64,000 nucleotides of DNA from Opitutales bacterium (lineage in GTDB: Bacteria > Verrucomicrobiota > Verrucomicrobiia > Opitutales > UBA953). A program made the position numbers and the translations under genes. The first letter of the stretch is position 1; the number at the start of each line of letters is the position of its first letter. The notes beneath the pieces are model-generated. The model had not been told where the DNA came from, did no database searches, and was given only the letters and a program-made list of their open reading frames with translations. Below are positions 1-64,000 of this stretch, piece after piece. The DNA is taken from NCBI GenBank assembly GCA_017935025.1, contig JAGBIL010000044.1, forward strand, positions 1 to 64,000, in the 5' to 3' direction.

Positions 1-1
1 T

Positions 2-760
2 CAACACGGCTACATCCGCACGGCGTATTCCTACGCGCCGTTCGGCGCGGTAACGGAATCCGGCGACGTCACGCAACCCCTCCAATGGTCCTCGGAGCAC
101 TACGACTCCGAACTCGACCTCGTCTACTACAACTACCGCCACTACTCGCCCTCCCTCGGCCGCTTCCTCTCCCGCGACCCAATCGCCGAACAGGGCGGCC
201 TCAATCTCTACGCGTTTGTGGGGAATGATTCATATATTTTAAGTGATAATCTTGGATTGCTAACATACGTTCAAGCTGATGGGAATTTTGGACACGCGTG
301 GATTCGCATGGGCAATATTGAGTTTCTCTCCGCTGTTGTAAATAACGTGCATTACATTGCGCTAATCCCCCAGGGGATTGGATTTTATCCTGCAAATGAC
401 GAATCAAAATTAACATATCTATTTACAGGAAGTTCAGGAGTGTGGACTGCTGAAACGGCAAAAGAGATAGGGCTTGCGTTGAATTTTTTTACCGCAACAG
501 AATATTCGCTAAAGCAAATTACACGAAATGATATGTTTCTTCAATACGGGGCCAAAACGAAATGTGAATGTGCGAGTGATGATGCCCGGTTGAAGTGCTT
601 AGAAGAGCATCCCCTTAGTGCTAATACCTACAACCTTCTTTTCTCTAATTGTCGCCAAGCCGCGCAAGATGTTTTAACAGATTGCTGTTGGGAGGTTGAT
701 TTTTCGTCTGGGAAGGTTGCAATTCCTGGATATGTGAAACCTTCAAAAAGTTTAAAATAA
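2..760 (+). CDS. Rhs-family protein, C-terminal part with LRAT/NlpC-P60-like toxin tip (5' end outside window)
   Basis: The reading frame is open from base 2, so the gene begins before the window. Codons up to about base 222 encode the Rhs-associated core, including YYNYRHYSPSLGRFLSRDP and the end-of-core NLYAFV. After this the sequence becomes AT-rich and variable, as expected of a polymorphic toxin tip. The tip has GHAWIR near its start and NLLFSNCRQ near its end (Cys codon at about 650). A His followed much later by an Asn-Cys pair is the order of catalytic residues in circularly permuted NlpC/P60 and LRAT-like folds, so a papain-like hydrolase or acyltransferase toxin is my inference. The core assignment is firm; the tip activity is not. 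The short gene that follows is a candidate immunity gene. Confidence 0.8.
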   Translation, partial: QHGYIRTAYSYAPFGAVTESGDVTQPLQWSSEHYDSELDLVYYNYRHYSPSLGRFLSRDPIAEQGGLNLYAFVGNDSYILSDNLGLLTYVQADGNFGHAWIRMGNIEFLSAVVNNVHYIALIPQGIGFYPANDESKLTYLFTGSSGVWTAETAKEIGLALNFFTATEYSLKQITRNDMFLQYGAKTKCECASDDARLKCLEEHPLSANTYNLLFSNCRQAAQDVLTDCCWEVDFSSGKVAIPGYVKPSKSLK

Positions 761-773
761 TGAATAAATCAAA

Positions 774-1187
774 ATGAAAAATTTCTTAATGTTCATGACA
801 TCTCTTCCGTTATTATGTTCATGCGTGGCGGATGACAGTTTTCAAGTTTACGATGCTATTTTTCGTGACCCCTGGTATCAAAACATGAATCCCAAGCATG
901 TGAAATTTTGGTATTACGGATCTACAGATACTAGTGATTACTTTATGCTTGTCAGAAAGAAAATCAAGTTAAGTAGAAGACATATCGAGGACGGTTTCCC
1001 TCCTTTTCTATCTGACGAGGAGCGTTTCAAGTTTGATGGATGGGGGGAAGATAAACGCAAACGCCTTTTGTGGACTCTTGTTCAATTTGAAGGGAAAACT
1101 CAATTGGTTTTGAAACTTCCTCAAGATCCAAATAGAATCAAAGATGTTTTTGACGTGTTTGATTGTAGTCGTACGTTGAAAAAATAA
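774..1187 (+). CDS. Putative lipoprotein, candidate immunity protein for the first Rhs tip
   Basis: A 137-residue protein starting 13 bases after the Rhs stop codon. Its N terminus is a short hydrophobic signal ending in LPLLCSC, which resembles a lipoprotein signal with acylation at Cys17. The rest is charged and soluble. I recognise no family. Position directly behind a toxin tip, and the same AT-rich composition, suggest it neutralises that toxin from the periplasmic side of a membrane; this rests on gene order only. No other function is visible. Confidence 0.55.
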   Translation: MKNFLMFMTSLPLLCSCVADDSFQVYDAIFRDPWYQNMNPKHVKFWYYGSTDTSDYFMLVRKKIKLSRRHIEDGFPPFLSDEERFKFDGWGEDKRKRLLWTLVQFEGKTQLVLKLPQDPNRIKDVFDVFDCSRTLKK

Positions 1188-1233
1188 ATATGTATTTCGA
1201 TTTTTTATCGTTTATCTGTCTCGACTGACGGCG

Positions 1234-2163
1234 ATGTGTCCGCTTGCAATCAACATCACCGACGACGGACTTTACTTCCCGACGGTTGACCTCACGAAAA
1301 ACGTCTGCGAACTCGTTGATGCTTCCGGCGACATCGCCGCGACTTACGATTACGCCCCGTTCGGCGCGGTGACCGCGGGAACGCCCTCCGGCTCCGCCGT
1401 TCCCGCAAACCCTCTCCAATGGTCCTCCGAAATCCACGACTCCGAGCTCGACCTCATTTACTACAACTACCGCCACTACTCGCCCACCCTCGGACGCTTC
1501 CTCTCCCGCGACCCCATCGCCGAACAAGGCGGCCTCAACCTCTACGCCTTCGTCAGAAACAACACGACAAGGTTGTTTGATGTTAAAGGTGCTAAGATAG
1601 AAGGAACCCCTGACTATGTTTTGAAAGAGACTAGTAATTTACCCAACGATACTTTGGGGCAGATAAATGCAAACCGACCTTTCGGTATTACACTATTTTC
1701 TTGGTATCGAGGATCTCATCCGTCACCTCTATACAGAGCTTGCTATTCAAGATGCTATCAAGTCGCATCGTCCGGAAAGCCACCTGTTCTAACGTTAGAA
1801 ATGAAAAACTTAGACGACTACGATACGGAAGATCACGAGTTGGTTCATTTCAATTTTTTTAAAAGCAATTGGATCTCTGCGAGGGATCTTCTAAATTCGC
1901 TTGAAGGTGCTTATTGTGAGTCTCTACTTTCAGATCGAAACCTTGGAGAGAAAAATGCGGGATTGGCGGTAAAATATGGCACGGCTGCCGTTCGCTTTTA
2001 TGAAATGAAAACGAAGCTTCAAAATGTCGAGTATGATTGGCTTGCATACGGACAAGTTAATAAAGACTTCCAAATGGGAGCGGAAAGAATCCGCATACAA
2101 GCCGAATTAACAAAGCTCGAAGACGCGTATAATCAGGCCAAAAAGGAATTTGAACAAATATGA
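1234..2163 (+). CDS. Orphan Rhs core fragment with HExxH metallopeptidase-like toxin tip
   Basis: The 309-codon frame begins inside the Rhs core (PLAINITDDGLYFP, then a core parallel to that of the first gene, ending LNLYAFV at residues 102-107). It lacks all upstream YD repeats, so it is a displaced C-terminal cassette. The tip (residues about 110-309) contains HELVH at 201-205, an HExxH zinc-binding motif, with Glu224 and Glu229 as possible third ligands in gluzincin-like spacing. The far C terminus is charged and helical. Whether it is translated from the ATG at 1234, or only becomes active after recombination into a full-length rhs gene, cannot be told. The next gene overlaps it by four bases (ATGA). 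Confidence 0.7.
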   Translation: MCPLAINITDDGLYFPTVDLTKNVCELVDASGDIAATYDYAPFGAVTAGTPSGSAVPANPLQWSSEIHDSELDLIYYNYRHYSPTLGRFLSRDPIAEQGGLNLYAFVRNNTTRLFDVKGAKIEGTPDYVLKETSNLPNDTLGQINANRPFGITLFSWYRGSHPSPLYRACYSRCYQVASSGKPPVLTLEMKNLDDYDTEDHELVHFNFFKSNWISARDLLNSLEGAYCESLLSDRNLGEKNAGLAVKYGTAAVRFYEMKTKLQNVEYDWLAYGQVNKDFQMGAERIRIQAELTKLEDAYNQAKKEFEQI

Positions 2164-2633
2164 AAAACATATTTATAGGCGTTGTCGTTGGAATTCTTAT
2201 TTGCCTTGCGGGACGAATTTCTCATTTAGTTTTGTTCGAGTGGAGTTATCCTGACCTCGGGATGCTAGAGGAAGTTTACCGTCCTCTATATGAAGAGAAC
2301 TCTTGTATCGACTTGCGACCTCTGAATAAAAAACTAAAAGAGATCCTTGAAAAGCATAAGAATAAAAACCCGAAATACAATGTTGCCGCATTTGCATATG
2401 TCTACATGCACTACGATGACTTCCTGTCAGAAGACGCTGCTCCTGTATACATTCTTATTTACGACATTTCCATAAGCCGCGTTTGGGATCAACGCATTCG
2501 TGCTCAATTGTGGAATGAAATAAAAGATGACATCAACGCAGAAATAAAGAGCTACTTCGATAAATTTTCAAAAGATGAAAATCCTTGGGTTAGTACAAAA
2601 AAGGAGGAAAGAACGTTACCTCCAAAATTTTAA
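2160..2633 (+). CDS. Membrane-anchored protein, candidate immunity protein for the HExxH tip
   Basis: A 157-residue protein whose ATG overlaps the stop of the preceding toxin cassette (ATGA), so the two are probably translationally coupled. Residues 4-22 form one hydrophobic segment, either an N-terminal anchor or an uncleaved signal; the rest is hydrophilic with many Lys and Asp. No family is recognised. Coupling to a putative toxin is the only argument for an immunity role. An AGGAGG sequence near its 3' end lies just upstream of the next fragment. Confidence 0.55.
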   Translation: MKNIFIGVVVGILICLAGRISHLVLFEWSYPDLGMLEEVYRPLYEENSCIDLRPLNKKLKEILEKHKNKNPKYNVAAFAYVYMHYDDFLSEDAAPVYILIYDISISRVWDQRIRAQLWNEIKDDINAEIKSYFDKFSKDENPWVSTKKEERTLPPKF

Positions 2634-3024
2634 TAATTTATTAAAAAAACCGACAAGAGCTCAATGCAGAGAAGCACTTTTCCTGTTGGGGAAAATTTCT
2701 CATGCGTGGCAGGATTATTACGGGCACGCTGTCGCCCTTAATCGTTCCGGATATTTAATTGACACGAACAGTGTCGGGACGATTGATCCCTCGTCAAGTC
2801 CTGCCAACACGGATCCCAATGTCGTCCCTTCATCTTACGGAAGTTGGATCGATGGGGGGCAACACGGCGAGATTTTTATTCCTGAACCGGGAAATAGAGC
2901 ACCGGATTCGGAATGGCGTTACCAAGAATCCATCAACTACACAGCGCAGCAATATGAAATTGAACTAAAAAAATGGAATGCAGTATGCCTGTGTCTTTTC
3001 AAGGAGTGGGAAAAGAATGCTTAA
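2575..3024 (+). pseudogene. N-terminally truncated Rhs tip fragment with HxxxDxxxH motif
   Basis: This 149-codon frame overlaps the end of the preceding gene and has no Rhs core in front of it. Residues 32-53 read CREALFLLGKISHAWQDYYG then HAV. The helix with H43, D47 and H51 resembles zinc-binding helices of phospholipase C/S1-P1-type enzymes, which also occur as Rhs tips. The first 20 or so residues look like read-in from unrelated sequence, so I treat this as the remains of a third toxin cassette. The function call is weak; the sense of a cassette fragment comes from context. Confidence 0.45.
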
Positions 3025-3616
3025 AATCTCGTCTATTGTTGTACTTCTTTCAATTTGTATACTTCCTTGCGGAGGGTGTAGTGGTACTGCGCGTATTTCT
3101 ATTGAAAGAAAATGCTACGCCCCCGGATTAGATGAGTTCCCCGTCGTAGTTGTTTTTTTATCAGGCGATGCATGGAGTCATTCGCACGGATTCGAACGAG
3201 ATGGAAAAACTTGGAAAGGGATTTTTAAGGCGGAAAAATTCATTTCTCAGTGGAGATCTCATTGGAAAGGAGAGAAAGGACGCGTCTATTTTTTTTCTTC
3301 TCCAGATGAAGAATTTATCGCTCAACAAACCCGATTTTTAAGAGTCGAGTTTCATGAGGAAAAAACGTGGATTATTCCAAGATTAAATCCGCGCTTACAT
3401 TGGTATACCGATAGGACAAATCATGTGAATATTCGCTTATTTGATACAAATGCAAGCACTCCTTTTGCATTGATAAATGTTGATTTTAGCGGAAACGCCC
3501 CTATATGGGGGCATTTCCCGTTTGATTGGAAAGATATTTGCCGTAGTGTCATGATCGCATATAAGGAGATGGAATCCGAACATGAAGAGAAAAGAGCTTT
3601 TTTTATTAAAGAATAG
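3017..3616 (+). CDS. Putative lipoprotein, candidate immunity protein of the third Rhs cassette
   Basis: I choose the ATG at 3017 because AAGGAG lies about 10 bases upstream and because translation from it gives a clean lipoprotein signal ending in ILPCGGC. An in-frame ATG at 2978 would put a hydrophilic stretch in front. The 199-residue product is otherwise soluble, basic and aromatic-rich, with no recognised family. The start overlaps the stop of the truncated tip fragment, the same arrangement as the two earlier pairs, so an immunity role is inferred from the pattern. Confidence 0.55.
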   Translation: MLKISSIVVLLSICILPCGGCSGTARISIERKCYAPGLDEFPVVVVFLSGDAWSHSHGFERDGKTWKGIFKAEKFISQWRSHWKGEKGRVYFFSSPDEEFIAQQTRFLRVEFHEEKTWIIPRLNPRLHWYTDRTNHVNIRLFDTNASTPFALINVDFSGNAPIWGHFPFDWKDICRSVMIAYKEMESEHEEKRAFFIKE

Positions 3617-3671
3617 GTTTTTCTTCCCTAAAACTCACAATCCCCACGGTAGAATAACGGGAAGAAGCGAC

Positions 3672-3998
3672 ATGGTTCCGACCTACGACGCGGACGGGAA
3701 CGCGACGCTCGTTCAAACCTCCACGGGAACGTGGCCAATCGAATACAACGGAGAAAACCGTCCGATTCGCTTTGAAAACGCGGGAACGCAAACCGTCGTC
3801 GAATGCGGCTACGACTCTCAAGGTCGCCGCTACTTCAAAAAAGTAACGGTCGCGGGAACGGTAGAATTGCATCACCGCTACATCTATCGCGGGTACCTGC
3901 AAATCGCGGCACTTGATTTGAAGCGCTCGGCGCACCCGGCGCTGAGGCTCGTTACATGGAGGTGTTTGTTTGCGTTGAGTGAGTCTTATCTTCCTTAA
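3672..3998 (+). pseudogene. Rhs core remnant
   Basis: From the in-frame ATG at 3672 the translation gives VPTYDADGNATLV, then YNGENRPIRF, YDSQGRRYFKK and YIYRGYLQIAALDLKRS, all typical of the last YD repeats before the Rhs core. After LRLVTW the sequence leaves the family and stops. The segment homologous to what should come next is found upstream, at the start of the cassette at 1234. The composition returns to the GC-rich chromosomal type and copies of the GCGGGAACG motif reappear. It is a broken piece of an rhs gene and marks the end of the Rhs locus. Confidence 0.75.
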
Positions 3999-4017
3999 AA
4001 AACTTTTTGTTTTTCGG

Positions 4018-6585
4018 CTATTTTACGGTGAGCGCGAGCGATTTTTCCTCCGCAAGAATTTCCGTGGAAAAGCGCGCAACATCGTCCGCCGTGAGCGCTC
4101 CGATCCTCGCTTCCGTCTCTGCGTCACGGTTCACGGGTAAGCCGTAAAGTGCGTTGAGCGCGGCGTTCCCGCAACGTGAAGAAGCGCGCTGTCGGGCCGT
4201 ACGTTGCGCGACGCAAATGCGCGTTTTCGCCCCGGCGAGCTCTTCGCCCGAAATTTTCCCGGCGCGCAGGCGGTCAAGTTCACGGCGCATTTCGTCGAGC
4301 ACGATTTGCGCTTTCCCTTTTTCCGTTCCCGCGTAGAGGAAAAACATTCCCGTGCGCGGCGAACCGATGCGGCTTGCGCCGACGAAGTAGGCGAGGCCGC
4401 GTTTTTCGCGGATTTCGAGAAAAAGCCGACTCGACATTCCGCTGAGCAATTCGTCCGCAAGCGTCCCGACCCGATAGCGCTCGTCGCAAAATCCGAAGTC
4501 GGGAAATGCGAGCTGGACGATTGCCTGTTCTGCGGGAACGGGCGGTGAGATTTCGATTTCGCGGGATTTTTGTGCGGAAAAATCCCGAAACGCTTTCGCG
4601 AAATCTTCCGCGGGAACGCGTGCGCAATTCGCAAAGCGCGCGGGCGAAAATTTTTTTTCGAGTTCGGACAAAATCGTGTCGCGCTCAAATTCACCCGAGG
4701 CGGCGATAACAATGTTTTCCGGTACGGCGAGCTTGGCGTGAAGTGCGCGGATGTCGTTGAGCGACAGCGTTTCGAGCGTGTCTTCCGTCCCGAAGTTGTG
4801 CGCGCCGAGCGGATGCGCACCGAAAAATTTTTTCCGCAGGGCGATACGAGCAAATTCTTCGATTTCGTCAAATTCGCTTCGCAGGGCGGCGAGTTGCGTG
4901 GCGCGTTCCCGCGCGAAATTTTCTTCGGAAAAACGCGGCGAGCAAATCGCGTCGGCGAGAATTTCGCAGGAAAGATTTTCGTCGCCGGAAAGGGTCTCCG
5001 TAAAAAGCGCAAATGTATTGTTCCCGGAAATTTCGTCGAAGCGCCCGCCGACGGATTCGATTTTTTCGGCGATTTCCGAAGCGGAGCGCGTTCCCGCGTC
5101 GAGCGTCATCAGCGTGGAGAGCAGGGCGGTTGCGCCGCGCGTTTTTTCCGATTCAAATGCGCCGCCGCCGAGCATCGACGCGCGCAGATGCACTTTCGGA
5201 AGCCCGGAAACGGGCTGGAGCAGAACTCGGATTCCGCAGGAGATGCGTGTTTCTTCAAACGGCGGGAACGCGTGCTTCTTGTTTGCGTTTTCCGTGCTTG
5301 CGCTCGCGGAAACTTTTTTGCGTGAAGGCGTTTTTTCAAATGCGGATGTTGTTATGCTTTCGTCCCGCAGATATTTTTGCGTCACGCGTTGAATGTCTTC
5401 CGGTGTGAGCGTGTTGATTTTTTCGAGGAAAATTTTGGTCGCCGCCGGGTCGCCGCGTTCGACACATTCCGCTCCGAGGCGCGCTGCCGAGGATGCTGCC
5501 GTGCCGAGCGAATTGACGAGCCCGACAACGGCTTGCCGCGAGACTTTTTTAAGAAGCTCGGGCGTAACGCTCTCGTGTGAGATGCGGGCGAGCATTTCCC
5601 GAATCGCCGATTCCGTTTTTTCGCGGTTGCCGGGCTCTGCCACGTAATTTATCCAGAAAAGTCCGATGTCGTTCGGCGTCCATGCCGAAACGTCGAGCGT
5701 GTGAGCAATTCCGCGTTTTTCGTGGAGTTCTTGCCAGAGCAGGGACGAATCGCCTTTGCCGAGGATCGACGCGAGAACGGAAAGTGCGGGAGTGTCTTCG
5801 TGTGCGATGCCGGGAATCTTCCAAAGTATATTTCCGCGCAGGATTTTGACGTTCCCGTGAAGCGTGATTTCGCGCGGCGCAAGTTGCGGCGGTTCTTCGG
5901 GAATGAAGATTTCCGGAGACGGGCGGGCAGGCGCATCGGAAAAATATTTTTCCGCGAGCGAGAAAACGGCTTCCGCGTCGATATCCCCGGCGACGACGAG
6001 TGCAATGTTGTCCGGAACGTATCTTTTTTCAAAATACGTACGAAGTTCGCGATCCGTCATTTGCGAGAAAACGGGCTTGTAGCCGATGACGGGAACGCGG
6101 TACGGGTGGATGCGAAACGCCGTTGCGAGCGTTGCGTCGGAAAGCCGGGAATCCGGATCGTCGGCGCACATATCAATTTCGCGCAGAATCACGTCCTTTT
6201 CGCGGGCGGCATCGAGTGCGTCGAGGCGAGGTTTCAACGTGAGTTGGGCGAGCGTTTCAAACGCGGTTGCTACTGCTTCTGCGGGAACGTCGATGTAGTA
6301 AACCGTGCGGGAAAATGTCGTGTAGGCGTTGATGTTGCCGCCGACGGCTTGGACGCGGCGCGTGATTTCTTCGGCGGAAAATTTTTCCGAGCCTTTAAAC
6401 ACCATATGCTCGAGGTAGTGCGAAAGTCCTCCTCCGAGAAATTCACCTTCATGGATGCTTCCGGTTTTGACCCAAACCTGCACGGAAACTAAGCCCGACG
6501 GGAGCGTTTTCCGGAAAAACGCGGGAATGCCGTTGGCGAGTTTTATACTCTGAGGAAGCGAAGAAAATGTATCTGTAATGTTCAT
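4018..6585 (-). CDS. M16-family zinc peptidase with two tandem domains
   Basis: An 855-residue protein with two M16 (pitrilysin/insulinase-like) halves. The N-terminal half has the inverted zinc motif HYLEH (H56, E59, H60) and a Glu 76 residues further on (E136 in VILREID), the standard spacing, so it should be active. The C-terminal half aligns from about residue 440, keeps the R/Y-type substrate pocket signature SSRLFLEIREKRGLAYFVG, but has no HxxEH, as is usual for the second domain. No signal peptide is visible from this start. I prefer the ATG at 6585 to the upstream one at 6687, because the latter would overlap the transporter gene and add a low-complexity basic stretch. Likely role: processing or turnover of peptides in the cytoplasm or periplasm. 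Confidence 0.9.
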   Translation of the reverse strand: MNITDTFSSLPQSIKLANGIPAFFRKTLPSGLVSVQVWVKTGSIHEGEFLGGGLSHYLEHMVFKGSEKFSAEEITRRVQAVGGNINAYTTFSRTVYYIDVPAEAVATAFETLAQLTLKPRLDALDAAREKDVILREIDMCADDPDSRLSDATLATAFRIHPYRVPVIGYKPVFSQMTDRELRTYFEKRYVPDNIALVVAGDIDAEAVFSLAEKYFSDAPARPSPEIFIPEEPPQLAPREITLHGNVKILRGNILWKIPGIAHEDTPALSVLASILGKGDSSLLWQELHEKRGIAHTLDVSAWTPNDIGLFWINYVAEPGNREKTESAIREMLARISHESVTPELLKKVSRQAVVGLVNSLGTAASSAARLGAECVERGDPAATKIFLEKINTLTPEDIQRVTQKYLRDESITTSAFEKTPSRKKVSASASTENANKKHAFPPFEETRISCGIRVLLQPVSGLPKVHLRASMLGGGAFESEKTRGATALLSTLMTLDAGTRSASEIAEKIESVGGRFDEISGNNTFALFTETLSGDENLSCEILADAICSPRFSEENFARERATQLAALRSEFDEIEEFARIALRKKFFGAHPLGAHNFGTEDTLETLSLNDIRALHAKLAVPENIVIAASGEFERDTILSELEKKFSPARFANCARVPAEDFAKAFRDFSAQKSREIEISPPVPAEQAIVQLAFPDFGFCDERYRVGTLADELLSGMSSRLFLEIREKRGLAYFVGASRIGSPRTGMFFLYAGTEKGKAQIVLDEMRRELDRLRAGKISGEELAGAKTRICVAQRTARQRASSRCGNAALNALYGLPVNRDAETEARIGALTADDVARFSTEILAEEKSLALTVK

Positions 6586-6634
6586 ACGTTTTTTTGGGGG
6601 CGTTTTTTTTACATCGTTTGTTTCGGGGAGGCGG

Positions 6635-7951
6635 TTAGTCTTTTTTTCCGAAATCAGCGGGGAGAAATTTACGGATTTCCGCAACAATCCAGAAGCCCGG
6701 GAGCGTGCAAATGATCGCCCACCAGAAGAAATTTTCGTAGCCGATAATCTGCTGGAGCGCGCCCGCCCAAAGTTTCGGAATCATGACACCGAGAGCCATA
6801 AACGCCGTGCAGATTGCGTAATGTGCAACGGCTCGGCGCGTTCCCGCGCAGGCGTAAAGCATATAGAGCATATAGCCGGTGAAGCCGAATCCGTAGCCGA
6901 ATTGTTCGACGACGATTCCCGTGCCGATGAGCGCGGGCGAGGACGGTTGCCAATGCGCAAGCGCGACGTAAATAAAATCCGGCAAGTTCAGTAGCCAGAT
7001 CATTGGCCAAAGCCACGCGCGCAAGCCGTTGCGGGAAACGAGCCAACCTGCAATCACTCCGCCGGCAAGCATCGCGGCGACGCCGAATGTGCCGTTGAGA
7101 AGTCCGAACATCTTGTTGTCGATCGCCAGCCCGCCGTGCTCAATCGCATCTTTGAAAAACAGCGGAGAAATCACGCTGATCTGCACTTCTCCGAGGCGGA
7201 AAAAGAGCAAGAGAAAGAGTAGGAATCCGACGCGTTCTTTTTTGAAAAATGTTTTCCATGTATCCGAAAAGTCGGATACGAGCGAAGTTTTTTCCGTTCC
7301 CGCGGGAACGTCGTTTGCCGGGCGCGGAAGAATCAGTGCGTGAATTATCGCGAAGATTCCCGTGAGCGCCGCAATGCCGAGGAAAACCTGTGTCCACGCC
7401 GTTCCCGCGCTCGCGCCGGAGCTTATCAGCAGACCTGCGGCGGCGATAATTCCGCCTTTGGCAAAGACTTGGGAAAGCCGGAAAAATGTGCTTCGCCAAC
7501 CGGAGAAAAACGCCTGTTGCCCGGAATCCAGCGCAAGCATATAAAAACCGTCGGCGGCGATGTCGTGCGTCGCGGAAAAGACGGCAATCGAGAAAAGCAC
7601 GGCAACGATCACTGCTGCGGGAACGTTGAAAAAGAGCGTTCCCGCAAGCGCGGCGGCAAGGAGCGCACCCGCAATTTGCATATTCAGAATCCAGCCGCGT
7701 TTGCGCCCGATGCTGTCCACCAGCGTACTCCACAGTGCTTTCAGCACCCACGGCAGGTAAGCCCACGCCGCAACGAAGGTAATGATGCCGTTGGAAAAAC
7801 CGAGGTCTTTCATCGCCACGGGAGCGACGAGATCTACGATTGCGTTCGGCAGACCTTGTGCAAAATAAAGCGTCGCCACCCAAAGAGCCGCGACGCCGGA
7901 AAGGGAAAGTTTTTTTTCGGAAAGAAACACGTTTTTAGTGGCTCCAAACAT
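6635..7951 (-). CDS. AmpG-like (PAT family) major facilitator transporter
   Basis: A 438-residue polytopic protein with about 12 hydrophobic segments. Early sequence ATLYFAQGLPNAIVDL, the loop WSTLVDSIGRKRGW and THDIAADGFYMLALD match the PAT/AmpG branch of the major facilitator superfamily, whose best-known members import anhydromuropeptides for cell-wall recycling; substrate here is inferred only from the branch. The gene lies 49 bases upstream of the M16 peptidase start on the same strand, so the two may be co-transcribed, which would pair peptide uptake with peptide degradation. Ends in a short charged tail. Confidence 0.8.
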   Translation of the reverse strand: MFGATKNVFLSEKKLSLSGVAALWVATLYFAQGLPNAIVDLVAPVAMKDLGFSNGIITFVAAWAYLPWVLKALWSTLVDSIGRKRGWILNMQIAGALLAAALAGTLFFNVPAAVIVAVLFSIAVFSATHDIAADGFYMLALDSGQQAFFSGWRSTFFRLSQVFAKGGIIAAAGLLISSGASAGTAWTQVFLGIAALTGIFAIIHALILPRPANDVPAGTEKTSLVSDFSDTWKTFFKKERVGFLLFLLLFFRLGEVQISVISPLFFKDAIEHGGLAIDNKMFGLLNGTFGVAAMLAGGVIAGWLVSRNGLRAWLWPMIWLLNLPDFIYVALAHWQPSSPALIGTGIVVEQFGYGFGFTGYMLYMLYACAGTRRAVAHYAICTAFMALGVMIPKLWAGALQQIIGYENFFWWAIICTLPGFWIVAEIRKFLPADFGKKD

Positions 7952-8052
7952 CAGGCATCGAGCATCAAGCGGTTAAAAACCGGAGACCGGCATTCGCCAA
8001 AATTTTTGCCGAAAGCAAAAATTTAGAAGTATTCACTTGATGCCTGATGTTT
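7946..8052. repeat. Inverted repeat with 14-bp arms
   Basis: The 14 bases at 7946-7959 (AAACATCAGGCATC) recur as a perfect reverse complement at 8039-8052, with about 80 bases between. The left arm overlaps the first codons of the AmpG-like gene. No T-run follows, so it is not an ordinary terminator. Confidence 0.5.
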
Positions 8053-8074
8053 GATGCTTAGTGCTTTTCAGTTC

Positions 8075-8206
8075 TTAGGCTTGTTCGACGGTGATGTTCG
8101 GCGAGCCGTTCCCGTAGTGGTAAACGCTCGGACCTCCGCACGCGGCGAGCGCCAACGTTCCCGCGAGAGCGAGCAGGAAGAGGGCGACTTTTGCTATCCT
8201 ATGCAT
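8075..8206 (-). CDS. Very small lipoprotein
   Basis: Forty-three residues starting at the ATG at 8206, which has GGAGA about 8 bases upstream and overlaps the stop codon of the preceding gene. The signal KVALFLLALAGTLALAAC is a textbook lipoprotein signal with acylated Cys and Gly-Gly after it. The mature part is only about 20 residues (SVYHYGNGSPNITVEQA). A longer frame from 8278 would run against the upstream gene and hide the signal. Comparable to other short entericidin-like lipoproteins in size, but I see no family match. Confidence 0.65.
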   Translation of the reverse strand: MHRIAKVALFLLALAGTLALAACGGPSVYHYGNGSPNITVEQA

Positions 8207-8984
8207 TTGCGGATTCTCCTTCGTTGCCGCCGATGGTTTTTTTGCCGAACGCGGCGACGGATTTGAAAAGCGCGTCAAAGAACGCGGCGACCGTTGTATT
8301 CAGGCTGAGAAGCTCGCTGTTCGTGAGGTCGATCGTGTCGCCCGCCTTGAACGCGCGGCGCGTGTCGGCGAGGCGTACTTCCGGGCGTTCGCCCTCCTTG
8401 GCGGGCTGAATCGTTTGGACCGTTTTGAATTCAAAAACGAGTTCGCCGTCGTCGTCCACGTCCTGTGCGGTAACGACACCGTTGTTCTGCATCAGCGCGC
8501 GGAGCGCAATCGCCATGCTCGTTACGCCGTCTTCGAGCTCGCAGAGAATGCCGAACTCTTTTTCAAAAACTTCAAATTTGTCCTGAAGCGCGGAATTGAC
8601 GAAGGCTTCCTGCTTGCGCCCGACGAGTTCGTTTGTCGCTTTCGGGTCGGTGTCCATCGCCTTTTTGTTGGCGAAAAGCGTGCAGAGCAGGTGGCAGTTG
8701 TCCATGCAGGCGGCGATCATCGAGAGCAGGTCGTTGATTGACTGGCGGAGCATCAGTCCGTGCGCGAACGCTTTCATTTGGTCAAAATCGCGGTGGAGCT
8801 GCGCGACCGGCATCATTTTCGTGAGCGAGGAAAAATGATTATATTTTTCCGCATCGACAGATTGCGTTCCCGCGAGGTTGAACGCGAGCAGGTCAAAGTG
8901 GCGCTGGAGCGCGCCGAAGAAATTTTGGGCGATTGCCGGAAGGCTAATCGTTTGCTGTCTGGGTTGTTCGTTATTTTCGGACAT
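8199..8984 (-). CDS. Conserved-looking hypothetical protein (soluble, helical)
   Basis: A 261-residue protein from the ATG at 8984 (MSENNEQPRQQ...). The frame is open further upstream to 9173, but that extension is basic, unlike the rest, and runs through the intergenic repeat. The product has no signal peptide or membrane span. It is predicted mostly helical, with several Cys in MIAACMDNCHLLC and an acidic segment near residue 180. I do not recognise a family. It is transcribed with, and overlaps, the tiny lipoprotein gene. Confidence 0.7.
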   Translation of the reverse strand: MSENNEQPRQQTISLPAIAQNFFGALQRHFDLLAFNLAGTQSVDAEKYNHFSSLTKMMPVAQLHRDFDQMKAFAHGLMLRQSINDLLSMIAACMDNCHLLCTLFANKKAMDTDPKATNELVGRKQEAFVNSALQDKFEVFEKEFGILCELEDGVTSMAIALRALMQNNGVVTAQDVDDDGELVFEFKTVQTIQPAKEGERPEVRLADTRRAFKAGDTIDLTNSELLSLNTTVAAFFDALFKSVAAFGKKTIGGNEGESANA

Positions 8985-9080
8985 GATTCCAAAAACATAA
9001 GCGTTCCCGCCGGGAGTTGAAAGGGGAAATTTGAATATAGCAAGTTTTTCCCGGGCGGGTCCGTGAGAGGATATATCCCT

Positions 9081-9106
9081 CGGAAGCGATCGGCATCCGC
9101 TTCTCC
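9081..9106. repeat. Short dispersed hairpin repeat (GAAGCG...CGCTTC family)
   Basis: GAAGCG and CGCTTC arms flanked by CG and TCCC. The same pattern recurs in other gaps of this window at 10151, 24315, 27317, 45751 and 48948. It lies between the gene at 8199-8984 and the divergent PEP-CTERM gene. Confidence 0.45.
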
Positions 9107-9142
9107 CATAAAAATTTCGGGAAAAAAGGGCTTGCTGGGAGG

Positions 9143-9167
9143 TTTTTTTTTTTTGCGAAAATACAAT
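9143..9167 (+). promoter_or_regulatory. Putative promoter of the PEP-CTERM gene at 9238, with T12 tract
   Basis: A run of 12 T at 9143-9154 precedes TACAAT (9162-9167), a good -10 hexamer, about 70 bases before the start codon. No clear -35 hexamer sits at 17 bp; the T-tract occupies that region. The tract recalls those in the other PEP-CTERM promoters of this window, but the TACC-N5-GGTA dyad is missing. Confidence 0.4.
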
Positions 9168-9237
9168 AACCATTGATGGCGGTTTGTCTCTAATTCGGTT
9201 TTAGAGCCGTCCGTGGCAACTCTTATAAACTACTAAA

Positions 9238-9873
9238 ATGAAAATGATTAAGTTGTTATTCGCGACGGGAGCTCTCTTGTCGGGCGGAGTGCTCTTCACA
9301 AACGCGCAGGAGGTCGATACTACCTCCGCTTCGCAAAAAAGCTCCGAAGTAACGAGTGCCGTTTTGGATATCCTTCAGACGAATGATTACGGTTACCACG
9401 ATTCTCTCACCGATTCCCGTCTGAGTACCGACGCTTTCGGATTCATTTGGGGAAGGACATCTGTGTTCAACGCACCGTGGATCTTTGATTCCATTAGGTT
9501 TGAGGTAAAATTTCGCCTTGATTCGATAGTCCCTCCGCCGGAGGAGTCCTACGGAATCCGCTACCTTGGCGGGGACGGGAATGAGGTTAAAGGGGAGGTA
9601 GAATTCCTCGAAAACTACAATATTGATCTTACCGGGCAAAACCCGACGGTAATCTCGTATAAATTTGATACTCCACAGGTATGGGCTGTCGGCGAAAGCA
9701 AAATCCTCATGACCATCATCGACCCGAGAGCCGGGGCGTTTGCGGATGTCCGGGCCTCTCTTTATTATGGGGATGAAGTTGCCTCTCTTGTGGTTCCCGA
9801 GCCGTCTGCTTTCGGTATGCTTGCGGGGCTTGGGGCGCTGGCGCTCGTTGCCGCTCGCCGCCGCCGCAAATAA
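9238..9873 (+). CDS. PEP-CTERM domain surface protein
   Basis: A 211-residue protein with a cleavable signal peptide (about residues 1-24, ending FTNAQ) and a C-terminal VVPEPSAFGMLAGLGALALV followed by AARRRRK. This Pro-Glu-Pro, hydrophobic span, Arg-rich order is the sorting signal recognised by exosortases, which cleave it and export the protein to the cell surface. The body is a beta-rich domain of unknown role with several Asp/Ser/Thr-rich loops. It does not closely resemble the paralogous pair at 24.7-27 kb. No Shine-Dalgarno sequence is visible before the ATG. Confidence 0.9.
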   Translation: MKMIKLLFATGALLSGGVLFTNAQEVDTTSASQKSSEVTSAVLDILQTNDYGYHDSLTDSRLSTDAFGFIWGRTSVFNAPWIFDSIRFEVKFRLDSIVPPPEESYGIRYLGGDGNEVKGEVEFLENYNIDLTGQNPTVISYKFDTPQVWAVGESKILMTIIDPRAGAFADVRASLYYGDEVASLVVPEPSAFGMLAGLGALALVAARRRRK

Positions 9874-9908
9874 TTTCAGTAATATATTGTTTCATCGATC
9901 ATGTTCAG

Positions 9909-9940
9909 CGTTCCCGTGATTCGTCGCGGGAACGTTTTTT
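9909..9940 (+). terminator. Terminator made from an inverted pair of the CGTTCCCG motif
   Basis: CGTTCCCG (9909-9916) and CGGGAACG (9927-9934) form the stem, followed directly by six T. It ends transcription of the PEP-CTERM gene. The 240 bases from here to argS hold only one more copy of the motif (about 9990) and the hairpin repeat at 10151. Confidence 0.85.
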
Positions 9941-10150
9941 ATGGGAGGGAAGCCCTCACGTTCATTCCTGCGGGGCGTACGAATTTTCGCGGGAACGCGA
10001 ACGGAGCCTTGTCCCAACGGACCGCCGGGACGGCTGTCCTCCATGATAAAATCCGTGAAATTTGTGAGAATTAGCGGATAAACAAATAATCTTCCGTGTC
10101 TCTGCGGCTCCGTGAGGGGATTTTCTGCCCGGGGAGGGTGTATGTCCTAC

Positions 10151-10176
10151 GGAAGCGGACGGAGTCCGCCTCTCCC
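10151..10176. repeat. Short dispersed hairpin repeat (GCGGAC-GGA-GTCCGC)
   Basis: GCGGAC (10155-10160) and GTCCGC (10164-10169) pair around GGA; flanks GGAA and CTCCC match the other copies of this family. It lies just past the 3' end of argS. Confidence 0.5.
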
Positions 10177-10180
10177 GTTT

Positions 10181-11974
10181 TTACATACGTTCGAGGGGCT
10201 CGATTCCGAGGAGTCGGAGTCCGGTTTCGAGGATGGTGCAGGTGCGGGCGCAGAGGCGGAGGCGCAGGGCGCGCACGGCAGGATCGTCGACCATGACTTT
10301 GTCCGCGTTGTAGAAAGAGGAAAACGCGCCGGCGAGGTCGAAGAGATAGCCGCAAATGTGGTGCGGTTTGAGTTCGTCGCAAGCGGTTTGGACGGCGGCG
10401 GAGAAGCCGAGGAGTTTTTTCGCGAGAGCGATTTCGGCATCGGTCGCGGGAACGCGCTTTTCGTTGTCGGCGGAAATTTCTTCGAGGGACGTTCCCGCCT
10501 TGCGGAAGACGCTGCGGATGCGGGCGACCGCGTAGAGCAGGTAGGGCGCGGTGTTGCCTTCAAAGGCGAGGAGGCGCTCCCACGCGAACATATAGTCGCC
10601 CGTGCGGTTGGACATCAGGTCGACGTAGCGAATGGCGGCGACGCCGATGGTTTCGGCGATTTTTCGGCGTTCGGCTTCATCGAGGTCCGGGTTTTTCTCG
10701 GAAACGATGGCGAAAGCGCGTTCGACGGCTTCGGCGACGAGGGCTTTGAGGCGAATGGTTCCGCCTTCTTTGGTTTTCAGCGGTTTGCCGTTTGCGCCGA
10801 GAATTTTTCCGAAGGAAACGTGGCGGAGCGACGGGAGCGTGTAGTTTTTGCACTTGAACCAGCGGGCTGCCGTGAGGAAAAGCATACGGAAGTGGTCGCA
10901 CTGGCGGTCGTCGGTAACGTAGACGATTTCATCGGCGTTGAAATGTTCGACGCGGTAGAGGAGCGTTGCGAGGTCGGTGGAGGCATAGTTGGAGCCGCCG
11001 TCTTTTTTGCGGACGATGAAGGGCGCGGCGTTTTCGTTGTGGCGGGAGTAGCGCGGGTCGTTGTCGTTCCAGACGATGAGGGCGCCGTCGTCTTCCTCGG
11101 CGATGTTACATTCGGAGAGTTCGGCGTAAACGCGTCCGACTTTGTCGCGGTAGAAGCTTTCGCCGAGTGTGACGTCGGGTTTAACGCCGAAGACGTCGTA
11201 CATTTTTTCGCAAGCGGCGTTGGATACGCGGACGATGCGTTCCCAGAGGGCGAGATTTTCGGGATCGCCTTGCTGAAGTTTGACGAGTTCGGCGCGTGCG
11301 GCATCCATCGCGCCGGGATTTTTTTCGGTATCCTTGCAAAACGCGGTGCCGGATTTGTAAAGTTCTTCGAGTTGTTCGAGTGCGGCTTCGTCGTCCTGCG
11401 GGAACGTGAAGTTTTGGCGTTTGATTTCAAAAATGAGAACTCCGAAATTGGTACCCCAGTCGCCGATGTGGTTGTCGCGCACGAGGTCGGCACCGCAGAA
11501 TGCGAGCAGGCGCGCGATGGCTTCGCCGATGTCCATGATACGCAGATGCCCGACGTGCATTTGCTTGGCAGTATTGGTGGAAGGGTAGTCGATGACGACT
11601 TTTTTTCCGCGATAGGCGGATTCGGCGGATTTGTGCAAATCTTCCGCGCCGCGGTAGCGCACGAGCCATTGGGCGAGGAATTCCGGGGAAAGTTTGAAAT
11701 TAATGAATCCGGGCCCGGCGATGGAGATTTCGACGAGCGCGGGATCGATTTCTCCGGAATTTTTCAGTGCATCGACGAGCGCGGCTGCGAGGGCGCGCGG
11801 GTTGGTTTTGGCGCGTTTGGCTTCGCCGAGGACTCCGTTTGCCTGATAATCGCCGAAGCGCGGGTCTGCGGGGCGCATTTCAGGGGAAAATTCCGGAGTA
11901 AAGCCGTCTGTCGTTCCCGCGACGCGGCGCAAAATTGTGTCAAGTTCCTTAGCCGGGTTAAACCAAATATCCAT
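10181..11974 (-). CDS. argS: Arginyl-tRNA synthetase
   Basis: A 597-residue class I aminoacyl-tRNA synthetase. The N-terminal Arg-tRNA-synthetase additional domain ends around residue 105 (GPGFINFKLS). The catalytic core begins with DYPSTNTAKQMHVGHLR (HIGH-type motif HVGH at 140-143). The KMSKS region is degenerate (GANGKPLKTKEGGTIRL), as in most ArgRS. The DALR anticodon domain closes with LLGIEPLERM, the usual ArgRS end. The start ATG has no Shine-Dalgarno. A TTGCGG-N17-TTTACT pair ending 9 bases before it could give an almost leaderless mRNA. It charges tRNA-Arg in the cytoplasm. Confidence 0.97.
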   Translation of the reverse strand: MDIWFNPAKELDTILRRVAGTTDGFTPEFSPEMRPADPRFGDYQANGVLGEAKRAKTNPRALAAALVDALKNSGEIDPALVEISIAGPGFINFKLSPEFLAQWLVRYRGAEDLHKSAESAYRGKKVVIDYPSTNTAKQMHVGHLRIMDIGEAIARLLAFCGADLVRDNHIGDWGTNFGVLIFEIKRQNFTFPQDDEAALEQLEELYKSGTAFCKDTEKNPGAMDAARAELVKLQQGDPENLALWERIVRVSNAACEKMYDVFGVKPDVTLGESFYRDKVGRVYAELSECNIAEEDDGALIVWNDNDPRYSRHNENAAPFIVRKKDGGSNYASTDLATLLYRVEHFNADEIVYVTDDRQCDHFRMLFLTAARWFKCKNYTLPSLRHVSFGKILGANGKPLKTKEGGTIRLKALVAEAVERAFAIVSEKNPDLDEAERRKIAETIGVAAIRYVDLMSNRTGDYMFAWERLLAFEGNTAPYLLYAVARIRSVFRKAGTSLEEISADNEKRVPATDAEIALAKKLLGFSAAVQTACDELKPHHICGYLFDLAGAFSSFYNADKVMVDDPAVRALRLRLCARTCTILETGLRLLGIEPLERM

Positions 11975-12001
11975 AATAGCTCAAGTAAACGCGTTCCCGG
12001 G

Positions 12002-12144
12002 CGTTCCCGCAAATTGAAATTTAGCGAAGCGCCAGGTGATTAATGAGAAGAATGGGATGAATGAGAGAAACGGGAAAATACTCATTCTTCTCTTTCTTCC
12101 CATTCCTCTCATTATGCTTCGCTAAATTTCAATTTGCGGGAACG
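12002..12144. repeat. Large inverted repeat with 29-bp perfect arms
   Basis: The 29 bases at 12002-12030 are perfectly reverse-complementary to 12116-12144. Each arm contains the 9-mer CGTTCCCGC/GCGGGAACG next to AAATTGAAATTTAGCG. Between the arms lies an imperfect second palindrome of AATGAGAAGAATGGGA type. It sits in the divergent gap between argS and the TerC-like gene and belongs with the palindromes at 50695 and 50901. Confidence 0.85.
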
Positions 12145-12170
12145 GAGAGTTTTTCGCAGTATTGGGCGAA

Positions 12171-13196
12171 ATGATGAGTTTTTTGAATTCCCTGTTCTGT
12201 TTGGCTACGGCGGCGGATGTGGCAGGCGTTCCCGCAGATTCTGCGTTCCCGATTTGGGCGTGGTTGATTTTCGGTGTGTTTATCGTGACGATGCTGGCGC
12301 TGGACCTTGGCGTTTTTCACAAAAACGACAAGCCTGTTCCGTTTAAGGAGGCGGTGGCGTGGAGTATTGTTTGGATTTCGCTGGCGGGTTGTGCGTGCGG
12401 CGGGATTGGGGCGTGGCAGGGCGCGGAGAAGGCGCAACTTTTTTCCGCCGGATATTTGTTGGAGTTGGCGCTGAGCATCGACAACCTGTTTGTTTTCATC
12501 ATTATTTTTACGTTTTTTAAAATTCCGGAAAAATATCAGCACCGCGTGCTGTTTTGGGGAATTATCGGGGCGGTGGTTTTCCGTGCGCTGTTTATTTTCG
12601 GCGGAGTGGCGCTGGTCGAGAAGTTCTCGTGGGTGCTGTTTGTTTTCGGCGTGTTTTTGATTTTTACGGGGATTCGGCTCTTTTTCCCGGAAAAAGAGGA
12701 AAAGGACTTGTCGAAAAATCTGGTTGTGCGTTGCGCGACGAAAATCGGGCGTTTTTCAACGGATTTGCACGGGCATGACTTTTTCTTCCGCAGGAACGGG
12801 CTACTTTACGCGAGTCCGCTGTTTTTGGCTCTGCTCGTGATTGAGTTGTCCGACGTGATTTTTGCGGTGGACAGCGTTCCCGCAGTGCTCGGCGTGCTCC
12901 CGAATGACGGAAGCATTTCCGCCGAGGAAAAAATGTTCCTCGCGTTCACGTCAAATATTTTTGCGATTCTCGGATTGCGTTCGTTCTTCTTTGCGCTCTC
13001 CGGTTTTATGAAAATGCTACGATTCCTGCACTACGGGTTGGGTATTGTGCTCGTTTTCATCGGCGTAAAGCTCATCTTGGCGGAATTACCCGGGGAATGG
13101 GCGTTTCACTTCGAGATTTGGCAATCGTTGAGTGTGCTCGGCGCGGTGTTCGGCGTGTCTATTTTGCTTTCCCTGATTTTCCCGAAAAAAGACTGA
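12171..13196 (+). CDS. TerC-family integral membrane protein
   Basis: A 341-residue protein with about nine hydrophobic segments. Sequence features are typical of the TerC/Alx family: LLELALSIDNLFVFIIIF near residue 95 and IELSDVIFAVDSVPAVL near residue 225, the two acidic membrane motifs of the family. Members are linked to metal-ion (often manganese) homeostasis or export, and to tellurite resistance in some operons. An in-frame TTG at 12162 is possible, but the ATG at 12171 is more likely. The downstream HAD gene starts 13 bases after the stop, so the two are probably one transcript. Confidence 0.88.
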   Translation: MMSFLNSLFCLATAADVAGVPADSAFPIWAWLIFGVFIVTMLALDLGVFHKNDKPVPFKEAVAWSIVWISLAGCACGGIGAWQGAEKAQLFSAGYLLELALSIDNLFVFIIIFTFFKIPEKYQHRVLFWGIIGAVVFRALFIFGGVALVEKFSWVLFVFGVFLIFTGIRLFFPEKEEKDLSKNLVVRCATKIGRFSTDLHGHDFFFRRNGLLYASPLFLALLVIELSDVIFAVDSVPAVLGVLPNDGSISAEEKMFLAFTSNIFAILGLRSFFFALSGFMKMLRFLHYGLGIVLVFIGVKLILAELPGEWAFHFEIWQSLSVLGAVFGVSILLSLIFPKKD

Positions 13197-13209
13197 GGCG
13201 GCGTTTGCG

Positions 13210-13770
13210 ATGTTGGGTTTCCTGAAAAAAATCTTTCCGAAAAAGGCACCGAAGATCGACCTCGACGAGGCGGCGAAATCGGAACCGTTGCCCGAAAATA
13301 CGGCGGAAGTTCCGGAGGCCGTTCCCGCAGGAGTGCAGCCCGACGACGGTTCGGGGATCCGCTCTTGGATCGGCGTGGACCTCGACGGTACGCTGGCGCT
13401 CTATTCCGGCTGGCGCGGGCTCGACCACATCGGAAAACCCGTTCCCGTAATGCTTGCGCGAGTGAAGCATTGGTTGGATGAAGGCTACACCGTAAAGATT
13501 TTTACCGCGCGCGCGAGTGAGGGCGAAAAGGGAATTGCACCCGTGAAAAAGTGGCTTGCGGACAACGGTTTGCCCGATTTGGAAGTAACGAACCAAAAAG
13601 ATTTTGCGATGGTTGAGCTCTGGGATGATCGCGCGGTGCAGGTTGTTGCCAACACGGGGCGTCCGTTCCTTTCGCCGTCGATCTTCGGGCGTCCGGCGGC
13701 GCCGATCCTGCCGGAAGAATCGTCTGACGAGACATTTTATCTGCTGAAAAAGGGCGGTTCGCAAAATTGA
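13210..13770 (+). CDS. HAD-superfamily phosphatase-like protein
   Basis: A 186-residue protein. After a variable, Pro/Glu-rich N-terminal 50 residues, the core begins with WIGVDLDGTLALY (nucleophile D57 and D59, the DxDGT motif). It continues with IFTARAS (motif II) and DFAMVELWDDRAVQV (motif IV acidic residues). It lacks a large cap, as in the polynucleotide-phosphatase-like and 5'-nucleotidase-like small HAD proteins. Substrate unknown. Placed tightly behind the TerC-like gene. Confidence 0.75.
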   Translation: MLGFLKKIFPKKAPKIDLDEAAKSEPLPENTAEVPEAVPAGVQPDDGSGIRSWIGVDLDGTLALYSGWRGLDHIGKPVPVMLARVKHWLDEGYTVKIFTARASEGEKGIAPVKKWLADNGLPDLEVTNQKDFAMVELWDDRAVQVVANTGRPFLSPSIFGRPAAPILPEESSDETFYLLKKGGSQN

Positions 13771-13817
13771 TTTTTCTCGAGAGGCGGTGGGGGCTGTGTT
13801 TCCCGCTTAGTTCTCGG

Positions 13818-13846
13818 TTGAAATAAGGCGGGAACAGGCATATAAT
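13818..13846 (+). promoter_or_regulatory. Sigma-70-type promoter of rodA
   Basis: TTGAAA (13818-13823), a 17-bp spacer, and a consensus TATAAT (13841-13846), 31 bases before the GTG start of rodA. The spacer contains GGCGGGAAC, a near-copy of the over-represented motif. Confidence 0.8.
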
Positions 13847-13877
13847 ATACGCAGATTATTTTACCCTCCCGCAAAAC

Positions 13878-15269
13878 GTGAATCGTGCCGCTTCATTCGA
13901 CCGTTCCCGCCTCGCTTCCGCGTTTGAAGCGGGGTGGAGTTTTTTGTGTCGTGCGGACAAGGTGTCTCCGGCGATCATTCTGGCGCTTTCGGCGTTGGGT
14001 GTCGTCGGGATTTATGCGTCGGGCAGTTTCGGGGAAAGCGACGAATGGTTTAAGCAAATCGTTTACATCGGTATCGGATGCGTGGCGTATTTGTGTGTGT
14101 CGGCGATTGATTTTCGTTTTTACAAGCGCTTTGCGAATTGGATTTACCTGCTCGGGTGCGCGTTGCTGTTGCCGATTGCCGTTTTCGGTTTTTTCAAAAT
14201 CGGCGGAGTGGATTTTATTCATGCGGTGAACGGAGCGTACCGATGGTATTTTATCGGGTCGGCGAGCTTGCAACCGTCGGAATTTGCGAAAGTTTCTACG
14301 CTGATTTTTTTGGCGGCGATGCTTTCGGTGAAGCCTCTGGGCGGATTCCGGGAGTCGTTTCCGCAATTGTGGCGCGTGGCGCTGGCGGCGGGAATTCCGT
14401 TTGTAATGGTTTTTGTTGAGCCGGATTTGGGATCGAGCCTCGTTTACGTTCCCGTGACATTTGCGTTGCTGTTTTTGGCGAATCTGACTCCGAAATTCTT
14501 TTTGACGCTCGGTGTCGCGGGAGCGCTTCTGTTTTCGGTCGTTGCCGTGGATTTGTATTTTTACCGCTCCCGTGTCGTGGACTATATTGAAGCGAAGGTG
14601 GAGGCAACGGGGCGTACGCCGCAAAATCCGGCGGCGGAAATTCGTTCCCGCGAAAATCGCGAAGAGTGGGGATACGAGAAGGATTCGTATTTCTTTCTGC
14701 TGAAAGATTACCAGCGGGAGCGGCTTTTGTCGTTTGTCGATCCGGAAACGATTGATCCGAACGGCATCGGTTCGAGTTGGAACGTGCGTCAGTCGCTGAT
14801 TTCTGTCGGCAAGGGAGGTCTGACGGGCGAAGGTTTCAACCGGGGCACGCAGGCAAAACTCGGCTATTTGCCGGAGCTTGCGGCACATAACGACTTTCTT
14901 TTCTCCGTAATTGCGGAGGAATACGGTTTTGCGGGTTGCGTAATGCTGCTCGCCGCTTACGGGGCATTGCTGTTCCGGACGGTGGCGATCGGTCTGCGTT
15001 CCCGCGATACGTTCGGTATCCTTTTGACGACCGGGATAGCGGTCATGATGGCAGTGCATCTTTTGATTAATATCGGGATGAACATCGGCATCATGCCTGT
15101 TACCGGATTATCACTCCCGTTTCTAAGCTATGGGGGCTCTTTTGTGTTGAGCTGTTTTATTGTGTTCGGGCTTGTGCAAAGCGTGCACGGTCATACGCAG
15201 CTTCCCGAAAACGAAGATGTTTTCGAGGAAACAAAAACAGGAATGCATCGCACGGAGTTCCCGGCATAA
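13878..15269 (+). CDS. rodA: RodA/FtsW-family peptidoglycan polymerase (SEDS)
   Basis: A 463-residue polytopic protein starting at GTG 13878. It carries the SEDS signatures: [20 protein letters not shown] (rod-type QPSE near residue 135), [41 protein letters not shown], and a final [16 protein letters not shown]. The loop before GSSWNVRQ is longer than usual (about residues 235-285, many Arg/Glu/Asp), which explains the length above the typical 370-420. The family polymerises glycan strands from lipid II together with a class B PBP; rod-shape elongation is inferred from the RodA-type motif rather than from neighbours. Followed closely by the RNase E/G gene. Confidence 0.92.
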
Positions 15270-15288
15270 CCCCGTAATAATCACTAAA

Positions 15289-17025
15289 ATGCCAGACATT
15301 CCAGAAAAAGATAATTTGCCGCAGGACGAAAACGAAGCTTTGCGCCACCCGCCGAAACCGCACGAAGTTGTGCCGATTCCGACGAAAGAGCTCAAAGAGG
15401 GCGCTCGTCAGCGGGCCAAAAAACTTCCGCTTCTTCAACGTATCGTGAAACATTTTTCAAAAGACAAGGACCGGTTCCGCGAACTTATCATCAATTCCGA
15501 GCCCCTCGAAAAACGAGCGGCGCTCCTGACCGACGGCGTGCTCGAAAAGTACGAGCTCGAACGTGTGGGCGAACAACGCATGGTCGGTGCTATTTTTAAG
15601 GGACGTATTCAAAATCTCGAAAAGGGATTGAAGGCGGCGTTTGTGGATATCGGGCAGGCGAAAAATGCGTTTCTGCACTACTGGGATATGCTTCCGGCGG
15701 CGAACGATTCGTCCGTCGAGTTTATCCGCGACAACGAAAGCGCCGAGCAGAAATCCAAGCGCGAAAAGTACAAAATTACAGATATTCCGGAGCTTTTCCC
15801 GATCGGGAGCGAAATCGTCATTCAGGTGACGAAGGATCAGATCGGCACGAAGGGACCTCGTACGACAACGAATATCGCCATCCCCGGGAGGTTTATCGTG
15901 CTTATGCCGTTTTCCGGGCAATGCGGCGTTTCCCGCAAAATCGAAAATTCCGTCGAGCGCGACCGCCTGAAAAAACTTTTGCGCAAACTGACGATTCCGC
16001 AGGGAATGGGTGTTATCATCCGCACGGCGGGAGAGGGCAAAAAACTGCGCTACTTTGTGCGCGATTTACATATGTTGCTACGTCGGTGGGCGGAAATTTG
16101 CAACACGATCAATTCGACCGAGAAGCCCTGTATGCTTTATCAGGAACCGGATTTGATTGAGCGCACGGTGCGGGATTTCCTTACGGAAGACATTGACCGC
16201 ATCCTCGTCGACTCCGAAGAAGATTATCAGACGATTCTTAAGGCTGTAGGCGAGATTTCTCCGCGTTCCCGCAGCAAAGTGGTGCGCTACAAGGACAATA
16301 TTCCGATTTTTGAACGGTTTAATATTGAGCGGCAAATTGAGCAGACGTATATGCGCCGCGTGCCGCTTCCGTCCGGTGGGGAAATCGTTATCGACGAAAC
16401 CGAAGCGCTGACGGCGATCGATGTCAACACGAGCGGGCACAAAGGCAAAGGCGATGCAAAGGATTTTGTTGTTCAGGCGAACATTGAAGCGGTGAAAGAA
16501 TCCGCGCGTCAGATTCGTCTGCGCAATTTGGGCGGGCTCATTATTATCGATACCGTCGATATGAAAAATCCGAAGGATCGCAAGGCCGTTTTCAACGCGT
16601 TGCGCGACGCGATGAGTATGGATCGTGCGAAACATCAGATTCTGCCGATTTCCCAACTCGGGATTTTGCAGATGACGCGCCAGCGCCAACAGGAAAGCAA
16701 TACGACTTCGCTTTATATGGGGTGTCCGTACTGTCAAGGGCGCGGGATTGTGAAAAACCCGCGGACGATGAGCGTTGAAATACAGCGACGCCTCGTCAGC
16801 GTGATTCGCCGCTTACGCGGGATCGAGGCAAATGTCGGGCGGGAGCTCTCCTTCCGCGTTTTCCTGCATCCGCTGAATCTGGAACGCTTGCGTTCGGACG
16901 ATAGGGATTCTATTTCGGATATTGAAAAAGCCTATAACGTTAGCCTTTCATTCCGTGCGGATCCGTCGTTCCATGTCGAAAATTTTAAAATTCTCAATAT
17001 GGAGAACGGGGAAGAGGTTAGATGA
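15289..17025 (+). CDS. rng: Ribonuclease E/G
   Basis: A 578-residue protein starting at the ATG at 15289; an open frame upstream overlaps rodA and is not the start. A charged N-terminal stretch is followed by the S1-type RNA-binding region ([24 protein letters not shown]). Catalytic aspartates are in [13 protein letters not shown] and LIIIDTVDM, and the zinc-link motif is CPYCQGRG. No long disordered degradosome scaffold follows, so it resembles RNase G or the catalytic half of RNase E. It cuts single-stranded RNA in rRNA maturation and mRNA decay in the cytoplasm. Confidence 0.93.
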
Positions 17026-17051
17026 ATTTTTGTCATATTTTTATAAAAAAC

Positions 17052-17080
17052 TTGATTTCACCAATTTCAAGGGGTAATTT
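17052..17080 (+). promoter_or_regulatory. Putative promoter of the exopolysaccharide export genes
   Basis: TTGATT (17052-17057), 17-bp spacer, TAATTT (17075-17080), inside an AT-rich 94-base gap after the RNase gene and 40 bases before the ATG of the barrel protein. Confidence 0.5.
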
Positions 17081-17119
17081 CCTTTCACAAATCTTTTTAA
17101 AAATATCACAGAGAAAACA

Positions 17120-18325
17120 ATGAAACAGATGCTAAACAAACTCGCTATCTCCTTCGTTTTTGCAGGTGTCGCCGGAACTGCTTCCGCCGGCACGGCTCTC
17201 GTTGCGCTTCCCACTCTCGGGGAAGATGCCGGGATTCACGGCTTGCTGAATGCTTCCGTCGCGTACAATGACAATATCTACCTTTCCGAAACCGACGAAG
17301 ACGCGGATACGATCTTCACGATTTCTCCGGGCTTGGAGTTCTCCACAGGGAGCGAAGCTCGTAGCCGAATGAGCCTTCGTTTTGTCGAAAACATCCTGTT
17401 CTACATGGATGAGACTGATAATAACCGTGCACTTGAGAACATCGACTTTCTCTTCTCTCACGGCGGCGAAGGACAGAAACTCAAACTTACGGTTTCTGCC
17501 GGCTTCCACCACAATCAGTCCGCAAGCGGTCGCGACACTTACACGAAGGGAACGATGACGCGTTCGTACAATTACTACGCGAACGGGATCGTTTCCTACA
17601 AGCTCGGTGAGAAAATGTCTGTTCGCAGCGGTTTTAAATGGTCTGGATTGACCTATCAAAACAGCTCCGCGAAATTCTACTACAACGATCGCCAGCAATA
17701 TTCCATCCCGTTGTACCTCTACTACGCGGTGACCGAAAAACTCAACGCCGGTCTCTCGGCGGAATATCGCTATGTCGACCTCGCAACCAGCGGCTGGAAT
17801 CGCCAGCGCGAACTTTCTGCGGGGATGGAGCAGGTTTGGTTCTTCGGTCTTTCCGCCGAAGGTAATGCCTGGGAAAAGCTTTCCCTTAACGGGCGTATCG
17901 GTGTAACGACTTCGGACTACTCTCGCCGCACGATTGACAACCTCGACGGGAAAGACACTTTCGGGATGTCCATTACGGCGGATTACCAGGTAACGGAAAA
18001 ACTCTCCTCGGCATTGACGTTGAACCGTGACTTTGAGCTCGGCTCTGCGGCTGAAGGCATCCTCGCAACGGGTGCTACGCTTTCCGCCAACTATCGCATC
18101 GACGATTTTTGGTCTGCTAATGCAAGCCTCGGATACCGTCTCGACGATTATCGCTCTTCCGCTCGTGAAGACGATATCTACAAGGCGTCCGTCGGCGCCT
18201 CTTACGCTATCAACGAATGGGCGAGCGCCTACGCGAACTACTCTCTCGCGATTGACGACTCCAACCAGAAAGGTTCGGACTACACGAATAACATCGTGAC
18301 GGTCGGTGTTTCTCTCCGCTACTAA
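17120..18325 (+). CDS. Outer-membrane beta-barrel protein of an exopolysaccharide locus
   Basis: A 401-residue protein with a Sec signal (about residues 1-23, ending TASAG). Then come long alternating strands rich in Tyr, Asn and Ser, for example VAYNDNIYLSETDEDADTI and DFWSANASLGYRLDDYR, ending in a C-terminal aromatic strand (VTVGVSLRY) that suits barrel assembly. It resembles the putative beta-barrel porin (BBP2-like) proteins of exosortase-linked exopolysaccharide loci; the neighbours, a Wza-like and a Wzc-like gene, support this. Role in polysaccharide secretion across the outer membrane is inferred. Confidence 0.82.
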   Translation: MKQMLNKLAISFVFAGVAGTASAGTALVALPTLGEDAGIHGLLNASVAYNDNIYLSETDEDADTIFTISPGLEFSTGSEARSRMSLRFVENILFYMDETDNNRALENIDFLFSHGGEGQKLKLTVSAGFHHNQSASGRDTYTKGTMTRSYNYYANGIVSYKLGEKMSVRSGFKWSGLTYQNSSAKFYYNDRQQYSIPLYLYYAVTEKLNAGLSAEYRYVDLATSGWNRQRELSAGMEQVWFFGLSAEGNAWEKLSLNGRIGVTTSDYSRRTIDNLDGKDTFGMSITADYQVTEKLSSALTLNRDFELGSAAEGILATGATLSANYRIDDFWSANASLGYRLDDYRSSAREDDIYKASVGASYAINEWASAYANYSLAIDDSNQKGSDYTNNIVTVGVSLRY

Positions 18326-18389
18326 GCGGAGAGAAAAGCTCTTTCGACGGTTTTCGTGGTGCTGAAACAGAAAGCAACACTCGTTTGAG

Positions 18390-19028
18390 ATGAAATCAAA
18401 TTTTTTGATTCGAGCCGCGATGATTTTTGCGGCTCTTTTCTTTTGCCTCGGTTTTTCCGCGTGCAAAACTACGCGGGGCCCTGGAGCGTATCCAGATTCG
18501 GCAGTTCGCGACGACGGACCGGGAACGCAAGATTACCGTATCCGCCCATTGGATACGTTGCGTTTTGAGATGTATGCGGAGCCGGATAATCGCGGAGAAT
18601 ATCGTGTATCCAAGGAAGGCAATATCACGCTGAACTTCATCGGACAGGTTTCCGTTGACGGGAAGACACTTGCCGAGTTGAAGGAGTACATCGAAAAGCG
18701 TTACCGCGATGACGGGTTCTATACTAATCCGCAGGTTACGCTGACGGTCATTGCTTACGCCGAACGTCGCATTTACGTTTCCGGATTTGTCGCAAGTCCC
18801 GGTCCGGTTCTGATTCCGATTGAAGAGGAATTGACTTTGGGCAAGGCGATTGATGCCGCTCGTGGTGTTTTGCCGCGCGGCTCCCGAACGGATGTGAAGG
18901 TTACGCGGACGAAAGACGGTGTTATTCGTACCTGGGAAGTGGACCTGAAAGCGATCCAGGAAGGCTACGAGCCGGACTTTCCGCTTGAAGAAGGCGACCG
19001 TGTTTACGTTCCGGACAGCGCTATTTAA
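18390..19028 (+). CDS. Wza-like polysaccharide export lipoprotein
   Basis: A 212-residue lipoprotein (signal ending LGFSAC, acylated Cys25). After a short linker comes the polysaccharide biosynthesis/export domain (YRIRPLDTLRFEMY, with VSKEGNITLNFIGQV). An SLBB beta-grasp domain follows (RRIYVSGFVASPGPVLIPIE to FPLEEGDRVYVPDS). It is shorter than E. coli Wza (about 380 residues) and has no clear C-terminal amphipathic helix, so the separate barrel upstream may form the outer-membrane passage. No Shine-Dalgarno before the ATG. Part of the three-gene export set. Confidence 0.88.
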   Translation: MKSNFLIRAAMIFAALFFCLGFSACKTTRGPGAYPDSAVRDDGPGTQDYRIRPLDTLRFEMYAEPDNRGEYRVSKEGNITLNFIGQVSVDGKTLAELKEYIEKRYRDDGFYTNPQVTLTVIAYAERRIYVSGFVASPGPVLIPIEEELTLGKAIDAARGVLPRGSRTDVKVTRTKDGVIRTWEVDLKAIQEGYEPDFPLEEGDRVYVPDSAI

Positions 19029-19067
19029 TCGTTGTATCGGGAGACTTAACTAAAAAACTTTTTTATA

Positions 19068-21347
19068 ATGGCTAATTTAGAAGATAGAGAGCCTGCCGTC
19101 GATAATACCGTCCCGGGGCAACAGCCCACGGGGCCGGGCTACGGTTACGGCTACAACGGTAATTACGGAAGCGGCTACGGCTCCGGATACGGTGAAGCTC
19201 CGAGCTTTTCCGATATGATGCAGACGCGCACGCTTTCCGACTGGATCGCGATGTTCCGCGAGCGTATTTGGTATTTGATTCTTTCCGTGTTCGTTGTCGT
19301 CACGGGAACGCTCATTTACACCTACAACGTCGTGCCGGAATATACGGCATCCGCGCGCCTTCGTGTTTTGAAAAACGCTGTTCAGGCTGCGCCGGGTAGC
19401 GGAGCCAATACGACGTCGCTCGATGCGATTTCCGGGCAGGAAGACTTTCAAACGCAACTCGAAATCATGCGTTCGGGAACGATTGTGAAGCGTGTGCAGT
19501 CGCGCTTGACCTCGCCGGAATTGACGGAAGTCGTTCGTCCGTATCAGGGCGGGAACGTGTTCTCCGGTCCGCTCACTCCAACGGAGGTTATCGCGAAGCA
19601 CCGCAATGTCATTCCTCAGAAGGCGACGTTTATTGCGTTTGTCGAATACACGCATCGTCGTCCGGAAGTCGCCGAAAAGCTCGCGAACTATTTCGCTGAA
19701 GAAATTCAGAAATATAATTCCGAAGACCGTGCCAACCTGACGAGTCCCGTTATTGAGTCGACGCGTGTTCAGATTGAGCAGATGGAGCACACGCTCGCAC
19801 AGCAGCGCGAAGAGCGCAATTTGCTGATTAAAAACGAGCGTTTGCTGACGACGGAAATGGGCACGGCGAATGCCGAACTTTCCAGCGTTATCGCCGTTCG
19901 CGATACGGAACGCAAGAATTACGAAGACGTCCTTGCGATTCGTAACGAAATTCAAAAAACGAAAGAAGCGGGTCTTTCGCTTCTCTCCCAACCGGCGATT
20001 ACGAGCAATCAACTCGTCGCGACTTTGCTCCCGCGTGTCGCGGACTTGCGCATTTCGATTACGGGACTTCTCGAAAAGTACGGGAAGAATCACCCGACAC
20101 TGATTGCGCAAACCCAGCAGCTCGAGCAGGCTGAAGCCGAGCTCGCGGAAGCCGTGAAGAAAGCGGAAGCGGAATTCGATTCCAACTTCGTTGCGGCGAA
20201 GCGCCGTTATGAATCCGCGCAGAAACGTGCGGAAGAAAAAGAAGCTCAGCTTGTGCGCCTACGCGATGCGATTTCGCACCTTTCCGCTCTCGACAAGAAG
20301 ATTCTTCTGAACGAAGAATTGCTTCAGCGCCTGAAGTTCAACTTGGAGGACTTGAAAATGCGCGTTATCGGCTCGGTTTCGTCGATTGTCAGCATTCTCG
20401 ATCCCGCAGTTGTTCCGACGCGTGCGTCCAATAAAAACTTTGTACTGAACGCGATTTTCGGTGTCGTTGCCGGGCTCGCCATCGGTTCCGGGATTATTGT
20501 TCTTCTTTCGTTCTTTGACGATCGCATCAAGTCGACTCGCGACATTGAAAGTTTCCTCAATATTCCGCTCTTGGGTACGATTACGCAGCTTCGCCACATA
20601 AAATCTCCGGTGGATAAAGCGTGCGTCGTTTCCAACGGAAAGGATCGCGGAGCCACGGAAGCGTTCCGTGCGGTTTATTCCGCTTTGAAAATCGGGGAAC
20701 AGTCCCGCCTCGCGAAAGTTTTCCTCGTTACGTCGACGATGCCGTCCGAGGGGAAAACGTTTGTTTCGACAAACCTTGCGCAGACTTACGCCGCTCATGG
20801 TGATCGTGTTTTGGTTCTGGACGCGGACTTGCGTTTGCCGAATGTCGGAAATTCCCTCGGCCTGGCCAAAGACGAACGCGGTTTGACGCGCTACATGGAA
20901 GGCTCAATGACGCTGGACGAAGCGATTATCCGCGATGTTCGCCCGAATTTCGATGTGCTTCAGGTCGGCGCTTACTGCAAGAACCCGACGCAAATCATCA
21001 ACAGCCAGAAGTTCCGCGATATGCTCGAAGAGCTCAAAACGCGCTACGACCGTATCGTTGTCGACACGCCGCCGATCGGTGCCGTTTCCGACGTTTTGAA
21101 CCTCTTGCCGCTTTGCGACGGTATTGTTTACACGGTTCGCTTCAATACGGTTCAGCGCACGATGATCAAAAACAACCTGCATCGCATCCAGGAATCCAAG
21201 GTTCCGGTGTTCGGCGCAGTCATGAACCAGATGGTTCGCGAAACGGCTCGCTACTACGTCAGCTCCGGGCAGTACGGGATGTATTCCAAGTATTACCACT
21301 CGGCGCAGGCGAAAGAAGTCGAAGTTCAAATCGACAAAAACGCGTAA
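19068..21347 (+). CDS. Wzc-like polysaccharide co-polymerase with BY-kinase domain
   Basis: A 759-residue protein. The first 55 residues are a Gly/Tyr-rich cytoplasmic tail (GYGYGYNGNYG and repeats). Two transmembrane segments (about 70-90 and 460-485) flank a long coiled-coil periplasmic part with a Wzz domain. The C-terminal bacterial tyrosine kinase has Walker A (SEGKT near residue 560), Walker A' (VLVLDADLRLP near 585) and Walker B (RIVVDTPP near 662). A terminal Tyr cluster (YYVSSGQYGMYSKYYHS) is the usual autophosphorylation tail. It controls chain length and export with the Wza-like protein. Glycosyltransferases and a flippase/polymerase are not in the window. Confidence 0.92.
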   Translation: MANLEDREPAVDNTVPGQQPTGPGYGYGYNGNYGSGYGSGYGEAPSFSDMMQTRTLSDWIAMFRERIWYLILSVFVVVTGTLIYTYNVVPEYTASARLRVLKNAVQAAPGSGANTTSLDAISGQEDFQTQLEIMRSGTIVKRVQSRLTSPELTEVVRPYQGGNVFSGPLTPTEVIAKHRNVIPQKATFIAFVEYTHRRPEVAEKLANYFAEEIQKYNSEDRANLTSPVIESTRVQIEQMEHTLAQQREERNLLIKNERLLTTEMGTANAELSSVIAVRDTERKNYEDVLAIRNEIQKTKEAGLSLLSQPAITSNQLVATLLPRVADLRISITGLLEKYGKNHPTLIAQTQQLEQAEAELAEAVKKAEAEFDSNFVAAKRRYESAQKRAEEKEAQLVRLRDAISHLSALDKKILLNEELLQRLKFNLEDLKMRVIGSVSSIVSILDPAVVPTRASNKNFVLNAIFGVVAGLAIGSGIIVLLSFFDDRIKSTRDIESFLNIPLLGTITQLRHIKSPVDKACVVSNGKDRGATEAFRAVYSALKIGEQSRLAKVFLVTSTMPSEGKTFVSTNLAQTYAAHGDRVLVLDADLRLPNVGNSLGLAKDERGLTRYMEGSMTLDEAIIRDVRPNFDVLQVGAYCKNPTQIINSQKFRDMLEELKTRYDRIVVDTPPIGAVSDVLNLLPLCDGIVYTVRFNTVQRTMIKNNLHRIQESKVPVFGAVMNQMVRETARYYVSSGQYGMYSKYYHSAQAKEVEVQIDKNA

Positions 21348-21365
21348 ATCGTATTCGCTTTTCCG

Positions 21366-21407
21366 AAATCGGCGGGAACGGGGTTTTCTTTCCGTTCCCG
21401 CCGATTT
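21366..21407 (+). terminator. Terminator with a 16-bp stem containing inverted uptake-type motifs
   Basis: Stem 21366-21381 pairs with 21392-21407 around GGTTTTCTTT; each arm carries GGCGGGAACGG or its complement, and seven T follow the G-C part. It closes the export gene set. Confidence 0.88.
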
Positions 21408-21422
21408 TTTTCTGAATAAAAA

Positions 21423-22421
21423 ATGAAGATACGTTTCTTAAAAAATATTTTCCGGATTTTTATCGGCGTTGCCGCGTGCATGGTCGCGTGTGTCGGCTGT
21501 TCCGATGAAAATCGAAATCTCGAATTGGCAAAAGAGGCTCGCGCGCAGGCGCCGTGGACGATGCCCGACGATATTTTTGAAAACTACGTCGTTCCCGCGA
21601 CTTCTGTTGAGGAAGCACAAGACGATTGGCGGTCGCTTTTTCGCGAGAAATTCTTGCCGGTGGTCAAAGATTGCAAAACTCCGACTGCCGCTGCCGAAGC
21701 GCTGAACCTCAAAATGTGGGATATGCTCGGCGTGCGATACAGCCCGCAACGAGACAGGCCGGACCAGTCCCCGTTTCATTCGATGCGAATCGGGAAAGCC
21801 TCGTGCACGGGGCTTTCGATTCTGCTGATCGACGCGTGCCGGGCGGTCGGCGTTCCCGCGCGTTTTGTCGGTTGCCGTTGGAAAAACAAACCGGGTAACC
21901 ATTCATGGGTGGAGATTTGGGAAAACGGAGAATGGTTCCACCTCGGAGCCGGTGATTGTGTCCGTGTCAATGAGGCCTGGTTTAATGCCGATACCGCGCA
22001 CGCGGATCCGGAAGATCCGCAGTTTGCGATTTATGCGGCTTGCGCCAAACCGACCGGATTGACATTTCCCGTGGCGTGGCGGGAGGGCGGAGTTTCAAAA
22101 ATTCCCGCGCTCAACGTTACCGCGCGCTATCTCAAACTCGCACAACCGATTCCGGAAGGCTGTTCCCGCGTGTCGCTGAATTTGCGTTCCCGCACCGGAG
22201 AACGCCTCGCCCGCGAGGTTGTCGTTTGCGATGCCGCAAGCGGGAAAGAGCTTGTCCGCGGGAACACGCACGATAATCGCTTCGACCTCAACGACCACTT
22301 AAATTTCGTGTTCCCGCAGGGCGCTCGCTTGCGGGTTGCGCTCGCGGACAAGCCCGCCGAGCCGATTGCGGAAATCGTCGTTCCCGACGCGGAAAAAGTT
22401 TTTGAAATTGTGCTCCCGTAA
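21423..22421 (+). CDS. Transglutaminase-like lipoprotein
   Basis: A 332-residue protein with a signal ending CMVACVGC (lipoprotein). The transglutaminase-like core has the triad in order: Cys128 (GKASCTGLS), His160 (GNHSWVEIW) and Asp178 (GAGDCVRV). After residue about 215 follows a beta-rich domain (VTARYLKLAQPIPEG, RVSLNLRSRTGERLAREVVV), probably an immunoglobulin-like or carboxypeptidase regulatory-like fold. In bacteria such proteins mostly act as peptidases at the cell envelope rather than crosslinkers. It is separated from the Wzc gene by a strong terminator, so it is probably expressed on its own. Confidence 0.82.
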   Translation: MKIRFLKNIFRIFIGVAACMVACVGCSDENRNLELAKEARAQAPWTMPDDIFENYVVPATSVEEAQDDWRSLFREKFLPVVKDCKTPTAAAEALNLKMWDMLGVRYSPQRDRPDQSPFHSMRIGKASCTGLSILLIDACRAVGVPARFVGCRWKNKPGNHSWVEIWENGEWFHLGAGDCVRVNEAWFNADTAHADPEDPQFAIYAACAKPTGLTFPVAWREGGVSKIPALNVTARYLKLAQPIPEGCSRVSLNLRSRTGERLAREVVVCDAASGKELVRGNTHDNRFDLNDHLNFVFPQGARLRVALADKPAEPIAEIVVPDAEKVFEIVLP

Positions 22422-22637
22422 TTCCGGAAGTACGCGGAGCGGTTTTCGCCGTATTTTGCGCTGTGGAGCCTGCTTTTTCTCTTGCGGCTACGCCGAAAAA
22501 AAGGTTTGATCTCCGTTCCTTTTACGCGAAAGGCGAGCTGCCGGAACGTTTTTCGCTTTTTATCATAAAAATAAACAAATCCATTATCCAATGTCTCCCG
22601 CGGTCCGGCGGCGACGAGATACGGAGCCTAAAATATC

Positions 22638-23507
22638 ATGAACATCACTGTTAAAGATCTCCTCGACGCCGGTGTCCACTTCGGTCACCAAACCCGCCGC
22701 TGGAACCCGAAATCCCGCGAATTCGTCTTCAAGCACCAGAACGGGATTTCCATTATCGACCTCGAAAAAACGTTCGAATGCCTCGAAAAGGCAACGAAGT
22801 TTATCGAAGATACGGTCGCTTCCGGCAAGGACGTGCTTTTCGTCGCTACGAAGCGTCAGGCGCAGGAGCTTATGCGTGATGCCGCTAAGGCGTGCAATAT
22901 GCCGTATGCGGTCAATCGCTGGATGGGCGGCTGCCTCACGAACTTCGAAACCGTCAAAGGTTCTCTCGAAAAGTATCGCAAATATCTCCGCATGGAAGCG
23001 GACGGCTCGCTCGACAAAATGCACAAGAAAGAAGCGGCTGTCATCAAGCGCCAAATGACGCGTATGGCTCGTGGCTTCGAAGGTTTGCTCGACTTTTACA
23101 AACTCCCGGGCGCCGTTTTCGTGGTCGATATTCTCAATGAAGAAATCGCCGTCAACGAAGCCAAACGCCTCAACATTCCGTGCGTCGGTCTCGTCGATAC
23201 GAACTCTGACCCGACGCAGGTCGCGTTCCCGATCCCGGGCAATGACGATGCCGTTAAGTCCGTTCGCCTCATCGTTTCCGTTATTTCCGATGCGATTCAG
23301 GCAGGTCTCGCCCGCCGCGAAGCGGAAGCCTCCGCGCGCCGCGCCGCCGTTCCCGCCGCGAAACAGGAAATCGGCAGCGCTTCCGTCGAACCGGAAGTAA
23401 CGATTTCTCCGGACTTGCTCAAGGACAGCCAGCTCGCCGACGCCAAGAAACCGGCTCGCCGCACCGGCGTTCGCAAGCCGCGCGCTCCCAAAGCGAAAGC
23501 CGAATAA
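22638..23507 (+). CDS. rpsB: 30S ribosomal protein S2
   Basis: A 289-residue protein with the S2 signatures LLDAGVHFGHQTRRWNPK near the start, VNRWMGGCLTNFETV around residue 95, and PGAVFVVDILNEEIAVNEA and LVDTNSDPTQVAFPIPGNDDA later. The C-terminal 55 residues are an alanine/lysine-rich extension (…KKPARRTGVRKPRAPKAKAE) beyond the E. coli length of 241. GGAG lies about 12 bases before the ATG. The standard partner tsf follows 42 bases on. The 215-base gap upstream has no gene and probably holds the promoter, but I see no convincing hexamers. Confidence 0.97.
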   Translation: MNITVKDLLDAGVHFGHQTRRWNPKSREFVFKHQNGISIIDLEKTFECLEKATKFIEDTVASGKDVLFVATKRQAQELMRDAAKACNMPYAVNRWMGGCLTNFETVKGSLEKYRKYLRMEADGSLDKMHKKEAAVIKRQMTRMARGFEGLLDFYKLPGAVFVVDILNEEIAVNEAKRLNIPCVGLVDTNSDPTQVAFPIPGNDDAVKSVRLIVSVISDAIQAGLARREAEASARRAAVPAAKQEIGSASVEPEVTISPDLLKDSQLADAKKPARRTGVRKPRAPKAKAE

Positions 23508-23549
23508 GTTTTCGTCGAAAGATTAAACAAACAGAAAGCACTTAAAACT

Positions 23550-24146
23550 ATGGCAGCTATTACTGCACAAATCGTTAACGAACTCCGTTCCCGCACGGGA
23601 GCAGGGCTCATGGACTGCAAAAAAGCGCTCGTCGAAACCGATGGCGATATGGATGCCGCCGCAGAAATCCTTCGCAAGAAGGGTGCCGCGACGCGCGATA
23701 AAAAAGCCGGTCGCTCCGCCTCCCAAGGCACGGTCGCTTCCTACATTCACATGGGCGGACGCATCGGCGTTCTCGTCGAAGTGAACTGCGAATCCGACTT
23801 CGTCGCCAAGAACGAACTCTTCCAGAACTTTGCCCGCGACATCGCGATGCACATCGCCGCCGCCGCTCCGCGTTTCATCACGCGCGAAGAGGTTCCCGCA
23901 GAAGAAATCGCCAAGGAAACGGAAATCGTTAAGGCTCAGTGCGAAGGCAAACCCGCGATGGCGATTGAAAAAATCGTCGCCGGTAAGCTCGACAAATACT
24001 ACAGCGAAATCTGCTTGCTCGACCAGCCCTACGTTAAGGACTCCACGGGCAAGACGACGGTCAACGATCTCATTACCGAGCAGATCACGAAGACCGGCGA
24101 AAACATCAAGATTTCCCGCTTCTCCCGCTTCCAGATCGGAGGCTAA
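23550..24146 (+). CDS. tsf: Elongation factor Ts (short form)
   Basis: A 198-residue protein. The N-terminal UBA-like domain has [26 protein letters not shown], and the core has [20 protein letters not shown], the guanine-exchange contact. It lacks the second core subdomain of the 280-residue E. coli protein and so is close in size to the Thermus form; ends with [17 protein letters not shown]. It recycles EF-Tu from GDP to GTP. Operon with rpsB, followed by a terminator. Confidence 0.96.
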
Positions 24147-24188
24147 GAGAAAAGAAAAGCTTAACGGTTAAAGTTTAGAGCTTAAAGA

Positions 24189-24237
24189 AGCGTTCCCGCG
24201 CGGCGAAAGCCGTTTTATGCGGGAGCGCTTTTTTTTT
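24189..24237 (+). terminator. Compound terminator with nested GAAA tetraloop hairpin
   Basis: AGCGTTCCCGC (24189-24199) pairs with GCGGGAGCGCT (24219-24229, one G-T pair), enclosing GGC-GAAA-GCC, and is followed by nine T. The same nested hairpin is found after the exbD pair at 40663. Confidence 0.88.
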
Positions 24238-24364
24238 ACGCCGGAACATACGGGAAACACGGAATCGCTTTTTTTGTTTAACCGGAAAGGCTGGAAAAGA
24301 AGGTTTTAATTAGAGGAGAAGCGACACTCCTGTCGCTCCCGTGAGGCTTTCGGGCTTTTTTTTT

Positions 24365-24699
24365 GCACGCAGATTCGCGCCGATTAGCGCGGATAAGAAG
24401 CGTGGGAACGCAAAACCTCTCACGAAGCCAAAAAGCCACGGAGTTTTAATTTGGGGTTCGGAATGGAAATTCCGTGTGTTCCCGTCCGTTTCCGGGGTTC
24501 AAAAAAAAATGACGACTCTTGGAAGCGATAAGTACGCGGAGTGCGGGGCTATGTCGCTTCTCTTATAAAAATACCAAAAAGGTAGAGATTGGTGTTGACT
24601 CGACTTTTTTTTTTGCAAAATCCCAAAATCGAAATTGGGACAAAATTGTTAGAGGCGGTCTCTTACATCTCAGTTTCTCTACTAAACTTAAATAAAATA
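24365..24699. repeat. Leader repeat, copy A, before the first tandem PEP-CTERM gene
   Basis: About 335 bases almost identical to 25777-26100, with only a few single-base differences. It starts with GCACGCAGATTCGCGCC, contains a CTCACGAAGCC...CACGGAG element and a hairpin-like GGAAGCG...CGCTTC, and ends with the promoter and 5' leader of the gene. The 24240-24364 stretch before it holds only a short dispersed hairpin (24315-24340). Confidence 0.9.
24572..24621 (+). promoter_or_regulatory. PEP-CTERM promoter A: TACC-N5-GGTA dyad, TTGACT, T10 spacer, CAAAAT
   Basis: TACC (24572-24575) and GGTA (24581-24584) form a dyad with a 5-base centre, 10 bases before TTGACT (24595-24600). A run of ten T (24605-24614) lies inside a 15-bp spacer before CAAAAT (24616-24621). 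The same order occurs before the genes at 26127, 43205 and 58769, with spacers of 15, 17 and 17 bp. At 15 bp the promoter should be weak. Confidence 0.65.
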
Positions 24700-25638
24700 A
24701 TGAAAAAAATGTTCTTAATGTCGGCTCTTGCGTTGTCTGGAGTCGTTACCGCATCGGCGAGTGAAGCCCTCTATGATGCGTACTATGTCGATACTAATAC
24801 TACAGACAATGGGTATCAGTATACACAGGTTACAAGTTATAAACTCAATCTGTCTTCGGGTGATGGCGATTGCGGAACTAATTACGCCCAATCTCAAGGG
24901 TGGAGTCGTTCGGGAACGATTCAGACCGTCGATTTAAACGGTCTTTCCATCGATTTTTCAAAAGATGCTCGTTACGAAATAACCTTTGGAGCCAATTTCT
25001 TTGTGAACAATCCTGTAGGGGGACAAATTCCGTGTGTGAATTTGACAATGGTTAGCAAAGACAACACCCGAACTCTCATGTTCGGAAATTCTAATGACGA
25101 TCTTTGTCAGGTCGGATGGTTTTCTGGAGATTGGTCGGAAAAGACGAACGGGTTGAAGTATTTGGGGGCTCTTTCCTCAGAAGACACCAATGTTTGGACT
25201 GCTGCCGGAGGTGTTGTTTCGACCGGATTTTGTGAGTTCAAAATTGTTTTCGAAACGTTTGCAGACCCGAATATTCATGACCAGATTGACTATTCTATTA
25301 CTCGTAACGGGCAAACGACATCGTTTACTCGGCTGAGCTCGGACGACATGACGCATAATATTGGAAGTCTCGTTTTTGATGACATTGGGTTCACGGTTGT
25401 GGGGGCAAATTTCCCCGCCGGAATGACGGAGCCTGCAAACGGAGAGAATGGCGTAACGCTCTTGTCTTATTATAACGGAAAGAACGTTGGAACCTATACG
25501 GAGTATTCTAGAGCAGAGGTTCCCCAGCCGGAACCGGAACCTCCCGCTCCGGACGTTCCTGAGCCGTCGGCGTTTGGTTTGTTGGCGGGCTTAGGTGCGA
25601 TCGCGCTTGCGATGTCGCGCCGCCGCCGCTCCCGTTAA
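24700..25638 (+). CDS. PEP-CTERM domain surface protein (tandem copy 1)
   Basis: A 312-residue protein from the ATG at 24700 (MKKMFLMSALALSG..., signal to about residue 22). The frame is open upstream to 24589, but that part covers the promoter. The body contains the module SIDFSKDARYEITFGANFF also seen in the paralogues at 26127 and 58769, and a later FDDIGFTVVGANF. The C terminus has a proline-rich spacer (QPEPEPPAPDVPEPSAFGLL), a hydrophobic span and SRRRRSR, the exosortase sorting tail. No enzymatic motif. The mRNA leader is about 75 bases and lacks a Shine-Dalgarno. Confidence 0.9.
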   Translation: MKKMFLMSALALSGVVTASASEALYDAYYVDTNTTDNGYQYTQVTSYKLNLSSGDGDCGTNYAQSQGWSRSGTIQTVDLNGLSIDFSKDARYEITFGANFFVNNPVGGQIPCVNLTMVSKDNTRTLMFGNSNDDLCQVGWFSGDWSEKTNGLKYLGALSSEDTNVWTAAGGVVSTGFCEFKIVFETFADPNIHDQIDYSITRNGQTTSFTRLSSDDMTHNIGSLVFDDIGFTVVGANFPAGMTEPANGENGVTLLSYYNGKNVGTYTEYSRAEVPQPEPEPPAPDVPEPSAFGLLAGLGAIALAMSRRRRSR

Positions 25639-25753
25639 TTAAGCGAAATCGGTTTTAGGGTTTGTCGGGTTTCCCTTAGAAAAATCCGATTTCATATATA
25701 ATTGTAGATTAATGTTAGCGCCCCTGAGAGGTACTCTCGGGGGCGTTTTTTTT
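25632..25753 (+). terminator. Conserved 3' flank with terminator, tandem copy 1
   Basis: CGCCCCTGAGAG (25719-25730) pairs with CTCTCGGGGGCG (25734-25745, one G-T pair), followed by nine T. The preceding 85 bases are nearly identical to those after the second tandem gene (27026-27111). Confidence 0.88.
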
Positions 25754-25776
25754 TGAGGGGGCGGGCTTTTTTTTTT

Positions 25777-26100
25777 GCACGCAGATTTGCGCCGATTAGC
25801 GCGGATAAGAAGCGCGGGAACGCAAAACCTCTCACGAAGCCAAAAAGCCACGGAGTTTTAATTTGGGGTTCGGAATGGAAATTCCGTGTGTTCCCGTCCG
25901 TTTCCGGGGTTCAAAAAAAATGACGACTCTTGGAAGCGATAAGTACGCGAAGTGCGGGGCTATGTCGCTTCTCTTATAAAAACACCAAAAAGGTAGAGAT
26001 TGGTGTTGACTCGACTTTTTTTTTTGCAAAATCCCAAAATCGAAATTGGGACAAAATTGTTAGAGGCGGTCTCTTACATCTCAGTTTCTCTACTAAACTT
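25777..26100. repeat. Leader repeat, copy B, before the second tandem PEP-CTERM gene
   Basis: Near-identical to 24365-24690 over its whole length. The two copies diverge abruptly just before the start codons (copy B has an A-rich insertion). Confidence 0.9.
25983..26032 (+). promoter_or_regulatory. PEP-CTERM promoter B: mutated dyad arm, TTGACT, T10 spacer, CAAAAT
   Basis: CACC (25983-25986, one base off TACC) and GGTA (25992-25995), then 10 bases to TTGACT (26006-26011). Ten T lie in a 15-bp spacer before CAAAAT (26027-26032). One dyad arm carries a T-to-C change relative to copy A. Confidence 0.6.
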
Positions 26101-26126
26101 AAAGAAAGAAAAAAAAAATAAAGACT

Positions 26127-27032
26127 ATGAATAAGTCATTCTTAACTGCAACGGCTCTCTTTTTGGCGGGCTCGCTCTGTGCAAGTGCTACATGGAAGGA
26201 GTCCACAAAGATGCAGAGTACGGAGAAGGTGAAGTATACGTATGAGGAAGAGTCGTCGACCAACTTCCTCGGCACGGCAACTTCGTTTACCGGCATTGAT
26301 ACGACGGGAGTCTCAAATGAGGTTCAGCATCATGTAGCGGGAACAGTCGATTTTACGCGTGACGCTCGTTATCACATCACGTTTGAAGTACAGCACCAAG
26401 GATACAGTTCCGGAGAAACCCCGGCATCTGTGGTCCTCTCCCTTATTAGCACCGGAAATGATATTTCCTTGTTGTTTGGCAATGCGGCGGACACGATGGC
26501 ACGTTTCGGTTGCATTTTGCACAAAGACGTAACCGCGACATTCGCGCAGGAGAATTTTGTCAATAATTCCGCAGGTACTAATTACTGGTCAACGCTACCT
26601 TCCGGCATGGCTTACGGAAACGGAACTTACCAATACGATCTCATTTTTGAAACATTTAGCAATAACTCCATTAATGATAGGATTTATTTTGGCGTAACAA
26701 ACGAAAATACAGGGCGAACGGTTACTTCTCTGGTTCTGAACAGCTCCCATTTGGGCCCAGGAGGACATACCACAACGGTTTTTGATGATATCGGTTTTCA
26801 TCTCGTCGGCAACTCGGGAGGGGCACTCAGCAACCCTGGAGGAAACCCGGGTGCGACGCTTGTTGGAAACAGTACCTATGTTCCACAATCAAAAATGACA
26901 GTTTATACGCGCACGGAAGAAATTATCCCGGAGCCTCCCGCCCCGGATGTTCCTGAGCCGTCAGCCTTCGGCTTGTTGGCGGGCGTGGGTGCGATTGCGC
27001 TTGCTGCGTCGCGCCGCCGCCGCTCCCGTTAA
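26127..27032 (+). CDS. PEP-CTERM domain surface protein (tandem copy 2)
   Basis: A 301-residue paralogue of the preceding gene: signal peptide (MNKSFLTATALFLAGSLCAS), the module DFTRDARYHITFEVQ, then FDDIGFHLVGN and the tail PEPPAPDVPEPSAFGLLAG ending SRRRRSR. The last 35 codons and the flanks are nearly identical to copy 1, whereas the body is strongly diverged. This suggests surface-exposed, selected or recombining sequence. Exported and probably anchored by exosortase processing; function otherwise unknown. Confidence 0.9.
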   Translation: MNKSFLTATALFLAGSLCASATWKESTKMQSTEKVKYTYEEESSTNFLGTATSFTGIDTTGVSNEVQHHVAGTVDFTRDARYHITFEVQHQGYSSGETPASVVLSLISTGNDISLLFGNAADTMARFGCILHKDVTATFAQENFVNNSAGTNYWSTLPSGMAYGNGTYQYDLIFETFSNNSINDRIYFGVTNENTGRTVTSLVLNSSHLGPGGHTTTVFDDIGFHLVGNSGGALSNPGGNPGATLVGNSTYVPQSKMTVYTRTEEIIPEPPAPDVPEPSAFGLLAGVGAIALAASRRRRSR

Positions 27033-27150
27033 TTAAGCGAAATCGGTTTTAGGGTTTGTCGGGTTCCCTTAGAAAAATCCGATTTCATATATAATTGTAG
27101 ATTAATATTAGCGCCCCTGAGAGTTACTCTCGGGGGCGTTTTTTTTTTTG
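27026..27150 (+). terminator. Conserved 3' flank with terminator, tandem copy 2
   Basis: CGCCCCTGAGAG (27112-27123) pairs with CTCTCGGGGGCG (27127-27138), followed by a long T-run. The flank matches the one after copy 1. Confidence 0.88.
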
Positions 27151-27172
27151 TGGGGGGCGGGCTTTTTTTTTT

Positions 27173-27347
27173 GCACGCAGATTCGCGCCGATTAGCGCGG
27201 ATAAGAAGCGCGGGAACGCAAAACCTCTCACGGCATCACGAAGGCACGGAGCCTGATTTGAGGTTGGGAATTGTAAATTCCGTGTGTTCCCGTGGTTAAG
27301 AAACTTCGTGTGTTCCACGGGAGCGACAGGAGTGTCGTGTCTCCCGT
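27173..27347. repeat. Partial leader repeat, copy C, and dispersed hairpin
   Basis: Bases 27173-27230 repeat the first part of the leader (GCACGCAGATTCGCGCC to CTCTCACG), then diverge. A hairpin of the GAGCGACA...TGTCG type lies at 27317-27347. The remaining gap to nuoJ (27348-27462) holds one copy of CGTTCCCGC and no gene. Confidence 0.75.
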
Positions 27348-27462
27348 AAATAAAAACGCTGCGGCTCTATGTCTTTGTGAGAAGTTTTGCGTTCCCGCAG
27401 AGGGGTGTGAATCTTCTTTTTTCTTTCGCTTGCGGGCAGAAAGGTTTACAGTTGAGGCACTT

Positions 27463-28014
27463 ATGGTTGATACTTTGTTCTACCTTTTTGCTACACTGAC
27501 TTTGGTAAGCGCCTCCCTTGTGGTGACGAACCGCAAGCCTGTGAATAGCGTCGTTGCGATGATTGTTACGATTGTCGGCGTGGCGGCGAACCTGTTTCTG
27601 TTAGATGCTCCGTTTTTGGCGACCTTGCTGATTATGGTCTATGCCGGAGCAGTGATCGTGTTGTTCCTTTTCGTCATTATGTTGATGGATCCGGATGTCC
27701 CCGCATTAAAGCGCGGCTGGTTCGGGACGGCCCTTGTCGGCGTAGTGTTTTTCGCGCTTTGTGCGGCGGGAACGGTTTGGCTGTTCGGTTTTTCCGGTGC
27801 GGTTCCCGTGATTTCGGCTCCGACGGAAAATATGCCGGCGGCGCTTGCTTACTCGAATGATGCGACCGCGTTCGGCTGGCCGCTGTTCACGAAGTACGTT
27901 GTTTTGGTCGAAGCGTCTGCGCTTTTGTTGCTTGCGGCGATGGTCGCCGTGTTCATGTTGCATTCGCGTCGTCGCGGGAACGAAGAATCCTGCGGTTGCT
28001 GCTGCAAAAAGTAA
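27463..28014 (+). CDS. nuoJ: NADH-quinone oxidoreductase subunit J
   Basis: A 183-residue protein from the ATG at 27463; an upstream in-frame start at 27292 runs through repeat sequence. Five hydrophobic segments, with ATLLIMVYAGAVIVLFLFVIML in the third, the NuoJ signature around the pi-bulge helix. The last residues are Cys-rich (EESCGCCCKK), which is unusual and unexplained. First of five nuo genes in the usual J-K-L-M-N order; the peripheral-arm genes and nuoA/H are not in the window. Confidence 0.93.
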   Translation: MVDTLFYLFATLTLVSASLVVTNRKPVNSVVAMIVTIVGVAANLFLLDAPFLATLLIMVYAGAVIVLFLFVIMLMDPDVPALKRGWFGTALVGVVFFALCAAGTVWLFGFSGAVPVISAPTENMPAALAYSNDATAFGWPLFTKYVVLVEASALLLLAAMVAVFMLHSRRRGNEESCGCCCKK

Positions 28015-28038
28015 GTAAATTTTTTAGGGAAAAAAGTC

Positions 28039-28338
28039 ATGACTTTATCTCATTTTCTTGTTCTTGCCGGTTTGCTGTTCGGCATCGGGTTGACGGGTGC
28101 CGTGGTGCGCCGCAGCGTGCTCGTCGTTTATATGTCTTTGGAAATGATGCTGACGGCATCGATGCTTGCGCTGGTCGCGTTTTCCAAATACTGCAACCTG
28201 ATGGACGGGGCGGTGTTTTGCTTCTTCATTATTACGATCGCGGCGGCGGAAGTTGCCGTCGGCTTGGCACTGATTGTTTCTCTCTTCCGTAAGCGCAAAA
28301 CGGTGGATTTGGACGATTTGCAATCTCTGAAAAACTAA
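28039..28338 (+). CDS. nuoK: NADH-quinone oxidoreductase subunit K
   Basis: A 99-residue protein with three membrane spans, the standard size. It has the NuoK sequence GIGLTGAVVRRSVLVVYMSLEMMLTASML with the membrane glutamate (SLEMM), and a second Glu in AAAEVAVGLALIVSLFRK. Both acidic residues are known to be part of the proton path. It starts 24 bases after nuoJ, with AGGGAAA upstream. Confidence 0.96.
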   Translation: MTLSHFLVLAGLLFGIGLTGAVVRRSVLVVYMSLEMMLTASMLALVAFSKYCNLMDGAVFCFFIITIAAAEVAVGLALIVSLFRKRKTVDLDDLQSLKN

Positions 28339-28351
28339 AATTTCTTTCGAC

Positions 28352-30271
28352 ATGGATAACGAAACCTTGCTTCGCGTGATTTTGCTCACGCCGCTTGTGG
28401 CGGCTGTCGTCTCGGCGTTTTTCTTTCGTCGTTCCCGCGTGATTGCTCCCGTGATTTCGGTAACGGCCGCGGGCGTAATTCTTTTTGCTTCGCTGGCGCT
28501 TTTGCTCGGACTTGAACCTGCGAATCCGACGGCGAGTGCGACGCTTCCGGGTTTTGCGCTCGGCGGTTTTACCGAGCTTGAAACGATCGGGCTTTCCGTG
28601 GATAAAAACGGGGCGGCGATGCTTTTCGTCGTAACGTTTGTCGCGTTTTGGATCCACGTTTTTTCCGTCGGATATATGGACGACGATAAGGCGCGCGGGC
28701 GTTTCTTTGCGGGCTTGAGCGTGTTTATGTTTTCGATCCTCGGGATCATTCTCGCGAACAATCTTTTCATGACGTTCATTTTCTGGGAACTCGTCGGTTT
28801 CAGCTCCTATATGCTGATCGCGCACTACTGGAATACGGACTACGCGGCGATGGCATCGAAGAAGGCGTTTATTGCGAACCGTGTCGGCGACCTCGGCTTC
28901 CTCGTCGGGATTATCCTTTGTTACGCGCAGTACGGAACGACGAATTTCGCGGAGTTGGAAGCGTTGATTAAGAGCGGCGAAATGACGGTTACGTCGATCG
29001 GGCTTCTGCTGATGTGCGGCTTCCTCGGAAAATCCGCTCAGTTCCCGTTGCACGTTTGGCTGACGGACGCGATGGCGGGACCGACGCCGGTTTCCGCGCT
29101 CATTCACGCGGCGACGATGGTCGCGGCGGGCGTGTTCTTCATGGTGCGTATTTTCTTCCTGCTCACGCCGGAGGTGCTGACGACGATGCTCTGGCTTTGC
29201 GCGGGCATGGCGGCACTCGGCGGGCTTTGTGCTCTCGGGCAGACGGATATTAAAAAGTCCCTTGCGTATTCGACGCTTTCGCACCTCGGATTTATGGGCG
29301 CGGCGATCGGGCTCGGCTTGCCGGAAATCGCTCTGCTCCACATGGCGATGCACGCGTTCTTCAAGGCGACGCTGTTTCTTTGCTCCGGTTCCGTCATTCA
29401 CGCCTGCCACCACGAGCAGGATATGACGAAGATGGGCGGCTTGCTGAAAAAAATGCCGATTACGGCGGCGGCGTTCATCGTTGCCGGACTTTCGATTTGT
29501 GCGTTCCCGTGGATGGCAGGTTGGTATTCCAAGGATATGATTTTGTCCGGCGCGTATTTGGCGGGGAACATTCCCGCATTTGTTGCTCTTGTGGTTGCCG
29601 CAATCGGAACGACGCTTTACACCGGACGTATGTTCGCGATGGTGTTTCTCGGAAACGCTCACGGACACGGCGCGGAACACGCGAAGGAATCTTCGGTTTG
29701 GATGACGCTTCCGCTCATCGTTTTGGGCGTGATTTTCTCGCTCGGTGCCGGCTGGTTTCTCGCGGGAACGAACGGTATTTCCTGGCTCGGAGGAAAAATG
29801 AATGCGCTGTTTCCGACGGTCGCGACGGAAGCGTTTGCGCACGGTTATCACGACTTGCACGACAAGCTCGCGGCGGCGGGATTGGTGGCTCCGATGTTTA
29901 TTCTCGGCGTGGTGATTTTGGTTGTCGGTCTCGGGCTCGCCGTGGTTTTTTACCGTACGGCTACGGGCGAAGACAAGTTGCGCGAATATTCGCCGACGCT
30001 CTACAAGGCGCTTGAATATCGCTACATGGATACGCTCTACGCGTGGTACATCGAAAAAGTTCAACAGCGTTTTGCGATGTTGGTGGCGATGCTCGATACG
30101 GCGTTGGTCAATATGTTGGCAATGCGCGGAGTGGTTGCGGGCGTCCCCGCGATCCTCGGATCGGTTTCCCGCCGCTTTGTCCAAAACGGGAACGGAAGCA
30201 TTTCCGTGTTTTGGATTGCGCTCGGGGCGTTGGCGGTTGCCGCCGCCTTGGTCTCCGGGGTGCTTTCGTAA
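28352..30271 (+). CDS. nuoL: NADH-quinone oxidoreductase subunit L
   Basis: A 639-residue Mrp-antiporter-like subunit. NuoL signatures include FWELVGFSSYMLIAHYWN, KAFIANRVGDLGFLVG, FLGKSAQFPLHVWLTDAMAGPTPVSALIHAATMVAAGVF and HAFFKATLFLCSGSVIHA. The C-terminal 90 residues form the long lateral helix and a final membrane span (YMDTLYAWYIEKVQQRF...). It is one of the three proton-pumping channels of complex I. It starts 13 bases after nuoK without a Shine-Dalgarno. Confidence 0.97.
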   Translation: MDNETLLRVILLTPLVAAVVSAFFFRRSRVIAPVISVTAAGVILFASLALLLGLEPANPTASATLPGFALGGFTELETIGLSVDKNGAAMLFVVTFVAFWIHVFSVGYMDDDKARGRFFAGLSVFMFSILGIILANNLFMTFIFWELVGFSSYMLIAHYWNTDYAAMASKKAFIANRVGDLGFLVGIILCYAQYGTTNFAELEALIKSGEMTVTSIGLLLMCGFLGKSAQFPLHVWLTDAMAGPTPVSALIHAATMVAAGVFFMVRIFFLLTPEVLTTMLWLCAGMAALGGLCALGQTDIKKSLAYSTLSHLGFMGAAIGLGLPEIALLHMAMHAFFKATLFLCSGSVIHACHHEQDMTKMGGLLKKMPITAAAFIVAGLSICAFPWMAGWYSKDMILSGAYLAGNIPAFVALVVAAIGTTLYTGRMFAMVFLGNAHGHGAEHAKESSVWMTLPLIVLGVIFSLGAGWFLAGTNGISWLGGKMNALFPTVATEAFAHGYHDLHDKLAAAGLVAPMFILGVVILVVGLGLAVVFYRTATGEDKLREYSPTLYKALEYRYMDTLYAWYIEKVQQRFAMLVAMLDTALVNMLAMRGVVAGVPAILGSVSRRFVQNGNGSISVFWIALGALAVAAALVSGVLS

Positions 30272-30295
30272 AAATTTTACAGGAAGGTTTTCAAG

Positions 30296-32209
30296 ATGAA
30301 CTGTGGATCCTCTCTCTTGCAAGTTGCCGTTGCCGCGCCGCTCGTCGCCGCGCTGGTGATGGCGTTTTCGAAATGGCTTCCGTGTGCCGCGAAGAAGGCG
30401 GTTGCGGGTGTCGGATTTGTCGTTCCCGCGTTGGCGGCGCTCGCGCTTTGTTACGCGTTCCCGTGCGCGGAAAAAATCGGCGGTTACGCATTTTATTCCT
30501 CGTGCGAAACGATCGGCGTGCCGTCGCTCGGGATTTGGCTTCAATTCGGATTAAACGGTATTTCGCTTCCGCTGTTTCTGATGGCGACAATTGTCGGACT
30601 TGCGGCGGGCTTGCGCGCGATTGCGACAAAGGGAGTTGCCCAGGGCGGACTTTACTACGCGGTAACGCTGGTGATGTTCGGCGGCGTGCTCGGCGTGTTT
30701 TCCGCGATTGACGTTTTCTCCTTCTACATTTTCCACGAATTTGCGCTGATTCCGACCTTCGTTGCTATTTTGCTCTGGGGCGGTTACGCGCGCAAAACGA
30801 CGGCGATTACGATGGCGATTTACCTGACGCTCGGCGCAATGGTTTCGCTCGCCGGGCTGTTCGCTCTCTATTTCGCGGGAGCGGGTGCCGGAGAATACGG
30901 CTTCAGCTTCCTCGGTGTTGCGCAGGCGGTTGCCGGCGGGATTGTGCTCGACGGGAACGTCTCCGTGATTTTTGCACTCTTGCTTTTCGGTTTCGGGATT
31001 CTGGTTTCACTGTTTCCGTTCTATTCCTGGGCACCGGACACTTATTCGGTGGCACCGACTCCGATTTCGATGCTTCACGCCGGGGTGCTGAAAAAATTCG
31101 GTCTTTACGGCTTGATTCAGCTCGGTGCGCTTGCGCTCCCGCTCGGTTTGGCGGATTGGCAGAATTGGATTATCTGGCTTGCGCTCGGTAATATCGTGCT
31201 CATCGGTCTGATTACGATGGTGCAGAAGGACTTGAAACAAATGGTTTCTTACAGCTCTGTGATGCACATGGGGCCGATCTTTCTCGGAATTGCGGCGTTT
31301 GCGATTTCCGGCGGCGATACTGCAGGGCTCGGCGGCGCGGTTGTGCTGATGTTCGCTCACGGGCTTTCGGTCGCGCTTCTGTTCCACCTCGGGCAATCCG
31401 TTTACGATCGCACGGGAACGTACGATATGACGAAAATGGGCGGGCTGACGGCGAAAGCTCCCGTGCTTGCGGCGTTCTTTGTCGCGGCGACGATGGCGAG
31501 CATCGGTCTGCCGGGCTTTGCCAACTTCTGGGGCGAACTCACGATTTTCACTTCGCTGGCGCAAATTCAGCCGACGTGGTTGCTCGGCGCGATTGTGCTT
31601 TCTATCGTAATTTCCGCGATTTACGGACTCCGTGCCGTGGCGAAAATATTCTACGGGAAAAATACCGGGGCAGCGCTTTCGGACGAAGCTTTTGAAAACG
31701 TGCGCGATATCACGACCGCCGAGCGCGTTCCCGCGATTGTTCTTTTCGCGGCGTTGGTCGCCGTCGGTTTCGTGCCGTCTTTGATTACGAAAAACATCGA
31801 TGCGACGCTGAAAGCGGACTTCGCACCCGCGGCAAAGGAACTTTGCGCGGACTGCGATAGCGTTCCTGCAGAAACGGACGTTGATACGATTATCCTCGAA
31901 GGCTCGATTCCGGTCGAAGTTCCCGCCGATAACTGCGAAGCCTGCGGCGGAAATGCGGAACAGGTCGTCCTTGCAAAAAACATTACGGTTTCCGTTGACG
32001 GTGCCGTCGGCAATCCCGGCGATTTTGTTTTGAGCGGCGATGATGCCACCTTGCTCAAAGTTTTGGAGCAGGCGGAAGTGGACGAGGAGGCGACGTTTGT
32101 TGTCGTACTCCGCGTGCGCGCGCGCATTCCCGTGGACATCGAGGAACTCCGTAACGGCGACGTTGACGATATTCCGCTCGAAGACGGCGATAAAATTTCT
32201 GTCGAATAA
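30296..32209 (+). CDS. nuoM: NADH-quinone oxidoreductase subunit M with C-terminal CxxC/SLBB-like extension
   Basis: A 637-residue protein; residues 1 to about 510 are NuoM (14 spans; HEFALIPTFVAILLWGG, FYSWAPDTYSVAPTPISMLHAG, KDLKQMVSYSSVMHMG). About 125 residues follow that NuoM normally lacks. These hold two CxxC pairs (Cys517/520 and Cys547/550). A segment, residues 561-637, then looks like an SLBB beta-grasp domain: VDGAVGNPGDFVL, LLKVLEQA, VPVD-like IPVDIEELRNGD, and IPLEDGDKISV. The frame is continuous and no start follows the NuoM part. By standard NuoM topology the tail would face the periplasm. Function of the tail is unknown. AGGAAGG precedes the start. Confidence 0.95.
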   Translation: MNCGSSLLQVAVAAPLVAALVMAFSKWLPCAAKKAVAGVGFVVPALAALALCYAFPCAEKIGGYAFYSSCETIGVPSLGIWLQFGLNGISLPLFLMATIVGLAAGLRAIATKGVAQGGLYYAVTLVMFGGVLGVFSAIDVFSFYIFHEFALIPTFVAILLWGGYARKTTAITMAIYLTLGAMVSLAGLFALYFAGAGAGEYGFSFLGVAQAVAGGIVLDGNVSVIFALLLFGFGILVSLFPFYSWAPDTYSVAPTPISMLHAGVLKKFGLYGLIQLGALALPLGLADWQNWIIWLALGNIVLIGLITMVQKDLKQMVSYSSVMHMGPIFLGIAAFAISGGDTAGLGGAVVLMFAHGLSVALLFHLGQSVYDRTGTYDMTKMGGLTAKAPVLAAFFVAATMASIGLPGFANFWGELTIFTSLAQIQPTWLLGAIVLSIVISAIYGLRAVAKIFYGKNTGAALSDEAFENVRDITTAERVPAIVLFAALVAVGFVPSLITKNIDATLKADFAPAAKELCADCDSVPAETDVDTIILEGSIPVEVPADNCEACGGNAEQVVLAKNITVSVDGAVGNPGDFVLSGDDATLLKVLEQAEVDEEATFVVVLRVRARIPVDIEELRNGDVDDIPLEDGDKISVE

Positions 32210-32229
32210 CGCAAAACTTTTTTCTGACT

Positions 32230-33786
32230 ATGTTTCAAGGTGCTTCAACAATGGATTCGGTCGTTGAATTTTATAAGGCATGGCAGCCGGATTTGAACAC
32301 GCTCTACACGTGTTTGCCGGAAATTCTGCTCGGCGTGCTTGCGTTGCTCGCATTGGTTTTTGACGTTGCGTGCAAGAGTTGCGCGGCGAAACGTGCGGCG
32401 CGCGGTTTTATCAGCGCGGCGTTGGTGGCGATGTTTATTTGTGCGATCGGCGGGGCGTTCCCGTCGCCTGCTCCGGAAGCGATTATGGCTCCCGGGCTGT
32501 TTTTCTCGTTCGGAAAAATTTCGATTTGGTTGGTGCTGTTTATCGCGTGTGCGTTTTTGGCAATCAATCTTTCCGGAATTGTGCGTTCCCGTGAGGGTAA
32601 TGCGGAAATTTCCGCTCCCGCGACAACGCATCTGATTCTGATTGCGACGGCGGCGGCTTCGTTGCTTTTGAAGGCGACGAATTTCGTGGCGTTTTTCGTG
32701 TTGCTTGAAACGCTTACGGTTTGCCTTTACGCGCTTGTCGGTTCGAATCGCAACAGCGCGTATTCGCTGGAAGCCGGCGTGAAATACCTGATTGCGGGCG
32801 GCATTTCCGGAGGTTTGATGCTTTTCGGCATCGTGTTGCTTTACGGCGGCGCGGCTATGTCCGGCGCTCCCGTGCTTACGGGGGAGCCGCTCAGTTACGG
32901 AACGGTGTTTGTCTTCCTTACGCAAAATCCGGAAAGCCTGCTCGGACTTGCGGGAGCCGGCTTGGTGCTCGCTGGCGTGATGTTTAAGCTCGGCGTGTTC
33001 CCGATGCAGTTCTGGATTCCCGATGTTTACCAGGGAGCGCCTTCGCATATAACGTTCTTCCTCGCGACGGTTTCCAAGGCGACGGGATTTTTCCTCGTGT
33101 TTCCGATGCTTGCCACGTTTAGCCCGATTTGGGGAAAACTTTTGCCGGTCTTGCTCGCGTGCGCGCTGGTTTCTATGGTTTATGCCAACGTGACGGCTCT
33201 CGGTATGCGCAATGTAAAGCGCCTGCTCGGTTTGTCGGGCGTTTCGCACGCGGCGTACCTGATGGTCGGCGTGCTCGGCGCGTGGCAAGTAACATCCTCC
33301 GGAAACGCGGAAATGGCGGCGCCCTGCATTACGTTGGTCATTGCCTACATCGTTGTTTACATTTTGACGATTTATCCGATTTTTTCGGTGATGTCGCGTA
33401 TGCCGCAAACGAACGATGCGTTGCAAAACCTTGATGACTACGAAGGGCTTTCCAAGAATAATCCGTTGCTTGCGGGAACACTGGCGTTCGGTCTCGGTTC
33501 TCTTGCGGGAATTCCGCCGACGGTTGGGTTCATCGCGAAACTCGGGATTTTGTTCGTGCTCTTTCAAGCGGGCTTCTATGGCACGATTGCGGTGATGCTC
33601 GGTTGCGTCGTCGTTAGCATTTACTACTATTTCGGCTGGTTCCGTGCGGCGTTTACGGGCGGAGAAAATGCTCCGGCGAAAACGTATCTTCCGGTCGGGC
33701 TTTGTTCCCGCGTGGTGCTGATTGCGTTTTCCGCGCTGATGGTGCTGGCATCGCTGGGCTACTGGGGCGTGATTCGCGGACTCTGA
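32230..33786 (+). CDS. nuoN: NADH-quinone oxidoreductase subunit N
   Basis: A 518-residue subunit, last of the J-N set. Signatures: YALVGSNRNSAYSLEAGVKY, GVFPMQFWIPDVYQGAPSHITFFLATVSKATGF (lysine in the membrane), RNVKRLLGLSGVSHAAYLMVG and LAGIPPTVGFIAKLGIL. A second ATG at 32251 is possible; the N terminus before it is not conserved. Followed by a terminator at 33813. Confidence 0.96.
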   Translation: MFQGASTMDSVVEFYKAWQPDLNTLYTCLPEILLGVLALLALVFDVACKSCAAKRAARGFISAALVAMFICAIGGAFPSPAPEAIMAPGLFFSFGKISIWLVLFIACAFLAINLSGIVRSREGNAEISAPATTHLILIATAAASLLLKATNFVAFFVLLETLTVCLYALVGSNRNSAYSLEAGVKYLIAGGISGGLMLFGIVLLYGGAAMSGAPVLTGEPLSYGTVFVFLTQNPESLLGLAGAGLVLAGVMFKLGVFPMQFWIPDVYQGAPSHITFFLATVSKATGFFLVFPMLATFSPIWGKLLPVLLACALVSMVYANVTALGMRNVKRLLGLSGVSHAAYLMVGVLGAWQVTSSGNAEMAAPCITLVIAYIVVYILTIYPIFSVMSRMPQTNDALQNLDDYEGLSKNNPLLAGTLAFGLGSLAGIPPTVGFIAKLGILFVLFQAGFYGTIAVMLGCVVVSIYYYFGWFRAAFTGGENAPAKTYLPVGLCSRVVLIAFSALMVLASLGYWGVIRGL

Positions 33787-33812
33787 TTTCCCGCAAAAGT
33801 GCTTAGATGCGA

Positions 33813-33842
33813 AAAAGCTCTCCGAAAAAGGGGAGCTTTTTT
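33813..33842 (+). terminator. Terminator of the nuo gene set
   Basis: AAAAGCTCTCC (33813-33823) and GGGGAGCTTTT (33830-33840) with a GAAAAA loop and six T. This one does not use the GCGGGAACG motif. Confidence 0.85.
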
Positions 33843-34015
33843 GTCGTTCCGCTTCCGGAATATCGGGCGAGAAAAAAACAATGCCCGTTTTCAAAAAATC
33901 CGTATTGTCCGGCTTTTTGCATTGTCGCGGGAACGTTTTGTCTGTTTAATTCCCGTAAAATTCGTGGGAACCCCCATTCCTGCGGTCTCATTAATTTCCC
34001 CCAACGATTTCCAAA

Positions 34016-37000
34016 ATGCTTAAAAAATCCCGTTCGTATGCCTTGGCAACGGCAGCGCTTGCCGCTGTATTTATCGCCCTCTCGCCGATGACGGCTCCGT
34101 CGGTTTTCGCGCAGGCAGCACCTGCACAACCAAAGAAATCGCCGCTCGAACTTGAAGCGGAAGCTGCTTACAAACTCGCTAACGAAAAGAAATATCCGGA
34201 AGCGATCGCGGCCTTTAAAGCGCTTAAAAACGGGAAGTGGAAAGAGTGGCTCGAATCGAATGACATGATTTCGGCGATCGACTACCAGATTGCCGCGTGC
34301 CTCATCGCCCAGAAAAACTGGACGGCGGCGGAAGCGGAGCTCAAAAACTTTATCGAAAAATATCCGAAAGATCCGCAGTTGACGGATGTGCGCCTCTCGC
34401 TCGTGAGTTGCTACATTCAACAGGAGCGCTGGGAAGATGCGCGCGTTGCCGTGGACGCGATTTTGAAATGGCTTGAACGCAATCCGAATCCGGGGCTCGC
34501 AATCAAGGCGATGCTCGCCCGCGTGGACTTGCTCCAACGCGAAGGCGCGGCAAAGGACAAGGCGGGAACGAAACCACCGGACGGTGTTGACAGTTGGGAA
34601 AAACTCGCTTTGGCAACGAGCGCCCAAAACCTTTACAGCCTGACGAACAACAACATCAACTCAGCGGAAATGATTGAAGCCCGCCAGAAGCTCATCAACA
34701 TTTACCGCAAGCTCGGCCGTATCGGCGAAGCAAACGCGCTGAAGGAAAAGGTCGATGCGTATATTTCCGGAAAGGGCGGGGCGCTTGATCCCGCGAGTCT
34801 GATTCGCTCGAATATGCAAAATCTCGAAGTCGGGGACGATTATTTCGGACAGGCGCAGGATATTGATGTCGAAATGGCGAGCGACGAAGAATTTGCGCGC
34901 CGTCAGGAACTTTTCCGTCAGGCTTTGCAAATCTATCAGGGCGTGATGCGTAAAGATGCGCTGATGAAGTGCTTCGGTCCCGCGCTTGAAATGTCGAAAG
35001 CGGCTGTCGAAACCGCCAAGAAGCAGGGCGGCGAAACGCCCGACGAAAAGGCGCAGGCGAAAATCGACAAAGCGGAGGAAGAGCTCGCGCAAATTGAGGA
35101 ATACAAAACCGGATTTGACGAAAACAAGGACTTCGACGCGTTGATTTCCTTCCGCATCGGAGCAAGCTTGATTTCACTCGACCGCTTCTGGGAAGCGTAT
35201 GTCGCATTCGGCGATATTCTCCAGAACCACAAGGATTTCGATCTGCTCAGCACGGCAACGTATTACTACATTCTTACGTTGCGTGCAATGGGGCGCGACG
35301 ACGAAGCGCAGGCGGAATGTAAAAAATTTATTGATACATTTAAGGACAACAAGGAAAAGGGCGACGAACTCGGGCGCGTTGCGCTTTTGCTCGGGCAGAT
35401 CTCTTACGACAAGGGCGATTACAAAGACGCTATCGCACAACTCGAATGGGTGAAGAAGAACGTCCCCAAGCTCCCGCTCGATGTTAATTGCCAGATTGAT
35501 TGGTTCATCATCGCGGCGAACTTCTCCCGTTGCCCGTGGGGGATTTTGAACGACGAGGAAAAAGAATACATCAAAGGCATGGGGAAGCCCGGCTATAAGC
35601 CGAAACTTTCCGCTGAATCTCAAAAAACGCTTTCGCTGATTGATTCGTTCCTCGAAAAGTACCAGACAAATGCGGACTTTTCTCCGGTGGTTGAAGAAAT
35701 GCTCTATCGCCGTGCGTTGCTTTTCTTCTATTCGACGATGTTGCCGGAAACGAAAGCCGCGTTTGAAGTTTACGTCGACAAATATCCGGAAGGACAATTC
35801 ATTCCGGACGCGCGTTACCGCCTCGCCGTCGTGCAGAACGGGATTCGCCCGCCGCAGACGCAGGATGTCATCAGCCGCTGCACGAACTGGATCAAGGATT
35901 ATTTCGATGTCGACGATAAAACGGTGCTGAACTCTCTTGTCGTGCCGAAACTTCGCGACGATGTTTCCGTCAATATCGCGGATTCCGTCGCGTACCAGCT
36001 TCCGGAAGTTTACACGCTTCTCGGGGACGCGAACAAATCTCTTGCGGAAGCGGTGAAAGGCTCCGAAACACGCAAGGGTATCGGAAACAAGAAAATTGCG
36101 AAGTTTACGCAGAGCGACCTTCGCAAGAAGCAAAAATACATGGATGCGAGTGTCGATGCGTACATTCTCGCGGCGAAAACGGCACGCTACAATCCGGACG
36201 CGTTGTATTTTTCTTTGAACGAGCTCGACAAGCAGCTCCCGCAGCTCGAAGGCGGCTACGCACGTTTGCTTGACCTTTACAACACGCTTTACAACTGGGA
36301 TCCGTCCTCCCCGGAAGCTCTGGGCTACCTCTTTAAGAAAGTGGACTACACGGTGCGTAAAGCGCGCTCCGAAGCGCAGAAAATGCCGCAGCCGGAAAAG
36401 CTCGCACACATTGCAAAGGCGCAGGACGAAACCCGCAAAATCATGGCGGATGCGATTTTGAAAAACATCAACGATCCGCGTCAGGACGGCGTTGAAACGT
36501 TGATCGACGACCTCGCGTCCCGTTTTGCCGATAAGGTGAAAAAGCACCCCGCACCGAAAGAAGGCGAAGCCCCGAAACCGCGCGATCCGGACGAATACAC
36601 GGTTGAAAAGGCGGTGGCGGACATGAAAACGCTCTTGAAACTCACGGGAGATACGCAGGCATCGCTCGTCGCGCGTGCCCGCGGTCTCTACGCGGAGTCC
36701 GTGATTTACGACAATCTCGCGTTCCTCAACGCCCGCCGCAATGCGCCCGAAAGCAATCGTCTTGCCTCCAAGCGCGATGACCTCTACCGGAGTTTGGCGA
36801 GCCAGCACAAACCGGACGAACTCAGCCCGATGATTCTTTCCAAGGTCGGTTCCTACCTGCTTGATCGCGGGGACGTAAAGAAGGCGGAAGAATTCTTCCA
36901 ATACGTTTTGGACTTCTACAAGGGATCCGAGTCCGCCGAGTTCTCGTTTGAAGGGGAAGGGCGCATCCTTCTCGATCGCAAGGAATACAAAAAGGCTTAC

Positions 37001-37525
37001 GAGATCTTCAATGAAGCTATTGAAGGCAATGTCGCCTATATGCTTGAGCCGGATCTTCGCCTCGGGCGTGCCCAATCGCTCATTCTGATGTCGGACGCGG
37101 ACGCTTCCGCGCTCAACATCGCCGATCGCCTTGAAAACGCGACGACCGAACTCAACTACATCAAGAGTATCAAGGAATGGCGCGGGCGACCGACGGCGGC
37201 GGCTCTTTACTACCTCGGACAGGTCAAGGAAATGAAGGCCGCTAAGGAAAAAGACCGCACGAAGCGCGAAGATTTGTACAAATCCGCCATCGGCGATTAC
37301 CGCATTTGCTACCTGACGTGGAAAAAGTATCCGGAATTTGCCGCCAAGGCGATGCTCCGCACGGGAATTGTGTTTAAGGATTTCCTCAAGCGCCCGAGCG
37401 ACGGAGTGAACCCGTCCGACGCGGAAGCCGCGAAGTTGCTCTTCCTGCAAATGACGGAGCCCGCGAGCCGCTACAAAGATACGCCGGAAGGCAAAGAAGC
37501 CGCAAAGCTTCTTCAAACCATGTGA
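34016..37525 (+). CDS. Large periplasmic TPR-repeat protein
   Basis: A 1169-residue protein with a Sec signal (cleavage after SVFAQA near residue 35) and TPR-like helical pairs along its length: AAYKLANEKKYPEAIAAFKAL, LAQISYDKGDYKDAIAQLEW-type segments and LLDRGDVKKAEEFFQYVLDF near the end. No enzyme motif. First gene of a run with a second TPR protein, ExbB and two ExbD, all same strand and 23-83 bases apart. In such sets the TPR proteins are thought to be periplasmic partners of the proton-driven motor; that is inferred here from context. Confidence 0.85.
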   Translation: MLKKSRSYALATAALAAVFIALSPMTAPSVFAQAAPAQPKKSPLELEAEAAYKLANEKKYPEAIAAFKALKNGKWKEWLESNDMISAIDYQIAACLIAQKNWTAAEAELKNFIEKYPKDPQLTDVRLSLVSCYIQQERWEDARVAVDAILKWLERNPNPGLAIKAMLARVDLLQREGAAKDKAGTKPPDGVDSWEKLALATSAQNLYSLTNNNINSAEMIEARQKLINIYRKLGRIGEANALKEKVDAYISGKGGALDPASLIRSNMQNLEVGDDYFGQAQDIDVEMASDEEFARRQELFRQALQIYQGVMRKDALMKCFGPALEMSKAAVETAKKQGGETPDEKAQAKIDKAEEELAQIEEYKTGFDENKDFDALISFRIGASLISLDRFWEAYVAFGDILQNHKDFDLLSTATYYYILTLRAMGRDDEAQAECKKFIDTFKDNKEKGDELGRVALLLGQISYDKGDYKDAIAQLEWVKKNVPKLPLDVNCQIDWFIIAANFSRCPWGILNDEEKEYIKGMGKPGYKPKLSAESQKTLSLIDSFLEKYQTNADFSPVVEEMLYRRALLFFYSTMLPETKAAFEVYVDKYPEGQFIPDARYRLAVVQNGIRPPQTQDVISRCTNWIKDYFDVDDKTVLNSLVVPKLRDDVSVNIADSVAYQLPEVYTLLGDANKSLAEAVKGSETRKGIGNKKIAKFTQSDLRKKQKYMDASVDAYILAAKTARYNPDALYFSLNELDKQLPQLEGGYARLLDLYNTLYNWDPSSPEALGYLFKKVDYTVRKARSEAQKMPQPEKLAHIAKAQDETRKIMADAILKNINDPRQDGVETLIDDLASRFADKVKKHPAPKEGEAPKPRDPDEYTVEKAVADMKTLLKLTGDTQASLVARARGLYAESVIYDNLAFLNARRNAPESNRLASKRDDLYRSLASQHKPDELSPMILSKVGSYLLDRGDVKKAEEFFQYVLDFYKGSESAEFSFEGEGRILLDRKEYKKAYEIFNEAIEGNVAYMLEPDLRLGRAQSLILMSDADASALNIADRLENATTELNYIKSIKEWRGRPTAAALYYLGQVKEMKAAKEKDRTKREDLYKSAIGDYRICYLTWKKYPEFAAKAMLRTGIVFKDFLKRPSDGVNPSDAEAAKLLFLQMTEPASRYKDTPEGKEAAKLLQTM

Positions 37526-37548
37526 ACCCCTTCAACTAATTCACGAAA

Positions 37549-38730
37549 ATGAAAAAGAAATTTTTGCAGTTCCTTGCCCTCGCGGCACTTATCGCCGTTC
37601 CCGCAACTTCCGCTTTTGCGCAGGCCGCTCCCGCCGCATCTGCCGTGGGGGATGTGATTAAGGCGAAAGACACGAAAAAGAAAAAGCGTGTTGTCATCAA
37701 ATTCGGTTTTGAAAAACCGGTGCGGCAGACCTGGGAAATCAACTACCCGGAAAAACTGCTTCCTCCCGGTGCCAAGAAACCGAAGGCGAAGCTGACGGCG
37801 GCAAATCTGAAAGATTCTCCGCGCGGGGTTATGGTCGTTAAGGAAAACATCGACCTGCAAACGGGAATGCGTTTTACCGACGAGCTCCCTCTGAAAGACG
37901 TTATCGGCATCATTTGGGAAAACGAAACCCAGCTTAAGGAGGCGCGCAACGAACTTTCGCAGGGCAATCCTGCTGCCGCGCTTGCCACTGCAGAACGCTT
38001 CCTTGCCTTTTTCAAGGACTTAAAGGCTGTCCCCGGTTCGCTCTGGCTTGAAGCCGCCGTGATTAAACTCGACGCACTCGACCTTCAGGAAAACGACGCA
38101 ATCATGGATTCGTTCATTCGCGAACTCCAGGATGCTCCGGGCTGGGAAAAAATCGAAGGACTGCCGGAACGCATCAAGATCGTCCGCCTGCGCCAGCAAC
38201 TCCGCAAGGGAGATTTCCAACGCGTGTTGCGCGATGCGACCGAAATGATGAAAACCGTCGATTCTCCGGAAACGAACGCGCAACTCACGATGCTCAAAGG
38301 ACGTGCGGAATTCAATCTCGGCAAATACGAAGACGCGCTCTACACGTTCCTACGCGTTCCCGTGTTCTACGGCAACCAGACGGAATTCGTTCCCGCGTCG
38401 AAACTCGAAGTCGCCCGTTGCTTTCTCAAACTCGACGGGCCGGACCGTAAGGGGCAGAACCTGCCGAAACTTGCCGAGTCGTACATCATGGAAGTTGTAA
38501 CCGAGTATCCGATGACACCGGAAGCCAAGGAAGCGCTTTCACTCCTGCCGAAGGACAAACAGGCGGAGCTCTCCGCCCGCGATTCCCTCGCGGAAGACCA
38601 GAAGCGCGCTCTTGTCGCCGCTTCTATAGGTTCGTCCGACGCCCCGGCCGAAGCCGTCAGCGACGGAAGTGAAGACCTCATCGTCGAAGACGAAGAAGAA
38701 ATCGAAATTGACGATTCCGACGAAGAATAA
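37549..38730 (+). CDS. Periplasmic TPR-like protein with acidic tail
   Basis: A 393-residue protein with a Sec signal (residues 1-24, ending SAFAQ). A basic, beta-rich part (residues 40-120; KKKKRVVIKFGFEKPVRQTW) is followed by TPR-like helices (NELSQGNPAAALATAERFLAF, KGRAEFNLGKYEDALYTFLRV). The last 25 residues are almost all acidic (VEDEEEIEIDDSDEE). Its gene lies 23 bases behind the large TPR protein, so they are surely co-transcribed. No family name is apparent. Confidence 0.82.
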   Translation: MKKKFLQFLALAALIAVPATSAFAQAAPAASAVGDVIKAKDTKKKKRVVIKFGFEKPVRQTWEINYPEKLLPPGAKKPKAKLTAANLKDSPRGVMVVKENIDLQTGMRFTDELPLKDVIGIIWENETQLKEARNELSQGNPAAALATAERFLAFFKDLKAVPGSLWLEAAVIKLDALDLQENDAIMDSFIRELQDAPGWEKIEGLPERIKIVRLRQQLRKGDFQRVLRDATEMMKTVDSPETNAQLTMLKGRAEFNLGKYEDALYTFLRVPVFYGNQTEFVPASKLEVARCFLKLDGPDRKGQNLPKLAESYIMEVVTEYPMTPEAKEALSLLPKDKQAELSARDSLAEDQKRALVAASIGSSDAPAEAVSDGSEDLIVEDEEEIEIDDSDEE

Positions 38731-38813
38731 ATTCGCCTTGAACTCCAATTTTCTTTTTAATCAAAACCATTATTAATCCCCTCAACCCAAATACCTCTAT
38801 ATTTAAAATCGCT

Positions 38814-39659
38814 ATGAATATGAAATTGCGCAAACTCCTCCCGCTGCTCGTTATCGGAGCGGCACTCGTCCCGACATTCCTGTTCGCGCAGGAAGCCGTT
38901 GAACCCGCCGCAGAAGCGGCAACCGAAGCCGTTTCCGAAGACAGTTTTCTTGATACACTCAAGCAGGGCGGTTGGGTTATGTGGCCGCTCCTGTTTTGCT
39001 CCATTGCGCTTGTTTGGCTTACGGTGGACGGTTATATGCGCTCCATGATCAAGCGTATGTTCCCGCCGGCGCACATCGAACAGATTCGCTCTCTTTTCCA
39101 GAGCGGGGACTACCGCGGAGTTTACGAATTCTGCAAAGCGAATCCCTCCACGCTTTCGGACGTCGTCCGTATGGGGGTGGTCTTCCTTCCGGACGGAAAA
39201 ACAATGACGGAAGAAGCGATTTTCTCGGAAATTTCCCGTATTAAAGCGGGCTTTGACGCGCGTATTTCCTACCTCTCCGTTATCGGGGTTTGCGCTCCGA
39301 TGGTCGGTCTTCTCGGTACGGTTACGGGGATGAAAGGTGCGTTCGGCGCTCTCGGTAAGGAAGGTGTCGGAGGCGGCGGCGCAGGCGAACTCGCCGGCCA
39401 CATCGGGGAAGTTCTCGTCGCTACGGCTTCCGGTCTTGCGGTTTCGATTCCGGCGTTCTTCTTCTTCTACCTCCTCCGCAACCGTATTACGACGGTTCTT
39501 CACGACTTGCAGGAAGTCGTTACCGGTCTCTTCCGTAAGATGCCTTACGAAAAGTTTGAAGGCTATCAGATCGGCGACGAAGAAATCTATGCTGCAATGC
39601 CGAACTGGGTCGCCGCAGAGGAAGGTATCGACGCTCCTGCTGAAGAACAACAGGCTTAA
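38814..39659 (+). CDS. exbB: ExbB/TolQ/MotA-family proton channel protein with signal peptide
   Basis: A 281-residue protein. Unlike E. coli ExbB it begins with a cleavable signal (to LFAQ near residue 25) and an acidic linker. It then has the first membrane span (WVMWPLLFCSIALVWLTVDG), a large cytoplasmic part, and the two conserved spans with ISYLSVIGVCAPMVGLLGTVTGMKGAF and LVATASGLAVSIPAFFFFYL. Signal-bearing ExbB proteins occur in several TonB2-like and PVC/Bacteroidota systems. It pairs with the two ExbD proteins downstream to harvest the proton gradient for work in the periplasm or outer membrane. Confidence 0.93.
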   Translation: MNMKLRKLLPLLVIGAALVPTFLFAQEAVEPAAEAATEAVSEDSFLDTLKQGGWVMWPLLFCSIALVWLTVDGYMRSMIKRMFPPAHIEQIRSLFQSGDYRGVYEFCKANPSTLSDVVRMGVVFLPDGKTMTEEAIFSEISRIKAGFDARISYLSVIGVCAPMVGLLGTVTGMKGAFGALGKEGVGGGGAGELAGHIGEVLVATASGLAVSIPAFFFFYLLRNRITTVLHDLQEVVTGLFRKMPYEKFEGYQIGDEEIYAAMPNWVAAEEGIDAPAEEQQA

Positions 39660-39709
39660 TGGCGCGTTCCCGCGCTTTTCGTTAACTTTTATCTGAAAAG
39701 GATTGACCT

Positions 39710-40177
39710 ATGGCCAGTAGCGGTGGCGGAAATGGCGAGCCGGAATTTCAGATTGCGCCGATGCTCGACGTGCTCTTCGTTTTGCTCATCTTCTTCATGA
39801 GCATTTCGACGTCGCAGATGTTGAAGATCGACACCAGCATTACGCTGCCTGTCGCTTCCAACGGCGCGGAGCCTGACCAGAAAACTAAGGCTAAAGCCGT
39901 GCTCATCAACGTCAGTTGGGACAAAACGCTGGGGCAGCCCATCGTCAAGCTCGACGATACGCTGATCGACATTACGGAGCAGGGGCGCGAAAAAACCGTG
40001 GAAATGATTATTTCCCGTGCGACTAATCCGTACACGAAAGAAATTGACCCCGAGGTTCGCTTCCTCATTCGCGCAGACAGGCAGATTCCGGCAAAATACA
40101 TCAGCCAGGTGCTTATGCTCGCGGCGGACGCGGGAATGGATAACATCGCCTTCACGGGCATGAGTAAGGACGACTAA
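39710..40177 (+). CDS. exbD: ExbD/TolR-family protein 1
   Basis: A 155-residue protein: short cytoplasmic N terminus, one membrane span with the essential aspartate (QIAPMLDVLFVLLIFFM), and a periplasmic domain ending AKYISQVLMLAADAGMDNIAFTG, the conserved ExbD end. AAAGG lies upstream of the ATG. The next gene begins two bases after its stop, so the two ExbD proteins are made together and may form a heterodimer in the ExbB pore. Confidence 0.93.
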   Translation: MASSGGGNGEPEFQIAPMLDVLFVLLIFFMSISTSQMLKIDTSITLPVASNGAEPDQKTKAKAVLINVSWDKTLGQPIVKLDDTLIDITEQGREKTVEMIISRATNPYTKEIDPEVRFLIRADRQIPAKYISQVLMLAADAGMDNIAFTGMSKDD

Positions 40178-40179
40178 TC

Positions 40180-40632
40180 ATGAAAAGAGTTCCAGCGGAA
40201 GAACCGGCAAATCTCGGTTTCCAGATCGCGCCGATGCTTGACGTCGTCTTCGTCATTCTCCTTTACTTCATGGTCTTGGCGGGAACGGCGAAAGTCGAAT
40301 ACGAAATCAAAACCACGCTCCCGGGCTCGGCGGATGTTTCTACCGCCGTTTCCGACGAGTTGCCGCCCGACGAAGTCGTTATCGGCATTTCCGCCGAAGG
40401 AGAAGTTTCTCTCAACGACGACCCGATCGGCCAGCCCGGCGACGTTAAGATGAATGACCTCTATGTGGAAATGCGCAATCTTGCGGATGCCGCGTTGCAG
40501 TCGCAGACGAAAATCATCGTTACCGTTGCTGCCGAAGAAACCGTCGTTTACGACCGTATCATGAACGTGCTCGACGTGCTCGCGAAAGCGAAGATTTCCA
40601 ACGTTACATTCAGCACGACCGAAGGCGAATAA
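40180..40632 (+). CDS. ExbD/TolR-family protein 2
   Basis: A 150-residue ExbD paralogue: FQIAPMLDVVFVILLYFMVLAG with the membrane Asp, and the end VVYDRIMNVLDVLAKAKISNVTFST. It differs clearly from ExbD 1 in the periplasmic part, which is shorter in the middle and more acidic. AAGGA is present before the start. Last gene of the operon, followed by a bidirectional terminator. Confidence 0.92.
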   Translation: MKRVPAEEPANLGFQIAPMLDVVFVILLYFMVLAGTAKVEYEIKTTLPGSADVSTAVSDELPPDEVVIGISAEGEVSLNDDPIGQPGDVKMNDLYVEMRNLADAALQSQTKIIVTVAAEETVVYDRIMNVLDVLAKAKISNVTFSTTEGE

Positions 40633-40652
40633 TTCAAAGGATTCGCTTCCCG

Positions 40653-40710
40653 AAAAAAAAAAAGCGTTCCCGCATGGCGAAAGCCGTTTTTATGCGGGAA
40701 CGCTTTTTTT
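40653..40710. terminator. Bidirectional compound terminator with inverted motif pair
   Basis: AGCGTTCCCGCAT (40663-40675) pairs with ATGCGGGAACGCT (40692-40704) around GGC-GAAA-GCC. A run of A precedes and T follows, so it serves both the exbD operon and the convergent kinase gene. The inner loop matches the tsf terminator. Confidence 0.9.
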
Positions 40711-40713
40711 GTG

Positions 40714-42387
40714 CTAATCTCCTTTGCGGCGGAGAATAATCCACGAAAGCCACGCCGTCCAAATCGCGGCGATAATAAATCCGGCAACGCCGAGGTGGTG
40801 CGTGAATCCGCGCGTTTCGTTCCCGACAAACGAATCCGAGCACACCAAAAGCGCCGACGCAACCAGGAGCGCACCAATGATGAGTGCGAGCGAGAGGCGG
40901 TTGGTAGCCTTGTCAAGTGTCGCCCGCATGGAGCTTAATCCGCGGTGCTCTATTTCGATTTTGGCATCGCCTTTTTCGATTTTCCAAAGAATGCGCTGAA
41001 CCGATTCCGGCATTTCCTTAATGTAGGCAAACTGCCGCTCAATTCCGTGAATCGCGTCGCCGACAAGCGTTTTCGGGTTCCAGCGCTCCATGTAAAGGCG
41101 GTTCAGTGCTTCTTTCGCAAAATGTTGGATGTTGAATTCGGGATCGGCGGCGTGACCGGTTTCCTCCATGACGATGACGGATTTGGCGAGCAACGCGTAG
41201 TCGCGCGGGAGCGGCAGGCTGCAATCGGAAAACACGCGCAACATATCGAAAATCATGTGCCCGAGCGACCCTTCCTTTTGTTCAAAATTCTGGTGTCTCC
41301 GTAGCACAACGGCGATTTCCGATTCCGCTTTCGCTTTGTTGATTCGCTCCGACGGAGGATAGGCTTTTAAAACGACTTGCAAAACTTTTTCCGCGTCGCC
41401 CGCCGCTGCCGCCGCAAAAATATCGGCAAGGAAGTAGCGCATCTTCCGCGAAAGCGTTCCCGCGACGCCCCAGTCGATGAAGCAAACGCGATTGTCCGGC
41501 GTGAGCAGGATGTTTCCGCTGTGCGGATCCGCGTGGAAAAATCCCGCCGTGAAAATCTGGTGAAAAAGGGAACGCGCCCCGCTCGCCGCCGCTTCCGGCG
41601 CGGGAACGCCGCCTTTGCTGGGAGCCACACCGTCAATCCACTGTGAAACAAGCACTCTCGCGGTCGAATACTGCGGAAAAATTTTCGGCGCAAAAACCCC
41701 CGGAAACGGATTCACCGCGTTAAAATGCTCGGAGTTCCGTGCTTCAAAGGAAAAATCCGTTTCCCGCAATACACCGTCGCGAATTTCGGAAAGGATCCCC
41801 GCAAGGTCATAGGACGCGAGTTCGGGAAAGCGCTCGACCGCGCGATCCACAAGCCATACGAGGATTTCAAAATCCCGCGTCATATCCCGCGCCGCGCCCG
41901 GCCTGCGGATTTTCACCGCAACCTCTTCGCCGCTTTTCAGCCGCGCGCGGTAAACTTGCCCGACGCTTCCCGCCGCGGCGGGAACGGTGTCAAACTCGGA
42001 AAAGTACGCATCGATTCCGTTTTCGAGTTCCGCGTTGAAAACAGGCTCGATTTGCGCCCACGGAACGGGCGAAACGCTGTCGCGTAGCTGCTTCAGCTCC
42101 TCAATGAGCGGCGCAGGTAAAATATCCTCGCGCGTGCTGATGATTTGCCCGAATTTGACAAACGTCGGTCCGAGCTCTTCGCAGGTTACGCGGATGCGCC
42201 GCCAAAGCGTTACGCTCTTGTCGGGCTTCGGAATGATGTGCCGAAAAAACGATTTCGGACTGTAAATTTTGTCGATGAGTTCGTTAAACCCGTTGCGCAA
42301 CAGTACGACGAAGATTTCCTTCGCGCGGATACCGTTGCGCAACATCGCAAACGTTTTTAGCGGCGATTTTTTTCGGGTCGAAAACAT
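40714..42387 (-). CDS. UbiB/ABC1-family atypical kinase
   Basis: A 557-residue protein with the UbiB-family features: KxGQ motif in PTFVKFGQIISTREDILP (near residue 75), Ala-rich nucleotide loop AAAGSVGQVYRA, invariant lysine in EVAVKIRRPG, catalytic HADPHSGNI and metal-binding FIDWGVAG. Two membrane spans close the C terminus (about 495-550). Family members support ubiquinone or menaquinone biosynthesis or lipid homeostasis; the quinone used here cannot be told. The next gene upstream encodes a phasin-like protein, a pairing seen for UbiB-like genes in other genomes. Confidence 0.9.
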   Translation of the reverse strand: MFSTRKKSPLKTFAMLRNGIRAKEIFVVLLRNGFNELIDKIYSPKSFFRHIIPKPDKSVTLWRRIRVTCEELGPTFVKFGQIISTREDILPAPLIEELKQLRDSVSPVPWAQIEPVFNAELENGIDAYFSEFDTVPAAAGSVGQVYRARLKSGEEVAVKIRRPGAARDMTRDFEILVWLVDRAVERFPELASYDLAGILSEIRDGVLRETDFSFEARNSEHFNAVNPFPGVFAPKIFPQYSTARVLVSQWIDGVAPSKGGVPAPEAAASGARSLFHQIFTAGFFHADPHSGNILLTPDNRVCFIDWGVAGTLSRKMRYFLADIFAAAAAGDAEKVLQVVLKAYPPSERINKAKAESEIAVVLRRHQNFEQKEGSLGHMIFDMLRVFSDCSLPLPRDYALLAKSVIVMEETGHAADPEFNIQHFAKEALNRLYMERWNPKTLVGDAIHGIERQFAYIKEMPESVQRILWKIEKGDAKIEIEHRGLSSMRATLDKATNRLSLALIIGALLVASALLVCSDSFVGNETRGFTHHLGVAGFIIAAIWTAWLSWIILRRKGD

Positions 42388-42430
42388 CGGAGAAATTTGA
42401 GTTCCCTAAAAAAACTCCGGTGTTTAGCGC

Positions 42431-42781
42431 TTAGCTCTCAACCTCCGGCGCGGGAGCGGCACAGGGCTCTTCTGCGGGAACGCAGCCGAGCTTCGCTTCG
42501 AGCGCCGCGACACGCTGTTCGAGCAAGCTGATACGCTTGGAGCAAGTTACGCTTTCAAGCGCTTCCTCTCCGCGCGCTTTCGCCTTTTCGTAAAACGCCT
42601 TCGCGTCCTCTTCGCCGCGTGTTGCCGCCTTGTCAAAAGCGGCTTTCGCGTCTTCCGCCGAGAGCTTTCCCTTGGTCACCAAATCCGTCAGCGCGGACTT
42701 GACCGCGTCGGCAGACATCACGGTGGCACCGACTCCGGCGAAAAGCGTTTTTCTCAGAGTTTCCTGCAGATTTTCGAGCAT
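42431..42781 (-). CDS. Phasin-like coiled-coil protein
   Basis: A 116-residue protein from the ATG at 42781; a longer frame from 42832 adds an unrelated basic stretch. The sequence LRKTLFAGVGATVMSADAVKSALTDLV, GKLSAEDAKAAFDKAATRGEEDAKAFYEKA and a heptad-like SLLEQRVAALEAKLG match small phasin/PHA-regulator-like proteins (PhaF-like). It ends in a Pro/Ala/Glu tail. Next to the UbiB-like kinase. Polyhydroxyalkanoate genes are not in the window, so a granule role is uncertain. Confidence 0.72.
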   Translation of the reverse strand: MLENLQETLRKTLFAGVGATVMSADAVKSALTDLVTKGKLSAEDAKAAFDKAATRGEEDAKAFYEKAKARGEEALESVTCSKRISLLEQRVAALEAKLGCVPAEEPCAAPAPEVES

Positions 42782-43204
42782 GATTTTTCTTTGTGTTTGG
42801 GGTGAATGAAATTTTTGCGGACGTTCCCGCACACCCCGAATTCTGCACGAAAAATTCGGCGTGGCGAGAATTTATTAGGAAGCGCCACCGCCGGGTGATT
42901 TTGTCCGTTTTTTTTCAACGCAAAGGGCGCAAAGTTTTTTTAACACAAAAAATAAAAGCTCCTTTCTAATTTTTTAAAAAGATAGAAAACAAGAGCGGAA
43001 AGCGCGCGCCGCCCTGTGTAGCAGACTTTGTCCGCACCTCACGAGACGCACCAATCAGAAACAATACCTTGACGGTAGAATTTAGATATTGACTCGATTC
43101 CTGCCTCACGGAAAAATCTCCGTCTCAAAATAAGTCGATTTTTTAGAGCACGCCTCTTTATCGAACTTAAAGTCAAAACTTCTCAAAAAATACACAGTCA
43201 AATT
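42782..43204. other. Intergenic region with the promoter of the 43205 gene
   Basis: No reading frame of note. It has one CGTTCCCGC (about 42823), a CAACGCAAAGGGCGCAAAG phrase seen in several repeat elements, an AT-rich stretch around 42950-42990, and the PEP-CTERM promoter at 43065-43117. Confidence 0.7.
43065..43117 (+). promoter_or_regulatory. PEP-CTERM promoter with TACC-N5-GGTA dyad and fixed 17-bp spacer
   Basis: TACC (43065-43068), five bases, GGTA (43074-43077), 11 bases, TTGACT (43089-43094), a 17-bp mixed-sequence spacer without a T-tract, and AAAAAT (43112-43117). This copy shows what the promoter looks like without the slippery tract. Confidence 0.65.
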
Positions 43205-43984
43205 ATGCTTAAAAAATCATTACTAATCGGCTCTGCCGTACTCCTTGCAACTCCGCTTCTCGTAGCGACGGAAAAAAGGGATATTTTGGTGTGGGGAGAC
43301 GGAATTCCCAATTCACAAAAAGTAGACAATCCCTCTGAATCATATGCGAGCGTAGACTACACGGGAGCGAATACGAATGTCGGGATCACTTACGCAAATT
43401 CATCTCAGGCATCACAAATTCGATATTTTTTATTTTCCACAACTACATGGACGAACTCTTCTGCTGAGAGTGCTCTAACCTCGGGAACCGGGCTTACCTA
43501 CAGTCAGTTATCCGGATTTAACGTCGGATTGAATTATACTTCAACCGGTCCCGGACGGGGTCCCGAAATGGTCATGACCGGGTTTCAAGCCGGGCAAAAA
43601 TATCAGGTAACACTCTTGTTGGAAAACGGGCAACCTGCGAATAATGCGAATCTTACTCTTAGAACAACTCGCACAGAGAATATGAGCGGTTTTGAATGTT
43701 ACTACGGATTGCTTTCCGGAAGCGACTGGAACGCAGGGAACGGGACTATTACGTTCGGACAGAAGGGGGGAGAATATCTTGTTACTTATACCTTCACGGC
43801 AGGAGAAGGCGCAGCCCTTGCACTAATGACGGGAAGTGATGCGCCGGGTGGCACAATGGCGAATGCCCCTCAAATGGGTATTGGTTTAATTGCGATCTCG
43901 ACGATTCCGGAGCCGTCTGCATTTGGTTTACTCGCGGGGATTGGTGCGATTGCTCTTACGGTTTCGCGCCGTCGCCGCAAATAA
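43205..43984 (+). CDS. PEP-CTERM domain surface protein
   Basis: A 259-residue protein with a signal peptide (MLKKSLLIGSAVLLATPLLVA), a Ser/Thr/Asn-rich beta domain and the tail TIPEPSAFGLLAGIGAIALT followed by VSRRRRK. The body differs from the paralogues at 24.7-27 kb. It contains GMTFGQ-like and EYLVTYTFTAGEGAAL segments reminiscent of beta-sandwich surface modules, but no named domain. Its promoter shares the dyad with three other PEP-CTERM genes. Confidence 0.9.
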   Translation: MLKKSLLIGSAVLLATPLLVATEKRDILVWGDGIPNSQKVDNPSESYASVDYTGANTNVGITYANSSQASQIRYFLFSTTTWTNSSAESALTSGTGLTYSQLSGFNVGLNYTSTGPGRGPEMVMTGFQAGQKYQVTLLLENGQPANNANLTLRTTRTENMSGFECYYGLLSGSDWNAGNGTITFGQKGGEYLVTYTFTAGEGAALALMTGSDAPGGTMANAPQMGIGLIAISTIPEPSAFGLLAGIGAIALTVSRRRRK

Positions 43985-44027
43985 GTAAAGAAAGGACACC
44001 GAAAAATTTTCGGTGAAAAAGAGGAGA

Positions 44028-44064
44028 AGTGTTCCCGCGAAAAAACGCGGGAACACTTTTTTTT
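44028..44064 (+). terminator. Terminator made from an inverted motif pair
   Basis: AGTGTTCCCGCG (44028-44039) pairs with CGCGGGAACACT (44046-44057) around six A, followed by eight T. Confidence 0.9.
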
Positions 44065-44098
44065 ATTAAATCCGTGCTTCCGGTGTGCGTTTTCAAAT

Positions 44099-44127
44099 TT
44101 GCTATTCACCATTGGCGGGCGTAAAAT
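44099..44127 (+). promoter_or_regulatory. ilvA: Putative promoter of ilvA giving a near-leaderless mRNA
   Basis: TTGCTA (44099-44104), 17-bp spacer, TAAAAT (44122-44127). The ATG is only 9 bases beyond the -10, so transcription would begin about at the start codon. Confidence 0.55.
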
Positions 44128-44136
44128 TAGCTGATT

Positions 44137-45666
44137 ATGTCAGCTTTGTGCGATGAATTGTTTGACGCGATTTTGATGGCGCGTCAGCGCGTGTATGCCG
44201 TGGCGGATGCAACTCCGCTGGAAGAGGTTGCGGCGGAGTTGCCGTTTCGCCTTTTTGTGAAGCGCGAAGATTTGGGTCCCATTAAGGCGTACAAGTGGCG
44301 CGGCGCGTACAATCGTATGGCGTTGCTTTCTCCGGAGGAGCGTTCCCGCGGGATTGTGGCGGCGTCTGCGGGAAATCACGCGCAGGGCGTGGCGCTTGCC
44401 GCGAAGTTGCTGAACATTCACGCCAAGATTTTTATGCCGCGCTCCACTCCGGACGTGAAGCAAAACGCGGTCCGCCGTTTCGGAGAAAACAATGTGGAAA
44501 TCGTCCTTTTCGGCGAATCTTACGACGAGGCGAGCCGGGCGGCGCACGAAACCGCCGCCCGCGAAAATCTGACCTTTGTACATCCGTACGACGACCTCGG
44601 GACGATGGGCGGGCAGGGCACGCTGGCGGACGAGTGCGTGATGTCCGGCAAGGGGCCGTTTGACGTGGCGTTTCTTCAAATCGGGGGCGGGGGAATGGCG
44701 GCGGCGTGTGCGTGCTGGTTGCGCCGGCAGTATCCCGACATCAAAATTTACGGAGTGGAAGGCGCGGAGCAGGCATCGATGAAAGCGGCGTTTGAGGCGG
44801 GAACGCCGGTCGATATCGGGAAAACGGATATTTTTTGCGACGGAACTTCGGTGCGTAAGGCGGGTAGCCTGACGTTTCCGCTGTGTCGCGAACTGATGGA
44901 CGGAATCGTGACGGTAACAAACGACGATGTGTGCTGGGCGATTCAAACGCTTTGGGAGACGCATCGCGTTTTGCCGGAAACGTCCGGAGCGATGGGAGTT
45001 GCCGCCGCGCTTAAACTCGCGGGAACACTCGCGGGGAAAAAGGTGCTCACGGTGATTTCCGGCGCGAATATCGACTTCGGAATGCTCGGCGTGATTACGC
45101 GCAACAGCCAAGTTAACGGCGCGCACCGCCGCTACCTGCGCGTGCGGATTCCGGAGCGCCCGGGCTCCTTGCTCGATGTGCTCGGGAACGTGTTTTCCGA
45201 CTGCAATTTGCTCGAATTTCAGTACGGGAAAACGGATGCCTCTGACGCGTGGTTTACGATCGGCGTTGCCGTGAGCGACGCGCAGTTTGCCTCGCTCGGC
45301 GAAACGCTTTCCGCGAAAAACATTGAGTGGCAGCACGTTACGGGCGAGGCGGATATTTTGTTTCGCGTGATTCCGTATAATGAGAAACTGATGCGCGAAC
45401 CCGCGTTCTTGCGGCTCGATTTTTACGAGCGACCGGGCGCACTTTCCGCGTTTTTGGAAAAAAATCTCAGCGCGAGTGAAAATATTTGCTACTTCAATTA
45501 CCAGTACACGGGAGAACGTGTCGGACGCGCGCTCATCGGTATCGAATTTTCAGATACGATGGCGCGGGAACGCTTTTTGGCGGCGTTGCCGAAATCAGGG
45601 GACGGGTTCCGCTCGTGTGTCGTGATCGACGGCGACGCGGCAAAACGCCTTGCAGTACAAAGCTGA
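44137..45666 (+). CDS. ilvA: Threonine ammonia-lyase, biosynthetic type
   Basis: A 509-residue PLP enzyme. [20 protein letters not shown] carries the PLP lysine (Lys53, in the place of the usual SFKxRGA), followed by [18 protein letters not shown] and the Gly-rich phosphate loop [12 protein letters not shown]. The catalytic part ends near residue 320. The C-terminal 190 residues hold two ACT-like regulatory repeats ([18 protein letters not shown] and [18 protein letters not shown]), the arrangement of isoleucine-sensitive biosynthetic enzymes. It makes 2-oxobutanoate for isoleucine. Standing alone, not in an ilv operon. Confidence 0.94.
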
Positions 45667-45900
45667 TTTTTTTAGCGGCAGGCATCAAACTTCAGTCGAA
45701 GAATGAGAAATCCTCTCGCCGAGCCGCAAAGACACGGAGTTTTATTTATAGGGGAAGCGGACTTCGTCCGCTTCCGCGCGGCGCGCGCGAAGTTTTTTGA
45801 AGCACGGAATTGTTTTTTAGAATAGAGCCCAATTCCTAATTTTCTCCGGATAAAATTTCTCTCGTGCGGCGTGCGGGAAATCTCCATTGTATAGCGCGAA
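45667..45900. repeat. Intergenic repeat region with a near-perfect dispersed hairpin
   Basis: GGAAGCGGAC (45753-45762), TTC, GTCCGCTTCC (45766-45775) is a perfect 10-bp hairpin of the dispersed family. Just before it is GAGCCGCAAAGACACGGAG, another recurring phrase. No gene. Confidence 0.7.
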
Positions 45901-47238
45901 ATGAACATTATGTCCGAACAGAGTATTCTTTCCGAAACAACTTTCCGTAGTGCGAAGGAGTCACGAGGGAAGGCAGATGTTTTCGCCGGAGTGCGGGATT
46001 GTTCGTGGGCGGATTTCAACGTGCTTCCGATGCCGAATCGGCGCATGGAGGAATGGCGTTTCGCATCAATTTCCCAAGTATCGTTTGACGGATTTTCTTT
46101 GCCGGAAGGCGTTGCAGAGGAGGTCGCGGCAGAACTTGCGGCGCGCTCGAATCGGATTCCGGAAACGGCGGGAACGCTTGTTTTTGCGGACGATCGCCCG
46201 GTTTGCGTTTCGCTTGATCCCGCGCTTGCGGCGCAGGGCGTGGTTTTTGCTCCGCTGAAAGACCTTTCTCCGGAACAACGCTTGGCGGTGAGACCGTATT
46301 TCTTTGTTTCGTGCGGCGGAATTTGTTCCGAAAAAATTTCCACCCTGCACCGGGCCTATTCTTCGGACGGTGCGTATCTGCTCTACGTTCCCGCCGGTGT
46401 GAAAATTGAGCGCCCCTTCGCGGTTTATCACTGGGCGGTGGCAAACCGGGCGGCGACGTTCCCGTATGCACTTGTGATCGCGGAGGAAAATGCATCCGTG
46501 CCGTTTGTAAACTTCTTCCTTTCTGCAAAAAAATCCGGAGAGAAGGCGAAAAAAGGCGTTCCCGCGCAGGCGCTGACCGTCTCCCGCTTGGAAATTTTTG
46601 CCAAAAACGGTGCGCAGGTGGCGCGAAAACTCGTGCAGGATATGTCGACAGACACGCACTTTTACCAGCAGGAATGGACGCACGTGCACGAAAACGCGAC
46701 GGTGCGCGGGATCGCGCTCAATCTCGGGGCGCAACGCGCTCGCACGACGACGGAGCTACGCCTCGAAGGGCGGGCGGCGCGTGCGGATTTATTTTCTCTG
46801 ACCGTCGCTGACGGTGAGCAGGAAGTTGATCAGCGCACGATTCAAAGGCATATCGCACCGAATGCGGAATCTAATTTGCTCTTTAAAAACGTTTTGCTCG
46901 ACCGTTCCCGTACGATTTTCGGCGGGTCAATCGTCGTTGTCGCGAACGCACAGCAAACCGCAGCGGTGCAGTCCAATCGTAATCTGATTCTTTCGCCCGA
47001 AGCGGAATCGCACTCGCTTCCGGGGCTTGAAATCGATGCAAACGATGTTACCTGCTCGCACGGCGCGACCAACGGCACGCTCGATGCCGACCAGCTTTTT
47101 TACCTACGCCAGCGCGGTATTCCCGAAGCTGAGGCGCGCGCGTTGCTCATTCAGGGATTTTTTGAGGAAGTCATCGGAAAAATTGAGTCCCCTGCGCTCG
47201 CCGAAGTCCTGCGCGAAGCGCTCTCCGCGAAATTTTAA
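45901..47238 (+). CDS. sufD: Fe-S cluster assembly protein SufD
   Basis: A 445-residue SufB/SufD-type protein with a long beta-helix. Signatures: MPNRRMEEWRFASIS (start of family similarity), VLIVPAGVKIERPFAVYHW-type strand, FYQQEWTHVHENATVRGIALNLG, LDRSRTIFGGSIVVVANAQQTAAVQSNRNLIL, and the C-terminal DVTCSHGATNGTLDADQLFYLRQRGI followed by EARALLIQGF with the conserved His. SufBCD builds Fe-S clusters in the cytoplasm; sufB, sufC and sufS are not adjacent. An alternative ATG is at 45910. Confidence 0.93.
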   Translation: MNIMSEQSILSETTFRSAKESRGKADVFAGVRDCSWADFNVLPMPNRRMEEWRFASISQVSFDGFSLPEGVAEEVAAELAARSNRIPETAGTLVFADDRPVCVSLDPALAAQGVVFAPLKDLSPEQRLAVRPYFFVSCGGICSEKISTLHRAYSSDGAYLLYVPAGVKIERPFAVYHWAVANRAATFPYALVIAEENASVPFVNFFLSAKKSGEKAKKGVPAQALTVSRLEIFAKNGAQVARKLVQDMSTDTHFYQQEWTHVHENATVRGIALNLGAQRARTTTELRLEGRAARADLFSLTVADGEQEVDQRTIQRHIAPNAESNLLFKNVLLDRSRTIFGGSIVVVANAQQTAAVQSNRNLILSPEAESHSLPGLEIDANDVTCSHGATNGTLDADQLFYLRQRGIPEAEARALLIQGFFEEVIGKIESPALAEVLREALSAKF

Positions 47239-47297
47239 AGGACAGCCTGCGGCGGCTGTCCTTCGGGGAGAAAAAAAAACTTCGTGCGAGTTCCGGA

Positions 47298-48752
47298 TTA
47301 AAGGCGGACAAGCGTGTAGCCGTCTTTGCGATCGAGGGATTTCCAGCCGAGCTTTGCGAGTTCATCGCGAAGCCGGTCGGATTCTGCCCAATTTTTCGCC
47401 TGTTTCGCCGCCCAGCGCTGTTCTCCGAGTGCGGAGATTTCCGCGGGAACGTCGGAGCTTTCATCCGTTTCCTTTTTCCCCGTAAAGAGCTTCAGTCCGA
47501 GCGCGGAAAGGATTTTGGCGAGTCCGCAAAGTTGCGTTCCCGCGTCGGTTTTTGAGAGCTCGGTTTTGTTGAGTTCACCGAATGCGGAGAAAATTTTTCC
47601 GATGGCGCCGGGAATGTTTAAATCGTCGCAAAGCGCGAGCCATGCGGGTTCAAAAGAGCCCCAAGCCGTATTTTTTTCGTGAACGGAAATGTCCTGCGAA
47701 AATTCCTCCGGCGTAATTCCCGCTTTGTCTAAGAGCTTGCGCGCGCCTTTTTCGATTTTTTCGAGCGCGGCGGTTGCGTCTTCAAGCGATTTGAGTGTGA
47801 AATTGAGTTGCGAGCGGTAATGCCCGGAAATGAGCGCGTAGCGCACCGCCATCGGCGAAAAGCCCTTGCCTTCCAGATCGGAGAGCGTGTAGAGATTGCC
47901 GAGCGATTTTGACATCTTCGCGCCGTCCACCATGAGGTGGGCGGAGTGGAACCAATGCTGCGCGAAGGTACCGTGGTGCCCGCAGGAGCATTCTGCCTGT
48001 GCGATTTCGTTCTCGTGGTGCGGGAAGCAGAGGTCCACGCCGCCGCCGTGCAAATCGAAGGTTTCACCGAGGTAATGCGTGCTCATCGCGGAACATTCGA
48101 TGTGCCAGCCCGGACGGCCTTCGCCCCACGGGCTCTGCCAGAAGTTCGGCCCGTCTTCGGGTTTGCGGGCTTTCCACAGAGCGAAGTCGGAAACGTTGTC
48201 GCGCGTGTATTCGTCGGCGGCGTTTGCGTCGCCGGCGGAGTTGGTCGCCTGCGTGCGCAGGGCATCGCGGTCGAGGCGGGCGAGTTTCCCGTAATCGGGA
48301 TCGCTGGAAACTTTGAAGTAAACACTTCCGTCGGGCGCGACGTAGGCGTTCCCGTGGGCGACGAGTTTTTCGATCATCGCGATTTGGAGCGGGATGTGCG
48401 CGACGGCGCTCGGTTCGACCTGGGGCGGGAGCATATTGAGCGCGGCACAGTCGTCGTGGAATTTTTTCGTCCACGCGGCAGTGAAATCGGCGAGCGTTTT
48501 GCCTTCTTCCTGCGAGCGGCGAATCGTTTTGTCGTCGACATCGGTGATGTTGCGCACATGGCGGACGTTGATGCCGTCAACTTCGAGTGTGCGGCGGAGG
48601 ACGTCCTGCAACAAAAACGTACGGAAATTGCCGATGTGCGCGGGTCCGTAGACCGTCGGACCGCAACAGTACATCCCGAAAGGTTTTTCGGGCGCGCTCG
48701 GAGCGAGCGTGCGCGTTGAACGTGACATCGTGTCGTACAGTTTTATGCTCAT
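47298..48752 (-). CDS. cysS: Cysteinyl-tRNA synthetase
   Basis: A 484-residue class I synthetase with [20 protein letters not shown] (zinc Cys30 and HIGH-type HIGN at 39-42), [13 protein letters not shown], the zinc ligands in [10 protein letters not shown] and [18 protein letters not shown], and KMSKSLGN near residue 283. The C-terminal domain is complete ([23 protein letters not shown], ending [10 protein letters not shown]). It charges tRNA-Cys. Convergent with sufD; a 10-bp hairpin (47238-47263) lies between them but has no T-run. Confidence 0.97.
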
Positions 48753-49033
48753 GACAAATTAAATCCCGTGATTATCGCGCGCGGAGGGCTGTCTTGCAAC
48801 AGTCATAATTGTAAAAAGAGGAATTAGGAATGAGAAATTAGAAATGCGGGAAATTTGTTCTTAAAAAGCACCATGTTTCTTTGCGTTGAAAAATAATTCC
48901 GTGAGTTTCTGTGCATTCTTTGTGTCAAAAAACTTCGTGTGTTTCACGGAAGCGGTCGGAGTCCGCTTCTCCGATAAATAATTCCGAAAACAAAAATCCC
49001 GCATCAACGTGCGTCGTGCGGGATTTTCAAAAG
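48753..49033. repeat. Intergenic region with a dispersed hairpin repeat
   Basis: Contains GGAAGCGGTCGGAGTCCGC of the dispersed hairpin family at 48948-48972 and the phrase AACTTCGTGTGTTTCACGG. No gene or promoter stands out. Confidence 0.6.
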
Positions 49034-49108
49034 TGGCTGCCCAGGTTGGGGTCGAACCAACGACCAATTGATTAACAGTCAACTGCTCTGCCACTGAGCT
49101 ACTGGGCA
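49034..49108 (-). tRNA. tRNA-Asn (GTT anticodon)
   Basis: Read on the minus strand, the acceptor arm TGCCCAG pairs with CTGGGCA, followed by discriminator G and an encoded CCA (49034-49036). The D arm is AGCTCAGTGGCAGAGC, the anticodon loop CTGTTAA gives GTT, and the T arm is GGTTCGACCCC. All arms fold in the usual way. Confidence 0.96.
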
Positions 49109-49255
49109 ATCAAAAGTGTTCGATATTAAGAACTCTTTCTGCTCGCAGGTCAAGCGATTTTTTTTAGTGCAAAATAAAAAATGAGAGTTGAAAGTCCTTT
49201 CTTCCGGCGGAAGCGGGGGACTCTCAACTCTCAATATTTCAATATTGACTAAAAG

Positions 49256-50146
49256 TTAGGCGAGAATTTTGGTGAGGCGTGCGACGCAGTCCGCTTTTGC
49301 TTCGGCGGAGAGGTTGCCGAGCGGCGGGCGGACGCCGCCCATGTCAAGTCCGTGGTAGGCCATCATCGCTTTGCCGCCGGAAACGCCGCCGTATTGGACG
49401 AGGATGTCGACGATTTCGCAGACTTTTGCCATGCCTTTTGCGACTTCCGCCTGATCACCTTTTTTGTACGCATCCCAAATCTTGTAGTAGAGCGGGGCGG
49501 AATAGTTGTAGGTCGATCCGATGGCGGATTCTGCGCCGCAGGCGAGTGCTCCCGCGAACCATTCGTCGATACCCCAGGTGATGTCGTACTTGCCGCCGCA
49601 GGCGCGTTGGCAGCGCTGGAACATATAAAGATCCGGGTAGTTGAACTTGATGCCGGCGAGTTGCGGGATCTTCCCGTCCGCCTTAATCAGGAATTGTTCC
49701 ATGTCGAAGTTTACGCCGGACATACTTGTGTGGTAGTAGTAGAACGGCAGGTCGGGAGCAGCGACGAGAACGGAGTTGATGTAGTCGATGAGGCCGTCGA
49801 TAGAGCCCGGTTTGAAGAAGTTCGGCGGAACGATGGAGGTGGCGTCCAAGCCGAGTTCCTGAGCATAGGCGGCGAGTTCGCGGGCATCTGCAATGGAAAG
49901 TGCGCCGACGTGGACGATGATGAAGAGTTTGCCTTTGCCGTAGTCCGCCCAAGTTTTCATGACGGATTTGCGTTCTTCGACGGAGCAGCAAATGCCTTCT
50001 CCGGTGGTGCCGCAAATGTACGCGCCGACGACACCTTGTTTGACGAGCAAATCAATTTGCTTCGGAATTTCTGTGAGATTGACGCTCCCGTCCGCGTTGA
50101 ACGGTGTGTGCGGGGCAGCGATGAGTCCTTGGAGTTTCTTAGCCAT
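49256..50146 (-). CDS. nanA: N-acetylneuraminate lyase (DapA/NanA family)
   Basis: A 296-residue TIM-barrel aldolase: GTTGEG (residues 46-51), the catalytic tyrosine in PFYYYHTSMSGVNF (Tyr138) and the Schiff-base lysine in LAGIKFNYPDLYMF (Lys167). The YYHxxSMSGVNF and KFNYPDLY patterns fit N-acetylneuraminate lyase rather than dihydrodipicolinate synthase. It splits sialic acid into N-acetylmannosamine and pyruvate. The gene behind it on the same strand belongs to the YhcH/YjgK family, which is often found in nan clusters. NanE and NanK are not in the window. Confidence 0.88.
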   Translation of the reverse strand: MAKKLQGLIAAPHTPFNADGSVNLTEIPKQIDLLVKQGVVGAYICGTTGEGICCSVEERKSVMKTWADYGKGKLFIIVHVGALSIADARELAAYAQELGLDATSIVPPNFFKPGSIDGLIDYINSVLVAAPDLPFYYYHTSMSGVNFDMEQFLIKADGKIPQLAGIKFNYPDLYMFQRCQRACGGKYDITWGIDEWFAGALACGAESAIGSTYNYSAPLYYKIWDAYKKGDQAEVAKGMAKVCEIVDILVQYGGVSGGKAMMAYHGLDMGGVRPPLGNLSAEAKADCVARLTKILA

Positions 50147-50213
50147 AACTTTTGGAATAATTTGAGATTTTTGTTTAAAATAGAATTTGTAAAAAATGTT
50201 TTCGCGGGAACGC

Positions 50214-50657
50214 TCAGTCGCAACGCGCTTTCATGATGAGCTTGCGGAACGGGCGGTCGGAAATGGCGGGAGCGTGGATATCTTCCGGCCAGTAAACGAC
50301 AAATTCGCCGGGCTGAATTGTCGTGTAAACTTTTGCGGCACCGTCGTAAACCTGGCAGTCTCCGTCTTCGTCGTAGGGCGTTTCGGGGATTTCGCCGCGC
50401 GGTGTCCAGCCGAGGGTTTCCGGCGCGGAAAGCGGCACATGAACGTCGAGATATTTTTGGTGGCTTTCGAGCTTTGCAGTTTCTTTGGTTTTGCCCGGAT
50501 GGTCGACGACGTTGATGAATGCGTTATCTCCGTCGATGACGATTTTGCCTGCGGGAACGCTCGTCAGGTCGTGCGTTTTCACGTAGTCAAAAAGTTTTTT
50601 AAAATGGGGGTTTAGCGCTTCGTAGCGAGCCGAATCTTTAAGTGGGGCGAGTATCAT
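50214..50657 (-). CDS. YhcH/YjgK/YiaL-family protein
   Basis: A 147-residue protein from the ATG at 50657. Family features are EAHxxYxDVH-like SHQKYLDVHVPLSAPETLGW, YDEDGDCQVYDG and the C-terminal EFVVYWPEDIHAPAI with RKLIMKAR, which provide cupin-like metal ligands. Relatives (E. coli YhcH) sit in sialic acid operons and act on sugar anomers, so a role as a sialate or N-acetylmannosamine anomerase is likely. An upstream frame extends to 50735 but runs into a palindrome. Probably leaderless: a TTGCCT-N17-GAAAAT pair ends 9 bases before the ATG. Confidence 0.85.
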   Translation of the reverse strand: MILAPLKDSARYEALNPHFKKLFDYVKTHDLTSVPAGKIVIDGDNAFINVVDHPGKTKETAKLESHQKYLDVHVPLSAPETLGWTPRGEIPETPYDEDGDCQVYDGAAKVYTTIQPGEFVVYWPEDIHAPAISDRPFRKLIMKARCD

Positions 50658-51102
50658 AGCGGGGCTATTTTCCCGTAGCGGGAGTGAAAAGGCAAATTGA
50701 AATTTAGCGCACGCGTCGCGTGCGCTAAATTTCAATTAATTTCGAATCCGGAATTGCGAATTCCGAATGATTACCAAGAACGGAAAAGGAATGTATGGCC
50801 TCGAGGAATTCTCGGGATTAATGAACAAGAGTTGAAGTCCTTGCCCGCTACGATTTTTCCCCGCACTTCATTCGGAATTTGGAATTCGAAATACGAGATT
50901 AATTTCAATTTGCCGCAGGCAAATTGAAATTTGTATACATTTTTTGTATATAGTGGGGACGGGTGGCGGGTTTTGAAAAGAAAATTTGCCGCATAAAGTC
51001 TCTTGCGTTCTCCTGTTTTTCCGTTTTAATCAGTTTCGTAGCCTGAGGATTCTATTCGTCTGACGGCGAAAATTTTCTATTTTAATCGACTCACCAACGT
51101 TT
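50658..51102. repeat. Intergenic region with two palindromic elements
   Basis: A 21-bp inverted repeat with a 1-base centre lies at 50695-50737 (arms share AATTGAAATTTAGCG with the 12002 element). A second (AATTTCAATTTGC, CGCAG, reverse) is at 50901-50931. Between them, phrases of the CGGAATTGCGAATTCCG type recur in imperfect inversion. The remainder before ppdK (50940-51102) is AT-rich and may contain its promoter, which I cannot pin down. Confidence 0.8.
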
Positions 51103-54100
51103 ATGGCAAATAAAGCTCCGGCCGAAAAGGGCACGAAATTCGTTTACGAATTCGGCAAGAAAACTGACGGGAACGCGCAAATGCGCAATTTACTTGGCGG
51201 GAAAGGCGCCAACCTCGCTGAAATGGCGCGCATCGGTTTGCCGGTGCCTCCGGGTTTCACTATCAGCACGGAAGTTTGCACGTACTACTACGCGAACAAG
51301 AAAACGTATCCGAAAAGCCTGATGGCAGACGTGCGTTCTGCCGTTTCCAATATCGAAAAGCAGCTCGGAAAAAAGTTCGGCGACGCATCCGGATTCCCGT
51401 TGCTCGTCGCTGTTCGTTCCGGAGCCCGCGAATCAATGCCGGGCATGATGGATACGATCTTGAATCTCGGTCTGAACGACGAAACGGTCGAAGCGCTCGC
51501 CCGCGTAACGAATAATGAACGTTTCGCGTGGGACTGCTACCGCCGCTTTGTTCAGATGTACGGCGACGTCGTACTCGGGGTTCAGAAGCTCCCGAATGAA
51601 GACCACGAGCCGTTTGAAACCGTTATTCATGACGTGAAAACCGAAATGCTCGAAAAACCGAATGCGAGCGATACGGAGCTTGGTGTCGTTGAACTTCGCG
51701 AGCTTGTTTTCCGCTTCAAAAAGCTGATTAAGGACCGCACGGGCAATGATTTTCCGACGGATCCGTGGAAGCAGCTCGAAGGGGCGATCGGAGCCGTTTT
51801 CGGTTCATGGATGAACGAGCGTGCCATCATCTACCGCCAGAAATATCACATTCCGTCCGACTGGGGCACGGCGGTTAACGTACAGTCGATGGTCTTCGGG
51901 AACACGGGCGACAAGTCCGGTTCGGGTGTTGCGTTTACGCGCGACCCCGCAAGCGGCGAAAAGGTTTTCTACGGAGAATTTTTGATGAATGCGCAGGGCG
52001 AAGACGTTGTTGCCGGTGTGCGCACGCCGGATCCCGTCGCCCGTCTCGCCACGGTCATGCCTCCGGCGCACAAGCAGTTGCTCTCAATCTGCAAAACGCT
52101 GGAAAACCATTTCCGCGATATGCAGGACTTTGAATTTACGATTGAAGATTCCAAAGTCTTCATGCTTCAAACTCGCAACGGTAAGCGCACGGGTGTTGCG
52201 GCAATCCGCATTGCGTGCGAAATGGTGCGCGAAAAGCTGATTGACTGGAAAACTGCAGTGCGCCGCGTTCCCGCAGATCAGCTCGACCAGGTTCTGGCTC
52301 CGGTGTTTGACCGCAAGGCGCTCAAAGGCGCAAAGGCGATTGCGCACGGGCTTCCTGCCGGCCCCGGTGCGGCTTCCGGAAAAGTTTACTTCAATGCGGA
52401 GCGTGCGGAAGCGGCCGCGGCAAGCGGCGAAAAAGTTTTGCTCGTGCGCCTCGAAACCTCTCCTGAAGACTTGCGCGGCATGATTGCGGCGGAAGGTATT
52501 TTGACAGCGCGCGGGGGCGTTTCTTCGCACGCGGCGCTCGTCGCCCGCCAGATGGGTAAGGTCTGTGTCAGCGGGGCTTCCTCCATTGATATTGACTATG
52601 CCAACCGCACTCTTTCTGTCGGAGATATTTCGGTTAAGGAAGGGGAATGGATGAGCATTGACGGGACGACCGGAGATGTGTTCCTCGGTCAGATTGCAAC
52701 GGCACCCAGCGATGTCATTCTCGGCGTTGTCCGCGGGAACGAAGAAGCCAAAAAGACGGCGACGTACAAAAACTTTGCCCAACTGATGGCATGGTGCAAA
52801 AAGGTAACGCGCCTCGGTGTACGCACGAATGCGGACGCGCCGTCGCAGACCGCCGTTGCCGTCTCGTTCGGAGCGCAGGGGATCGGTCTTACCCGCACGG
52901 AGCATATGTTTTTTGAAGGAGATCGCATCGATTCCGTTCGTGAAATGATTCTCGCAACGGATTTGGAAGGACGCCGCGCGGCTGTGAACAAGTTGCTTCC
53001 GTATCAGCGCGGAGACTTTGAAGGCATTTTCCGCGAACTCAAAGGTTTGCCGGCAACGATCCGACTGCTCGACCCGCCGTTGCACGAATTTCTCCCGCAG
53101 ACGAAGGAGCAGCAACTCGACCTCGCGAAAAAACTCGGCGTTCCCGTGGAACATATTCAGCGTCGCGTCGCGGAACTCCACGAGTTCAACCCGATGCTCG
53201 GACACCGCGGGTGCCGCCTCGGAATTTCCTATCCGGAAATTACGGAAATGCAGGCGCGTGCGATTTTCGAAGCGGCGGCGATTTGCTTGAAGGAAAAAAT
53301 CCGTGTCGCGCCGGAAGTGATGATTCCGCTTGTCGGCTTTGCCGCGGAGTTCAAAAATCAGGCGGAAGTCGTACTCCGTGTCGCCGCAGAAGTGATGGCG
53401 GAAAAGAAAGTGAAGATTTCTTACAAGGTCGGCACGATGATCGAAATTCCCCGTGCTTGTGCAACGGCGGACAAGATCGCGGAGAACGCGGAATTTTTCT
53501 CCTTCGGAACAAACGATCTGACGCAGACTTCGCTCGGGATGAGCCGCGACGACTCCGGCTCTTTCCTCGGTGATTACACGAATTTGGAAATCGTGAAGTG
53601 CAATCCGTTCGCCTCCATTGATCAGGAAGGTGTCGGTGCCATGATGAAGCTCGGTGTTACGCTCGGGCGTCAGGCGCGTCCGGACATTAAGCTCGGTATT
53701 TGCGGTGAACACGGCGGAGATCCCGAATCCGTCAAGTTCTGCCATCGCATCGGTTTAACCTATGTCAGTTGCTCTCCTTATCGTGTGCCCACGGCTCGCC
53801 TTGCGGCGGCACAGGCTGCGATTGAGGAGGAAATTTCGTTAACCCAACCCAAAACTAATCCTATGGCTACAGCAAAAACCACGAAGAAACCGGTCGCCAA
53901 GAAGGCTCCTGCAAAGAAGGCGGCTCCGGCGAAAAAAGCTCCGGCGAAGAAGTCGGTAGCGAAGAAGACGGCTCCGGCGAAAAAACCGGTCGCCAAGAAA
54001 GTTCCGGCGAAGAAAACGGCTCCGGCAAAAGCGGTTGCCGTAAAAAAAGCTCCGGCGAAAAAGGCTGCCGCTCCGAAAGCCCCGGCAAAAAAAACTGCCC

Positions 54101-54285
54101 CGGCGAAAAAACCGGCTGCTAAAAAGGCTCCCGCCAAGAAAGCGGCTCCGGCAAAAGCGGTTGCCGTGAAAAAAGCTCCGGCGAAGAAGGCGGCTCCCGT
54201 GAAAAAAGCTCCGGCGAAGAAAGCGGCCTCCGCTAAGAAAACCGGGTGCTGCAAAAGCAAAAAAGCCTGTGCGAAGAAAAAATAA
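51103..54285 (+). CDS. ppdK: Pyruvate, phosphate dikinase with C-terminal histone-H1-like tail
   Basis: A 1060-residue protein. Residues 1 to about 905 are full-length PPDK: ATP-grasp N-terminal half ([20 protein letters not shown]), phosphohistidine domain ([15 protein letters not shown], catalytic His476), and the TIM-barrel PEP/pyruvate domain ([10 protein letters not shown], catalytic Cys867 in [11 protein letters not shown]). After [13 protein letters not shown] an in-frame Met921 begins a 140-residue Lys/Ala/Pro tail of KKAPAKKA-type repeats ending in [15 protein letters not shown]. It resembles bacterial histone-H1-like proteins, including those of Chlamydiae. The frame is continuous with no stop between. 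Alternatives are an internal start at 53863 giving a separate DNA-binding protein, or a lost stop codon. Confidence 0.93.
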
Positions 54286-54305
54286 TTTTTCGTACTGAAT
54301 AGAAA

Positions 54306-54338
54306 AACGTCGGCGGACTCGTTCCCGCCGGCGTTTTT
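54306..54338 (+). terminator. Terminator of ppdK
   Basis: AACG-T-CGGCGG (54306-54316) pairs with CCGCCG-G-CGTT (54325-54335), followed by six T. The loop side contains CGTTCCCGC. Confidence 0.8.
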
Positions 54339-54383
54339 TATTTCCCGCTTTTAACTTTTCTACTTGTTACTCTCAATGTTCTA

Positions 54384-55460
54384 CTAAACATACACCCCGC
54401 CGCCGAGGAGAACGGTCCCGTCGTACAGCGCGAGAATTTGCCCGGATGCTATGGCGCGTTGTGTGTGTCTGTAGGCGATGTGAGCGCCGCCGTTCCCGTC
54501 GGGTGTGAAAATAATCGGAGTGGACGCGTCTCGATAGCGTACCCGGGCAAGCAGTTCGCATTTTTCCGTCACGGGTCTGTTAACCCACGATAAATTGTTT
54601 ACGAACGATTCGTCCGTGTAGAGTCCGGGAACGTCGCGGTGGTCAAAGGCGACGACGAGTTCGTTTTCCTCAAAGCGTTTGGCAACGACGACGTAGTATT
54701 CGTTGTCGGTGTTCGACGGAATATTGATTCCGCGTCGCTGACCTATTGTGTAGCGGTGCAAGCCTCTGTGTTCGCCGAGAATTTTTCCTGCGGTGTTGAC
54801 GATCTTTCCCGGGGATTCCGGAATGTATTGTTCGAGAAATTCGTTGATTCGGATTTTCCCGATGAAGCAGATGCCTTGGCTGTCCTTGCGCTTGGCGTTC
54901 GGTAGGTTCGCATCAGCGGCAATTTGGCGAAGCTCGGGTTTTAAAAGATGCCCGACCGGAAAAAGTGCGCGGCGGACCTGTTCCTGCTTGAGCAGGGCGA
55001 GAAAGTAGCTTTGGTCTTTGTTCGGGTCGTTCCCGCAGAGGATATCGGCGCTCCCGTCGGCATTGTTTCTGCGGCGTGCGTAGTGCCCGGTAGCGATAAA
55101 ATCGAAGCCGTCGGCAAAGGCTTTTCGAGCGAACACACCGAATTTCATCTCGCGGTTGCAGAGGACATCGGGATTCGGCGTAACTCCGTTTCTGTATCCT
55201 TCAACGAGATACGAAACAATGTGTTCGCGATAATCTTTGATGAGGTCGACGACTTTGAACGGAATTTCCAGTTTTTCGGCAACGGCCCGCGCGTTAGAAA
55301 CGTCGTCTTCCCACGGACATTCGCCGAGGAATTTTCCGCCCTCTTCGTTCATCCATGTTCGCATATAGGCGGCGTGTACGTCGTGCCCCTCGCGCTTCAA
55401 AAGAAGCGCGGCGACGGCGCTGTCCACGCCTCCGGAGAGTGCGACCAAAATTTTTGCCAT
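54384..55460 (-). CDS. mnmA: tRNA-specific 2-thiouridylase MnmA
   Basis: A 358-residue PP-loop enzyme: [13 protein letters not shown] (residues 9-21), catalytic Cys101 in [13 protein letters not shown] and the second redox Cys198 in [10 protein letters not shown], with [10 protein letters not shown] between. The family end domain ([18 protein letters not shown]) is present. It adds sulfur to U34 of tRNA-Lys, -Glu and -Gln. It stands alone; the sulfur relay genes are elsewhere. One motif copy (about 55027) lies inside the gene. Confidence 0.96.
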
Positions 55461-55571
55461 ACCTCGAGAGATTAAAGGTTAGTGTTTAATGCTTAAAGAA
55501 GGATTTACTGTTCCCGAAAAATTAAATCTCCGCAGCATCACGCACGGAGAGCGCCGTTCGTTTTTTTTTGT

Positions 55572-56012
55572 TTACGCGAGGAATACGACGATCGCGGCGG
55601 CGGTGTCGCTCGTGTGAGAAAGGGAGAGAAGGGCGCGCGAGGCTCCGCGTTCCCGCAGGGCGATTTGCGCTCGTGCAGAGAGGGTGAATACGGGGGCTCC
55701 GCGTTCGTCGTTGATGACTCCGGCATCCGTCATGGCAAATTCCGCCCCGATACCGGTCCCGAGAGCTTTGGAAAATGCTTCTTTGGCGGCCCAACGTGCG
55801 GCAAACGAAGCCCATTGCGCGTTCCCGCGACTTTTGCAGAGCTCGGCTTCTTCTGCGGTGAAAACTTTTCCTATAAACGCCGCTTTATGGCGTTCGATTG
55901 CTTTGCGGACGCGGGTTACGGATTCCAAATCAATTCCGATCGCGACGACGTTTGTTCCCGCGGGAATCTGCGGGAACGGGGGAATTTCCTGCCCGTGAAA
56001 CTCGGGATTCAC
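55572..56012 (-). CDS. acpS: Holo-[acyl-carrier-protein] synthase
   Basis: A 146-residue phosphopantetheinyl transferase with the metal-binding Asp28 (AIGIDLESVTRV) and Glu78 (FAARWAAKEAFSKALGTG), and the family end HTSDTAAAIVVF. It has 20 more residues at the N terminus than E. coli AcpS; no internal start matches better. It activates acyl carrier protein. The gene follows pdxJ on the same strand 36 bases away, a common pairing. Confidence 0.94.
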   Translation of the reverse strand: MNPEFHGQEIPPFPQIPAGTNVVAIGIDLESVTRVRKAIERHKAAFIGKVFTAEEAELCKSRGNAQWASFAARWAAKEAFSKALGTGIGAEFAMTDAGVINDERGAPVFTLSARAQIALRERGASRALLSLSHTSDTAAAIVVFLA

Positions 56013-56048
56013 TTTTTGAGATTTTGTGATTTCGTAATTACGGAATCA

Positions 56049-56828
56049 TTACGGACGAGGCGGCGTGGTGAGCCCGGCACGAATGCGTTGCTTCATCTCG
56101 CGAACGGCTTCGCCGATTCCAAACAACACGGAACGGCAGAGAATGGAGTGCCCGATGTTGAGTTCATGCAGGTGCGGAATGTCGACGACTTCGGCAATGT
56201 TGACGTAGTTGATTCCGTGCCCGGCGTTGGAAACAATGCCGACGTTTGAGGCGGCTTCCGTTGCGCGGCAGAGGCGTCGGAACTCGCGGGAACGCGCCGC
56301 TTTGTCGTAGTACGCGTTGGCGTACGCTCCCGTGTGGAACTCAATAACGGGCGCGGAGATGGACTGTGCGGCATCAATCTGTTTTTGCTCCGGGTCGAGA
56401 AAAAGGCTGGTGACGATTCCGGCTTCCGTGAATTTTGCGGTGATTTCGCGAAGCTCGTCGATGCGTGCGGCGGCATCGAGCCCGCCTTCGGTGGAAACTT
56501 CCTCGCGGCGTTCGGGAACGAGGCAAACAGAATCCGGTTTGAGGTTCAGCGCAAACGCAACCATTTCCGGCGTTGCCGCCATCTCGAGGTTCAGGCGCGT
56601 TTGAATCGTTTCGCGCAGGCGGAGAACGTCGCGGTCCTGAATGTGGCGACGGTCTTCACGGAGATGAACAGTAATCCCGTCGGCTCCGGCTTGCTCGGCG
56701 GCGAGGGCTACGGCGACGGGGTCCGGCTCCACCATTTGCCCGCAGGTACGCGGATAATCACGGTAGCGCGCTTGGCGCAAAGTTGTGGCGTGGTCGATAT
56801 TCACGCCCAGGAGAATCGCTTTTTTCAT
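56049..56828 (-). CDS. pdxJ: Pyridoxine 5'-phosphate synthase
   Basis: A 259-residue TIM-barrel protein: GVNIDHATTLRQARYRDYP at the start, GADGITVHLREDRRHIQDRDV, FALNLKPDSVCLVPERREEVSTEGGLD and a C-terminal NAGHGINYVNI/ELNIGHSI. These are the conserved PdxJ motifs that bind deoxyxylulose phosphate and 3-amino-1-hydroxyacetone phosphate. It makes vitamin B6 precursors by the DXP-dependent path. Likely co-transcribed with acpS. Confidence 0.97.
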   Translation of the reverse strand: MKKAILLGVNIDHATTLRQARYRDYPRTCGQMVEPDPVAVALAAEQAGADGITVHLREDRRHIQDRDVLRLRETIQTRLNLEMAATPEMVAFALNLKPDSVCLVPERREEVSTEGGLDAAARIDELREITAKFTEAGIVTSLFLDPEQKQIDAAQSISAPVIEFHTGAYANAYYDKAARSREFRRLCRATEAASNVGIVSNAGHGINYVNIAEVVDIPHLHELNIGHSILCRSVLFGIGEAVREMKQRIRAGLTTPPRP

Positions 56829-56854
56829 CGTTTGAAAAAATTATCCGAAAAAAT

Positions 56855-56939
56855 TGGTGCCCGGGACAGGACTTGAACCTGCACGCCTCTCGGCAAAGGA
56901 ACCTAAATCCTTCGTGTCTGCCAATTTCACCACCCGGGC
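56855..56939 (-). tRNA. tRNA-Leu (TAG anticodon)
   Basis: Minus strand: acceptor GCCCGGG pairs with CCCGGGC, discriminator A and encoded CCA (56855-56857). The anticodon loop TTTAGGT gives TAG, the long variable arm (TTGCCGAGAGGCG) is that of a class II tRNA, and the T arm is GGTTCAAGTCC. Confidence 0.96.
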
Positions 56940-57017
56940 GGGTTGCCGAAAGCCTCAAATAAATGCGAGTTTGCGCGGGAACGCAATGCGCGATTCTCGA
57001 AAATTTCGGGAGGGGCG

Positions 57018-57629
57018 TCAGTCTCTTGCGAAAAACCGGGAAAGAGCGGCAAATGCGTTCCCGCGGTGGCTGAGACTGTCTTTGGTCGCACCGTCGAGCT
57101 CCGCAAACGTTTGCGAAAATCCCTGCGGGACAAAAACCGGGTCGTAGCCGAATCCTCCGTTGCCGGATTCCCGGGTCGCGATGGAGCCGTGGCAGCGAGC
57201 TTCGAAAACGGATTCCGTGCCGTCCGGAGAAATGAGCAGGAGCAGGCAAACGAAGTGCGCGCCGCGTTGTTCGGCGGGAACGCCCACGAGTGCGGAGAGC
57301 AACTTGCGGCGGTTTTCTTCGGCGGTCGCTTCGGGTCCGGCGTAGTAAGCGGTTTCCACGCCGGGCGCACCGTCGAGCGCATCGACGCAGAGCCCGCTGT
57401 CGTCGGCAAGAACGAAAAAGTCTGCGGGAACGCGTTTTTTCAGCGCCTGCGCTTTCAGGCGGGCGTTTCCGAGAAATGTTCCCGAGTCTTCAACGACGTG
57501 CGGCATCCCGTTTTCAAGAACGTCTTTTGCGGAAACGAACCGAATCTGCGGAAGCGAAAAAACTTCGGCGAGGCGGTTAAATTCTTCGACTTTGTGTGCG
57601 TTTCCTGTGGCGATAACGATGGTTTTCAT
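57018..57629 (-). CDS. rdgB: XTP/dITP pyrophosphatase (RdgB/HAM1 family)
   Basis: A 203-residue protein with the family start IVIATGNAHKVEEFNRL, the substrate loop VLADDSGLCVDALDGAPGVETAYYAG and the end GNGGFGYDPVFVPQG with AELDGATKDSLSHRGNAF. It removes non-canonical purine triphosphates from the nucleotide pool. Follows the tRNA-Leu gene on the same strand; the marC-like gene lies 21 bases upstream, so they may share a transcript. Confidence 0.95.
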   Translation of the reverse strand: MKTIVIATGNAHKVEEFNRLAEVFSLPQIRFVSAKDVLENGMPHVVEDSGTFLGNARLKAQALKKRVPADFFVLADDSGLCVDALDGAPGVETAYYAGPEATAEENRRKLLSALVGVPAEQRGAHFVCLLLLISPDGTESVFEARCHGSIATRESGNGGFGYDPVFVPQGFSQTFAELDGATKDSLSHRGNAFAALSRFFARD

Positions 57630-57650
57630 GAAAAGGAAAAGTCCGGGGTG

Positions 57651-58331
57651 TCAATTGCGGGAGGAAAGTTCGCCGAGCGCTGCATTTTGAGTTTGCTCCG
57701 GTGCGGGAACGGGTGATTGCAGGCTTTTCATGTAATCGGAAAATCCTCCGAGAATCATTTGGACGGAAATCAGAATCAGCAGCACGCCGACAAAACGTTC
57801 GAGCGCAATGCTCCCGCGGCGACCGAGCCGTTTTACGATTTGGGGCGCGAGAAGCAAAATTGCAAGGCTTGCCGCCCATGCCGTAATCAGGCTTGCTGCA
57901 AAACTGAAAAAGTTCGGTGTGTGTAAAAATTTTGACCCGTTGAGCATGACGATTGCGAGAGAGCTCGGTCCCGCAAACATCGGAATCGCAATCGGGACGA
58001 TAAACGGTTCCGTTTCGCGTGCCGCGACATCCGGCATCGCGTTGGTCATGGCTGCAATGCCGGGGAAAATCATGCCGAGCGCGATCAGGAACAGAACAAT
58101 TCCTCCGCTGATATTCAGCGTGGACGGATCAAGCCCGAAGAACGCGAGAACTTTGTCCCCCGCAAATAGAAAAAGGAGGAGCAGTGCGAGCCCGAAAAGC
58201 ATCTCGCGCACAATGACGCGGGAACGCCGCTCCGGCGGAACCATGCGCAGGAGCGACGGCATCATGACCGAAAGTGCCAACGGATCCAAGACGATGAACA
58301 GGAGAAATGTGGTTGAAAGAAAGTCTTTCAT
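57651..58331 (-). CDS. MarC-family membrane protein
   Basis: A 226-residue protein with six hydrophobic segments. Family features: FIVLDPLALSVMMPSLL near the start, FGLDPSTLNISGGIVLFLIALGMIF in the middle and IAIPMFAGPSSLAIVML. The MarC/UPF0056 family has no agreed function; earlier links to multiple antibiotic resistance were not confirmed and some relatives transport amino acids. Alone with rdgB downstream. Upstream lies a 437-base gap with repeat phrases and the next PEP-CTERM promoter. Confidence 0.87.
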   Translation of the reverse strand: MKDFLSTTFLLFIVLDPLALSVMMPSLLRMVPPERRSRVIVREMLFGLALLLLFLFAGDKVLAFFGLDPSTLNISGGIVLFLIALGMIFPGIAAMTNAMPDVAARETEPFIVPIAIPMFAGPSSLAIVMLNGSKFLHTPNFFSFAASLITAWAASLAILLLAPQIVKRLGRRGSIALERFVGVLLILISVQMILGGFSDYMKSLQSPVPAPEQTQNAALGELSSRN

Positions 58332-58643
58332 GGCGAAGAGATTAAAGGTTTCATTTTTTTCGATAAACAGAAATTTCTCGGGAACACAAAATCCCTCGCG
58401 CAGCCGCAGAGATGCGGAGTTTAGATCGGAATGACGGACTCCGGTCTGTCACCGTTGCGGGAACGGCATGGCGTTTCTGCTAAAATCCGTCGGCTTCTCG
58501 GAAACAGATAAGCGTGCCGCTTTTCCCGTTAAATTAAATATGAAAGATTATGAATAAGAAATGAAGAATCAGCTTTTTTCTCTGTCCTCAAAAACCTTGT
58601 GTGTTCCCGTGGAGGCGGGCTGAGTTCGTTTCTTTTGATAAGC
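58332..58643. other. Intergenic region with repeat phrases, no gene
   Basis: It holds GCAGCCGCAGAGATGCGGAG (the recurring phrase also seen near 45710), one GCGGGAACG (about 58458) and an AT-rich stretch at 58530-58570. The promoter of the next gene starts at 58644. Confidence 0.7.
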
Positions 58644-58695
58644 TACCTGAATGGTAGAAATTGGTATTGACTCGCTTTTTTTTTTTTTGCAATAT
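58644..58695 (+). promoter_or_regulatory. PEP-CTERM promoter with TACC-N5-GGTA dyad and T13 spacer tract
   Basis: TACC (58644-58647), TGAAT, GGTA (58653-58656), 10 bases, TTGACT (58667-58672). The spacer is 17 bp and contains a run of 13 T (58676-58688); CAATAT (58690-58695) is the -10. Two more T than in the tandem copies restores the ideal spacing. Confidence 0.65.
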
Positions 58696-58768
58696 CACAG
58701 ACTCGAAATTGGGACAATATTGTCGGAGACGGTCTCTTACATCTCAATTTCTCTATAAACTTAATAAA

Positions 58769-59659
58769 ATGAAAATACAAAAAACATTGGGGGTAACCTC
58801 GCTTCTCTTCGCCGGAGTTTCCGGGTTGATGGCATTCGTTAACACCTACAGTGAGCACCCGGACTATACCTATACCCAAGTGAAATTTAAGACGCTTGAC
58901 GATGTCGATGTCAAAGGGTCGAACGCAACTACCGGGGTTACAAATTACCACTGGGCGGGAGAAACTCTCGACTTAACCGAGGACGCGCGTTATGAGTTCT
59001 GGTTTAGAGTGAGCTTGTAAGGAACTCCTTCGCTGGAAGTCCGACCTCTATTTAACTTTTATTTTGCGACAGATACGAAAAGTCTGCTCTGCGGGACATA
59101 CTATGGGCCGATGGACGTGGGAACCCCGCCCCTCGTTCCCTCGTCCCTCGGCGTTGGCGGTGTTTTCGCGTTCAATACGAATGTCGCAGACGGCGATTTA
59201 GTGACAGGATCCGATAAGACTTATATTCTTGATGCGCGCGCAGCCGATGCAAACCCTGAATGGACCCCTCCTGATTATTATAGGTCGCCGTCGTCCAGCT
59301 TGCCCTCAGACTACCCGCGCAACGCACTATACGACTACTACATCCGTATCGAGTCATTTGCAGGTAAAGTGAAAGAGCCTAGATTTTTCTTCGGATGTTA
59401 TGATCGGACCAACTCTACTTGGTTGCAGTTCGGGACTCTCGGGTTGTACGGCGATATATATCGGTCAGACTCAACTACGGAGGTCGGGTATTACACCGCA
59501 GACAGCGGAGGCTCGGTGGAAGTTACCCATGCGCAATTTACCAAAAAACTTCGTACGCCTTCCTCGGATCCGAGTATTCCTGAGCCGTCGGCGTTCGGAT
59601 TATTGGCGGGCTTGGGGGCGATCGTCCTTGCCGCGTCTCGCCGCCGCCGTTCCCGCTGA
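58769..59659 (+). pseudogene. PEP-CTERM surface protein gene interrupted by an in-frame TAA
   Basis: The frame from the ATG at 58769 gives a signal peptide (MKIQKTLGVTSLLFAGVSG), then LTEDARYEFWFRVSL and a TAA at 59018-59020 (codon 84). The same frame stays open to 59659 without further stops and ends with the regular tail SIPEPSAFGLLAGLGAIVLA and SRRRRSR. It is a paralogue of the tandem pair. A single base change or a readthrough stop separates the two parts; a restart at 59111 would lack a signal peptide. I cannot exclude a sequencing error. Confidence 0.8.
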
Positions 59660-59753
59660 TTAAGCGAGATTAGACCTGAGGTTCGTCGGGTTTTCTTCGT
59701 GGAAAAATCCGAGCTCATCTGTAAAATTGTAGATTAGAATCAGTACAATTAGA

Positions 59754-59790
59754 CACGCTTGAGAGACGCTCTCAAGCGTGCTTTTTTTTT
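59754..59790 (+). terminator. Terminator after the interrupted PEP-CTERM gene
   Basis: CACGCTTGAGAG (59754-59765), ACG, CTCTCAAGCGTG (59769-59780), then C and nine T. The upstream flank (59659-59750) is a diverged version of the flank after the tandem genes. Confidence 0.9.
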
Positions 59791-60007
59791 GGGGGCGTTT
59801 TAATCCGAGATTAGTGATTCGTAGCTTGAGATTGGCGAGAACCCCGGAGCGATCGGACTTGTCCTCCTCCGCCGCCGCCGTGCTTGCGTACAGTCGCCCC
59901 TCATCTTGAAAGGAGAAAGTTCGCTTTATAACTTCTCTTCATCGCTACCCTCTAATTCTTTAAAAGGGGAGGTGTTTCCGCAAGCCGGAGCCCTTTTTCA
60001 AAAGAAA
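59791..60007. other. Intergenic region without recognisable feature
   Basis: No reading frame, RNA fold or motif copy stands out; GGAGAAAG and GGGGAGG phrases are probably chance. Confidence 0.6.
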
Positions 60008-60044
60008 AAAAAACCGTGCGTCGAAGTTCGACACACGGTTTTTT
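60008..60044 (-). terminator. Terminator of the rplM-rpsI operon, probably bidirectional
   Basis: AAACCGTG...CACACGGTTTT with the inner arms CGTCGAA and TTCGACA (one mismatch), flanked by A-run and T-run on the two sides, directly after rpsI. Confidence 0.8.
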
Positions 60045-60065
60045 GAAAAAAACGCAAAAACGCAA

Positions 60066-60464
60066 TTAGCGTTTGGAGAATTGGAAGCGCTTGCGTGCGC
60101 CCGGCTGACCGCTTTTCTTACGTTCTTTGGAGCGACCGTCGCGCGTGAGCAAGCCGGCTTTTTTCAAAACCGTGCGGAGCTCCGGATTGTATTTTTCGAT
60201 CGCGCGGGCGATGCCGTGGGAGATCGCGCCGGCTTGGCTGTTGCAACCGCCGCCGTTGACGCGAACAGCGATATCAAGCGAGCCGTCAAGTCCCGCAACG
60301 GAGACCGGAAGCGTAGCCGTTTTGGCGAGGGCTTCCGTGAAGCAGTACTCTTCAACCGGCTTATCGTTGACCAGAATCTTGCCGGAGCCGCTGGCAACGC
60401 GAACGCGTGCGGTGGAAGTTTTACGGCGCCCGACGGCGACAAAAACAGGAACGTCTTTATTCAT
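60066..60464 (-). CDS. rpsI: 30S ribosomal protein S9
   Basis: A 132-residue protein: VGRRKTSTARVRV near the start, VNGGGCNSQAGAISHGIARAI in the middle and the basic tail ending KKSGQPGARKRFQFSKR, which reaches the P-site tRNA in ribosomes. Standard length. It lies 18 bases behind rplM, the usual pair. Confidence 0.98.
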   Translation of the reverse strand: MNKDVPVFVAVGRRKTSTARVRVASGSGKILVNDKPVEEYCFTEALAKTATLPVSVAGLDGSLDIAVRVNGGGCNSQAGAISHGIARAIEKYNPELRTVLKKAGLLTRDGRSKERKKSGQPGARKRFQFSKR

Positions 60465-60482
60465 ATTCTGAGAAAGCTGGGA

Positions 60483-60914
60483 TTAGATTTTGTACTCAAC
60501 CGGATTTTGCGCCGCGTGCGGGTGCTCCGCGCCTGCGTAAACTTTGAGCTTCTTCATCATCGCGTTTGCGAGGCGGTTTTTCGGGAGCATCCCCTTAACA
60601 GCGTGTTCGATGATGAACGCCGGCTTGTGCCCGCGCATAAATTCAGCCGTGCGGCGGTAAGCGGTTCCGACCCAGCCCGTGTAGAACATATAGGTCTTGT
60701 CAGTTTCTTTGTTGCCCGTGAATTTCGCTTTGTCGGCGTTGATGACAACGACGAAATCGCCTGTGTCAACGTGGGGCGTGTAAGTCGGCTTATGACGTCC
60801 GCGCAGGATCGTTGCGATTTTGACGGCAAGGCGACCGACCGGCTGGTCGGTTGCGTCCACTACGAACCAAGTCTTATCGGCGGCGTTGGATGTCTTCGCT
60901 AAAGTTGTTTTCAT
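60483..60914 (-). CDS. rplM: 50S ribosomal protein L13
   Basis: A 143-residue protein with the L13 core WFVVDATDQPVGRLAVKIA, GDFVVVINADKAKFTGNK and RGHKPAFIIEHAVKGMLPKNRL, ending VYAGAEHPHAAQNPVEYKI. Operon with rpsI; divergent from pflA. AT-rich sequence upstream carries an AATAAAAATTTTTATT palindrome. Confidence 0.98.
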   Translation of the reverse strand: MKTTLAKTSNAADKTWFVVDATDQPVGRLAVKIATILRGRHKPTYTPHVDTGDFVVVINADKAKFTGNKETDKTYMFYTGWVGTAYRRTAEFMRGHKPAFIIEHAVKGMLPKNRLANAMMKKLKVYAGAEHPHAAQNPVEYKI

Positions 60915-61006
60915 TTCCGAATTAATTAAAAGAAAGATTAATAAAAATTTTTATTGCGTTGAGCGCAAGCGTTTTTTTATTCGCAAAATTTTTTTTTGTG
61001 ATTGTA

Positions 61007-61777
61007 ATGGATTTTATGTCGTTTGATTCGCATGAAATCGGGGCTTCCGTGCGTGGGCTTGTTCATTCCGTCGAAACGTGCGGGACGGTGGACGGTCCCG
61101 GCATCCGGTATATTGTTTTTCTTTCCGGATGCAGTTTGCGCTGTAAATATTGCCACAATCCCGACACGTCGTTTGTGCGTCGCGGGAACGAAATGACGGC
61201 GGAGGAAGTGCTTACGGATATTGAGCGTTATGCCGGATTTTTAAAAGGGAGCGGGGGCGGTGTTACGCTTTCGGGCGGAGATCCGCTTTTTCAGATCGAA
61301 TTTTCCCGCGCCGTTTTATCCGGATGTAAAAAAATGGGACTGCACACCGCGCTTGATACGTCCGGTGCGTTGGGCGCGGCGGCGGACGATGATTATTTGT
61401 CGCTTACGGATTTGGTTCTGCTCGATATCAAAGCCGGCGTTCCCGCGACTTACCGTGCGTTGACGGGCGGGGATTTGGAACCGACCCTTGCTTTTGCCCG
61501 ACGCCTCGCCTTGCTCGGGAAAAAAGTCTGGTTGCGCTATGTGCTCGTTCCCGCGCTGACGGACAACGGTGAGGAGGTGCGCTGCGTGGCAGAGTTTGCG
61601 GCGGGTCTGGGAAATGTGGAGAGGGTCGATGTTTTGCCGTTTCACAAAATCGGTGCGTATAAGTGGAAGGATCTCGGATTGAAAGATCCGCTTGCGGAAA
61701 CGCCGGAGCCGTCGGGAGAGTCCGTTGCTTGTGCCAAAGAGATTTTTGCCGCCGCCGGATTTTCCTGTGTGAAATAG
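61007..61777 (+). CDS. pflA: Pyruvate formate-lyase activating enzyme
   Basis: A 256-residue radical SAM enzyme with the cluster motif GCSLRCKYCHNPDT (Cys42, 46, 49), glycine-rich GGGVTLSGGDPLFQ and DTSGAL. It starts ETCGTVDGPGIRY, typical of PflA. It inserts the glycyl radical in pyruvate formate-lyase under anoxic conditions; pflB is not in the window. I take the ATG at 61007; one at 61016 is as likely, and a TTG at 60959 is less so. Confidence 0.92.
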   Translation: MDFMSFDSHEIGASVRGLVHSVETCGTVDGPGIRYIVFLSGCSLRCKYCHNPDTSFVRRGNEMTAEEVLTDIERYAGFLKGSGGGVTLSGGDPLFQIEFSRAVLSGCKKMGLHTALDTSGALGAAADDDYLSLTDLVLLDIKAGVPATYRALTGGDLEPTLAFARRLALLGKKVWLRYVLVPALTDNGEEVRCVAEFAAGLGNVERVDVLPFHKIGAYKWKDLGLKDPLAETPEPSGESVACAKEIFAAAGFSCVK

Positions 61778-61915
61778 GCGGAATGAGCGGAGCGCTTCGG
61801 GGGAAGTGCGGATTTTTTTTCAGAAAAATTAAACAAAAACCCTTAGGGCGACGCTTTTCTTACAGTTGAGGTTAACAGAGAGAGAAGTTAGAGAGTTAAG
61901 TCAGTAGTAAGAAAC

Positions 61916-61952
61916 AGCGGCGACGAATCCTTAGGGTTCGTCGCCGCTTTGT
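61916..61952. terminator. Strong hairpin between pflA and folE2
   Basis: AGCGGCGACGAA (61916-61927) pairs perfectly with TTCGTCGCCGCT (61937-61948) around TCCTTAGGG. The T-run is weak (TTGTTT), but the two genes converge here, so a shared terminator is likely. The 140 bases before it hold no gene. Confidence 0.65.
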
Positions 61953-61983
61953 TTCGCACTGAAAAATTTTCGTGTTCCCGCGC

Positions 61984-62922
61984 TTAGCAGACCAAGGCTC
62001 GAAAATCCGAAAACGTGTGATCGAGCCCGCCGGGGATGCCTTTGACGATGACGGAAACGGCATCGTGCGAGTGAAGCGATTCCAGGTGGGCGCAGGCGAT
62101 GCGAAAATCGACAATTCTCGGTTCGGTGTTGAACCGGGCGAAAAGCAGACGCGCCGCATCTTCCACGAATTTGTAATATGCTCCGTTGAGTTCGGCGAAT
62201 GCCTGTTCGTCTTCACGTTTGACCATGACTTGCGTTTCCGTGTGGAGGGCGCGCAGGCAGAGTTCCTGAAAATCTTCGATGAAAATGTTCTGCGCGGGGT
62301 CAATTTCCGCGAGCACACGCGCTTTGGAGCGTTGAGAATGCGGAATCCCGAGAATGTTGCGCGAGGTTCGGGCGTGTTCCGAAAGTTCCGCCGAGCACGG
62401 ACACGCCGACGAATAAACAAAATCGAAATGCACAAATGCCCGGAATTTTCCGTTCTCTAAAAGACCTTCGTAGGCACAGGTGTAATACTGATAGCCGGAA
62501 AGCCCGCTGCGGAGGCTTTTTTGCAGAATCGGATAATTGAAATCGAGACGCACTTGTGCGCGGGAAGACCCGATTTCTTCAAGATAAGTTTCGAGAATTC
62601 GCTTCAGCGTTTGCGGCGTGAAAACTTCGTGTTGAAACGCATAAAATATGCGCATGATGCGCGACATATTGATGCCTTTATGCATCGCGTCAAGCGAAAC
62701 GGTTCCCGTTACCGAGGCTTCGACGGCAACCGTTTCCGCGTTCCCGCGTCGTGCCAACGTTAGCGGAAGGCGAAAATTCGACATCCCGACCTGAAGCAAC
62801 GGCACCACTCCGCCGGGAATCGACGTTACGTTGCTGTTTTGCATATCCGGCAAGGAGGCTCGGTACTCGGGCGTAACTTCAAACCCCGTGTCGTAAAATC
62901 TCAATGGACAATTTGCACTCAT
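61984..62922 (-). CDS. folE2: GTP cyclohydrolase FolE2 (type IB)
   Basis: A 312-residue protein from the ATG at 62922; the frame is open a few codons further. It has [43 protein letters not shown] (residues 78-93) and the metal-site [14 protein letters not shown] (Cys174/176), the hallmarks of the FolE2 family. It makes dihydroneopterin triphosphate for folate or queuosine and tolerates zinc scarcity because other metals can serve. Confidence 0.94.
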
Positions 62923-63001
62923 TACAAAAATGTCCGGCAAGCATCTCATATTCCTTCGGGCTTGTAAAATTGAAATTTGCCGGAAAAAGATACGGCGGAA
63001 C

Positions 63002-63907
63002 TTAATTTTTCATAGGCTCGATGTGAATTGTCGCATCCATGCCGAGTTCGTCGAAAATCGCCTTTTCGATTTCGGAGCCGCAACGGTGCGCTTCAAGAAG
63101 CGTTGTTTCCGGCGCAAGCCGGATGTGAAATGTGATTTCTTGGTGCGCGCCATAGGTGTGAAGATGGATGTGGTGGAGCCGCAAATCGTCGTTCCCGCTG
63201 ACGCGGCGCGCGATTTCGCGGATTTGGGTTTTCATTTCAGGGGAAACGGCTTCCCCGAGCAGTTTGTTTCCGGCGTCGCGCAAAACCGTCCACGCCACAC
63301 GCAGGAGCATGATACCGACAAGTGCTCCGAGAGCTCCGTCCATCCACCAGAGATATCCGCTCCCGAAAAGGTTGGTCGCAATCATGCCGATAAGAATGAC
63401 TAACGAGCTGAGTGCATCGCTGCGGTGGTGGTAGCCGTCTGCACGCAGGGACATCATTCCCGTTTTTTTTGCTGCCCAAAATGCGTATTGCGCCATTGCT
63501 TCCTTGATAATGATCGTCGAGACCATTGCGGAGTAGCCGAGCCATCCGAACGATGCCGACTCGCGGTCGAGAATTTTTTCAATCCCGCTGCGCGTAAACT
63601 CTACGCCGAGCCCGGCGAGCATCATTCCGATAATGACTGCGGTTATCAGTTCTGCGCGCCCGTGCCCGAAAGGATGTTCCGCGTCTGCCGGTTTTTCCGA
63701 AATTTTCAGTCCGACAATCAGGACGACGGATGAAAGGCTGTCCGAAAGCGTGTGCCAGGCATCCGCAACGACGGCAAGCGAACCCGTGAAAAAGCCGACG
63801 AAAAATTTAAATGCCGAGAGCAGGATATTTCCCCAAATGGCGAGATATCCCTCAATTTTTGCGAGACGCATCTGGGTTTTGTGTTCGGCGTTCTTTTCGA
63901 ATTCCAT
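63002..63907 (-). CDS. Cation diffusion facilitator family transporter
   Basis: A 301-residue protein from the ATG at 63907; the frame is open to 63976, but the added residues are basic and poorly fitting. Six spans: [24 protein letters not shown] with the HxxxD pair, and a second such site in [20 protein letters not shown]. The cytoplasmic C-terminal domain has [28 protein letters not shown] proteins export zinc, iron or other divalent ions in exchange for protons; the metal is not predictable here. The next 57 bases to the window end are without a gene start. Confidence 0.93.
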
Positions 63908-64000
63908 AAATCTCGCAAAAAAATGTGCGTTCCCGTGTGTTCCCGCAATGCGAAAAAACTTTTTAAGCCGCCGCAAACATTCGTTGACGTTTTGCTTGTG

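Follow-up and report, generated by a model that had tools for sequence, protein, structure and literature searches.

Probable Exchange of Bodies Between Conserved Ends of PEP-CTERM Genes in an Uncultured Gut Verrucomicrobiota Lineage

The window, i.e., the whole stretch of 64,000 nucleotides that was analyzed, belongs to the draft genome (G000; 2.03 Mb, 46 contigs) of an uncultured gut Verrucomicrobiota lineage. Two PEP-CTERM genes, U1 and U2, are arranged in tandem, with tsf on their left and nuoJ on their right (Table 1). Opitutales/Verrucomicrobia genomes obtained from goat rectum (L086) and sheep rectum (L087), as well as that of isolate SIG76 (L091), encode an EF-Ts 100% identical to the one in the window; for Candidatus Spyradosoma merdigallinarum, the EF-Ts identity was 93%. 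By coordinates, these genomes correspond to the handles G005, G007, G003 and G002, respectively. The comparison sample held one genome per species, and every one was a draft of uncultured bacteria.

Table 1. Positions of the features discussed, in window numbering.
Feature	Position	Strand	Evidence or remark
PEP-CTERM unit, class C leader; G005 collinear site with unrelated body and leader	9238..9870	+	
tsf (EF-Ts), left neighbor of U1/U2	23550..24146	+	PF00889
Intergenic repeat A, copy 1, 5' of U1	24356..24508	+	99% to 25768-25920
Leader/promoter region P of U1, class A leader common to other units	24540..24699	+	98.7% to U2 leader
U1, PEP-CTERM protein, 312 aa, body predicted ConA/L-type-lectin-like beta sandwich	24700..25638	+	PF07589, AlphaFold2, VIA-align
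U1 conserved coding tail: PEP-CTERM, TM helix, basic end	25534..25638	+	13 of 105 sites unlike U2
U1 3' noncoding flank, terminator stem-loop 25717-25747	25639..25767	+	terminator scan, 14-bp stem
Intergenic repeat A, copy 2	25768..25920	+	left context as copy 3, right context as copy 1
Leader P of U2	25951..26126	+	98.7% over 156 nt to U1 leader
U2, PEP-CTERM protein, 301 aa	26127..27032	+	body closest to G003_C6_46659 and G005_C7_34010 (48%), not U1
U2 3' noncoding flank, terminator 27110-27140	27033..27163	+	
Intergenic repeat A, copy 3, partial, without promoter or gene	27164..27231	+	
nuoJ-like gene, right neighbor of U1/U2	27466..28014	+	PF00499
Third class-A unit of the window, with leader, tail and terminator region; body related, interrupted by an in-frame TAA near 59018	58626..59776	+	

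The similarity between U1 and U2 was evaluated by global alignment. The 5' flanks (24356-24690) had 4 substitutions in 334 aligned sites, and the 3' noncoding parts differed at 4 of 128 sites, with 12 additional gap columns. The coding tails differed at 13 of 105 sites, and the bodies at 431 of 781, with 89 additional gap columns. Repeat finding gave 94% for 24490-24707 against 25901-26118 and 88-89% for the 3' blocks. The E-values of the flank similarity were 1.8e-169 and 2.8e-95, which excluded a chance likeness. The earlier note had described near-identical flanks, and this was correct for the noncoding parts; on the 5' side, however, the DNA identity stopped shortly before the ATG, to return near the PEP-CTERM tail, and the signal peptides were merely 55% identical. 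The last 35 codons, also reported as almost identical, were so as protein (94% over the last 34 codons) but not at third positions (71%). Hence, the very recent identity of U1 and U2 sits in the noncoding spacer, and their coding tails are roughly as alike as the tails of other paralogs. The distant similarity of the main protein part was confirmed, with 37% identity when the tail is included (residues 83-303) and 29% for the body alone. The third partial leader placed at 27173 proved to be only the intergenic repeat, lacking the promoter part; nuoJ follows, and there is no third gene there.

The leader of U1 was 78-86% identical to the leaders of C33_988, the 58626 unit and C40_80267, and 82% identical to that of G005_C22_51272. 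Leader region P presumably acts as a promoter. No canonical sigma-70 promoter was found in the leader, where site counts were near the shuffled mean, and no known RNA element in 23500-28100 reached the Rfam thresholds. The array was also considered as a transposon on account of a 40-nt inverted pair at 24304/27316. This pair is a hairpin-type dispersed repeat that also occurs in other stretches of the genus. A similar hairpin is present in L086 at its unoccupied tsf-nuoJ junction; thus, the pair does not mark the boundary of a mobile element, and the candidate was rejected.

The tsf-nuoJ junction was compared among the loci of six relatives. Both genes were present in two of them (G005 and G003), and in both cases tsf adjoined nuoJ without a PEP-CTERM unit; no nuoJ match was found within the stretch read for the other four. 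The PEP-CTERM pair, absent from these two relatives, was probably gained at the junction in the lineage of the window, presumably in the order of events proposed below.

U1 and U2 matched PF07589, which covers the PEP-CTERM motif, the TM helix and the basic end, with 24.8 and 24.2 bits, respectively (cut-off 20.7). An exosortase is encoded in G000 (PF09721, 115.9 bits, C13:15048-16016), and Poly_export and Wzz-type genes for exopolysaccharide export lie at 18390-21347 of the window. According to these sequence matches, U1 and U2 are predicted exosortase substrates, to be cleaved and delivered to the surface. The structure of the U1 family (20 relatives) was predicted with AlphaFold2, and a beta-rich model was obtained (pLDDT 71.7, pTM 0.71). 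Legume and ERGIC-53 lectins matched this model in VIA-align at Z values of about 12 over about 180 residues (for legume lectins, Z 12.6 and rmsd 3.4 over 179 residues), and the TM-scores given by Foldseek were low (0.3-0.4). A ConA-like jelly-roll fold is therefore a prediction of the model for the U1 body. The likeness to L-type and legume lectins is one of predicted fold only, with a sequence identity of about 10%; beyond PEP-CTERM, no convincing Pfam match was found in the 20 members of the family, lectin families included. Laminin_G_3, which likewise has a ConA-like fold, was matched by 4 of the 38 class-E proteins. Judging from the model and these Laminin_G_3 matches, a surface glycan-binding role of the bodies would be likely.

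The PEP-CTERM set of G000 comprised 55 matches at E <= 10, of which 41 were above the family cut-off; at E <= 0.05, there were 47 matches in G005 and 65 in G003. The surroundings of the above-cut-off matches were retrieved, and 136 units with proteins of 150 aa or more were compared across G000, G003 and G005. The counts leave out a spurious ORF match (C20:35119), proteins shorter than 150 aa and the below-cut-off PEP-CTERM matches, which were not fetched. Signal-like N-termini on the units were chosen by a simple rule rather than by a dedicated predictor.

The history of the bodies was compared with that of the ends. A tandem duplication, followed by gene conversion of the flanks and diversifying selection on the bodies in place, would agree with two homologous bodies (the 37% identity given above) that fall into one seven-member clade (support 97/96); the earlier note had offered gene conversion of the flanks with diversifying selection on the exposed part as one of two options. 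However, in a tree of 16 bodies, U2 grouped with G005_C7_34010 and G003_C6_46659 (support 100/99), to which it is closer (48%) than to U1, and a sister relationship of U1 and U2 was rejected by the AU test (p = 0.0012). Divergence in place after duplication hence fails to explain the two bodies. Moreover, selection on amino acids would leave silent sites unsaturated, whereas those of the bodies are near saturation too: only 15 of 36 four-fold sites were alike in the body of U1 and U2, against 20 of 25 in the tail. Gene conversion and diversifying selection on a common body are thus insufficient, and this explanation is considered unlikely. Taken with the AU test, the four-fold sites indicate that the ends were joined to the bodies of U1 and U2 after those bodies had separated. 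Four-fold sites of three further pairs were counted. For C1_62665 and C38_882, 8 of 9 sites were alike in the signal peptide, 21 of 22 in the tail and 7 of 23 in the body. The corresponding values were 13/13, 18/21 and 61/157 for C11_3522 and C1_2834, and 15/15, 18/18 and 38/62 for a G003-G005 pair. In G005, the site of the nearest body relative of U2 has its G000 counterpart where contigs C28 and C43 end, and after the left flank common with G005 a different sequence follows there; the sequence between these contigs lies outside the data read.

Pairs of units with similar leader and signal-peptide DNA numbered 28 in G000, 170 in G003 and 52 in G005, and the bodies were also similar in 15, 34 and 3 of them, respectively. 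The 12 G000 leader pairs of at least 85% identity (88-98%) had bodies with 27-75% amino acid identity, mostly 27-55%. These bodies were all still homologous, which counts against swapping; no fully unrelated bodies therefore stand behind the most recent exchanges in G000. The exact words common to most units also count against it, with medians of 16 nt in leaders and 25 nt in tails, near or below the usual need of RecA recombination. Leaders themselves appear to move between units. For example, C40_80267 carries a class-A leader, and the leader of its G005 counterpart, which has a 73% body, was not among the matches to the C40_80267 leader.

In class E (38 proteins with an MKKYIT-type signal peptide), 15 columns were invariant, namely 2 in the signal peptide and 13 in the tail. 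Such a pattern agrees with body swapping between conserved ends. In a rival explanation, no recombination took place: the ends would be kept because the proteins share a regulon and a sorting machine, and the bodies would be old or fast-evolving paralogs. The class-E signal peptides of G005 agree with this rival, as 210 of 350 four-fold sites were alike, a value as for old paralogs under protein selection; the parts of Haft et al. (2006; PMC1569441) used here likewise report that PEP-CTERM proteins expand by paralogy and turn over rapidly. Nevertheless, the near identity extends to silent sites and to noncoding repeat A, which has no obvious function, and recombination is needed to explain both the collinear sites with unrelated bodies and the reciprocal tail crossover described below. 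This explanation is improbable, to nearly the same degree as duplication in place.

Body replacement was explored at 10 doubly collinear sites, i.e., PEP-CTERM sites that matched on both sides between two of G000, G003 and G005. The body was kept at 6 of these (59-98%), which counts against swapping. At 3 of the 10, the bodies were unrelated (Z of -1.2, 1.3 and -1.1) and the tails were 82-84% alike. For C33_33485/C22_24476 and C23_31659/C12_89205, both ends matched (leaders 83-84%, tails 83-84%); for C20_9229/C12_24153, the 3' end alone matched (tail 82%, downstream 87%). In the pair G003_C10_313503/G005_C20_169694, the profile had sharp edges around a 58% body, with values of 93% for the leader, 100% for the tail and 99% downstream. 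Since the protein lengths at the sites with unrelated bodies were similar (228/231, 233/238 and 211/233), very fast divergence of one fold is still partly conceivable, and true replacement and extreme divergence may both contribute among the bodies.

A crossover was located in the tails of two further units. G000_C3_12687 follows G005_C8_55695 from upstream until 11 nt before its ORF end, and follows G005_C7_142637 from 85 nt before that same end onwards. G000_C29_46577 has the converse pattern. This is one reciprocal exchange, with the crossover within the conserved PEP-CTERM tail. Units of different loci or strains might also have been joined at long repeats during assembly. The genomes are drafts (46 contigs for G000), and an exact 120-nt word is common to the U1 and U2 flanks; local misassembly is therefore possible. 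Several contigs also end less than 300 nt from a PEP-CTERM tail. However, the tsf-side and nuoJ-side junctions both match collinear G005 sequence, which would be unexpected for a chance join. Furthermore, the tails of the two reciprocal units have an exact word of just 19 nt in common, which argues against misassembly there, and the pattern was repeated in three independent genomes. An assembly artefact is therefore very unlikely as the general cause.

A dedicated diversifier was considered as well, either the diversity-generating retroelement (DGR) carried by contig C33 or another agent such as a tyrosine recombinase or a mobile element. The genome does encode a reverse transcriptase accompanied by a template repeat and a variable repeat (VR), and it has 8 tyrosine-recombinase-type matches. 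However, U1 and U2 differ along the whole ORF, gaps included, and no recombinase was recognized in their interval. The DGR on C33 is real, but among the G000 stretches fetched its template repeat did not match any PEP-CTERM unit; the only matches there were the template itself, the VR that belongs to it and a third place (L269). On the basis of these stretches, the DGR was rejected as the cause, and a diversifier of any of these kinds is highly improbable.

Swapping of bodies by homologous recombination at the conserved ends is probably the best explanation. The cassette option of the earlier note, in which bodies are swapped between fixed ends, gains support from the AU test, from the three collinear sites with unrelated bodies and from leaders and tails that recur in the genome with other bodies. 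Across species, the same genes were not found everywhere, and other copies of the flanks exist. No reservoir or donor array of promoterless silent bodies was seen in the parts of the genomes read; the stretches held one stop-broken full unit (58626-59776), which looks decayed, and two lone tails.

The proposed unit consists of the intergenic repeat and leader, the signal peptide, the body, the PEP-CTERM tail and the terminator, and its body would be replaceable. Recombination would occur between the ends of different units, on the same chromosome or with DNA of related cells, so that the whole ORF is replaced and the ends stay. Uptake of DNA from relatives is possible by way of a ComEC-type protein encoded in the genome. 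At the tsf-nuoJ junction, one unit would have been gained first. A crossover would then have joined a copy-3-type repeat 3' of one unit to a copy-1-type repeat 5' of another, leaving two unlike bodies in tandem with a duplicated spacer. Copy 2 of the repeat resembles copy 3 in its left context and copy 1 in its right context, which fits such an unequal crossover between units with different bodies. The same recombination would now and then rearrange the chromosome. The body, probably lectin-like, would be exposed on the cell surface or within the exopolysaccharide, and a swap would alter what the cell binds or shows. RecA-type recombination, the body source, the order of events, the lectin function and the advantage are those that we infer.

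The arrangement was compared with known systems. Streptococcal M proteins (emm) have a conserved upstream region, a signal peptide and a C-terminal anchor, and their body is exchanged by homologous recombination. The layout of fixed ends and a variable body is the same here; unlike emm, there are about 40 or more sites per genome, the sorting is by a Gram-negative exosortase and the bodies come from several unrelated families. In silent-cassette antigenic variation (pilE/pilS, vlsE and msp2), a variable body is replaced by recombination within a fixed expression context. Here, by contrast, most units come with a leader and a terminator of their own, and no promoterless donor array was found in the parts read; the store would thus be the expressed units themselves or the DNA of other cells.

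PEP-CTERM/exosortase (EpsH) sets, as far as described in the parts of Haft et al. (2006; PMC1569441) used here, occur in many copies per genome with a signal peptide and a 24-residue tail, and have little body homology, large upstream noncoding regions and rapid turnover between close species; the present set is alike in these respects. The same parts rank such sets with the fastest-evolving proteins in the genomes that carry them, give duplication and loss as the cause, and report an upstream DNA motif common to PEP-CTERM genes in Proteobacteria and linked to sigma-54. Unlike in that account, the bodies here are older than the DNA-level ends around them (leader, signal-peptide and tail codons, and terminator), fixed sites have had their bodies replaced, and one chromosome rearrangement has its breakpoint within a tail. 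In the literature searched, no paper was found that describes body swapping or a mechanism for the diversity of PEP-CTERM proteins. From this comparison, three observations appear to exceed what duplication and loss account for, namely that ends and bodies are discordant, that collinear sites differ in their bodies by replacement, and that a crossover lies in the tail, and the logic would resemble emm switching.

Tentatively, and with somewhat less than even confidence, the PEP-CTERM set of this genus may be regarded as a shared open repertoire. Each cell would have about 40 or more chromosomal slots whose leaders and tails serve as standard recombination ports, and bodies, lectin-like or other, would pass by these ports from slot to slot and from cell to cell. 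Each lineage would then show a different glycan-binding combination, and the ports would also rearrange the chromosome. A DNA record of body exchange between conserved ends would account for the PEP-CTERM diversity known since 2006. If true, a gut Verrucomicrobiota lineage would have a surface-variation system of dozens of genes, with a logic comparable to M-protein switching.

The 18-nt hairpin sequence beside the tandem PEP-CTERM array occurred only twice in the whole window and was dispersed across the genus; none was seen in the 1.19 Mb of outside loci. The third unit in the window with the class A leader of the two array units is apparently in decay, and the two lone tails may be leftovers of deleted PEP-CTERM units. 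The gene immediately before one of these tails was, by eye, what we take to be rmuC-like. In the window's draft genome, a PEP-CTERM tail was located no more than about 300 nt from the end of many contigs (C1, C11, C24, C33, C38, and C41). Hence, these units are points at which assemblies break off, and the counts of them are probably too low.

Coordinates of the features (L numbers, fetched stretches; G000, the window's draft genome; G003 and G005, related draft genomes from isolate SIG76 and goat rectum)
Feature	Location	Remark
18-nt hairpin	window 24320-24337; 27322-27339	one copy per side of array
Third class A unit	window 58626-59776	in-frame TAA near 59018
Lone tail	L217:6376-6660	without body
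Lone tail	L277:989-1210	without body
Diversity-generating retroelement	L335 (G000:C33:5482-9015)	reverse transcriptase, variable protein, repeat pair
Second variable repeat	L269:10401-10542	
PEP-CTERM protein	L305:12522-13406 (G003); L230:4851-5750 (G005)	Cys/His protease-like pattern, by eye

The reverse transcriptase of the retroelement contained what we take to be the IGNLTSQ motif, and its variable protein is presumably FGE-sulfatase-like. The repeats of the pair (142 nt) were 87% alike, and the template had A at 17 of the 30 mismatches, a bias toward template A.

The body of the protease-like protein was 58% identical between the two species, whereas its flanks were mostly 95-100% identical. 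Stretches of 97-99% identity were shared between species by the units G003_C7_13310 and G005_C8_44031 and by G003_C10_274862 and G005_C20_121526. The other PEP-CTERM flanks of these species were often 80-90% alike, and this difference in sequence identity suggests recent between-species transfer at both pairs.

Follow-up and report, generated by a model that had tools for sequence, protein, structure and literature searches.

In Escherichia coli, the tails of NuoB, NuoI and NuoF and a loop of NuoG are clade-specific extensions in the peripheral arm that stabilize complex I (PMC8357420). In bacterial complex I, the clade-specific additions that I found in the literature sit on the cytoplasmic arm, and the SLBB domain of NuoF/Nqo1 is likewise cytoplasmic. 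SLBB domains possess hallmark glycines near strand 1–2 and after the helix, and the strand 4–5 connector and strand 5 have been proposed as a region of ligand contact in the superfamily (PMC1796856). In the Wza-like OPX proteins, the periplasmic SLBB domains are predicted to touch the sugar polymer (PMC9603273).

The window (the whole stretch of 64,000 nucleotides that was analyzed) encodes complex I subunits in the order nuoJ-K-L-M-N:

27292..28014, + strand: nuoJ (Oxidored_q3)
28039..28338, + strand: nuoK (ORF, and synteny in genomes of the genus)
28352..30271, + strand: nuoL, without an extra tail (ORF, genus comparison)
30296-32209, + strand: nuoM ORF, 637 amino acids
32230..33786, + strand: nuoN, starting 20 bases after the nuoM stop

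The same genome (G000) encodes NuoB, D, E, F, G, H and I elsewhere, and therefore has a normal NADH-type complex I with its genes split over several loci; the nuo genes form separate clusters (BCD, EF, GHI and JKLMN) on contigs C15, C19, C20 and C25, and JKL and MN are further separated in the sister genomes described below as tail-less. This NuoM shares with the NDH-1 NuoM/ND4 family (TIGR01972) its core, the 14 transmembrane (TM) helices, the single copy and the nuoL and nuoN flanks, but is ~130 C-terminal residues longer, as the NuoM sequences of relatives compared end at about residue 500–546. The match to TIGR01972 covers residues 8–506, with 315.5 bits against a curated cut-off of 263.8; Proton_antipo_M (PF00361) spans the antiporter core, and all 14 TM helices are predicted in the AlphaFold2 model. 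Residue E148 in TM5 is invariant in an alignment of 25 NuoM sequences, and by position it would be the counterpart of the functional Glu144 in E. coli. Each genome of the genus encodes one full-length NuoM, the second match in G000 being NuoL; therefore, where NuoM has the tail, every complex I must carry it. The parts of the nuoM frame are as follows:

30296..31813, + strand: core, residues 1–506 (TIGR01972, Proton_antipo_M, AlphaFold2 model)
31814..31987, + strand: tail linker, residues 507–564 (alignment, dN/dS, model)
31844..31855, + strand: first CxxC (C517, C520), not conserved (alignment)
31934..31945, + strand: second CxxC (C547, C550), CExC in all five tail-bearers (alignment)
31988..32206, + strand: SLBB-like domain, residues 565–637, divergent, of OPX/Wza type (profile and permutation comparisons)

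The tail thus comprises residues 507–637 (31814-32206), beyond the end of TIGR01972. An earlier note on this DNA had described a frame running ~125 codons past the normal NuoM end, and ~131 extra residues are indeed found. The genus sample consists of eight Opitutales genomes, whose named records include Opitutales bins from goat and sheep rectum, a Verrucomicrobia bin and Candidatus Spyradosoma merdigallinarum. An in-frame tail devoid of stops is present in G000, G005, G007, G003 and G002, whose whole NuoM sequences are 97% (G005), 87% (G007), 86% (G003) and 78% (G002) identical to that of G000, and its length differs among these five species only by in-frame changes. It is absent from G001, G006 and G004, where NuoM stops at residue 520–543. 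The earlier note had suggested looking for the same extension in other Verrucomicrobiota: four more genomes of the genus have it. Among the matches listed for 388 genomes sampled from the phylum, no further NuoM reached past residue 532, and a profile search across 373 genomes of the order returned no additional NuoM tails. Long NuoM frames in G216, G203, G087, G075, G012 and G033 proved to have their extra open frame elsewhere, mostly upstream, and a 578-codon match in G280 is an ordinary multi-SLBB export protein.

Pairwise dN/dS is 0–0.37 for the SLBB-like part and 0.10–0.39 for the linker (0.02–0.16 for the core), and the tail, linker and domain together, is under purifying selection. The window comes from a draft genome of many contigs, and the earlier note had named a frameshift error behind the fusion as one finding that would refute its reading. 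The identical frame, however, recurs in five assemblies that are separate and stem from different samples; because of this, and because the tail is under purifying selection, such an artefact is excluded for practical purposes, its probability being negligible. In a tree of the NuoM core, the five tail-bearers form one clade (support 100/99), and a single gain at the base of this clade would be the simplest history. This single origin on one branch, the fast evolution of the linker, and the fact that the genus adds other C-terminal tails, for example on pyruvate phosphate dikinase (PPDK), would all suit a passive fusion, in which the end of an OPX gene was joined once and has been kept since it folds harmlessly, with no specific role. 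I consider this unlikely, as the tail is under purifying selection and has been lost in none of the five species, despite high synonymous divergence between distant pairs.

The PPDK just mentioned (51103-54285) has a ~135-residue Lys/Ala-rich tail resembling the histone H1-like protein HC2, with an E-value of 7.5e-9 to PF07382, under the cut-off. The PPDK alignment runs into this tail in G005, G003, G007 and G001, and the G002 match ends before it. Several other proteins of the window (at 9238, 24589, 26127, 43205 and 59111) possess PEP-CTERM-like ends of the form PEPSAFG...RRRR.

The earlier note had also proposed that a segment of the tail is SLBB-like and parallels a Wza-like gene at 18390, in the same window:

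18390..19028, + strand: Wza-like OPX lipoprotein, Poly_export (PF02563) and one SLBB (Pfam, profile comparison)

The SLBB domain of this protein, at 18771-19010, is the homologue of the tail within the window. Searched alone, the tail matches SLBB_2 (PF22461) over residues 565–636 (E=9e-4, 19.7 bits, for a cut-off of 27), and all five tails match it, the best with E=1.6e-4; the scores of 19.7–21.3 bits (E 9e-4 to 3e-4) are below the Pfam cut-off. Aligning a profile of the tail to one of OPX SLBB domains with hhalign gave 74 columns at 97.9% probability and a score of 68.5, where the best of 150 column shuffles reached 22.7 and a reversed profile 12.6; some of the OPX rows in this comparison had been found with the tail profile, and were hence selected. 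In single-sequence permutation, Z is 8.8–14.7 for the tail against OPX SLBB domains, and 8.8–11.2 against that of the window's own gene alone. The SLBB of NuoF, although from the same superfamily and the same enzyme complex, shows a weak and partial likeness (34 columns, 4.6% probability, permutation Z of 3.1–6.7 for that stretch), and is unlikely to be the source of the tail. These scores indicate that the proposed parallel is correct, and that the last ~75 residues share homology with the SLBB domain of Wza-like OPX proteins, their relation to that of NuoF being clearly weaker.

The features of the domain itself are mixed. Its full-length profile alignment, the PLE(D/E)GD...V end and the periplasmic location are shared with the OPX/Wza SLBB (PF22461/PF10531), as is a helix that is predicted to lie between strand 4 and strand 5. 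In the GxVxxPG motif near strand 1–2, both glycines are invariant in the five tails, and the proline is not. The second hallmark glycine, within the sGG after the helix, is missing from every tail, which have QAEVD, LAKAD or QTKID in its place, and the flange around it is also lost in all five. AlphaFold2, run with five sequences, gave a pLDDT of 39.5 for the tail alone and of about 49–72 for the tail inside full-length NuoM. The low-confidence elements are strands at 562–569, 575–580 and 600–607 and helices at 586–592 and 615–619, a predicted beta-beta-alpha-beta-(alpha) pattern; a beta-grasp has five strands, with a helix between strands 2 and 3. A structure search with this low-confidence model gave no meaningful match, and a search of PDB sequences with the tail gave none. 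As the tail falls below the Pfam cut-off, misses the second glycine and has its fold predicted at low confidence, these comparisons place it as an SLBB-derived, divergent domain, not as a full SLBB member in good standing. It further differs from OPX proteins in being joined to a respiratory subunit and in having no Poly_export domain (PF02563).

In the Wza-like gene the SLBB is C-terminal, and the NuoM tail ends at the equivalent position within the domain, as would be the case if a copied OPX 3′ end had been placed behind nuoM. I therefore infer, as a putative origin, that nuoM acquired at its 3′ end a copy of the 3′ part of an OPX gene. As for the donor, this genome's own Wza-like gene is unproven, because OPX SLBB domains from a different family within the order have slightly higher scores. 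The gene belongs to a cluster (17120-21347) encoding a beta-barrel, the class-3-like OPX lipoprotein and a Wzc-like ATPase, which fits the pairing of OPX and beta-barrel proteins (PMC9603273).

The side of the membrane on which the tail lies was considered from the distribution of charges. Alternate loops of NuoM contain 12 and 1 Lys/Arg, and with the 14 helices of the model both termini fall on the poor side. By the positive-inside rule the tail is thus placed in the periplasm, as the earlier note had anticipated for its extra domain, and the known topology of NuoM agrees with a periplasmic C-terminus. The tail is acidic, with 31 Asp/Glu and 8 Lys/Arg.

The interaction with the envelope that the earlier note had raised is possible. 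Since the SLBB domains of OPX proteins are predicted to touch polymer in the periplasm (PMC9603273), ligand binding is possible for the tail as well. The domain could then retain a putative OPX activity and, by binding an OPX partner, exopolysaccharide or peptidoglycan, hold complex I at a site in the envelope. Among SLBB domains, the homology points specifically to those of OPX proteins, and the OPX/Wzc/beta-barrel cluster lies 9–13 kb from nuoM in G000, G005 and G003; against this, the cluster is about 54 kb away in G007, the SLBB is one lone copy, and the second hallmark glycine and its flange are gone from all five tails. I regard such a tether as rather unlikely, and an actual physical link between complex I and either the cell wall or the polysaccharide machinery of the envelope, through an OPX-type SLBB on NuoM, as more doubtful still. 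Loss of the second glycine would mildly favor a structural over a ligand-binding role. Conservation within the domain is highest in the strand 4–5 connector and strand 5, where 16 of the last 21 positions are invariant; ligand contact in SLBB domains has been proposed for this region, and its conservation counts against the accessory reading favored below.

The linker is variable, but retains an IIL strand (predicted at 531–538) and the CExC pair. The earlier note had seen in its cysteines, Cys517/520 and Cys547/550, a domain that might be redox- or metal-linked. Both pairs are present at these positions, but only the second is conserved: the first is CADC in G000 and G005, CxxxC in G007 and G003, and missing in G002. 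No thioredoxin-like or other redox family was identified in the tail with Pfam, and none of the eight genus genomes has a match to DSBA, Thioredoxin_4 or VKOR, so that a disulfide made by an enzyme is not the first reading to suggest itself; with one conserved pair, the link drawn from two is not supported, and apart from the motif no observation speaks for a redox function. C547/C550 may possibly be a reduced or metal-bound pair.

Cysteine motifs also occur in other subunits of the same clade. A cluster at the NuoJ C-terminus (..ESCGCCCKK, 27991-28011) is kept in the tail-bearers and absent from the tail-less sisters, as is a CxxC that lies within the first NuoN loop (32371-32382, and also in the L067 nuoN); NuoN has up to 18 cysteines (in G002), for 3–5 in the tail-less sisters. 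A sample of 311 genes served as cysteine background. Short Cys-rich C-termini are also seen in GlgC and PPDK of G000, the GlgC-like protein (L089:10133-11452) ending in ..CDCACDAKK. A cysteine system across complex I was considered and rejected, as the NuoJ and NuoN motifs track the tail but lie, by charge, on the opposite, cytoplasmic side, and as unrelated proteins are Cys-rich too.

A putative site at C547/C550 alone, binding a metal such as Zn or acting as a thiol switch, would be in keeping with the invariance of CExC inside a variable linker, with the gain of Cys motifs by NuoN and NuoJ, and with the missing DsbA and VKOR, which may leave the pair reduced. I nonetheless judge it improbable: each tail has two conserved cysteines only and no redox fold, the cytoplasmic motifs cannot share a site with the tail pair, and the Cys-rich ends of GlgC and PPDK extend the trend to unrelated proteins.

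The reading I favor, to which I give about an even chance, is that of a clade-specific accessory domain fused to the sole NuoM of a complex I that is ordinary in other respects. The domain would pack against the membrane arm (NuoL/M/N) on its periplasmic side, or dock a nearby envelope protein, and the complex would thereby be stabilized or positioned; a role of the domain in proton pumping or in electron transfer would not be expected. The E. coli extensions of NuoB, NuoI, NuoF and the NuoG loop are also lineage-specific additions to core subunits and serve as the precedent (PMC8357420), but these are short, extended and cytoplasmic, whereas the NuoM tail would be a folded domain of the membrane arm, on its periplasmic side.

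A search of the open-access literature found no paper treating NuoM and SLBB together. The tail is real and conserved, and it appears to be an undescribed addition to the complex I of a narrow lineage of uncultured gut bacteria. It would represent a domain of the export machinery recruited into the respiratory chain and, if folded, a periplasmic domain on an antiporter-like subunit would be a new place for a partner of complex I, or for its regulation.
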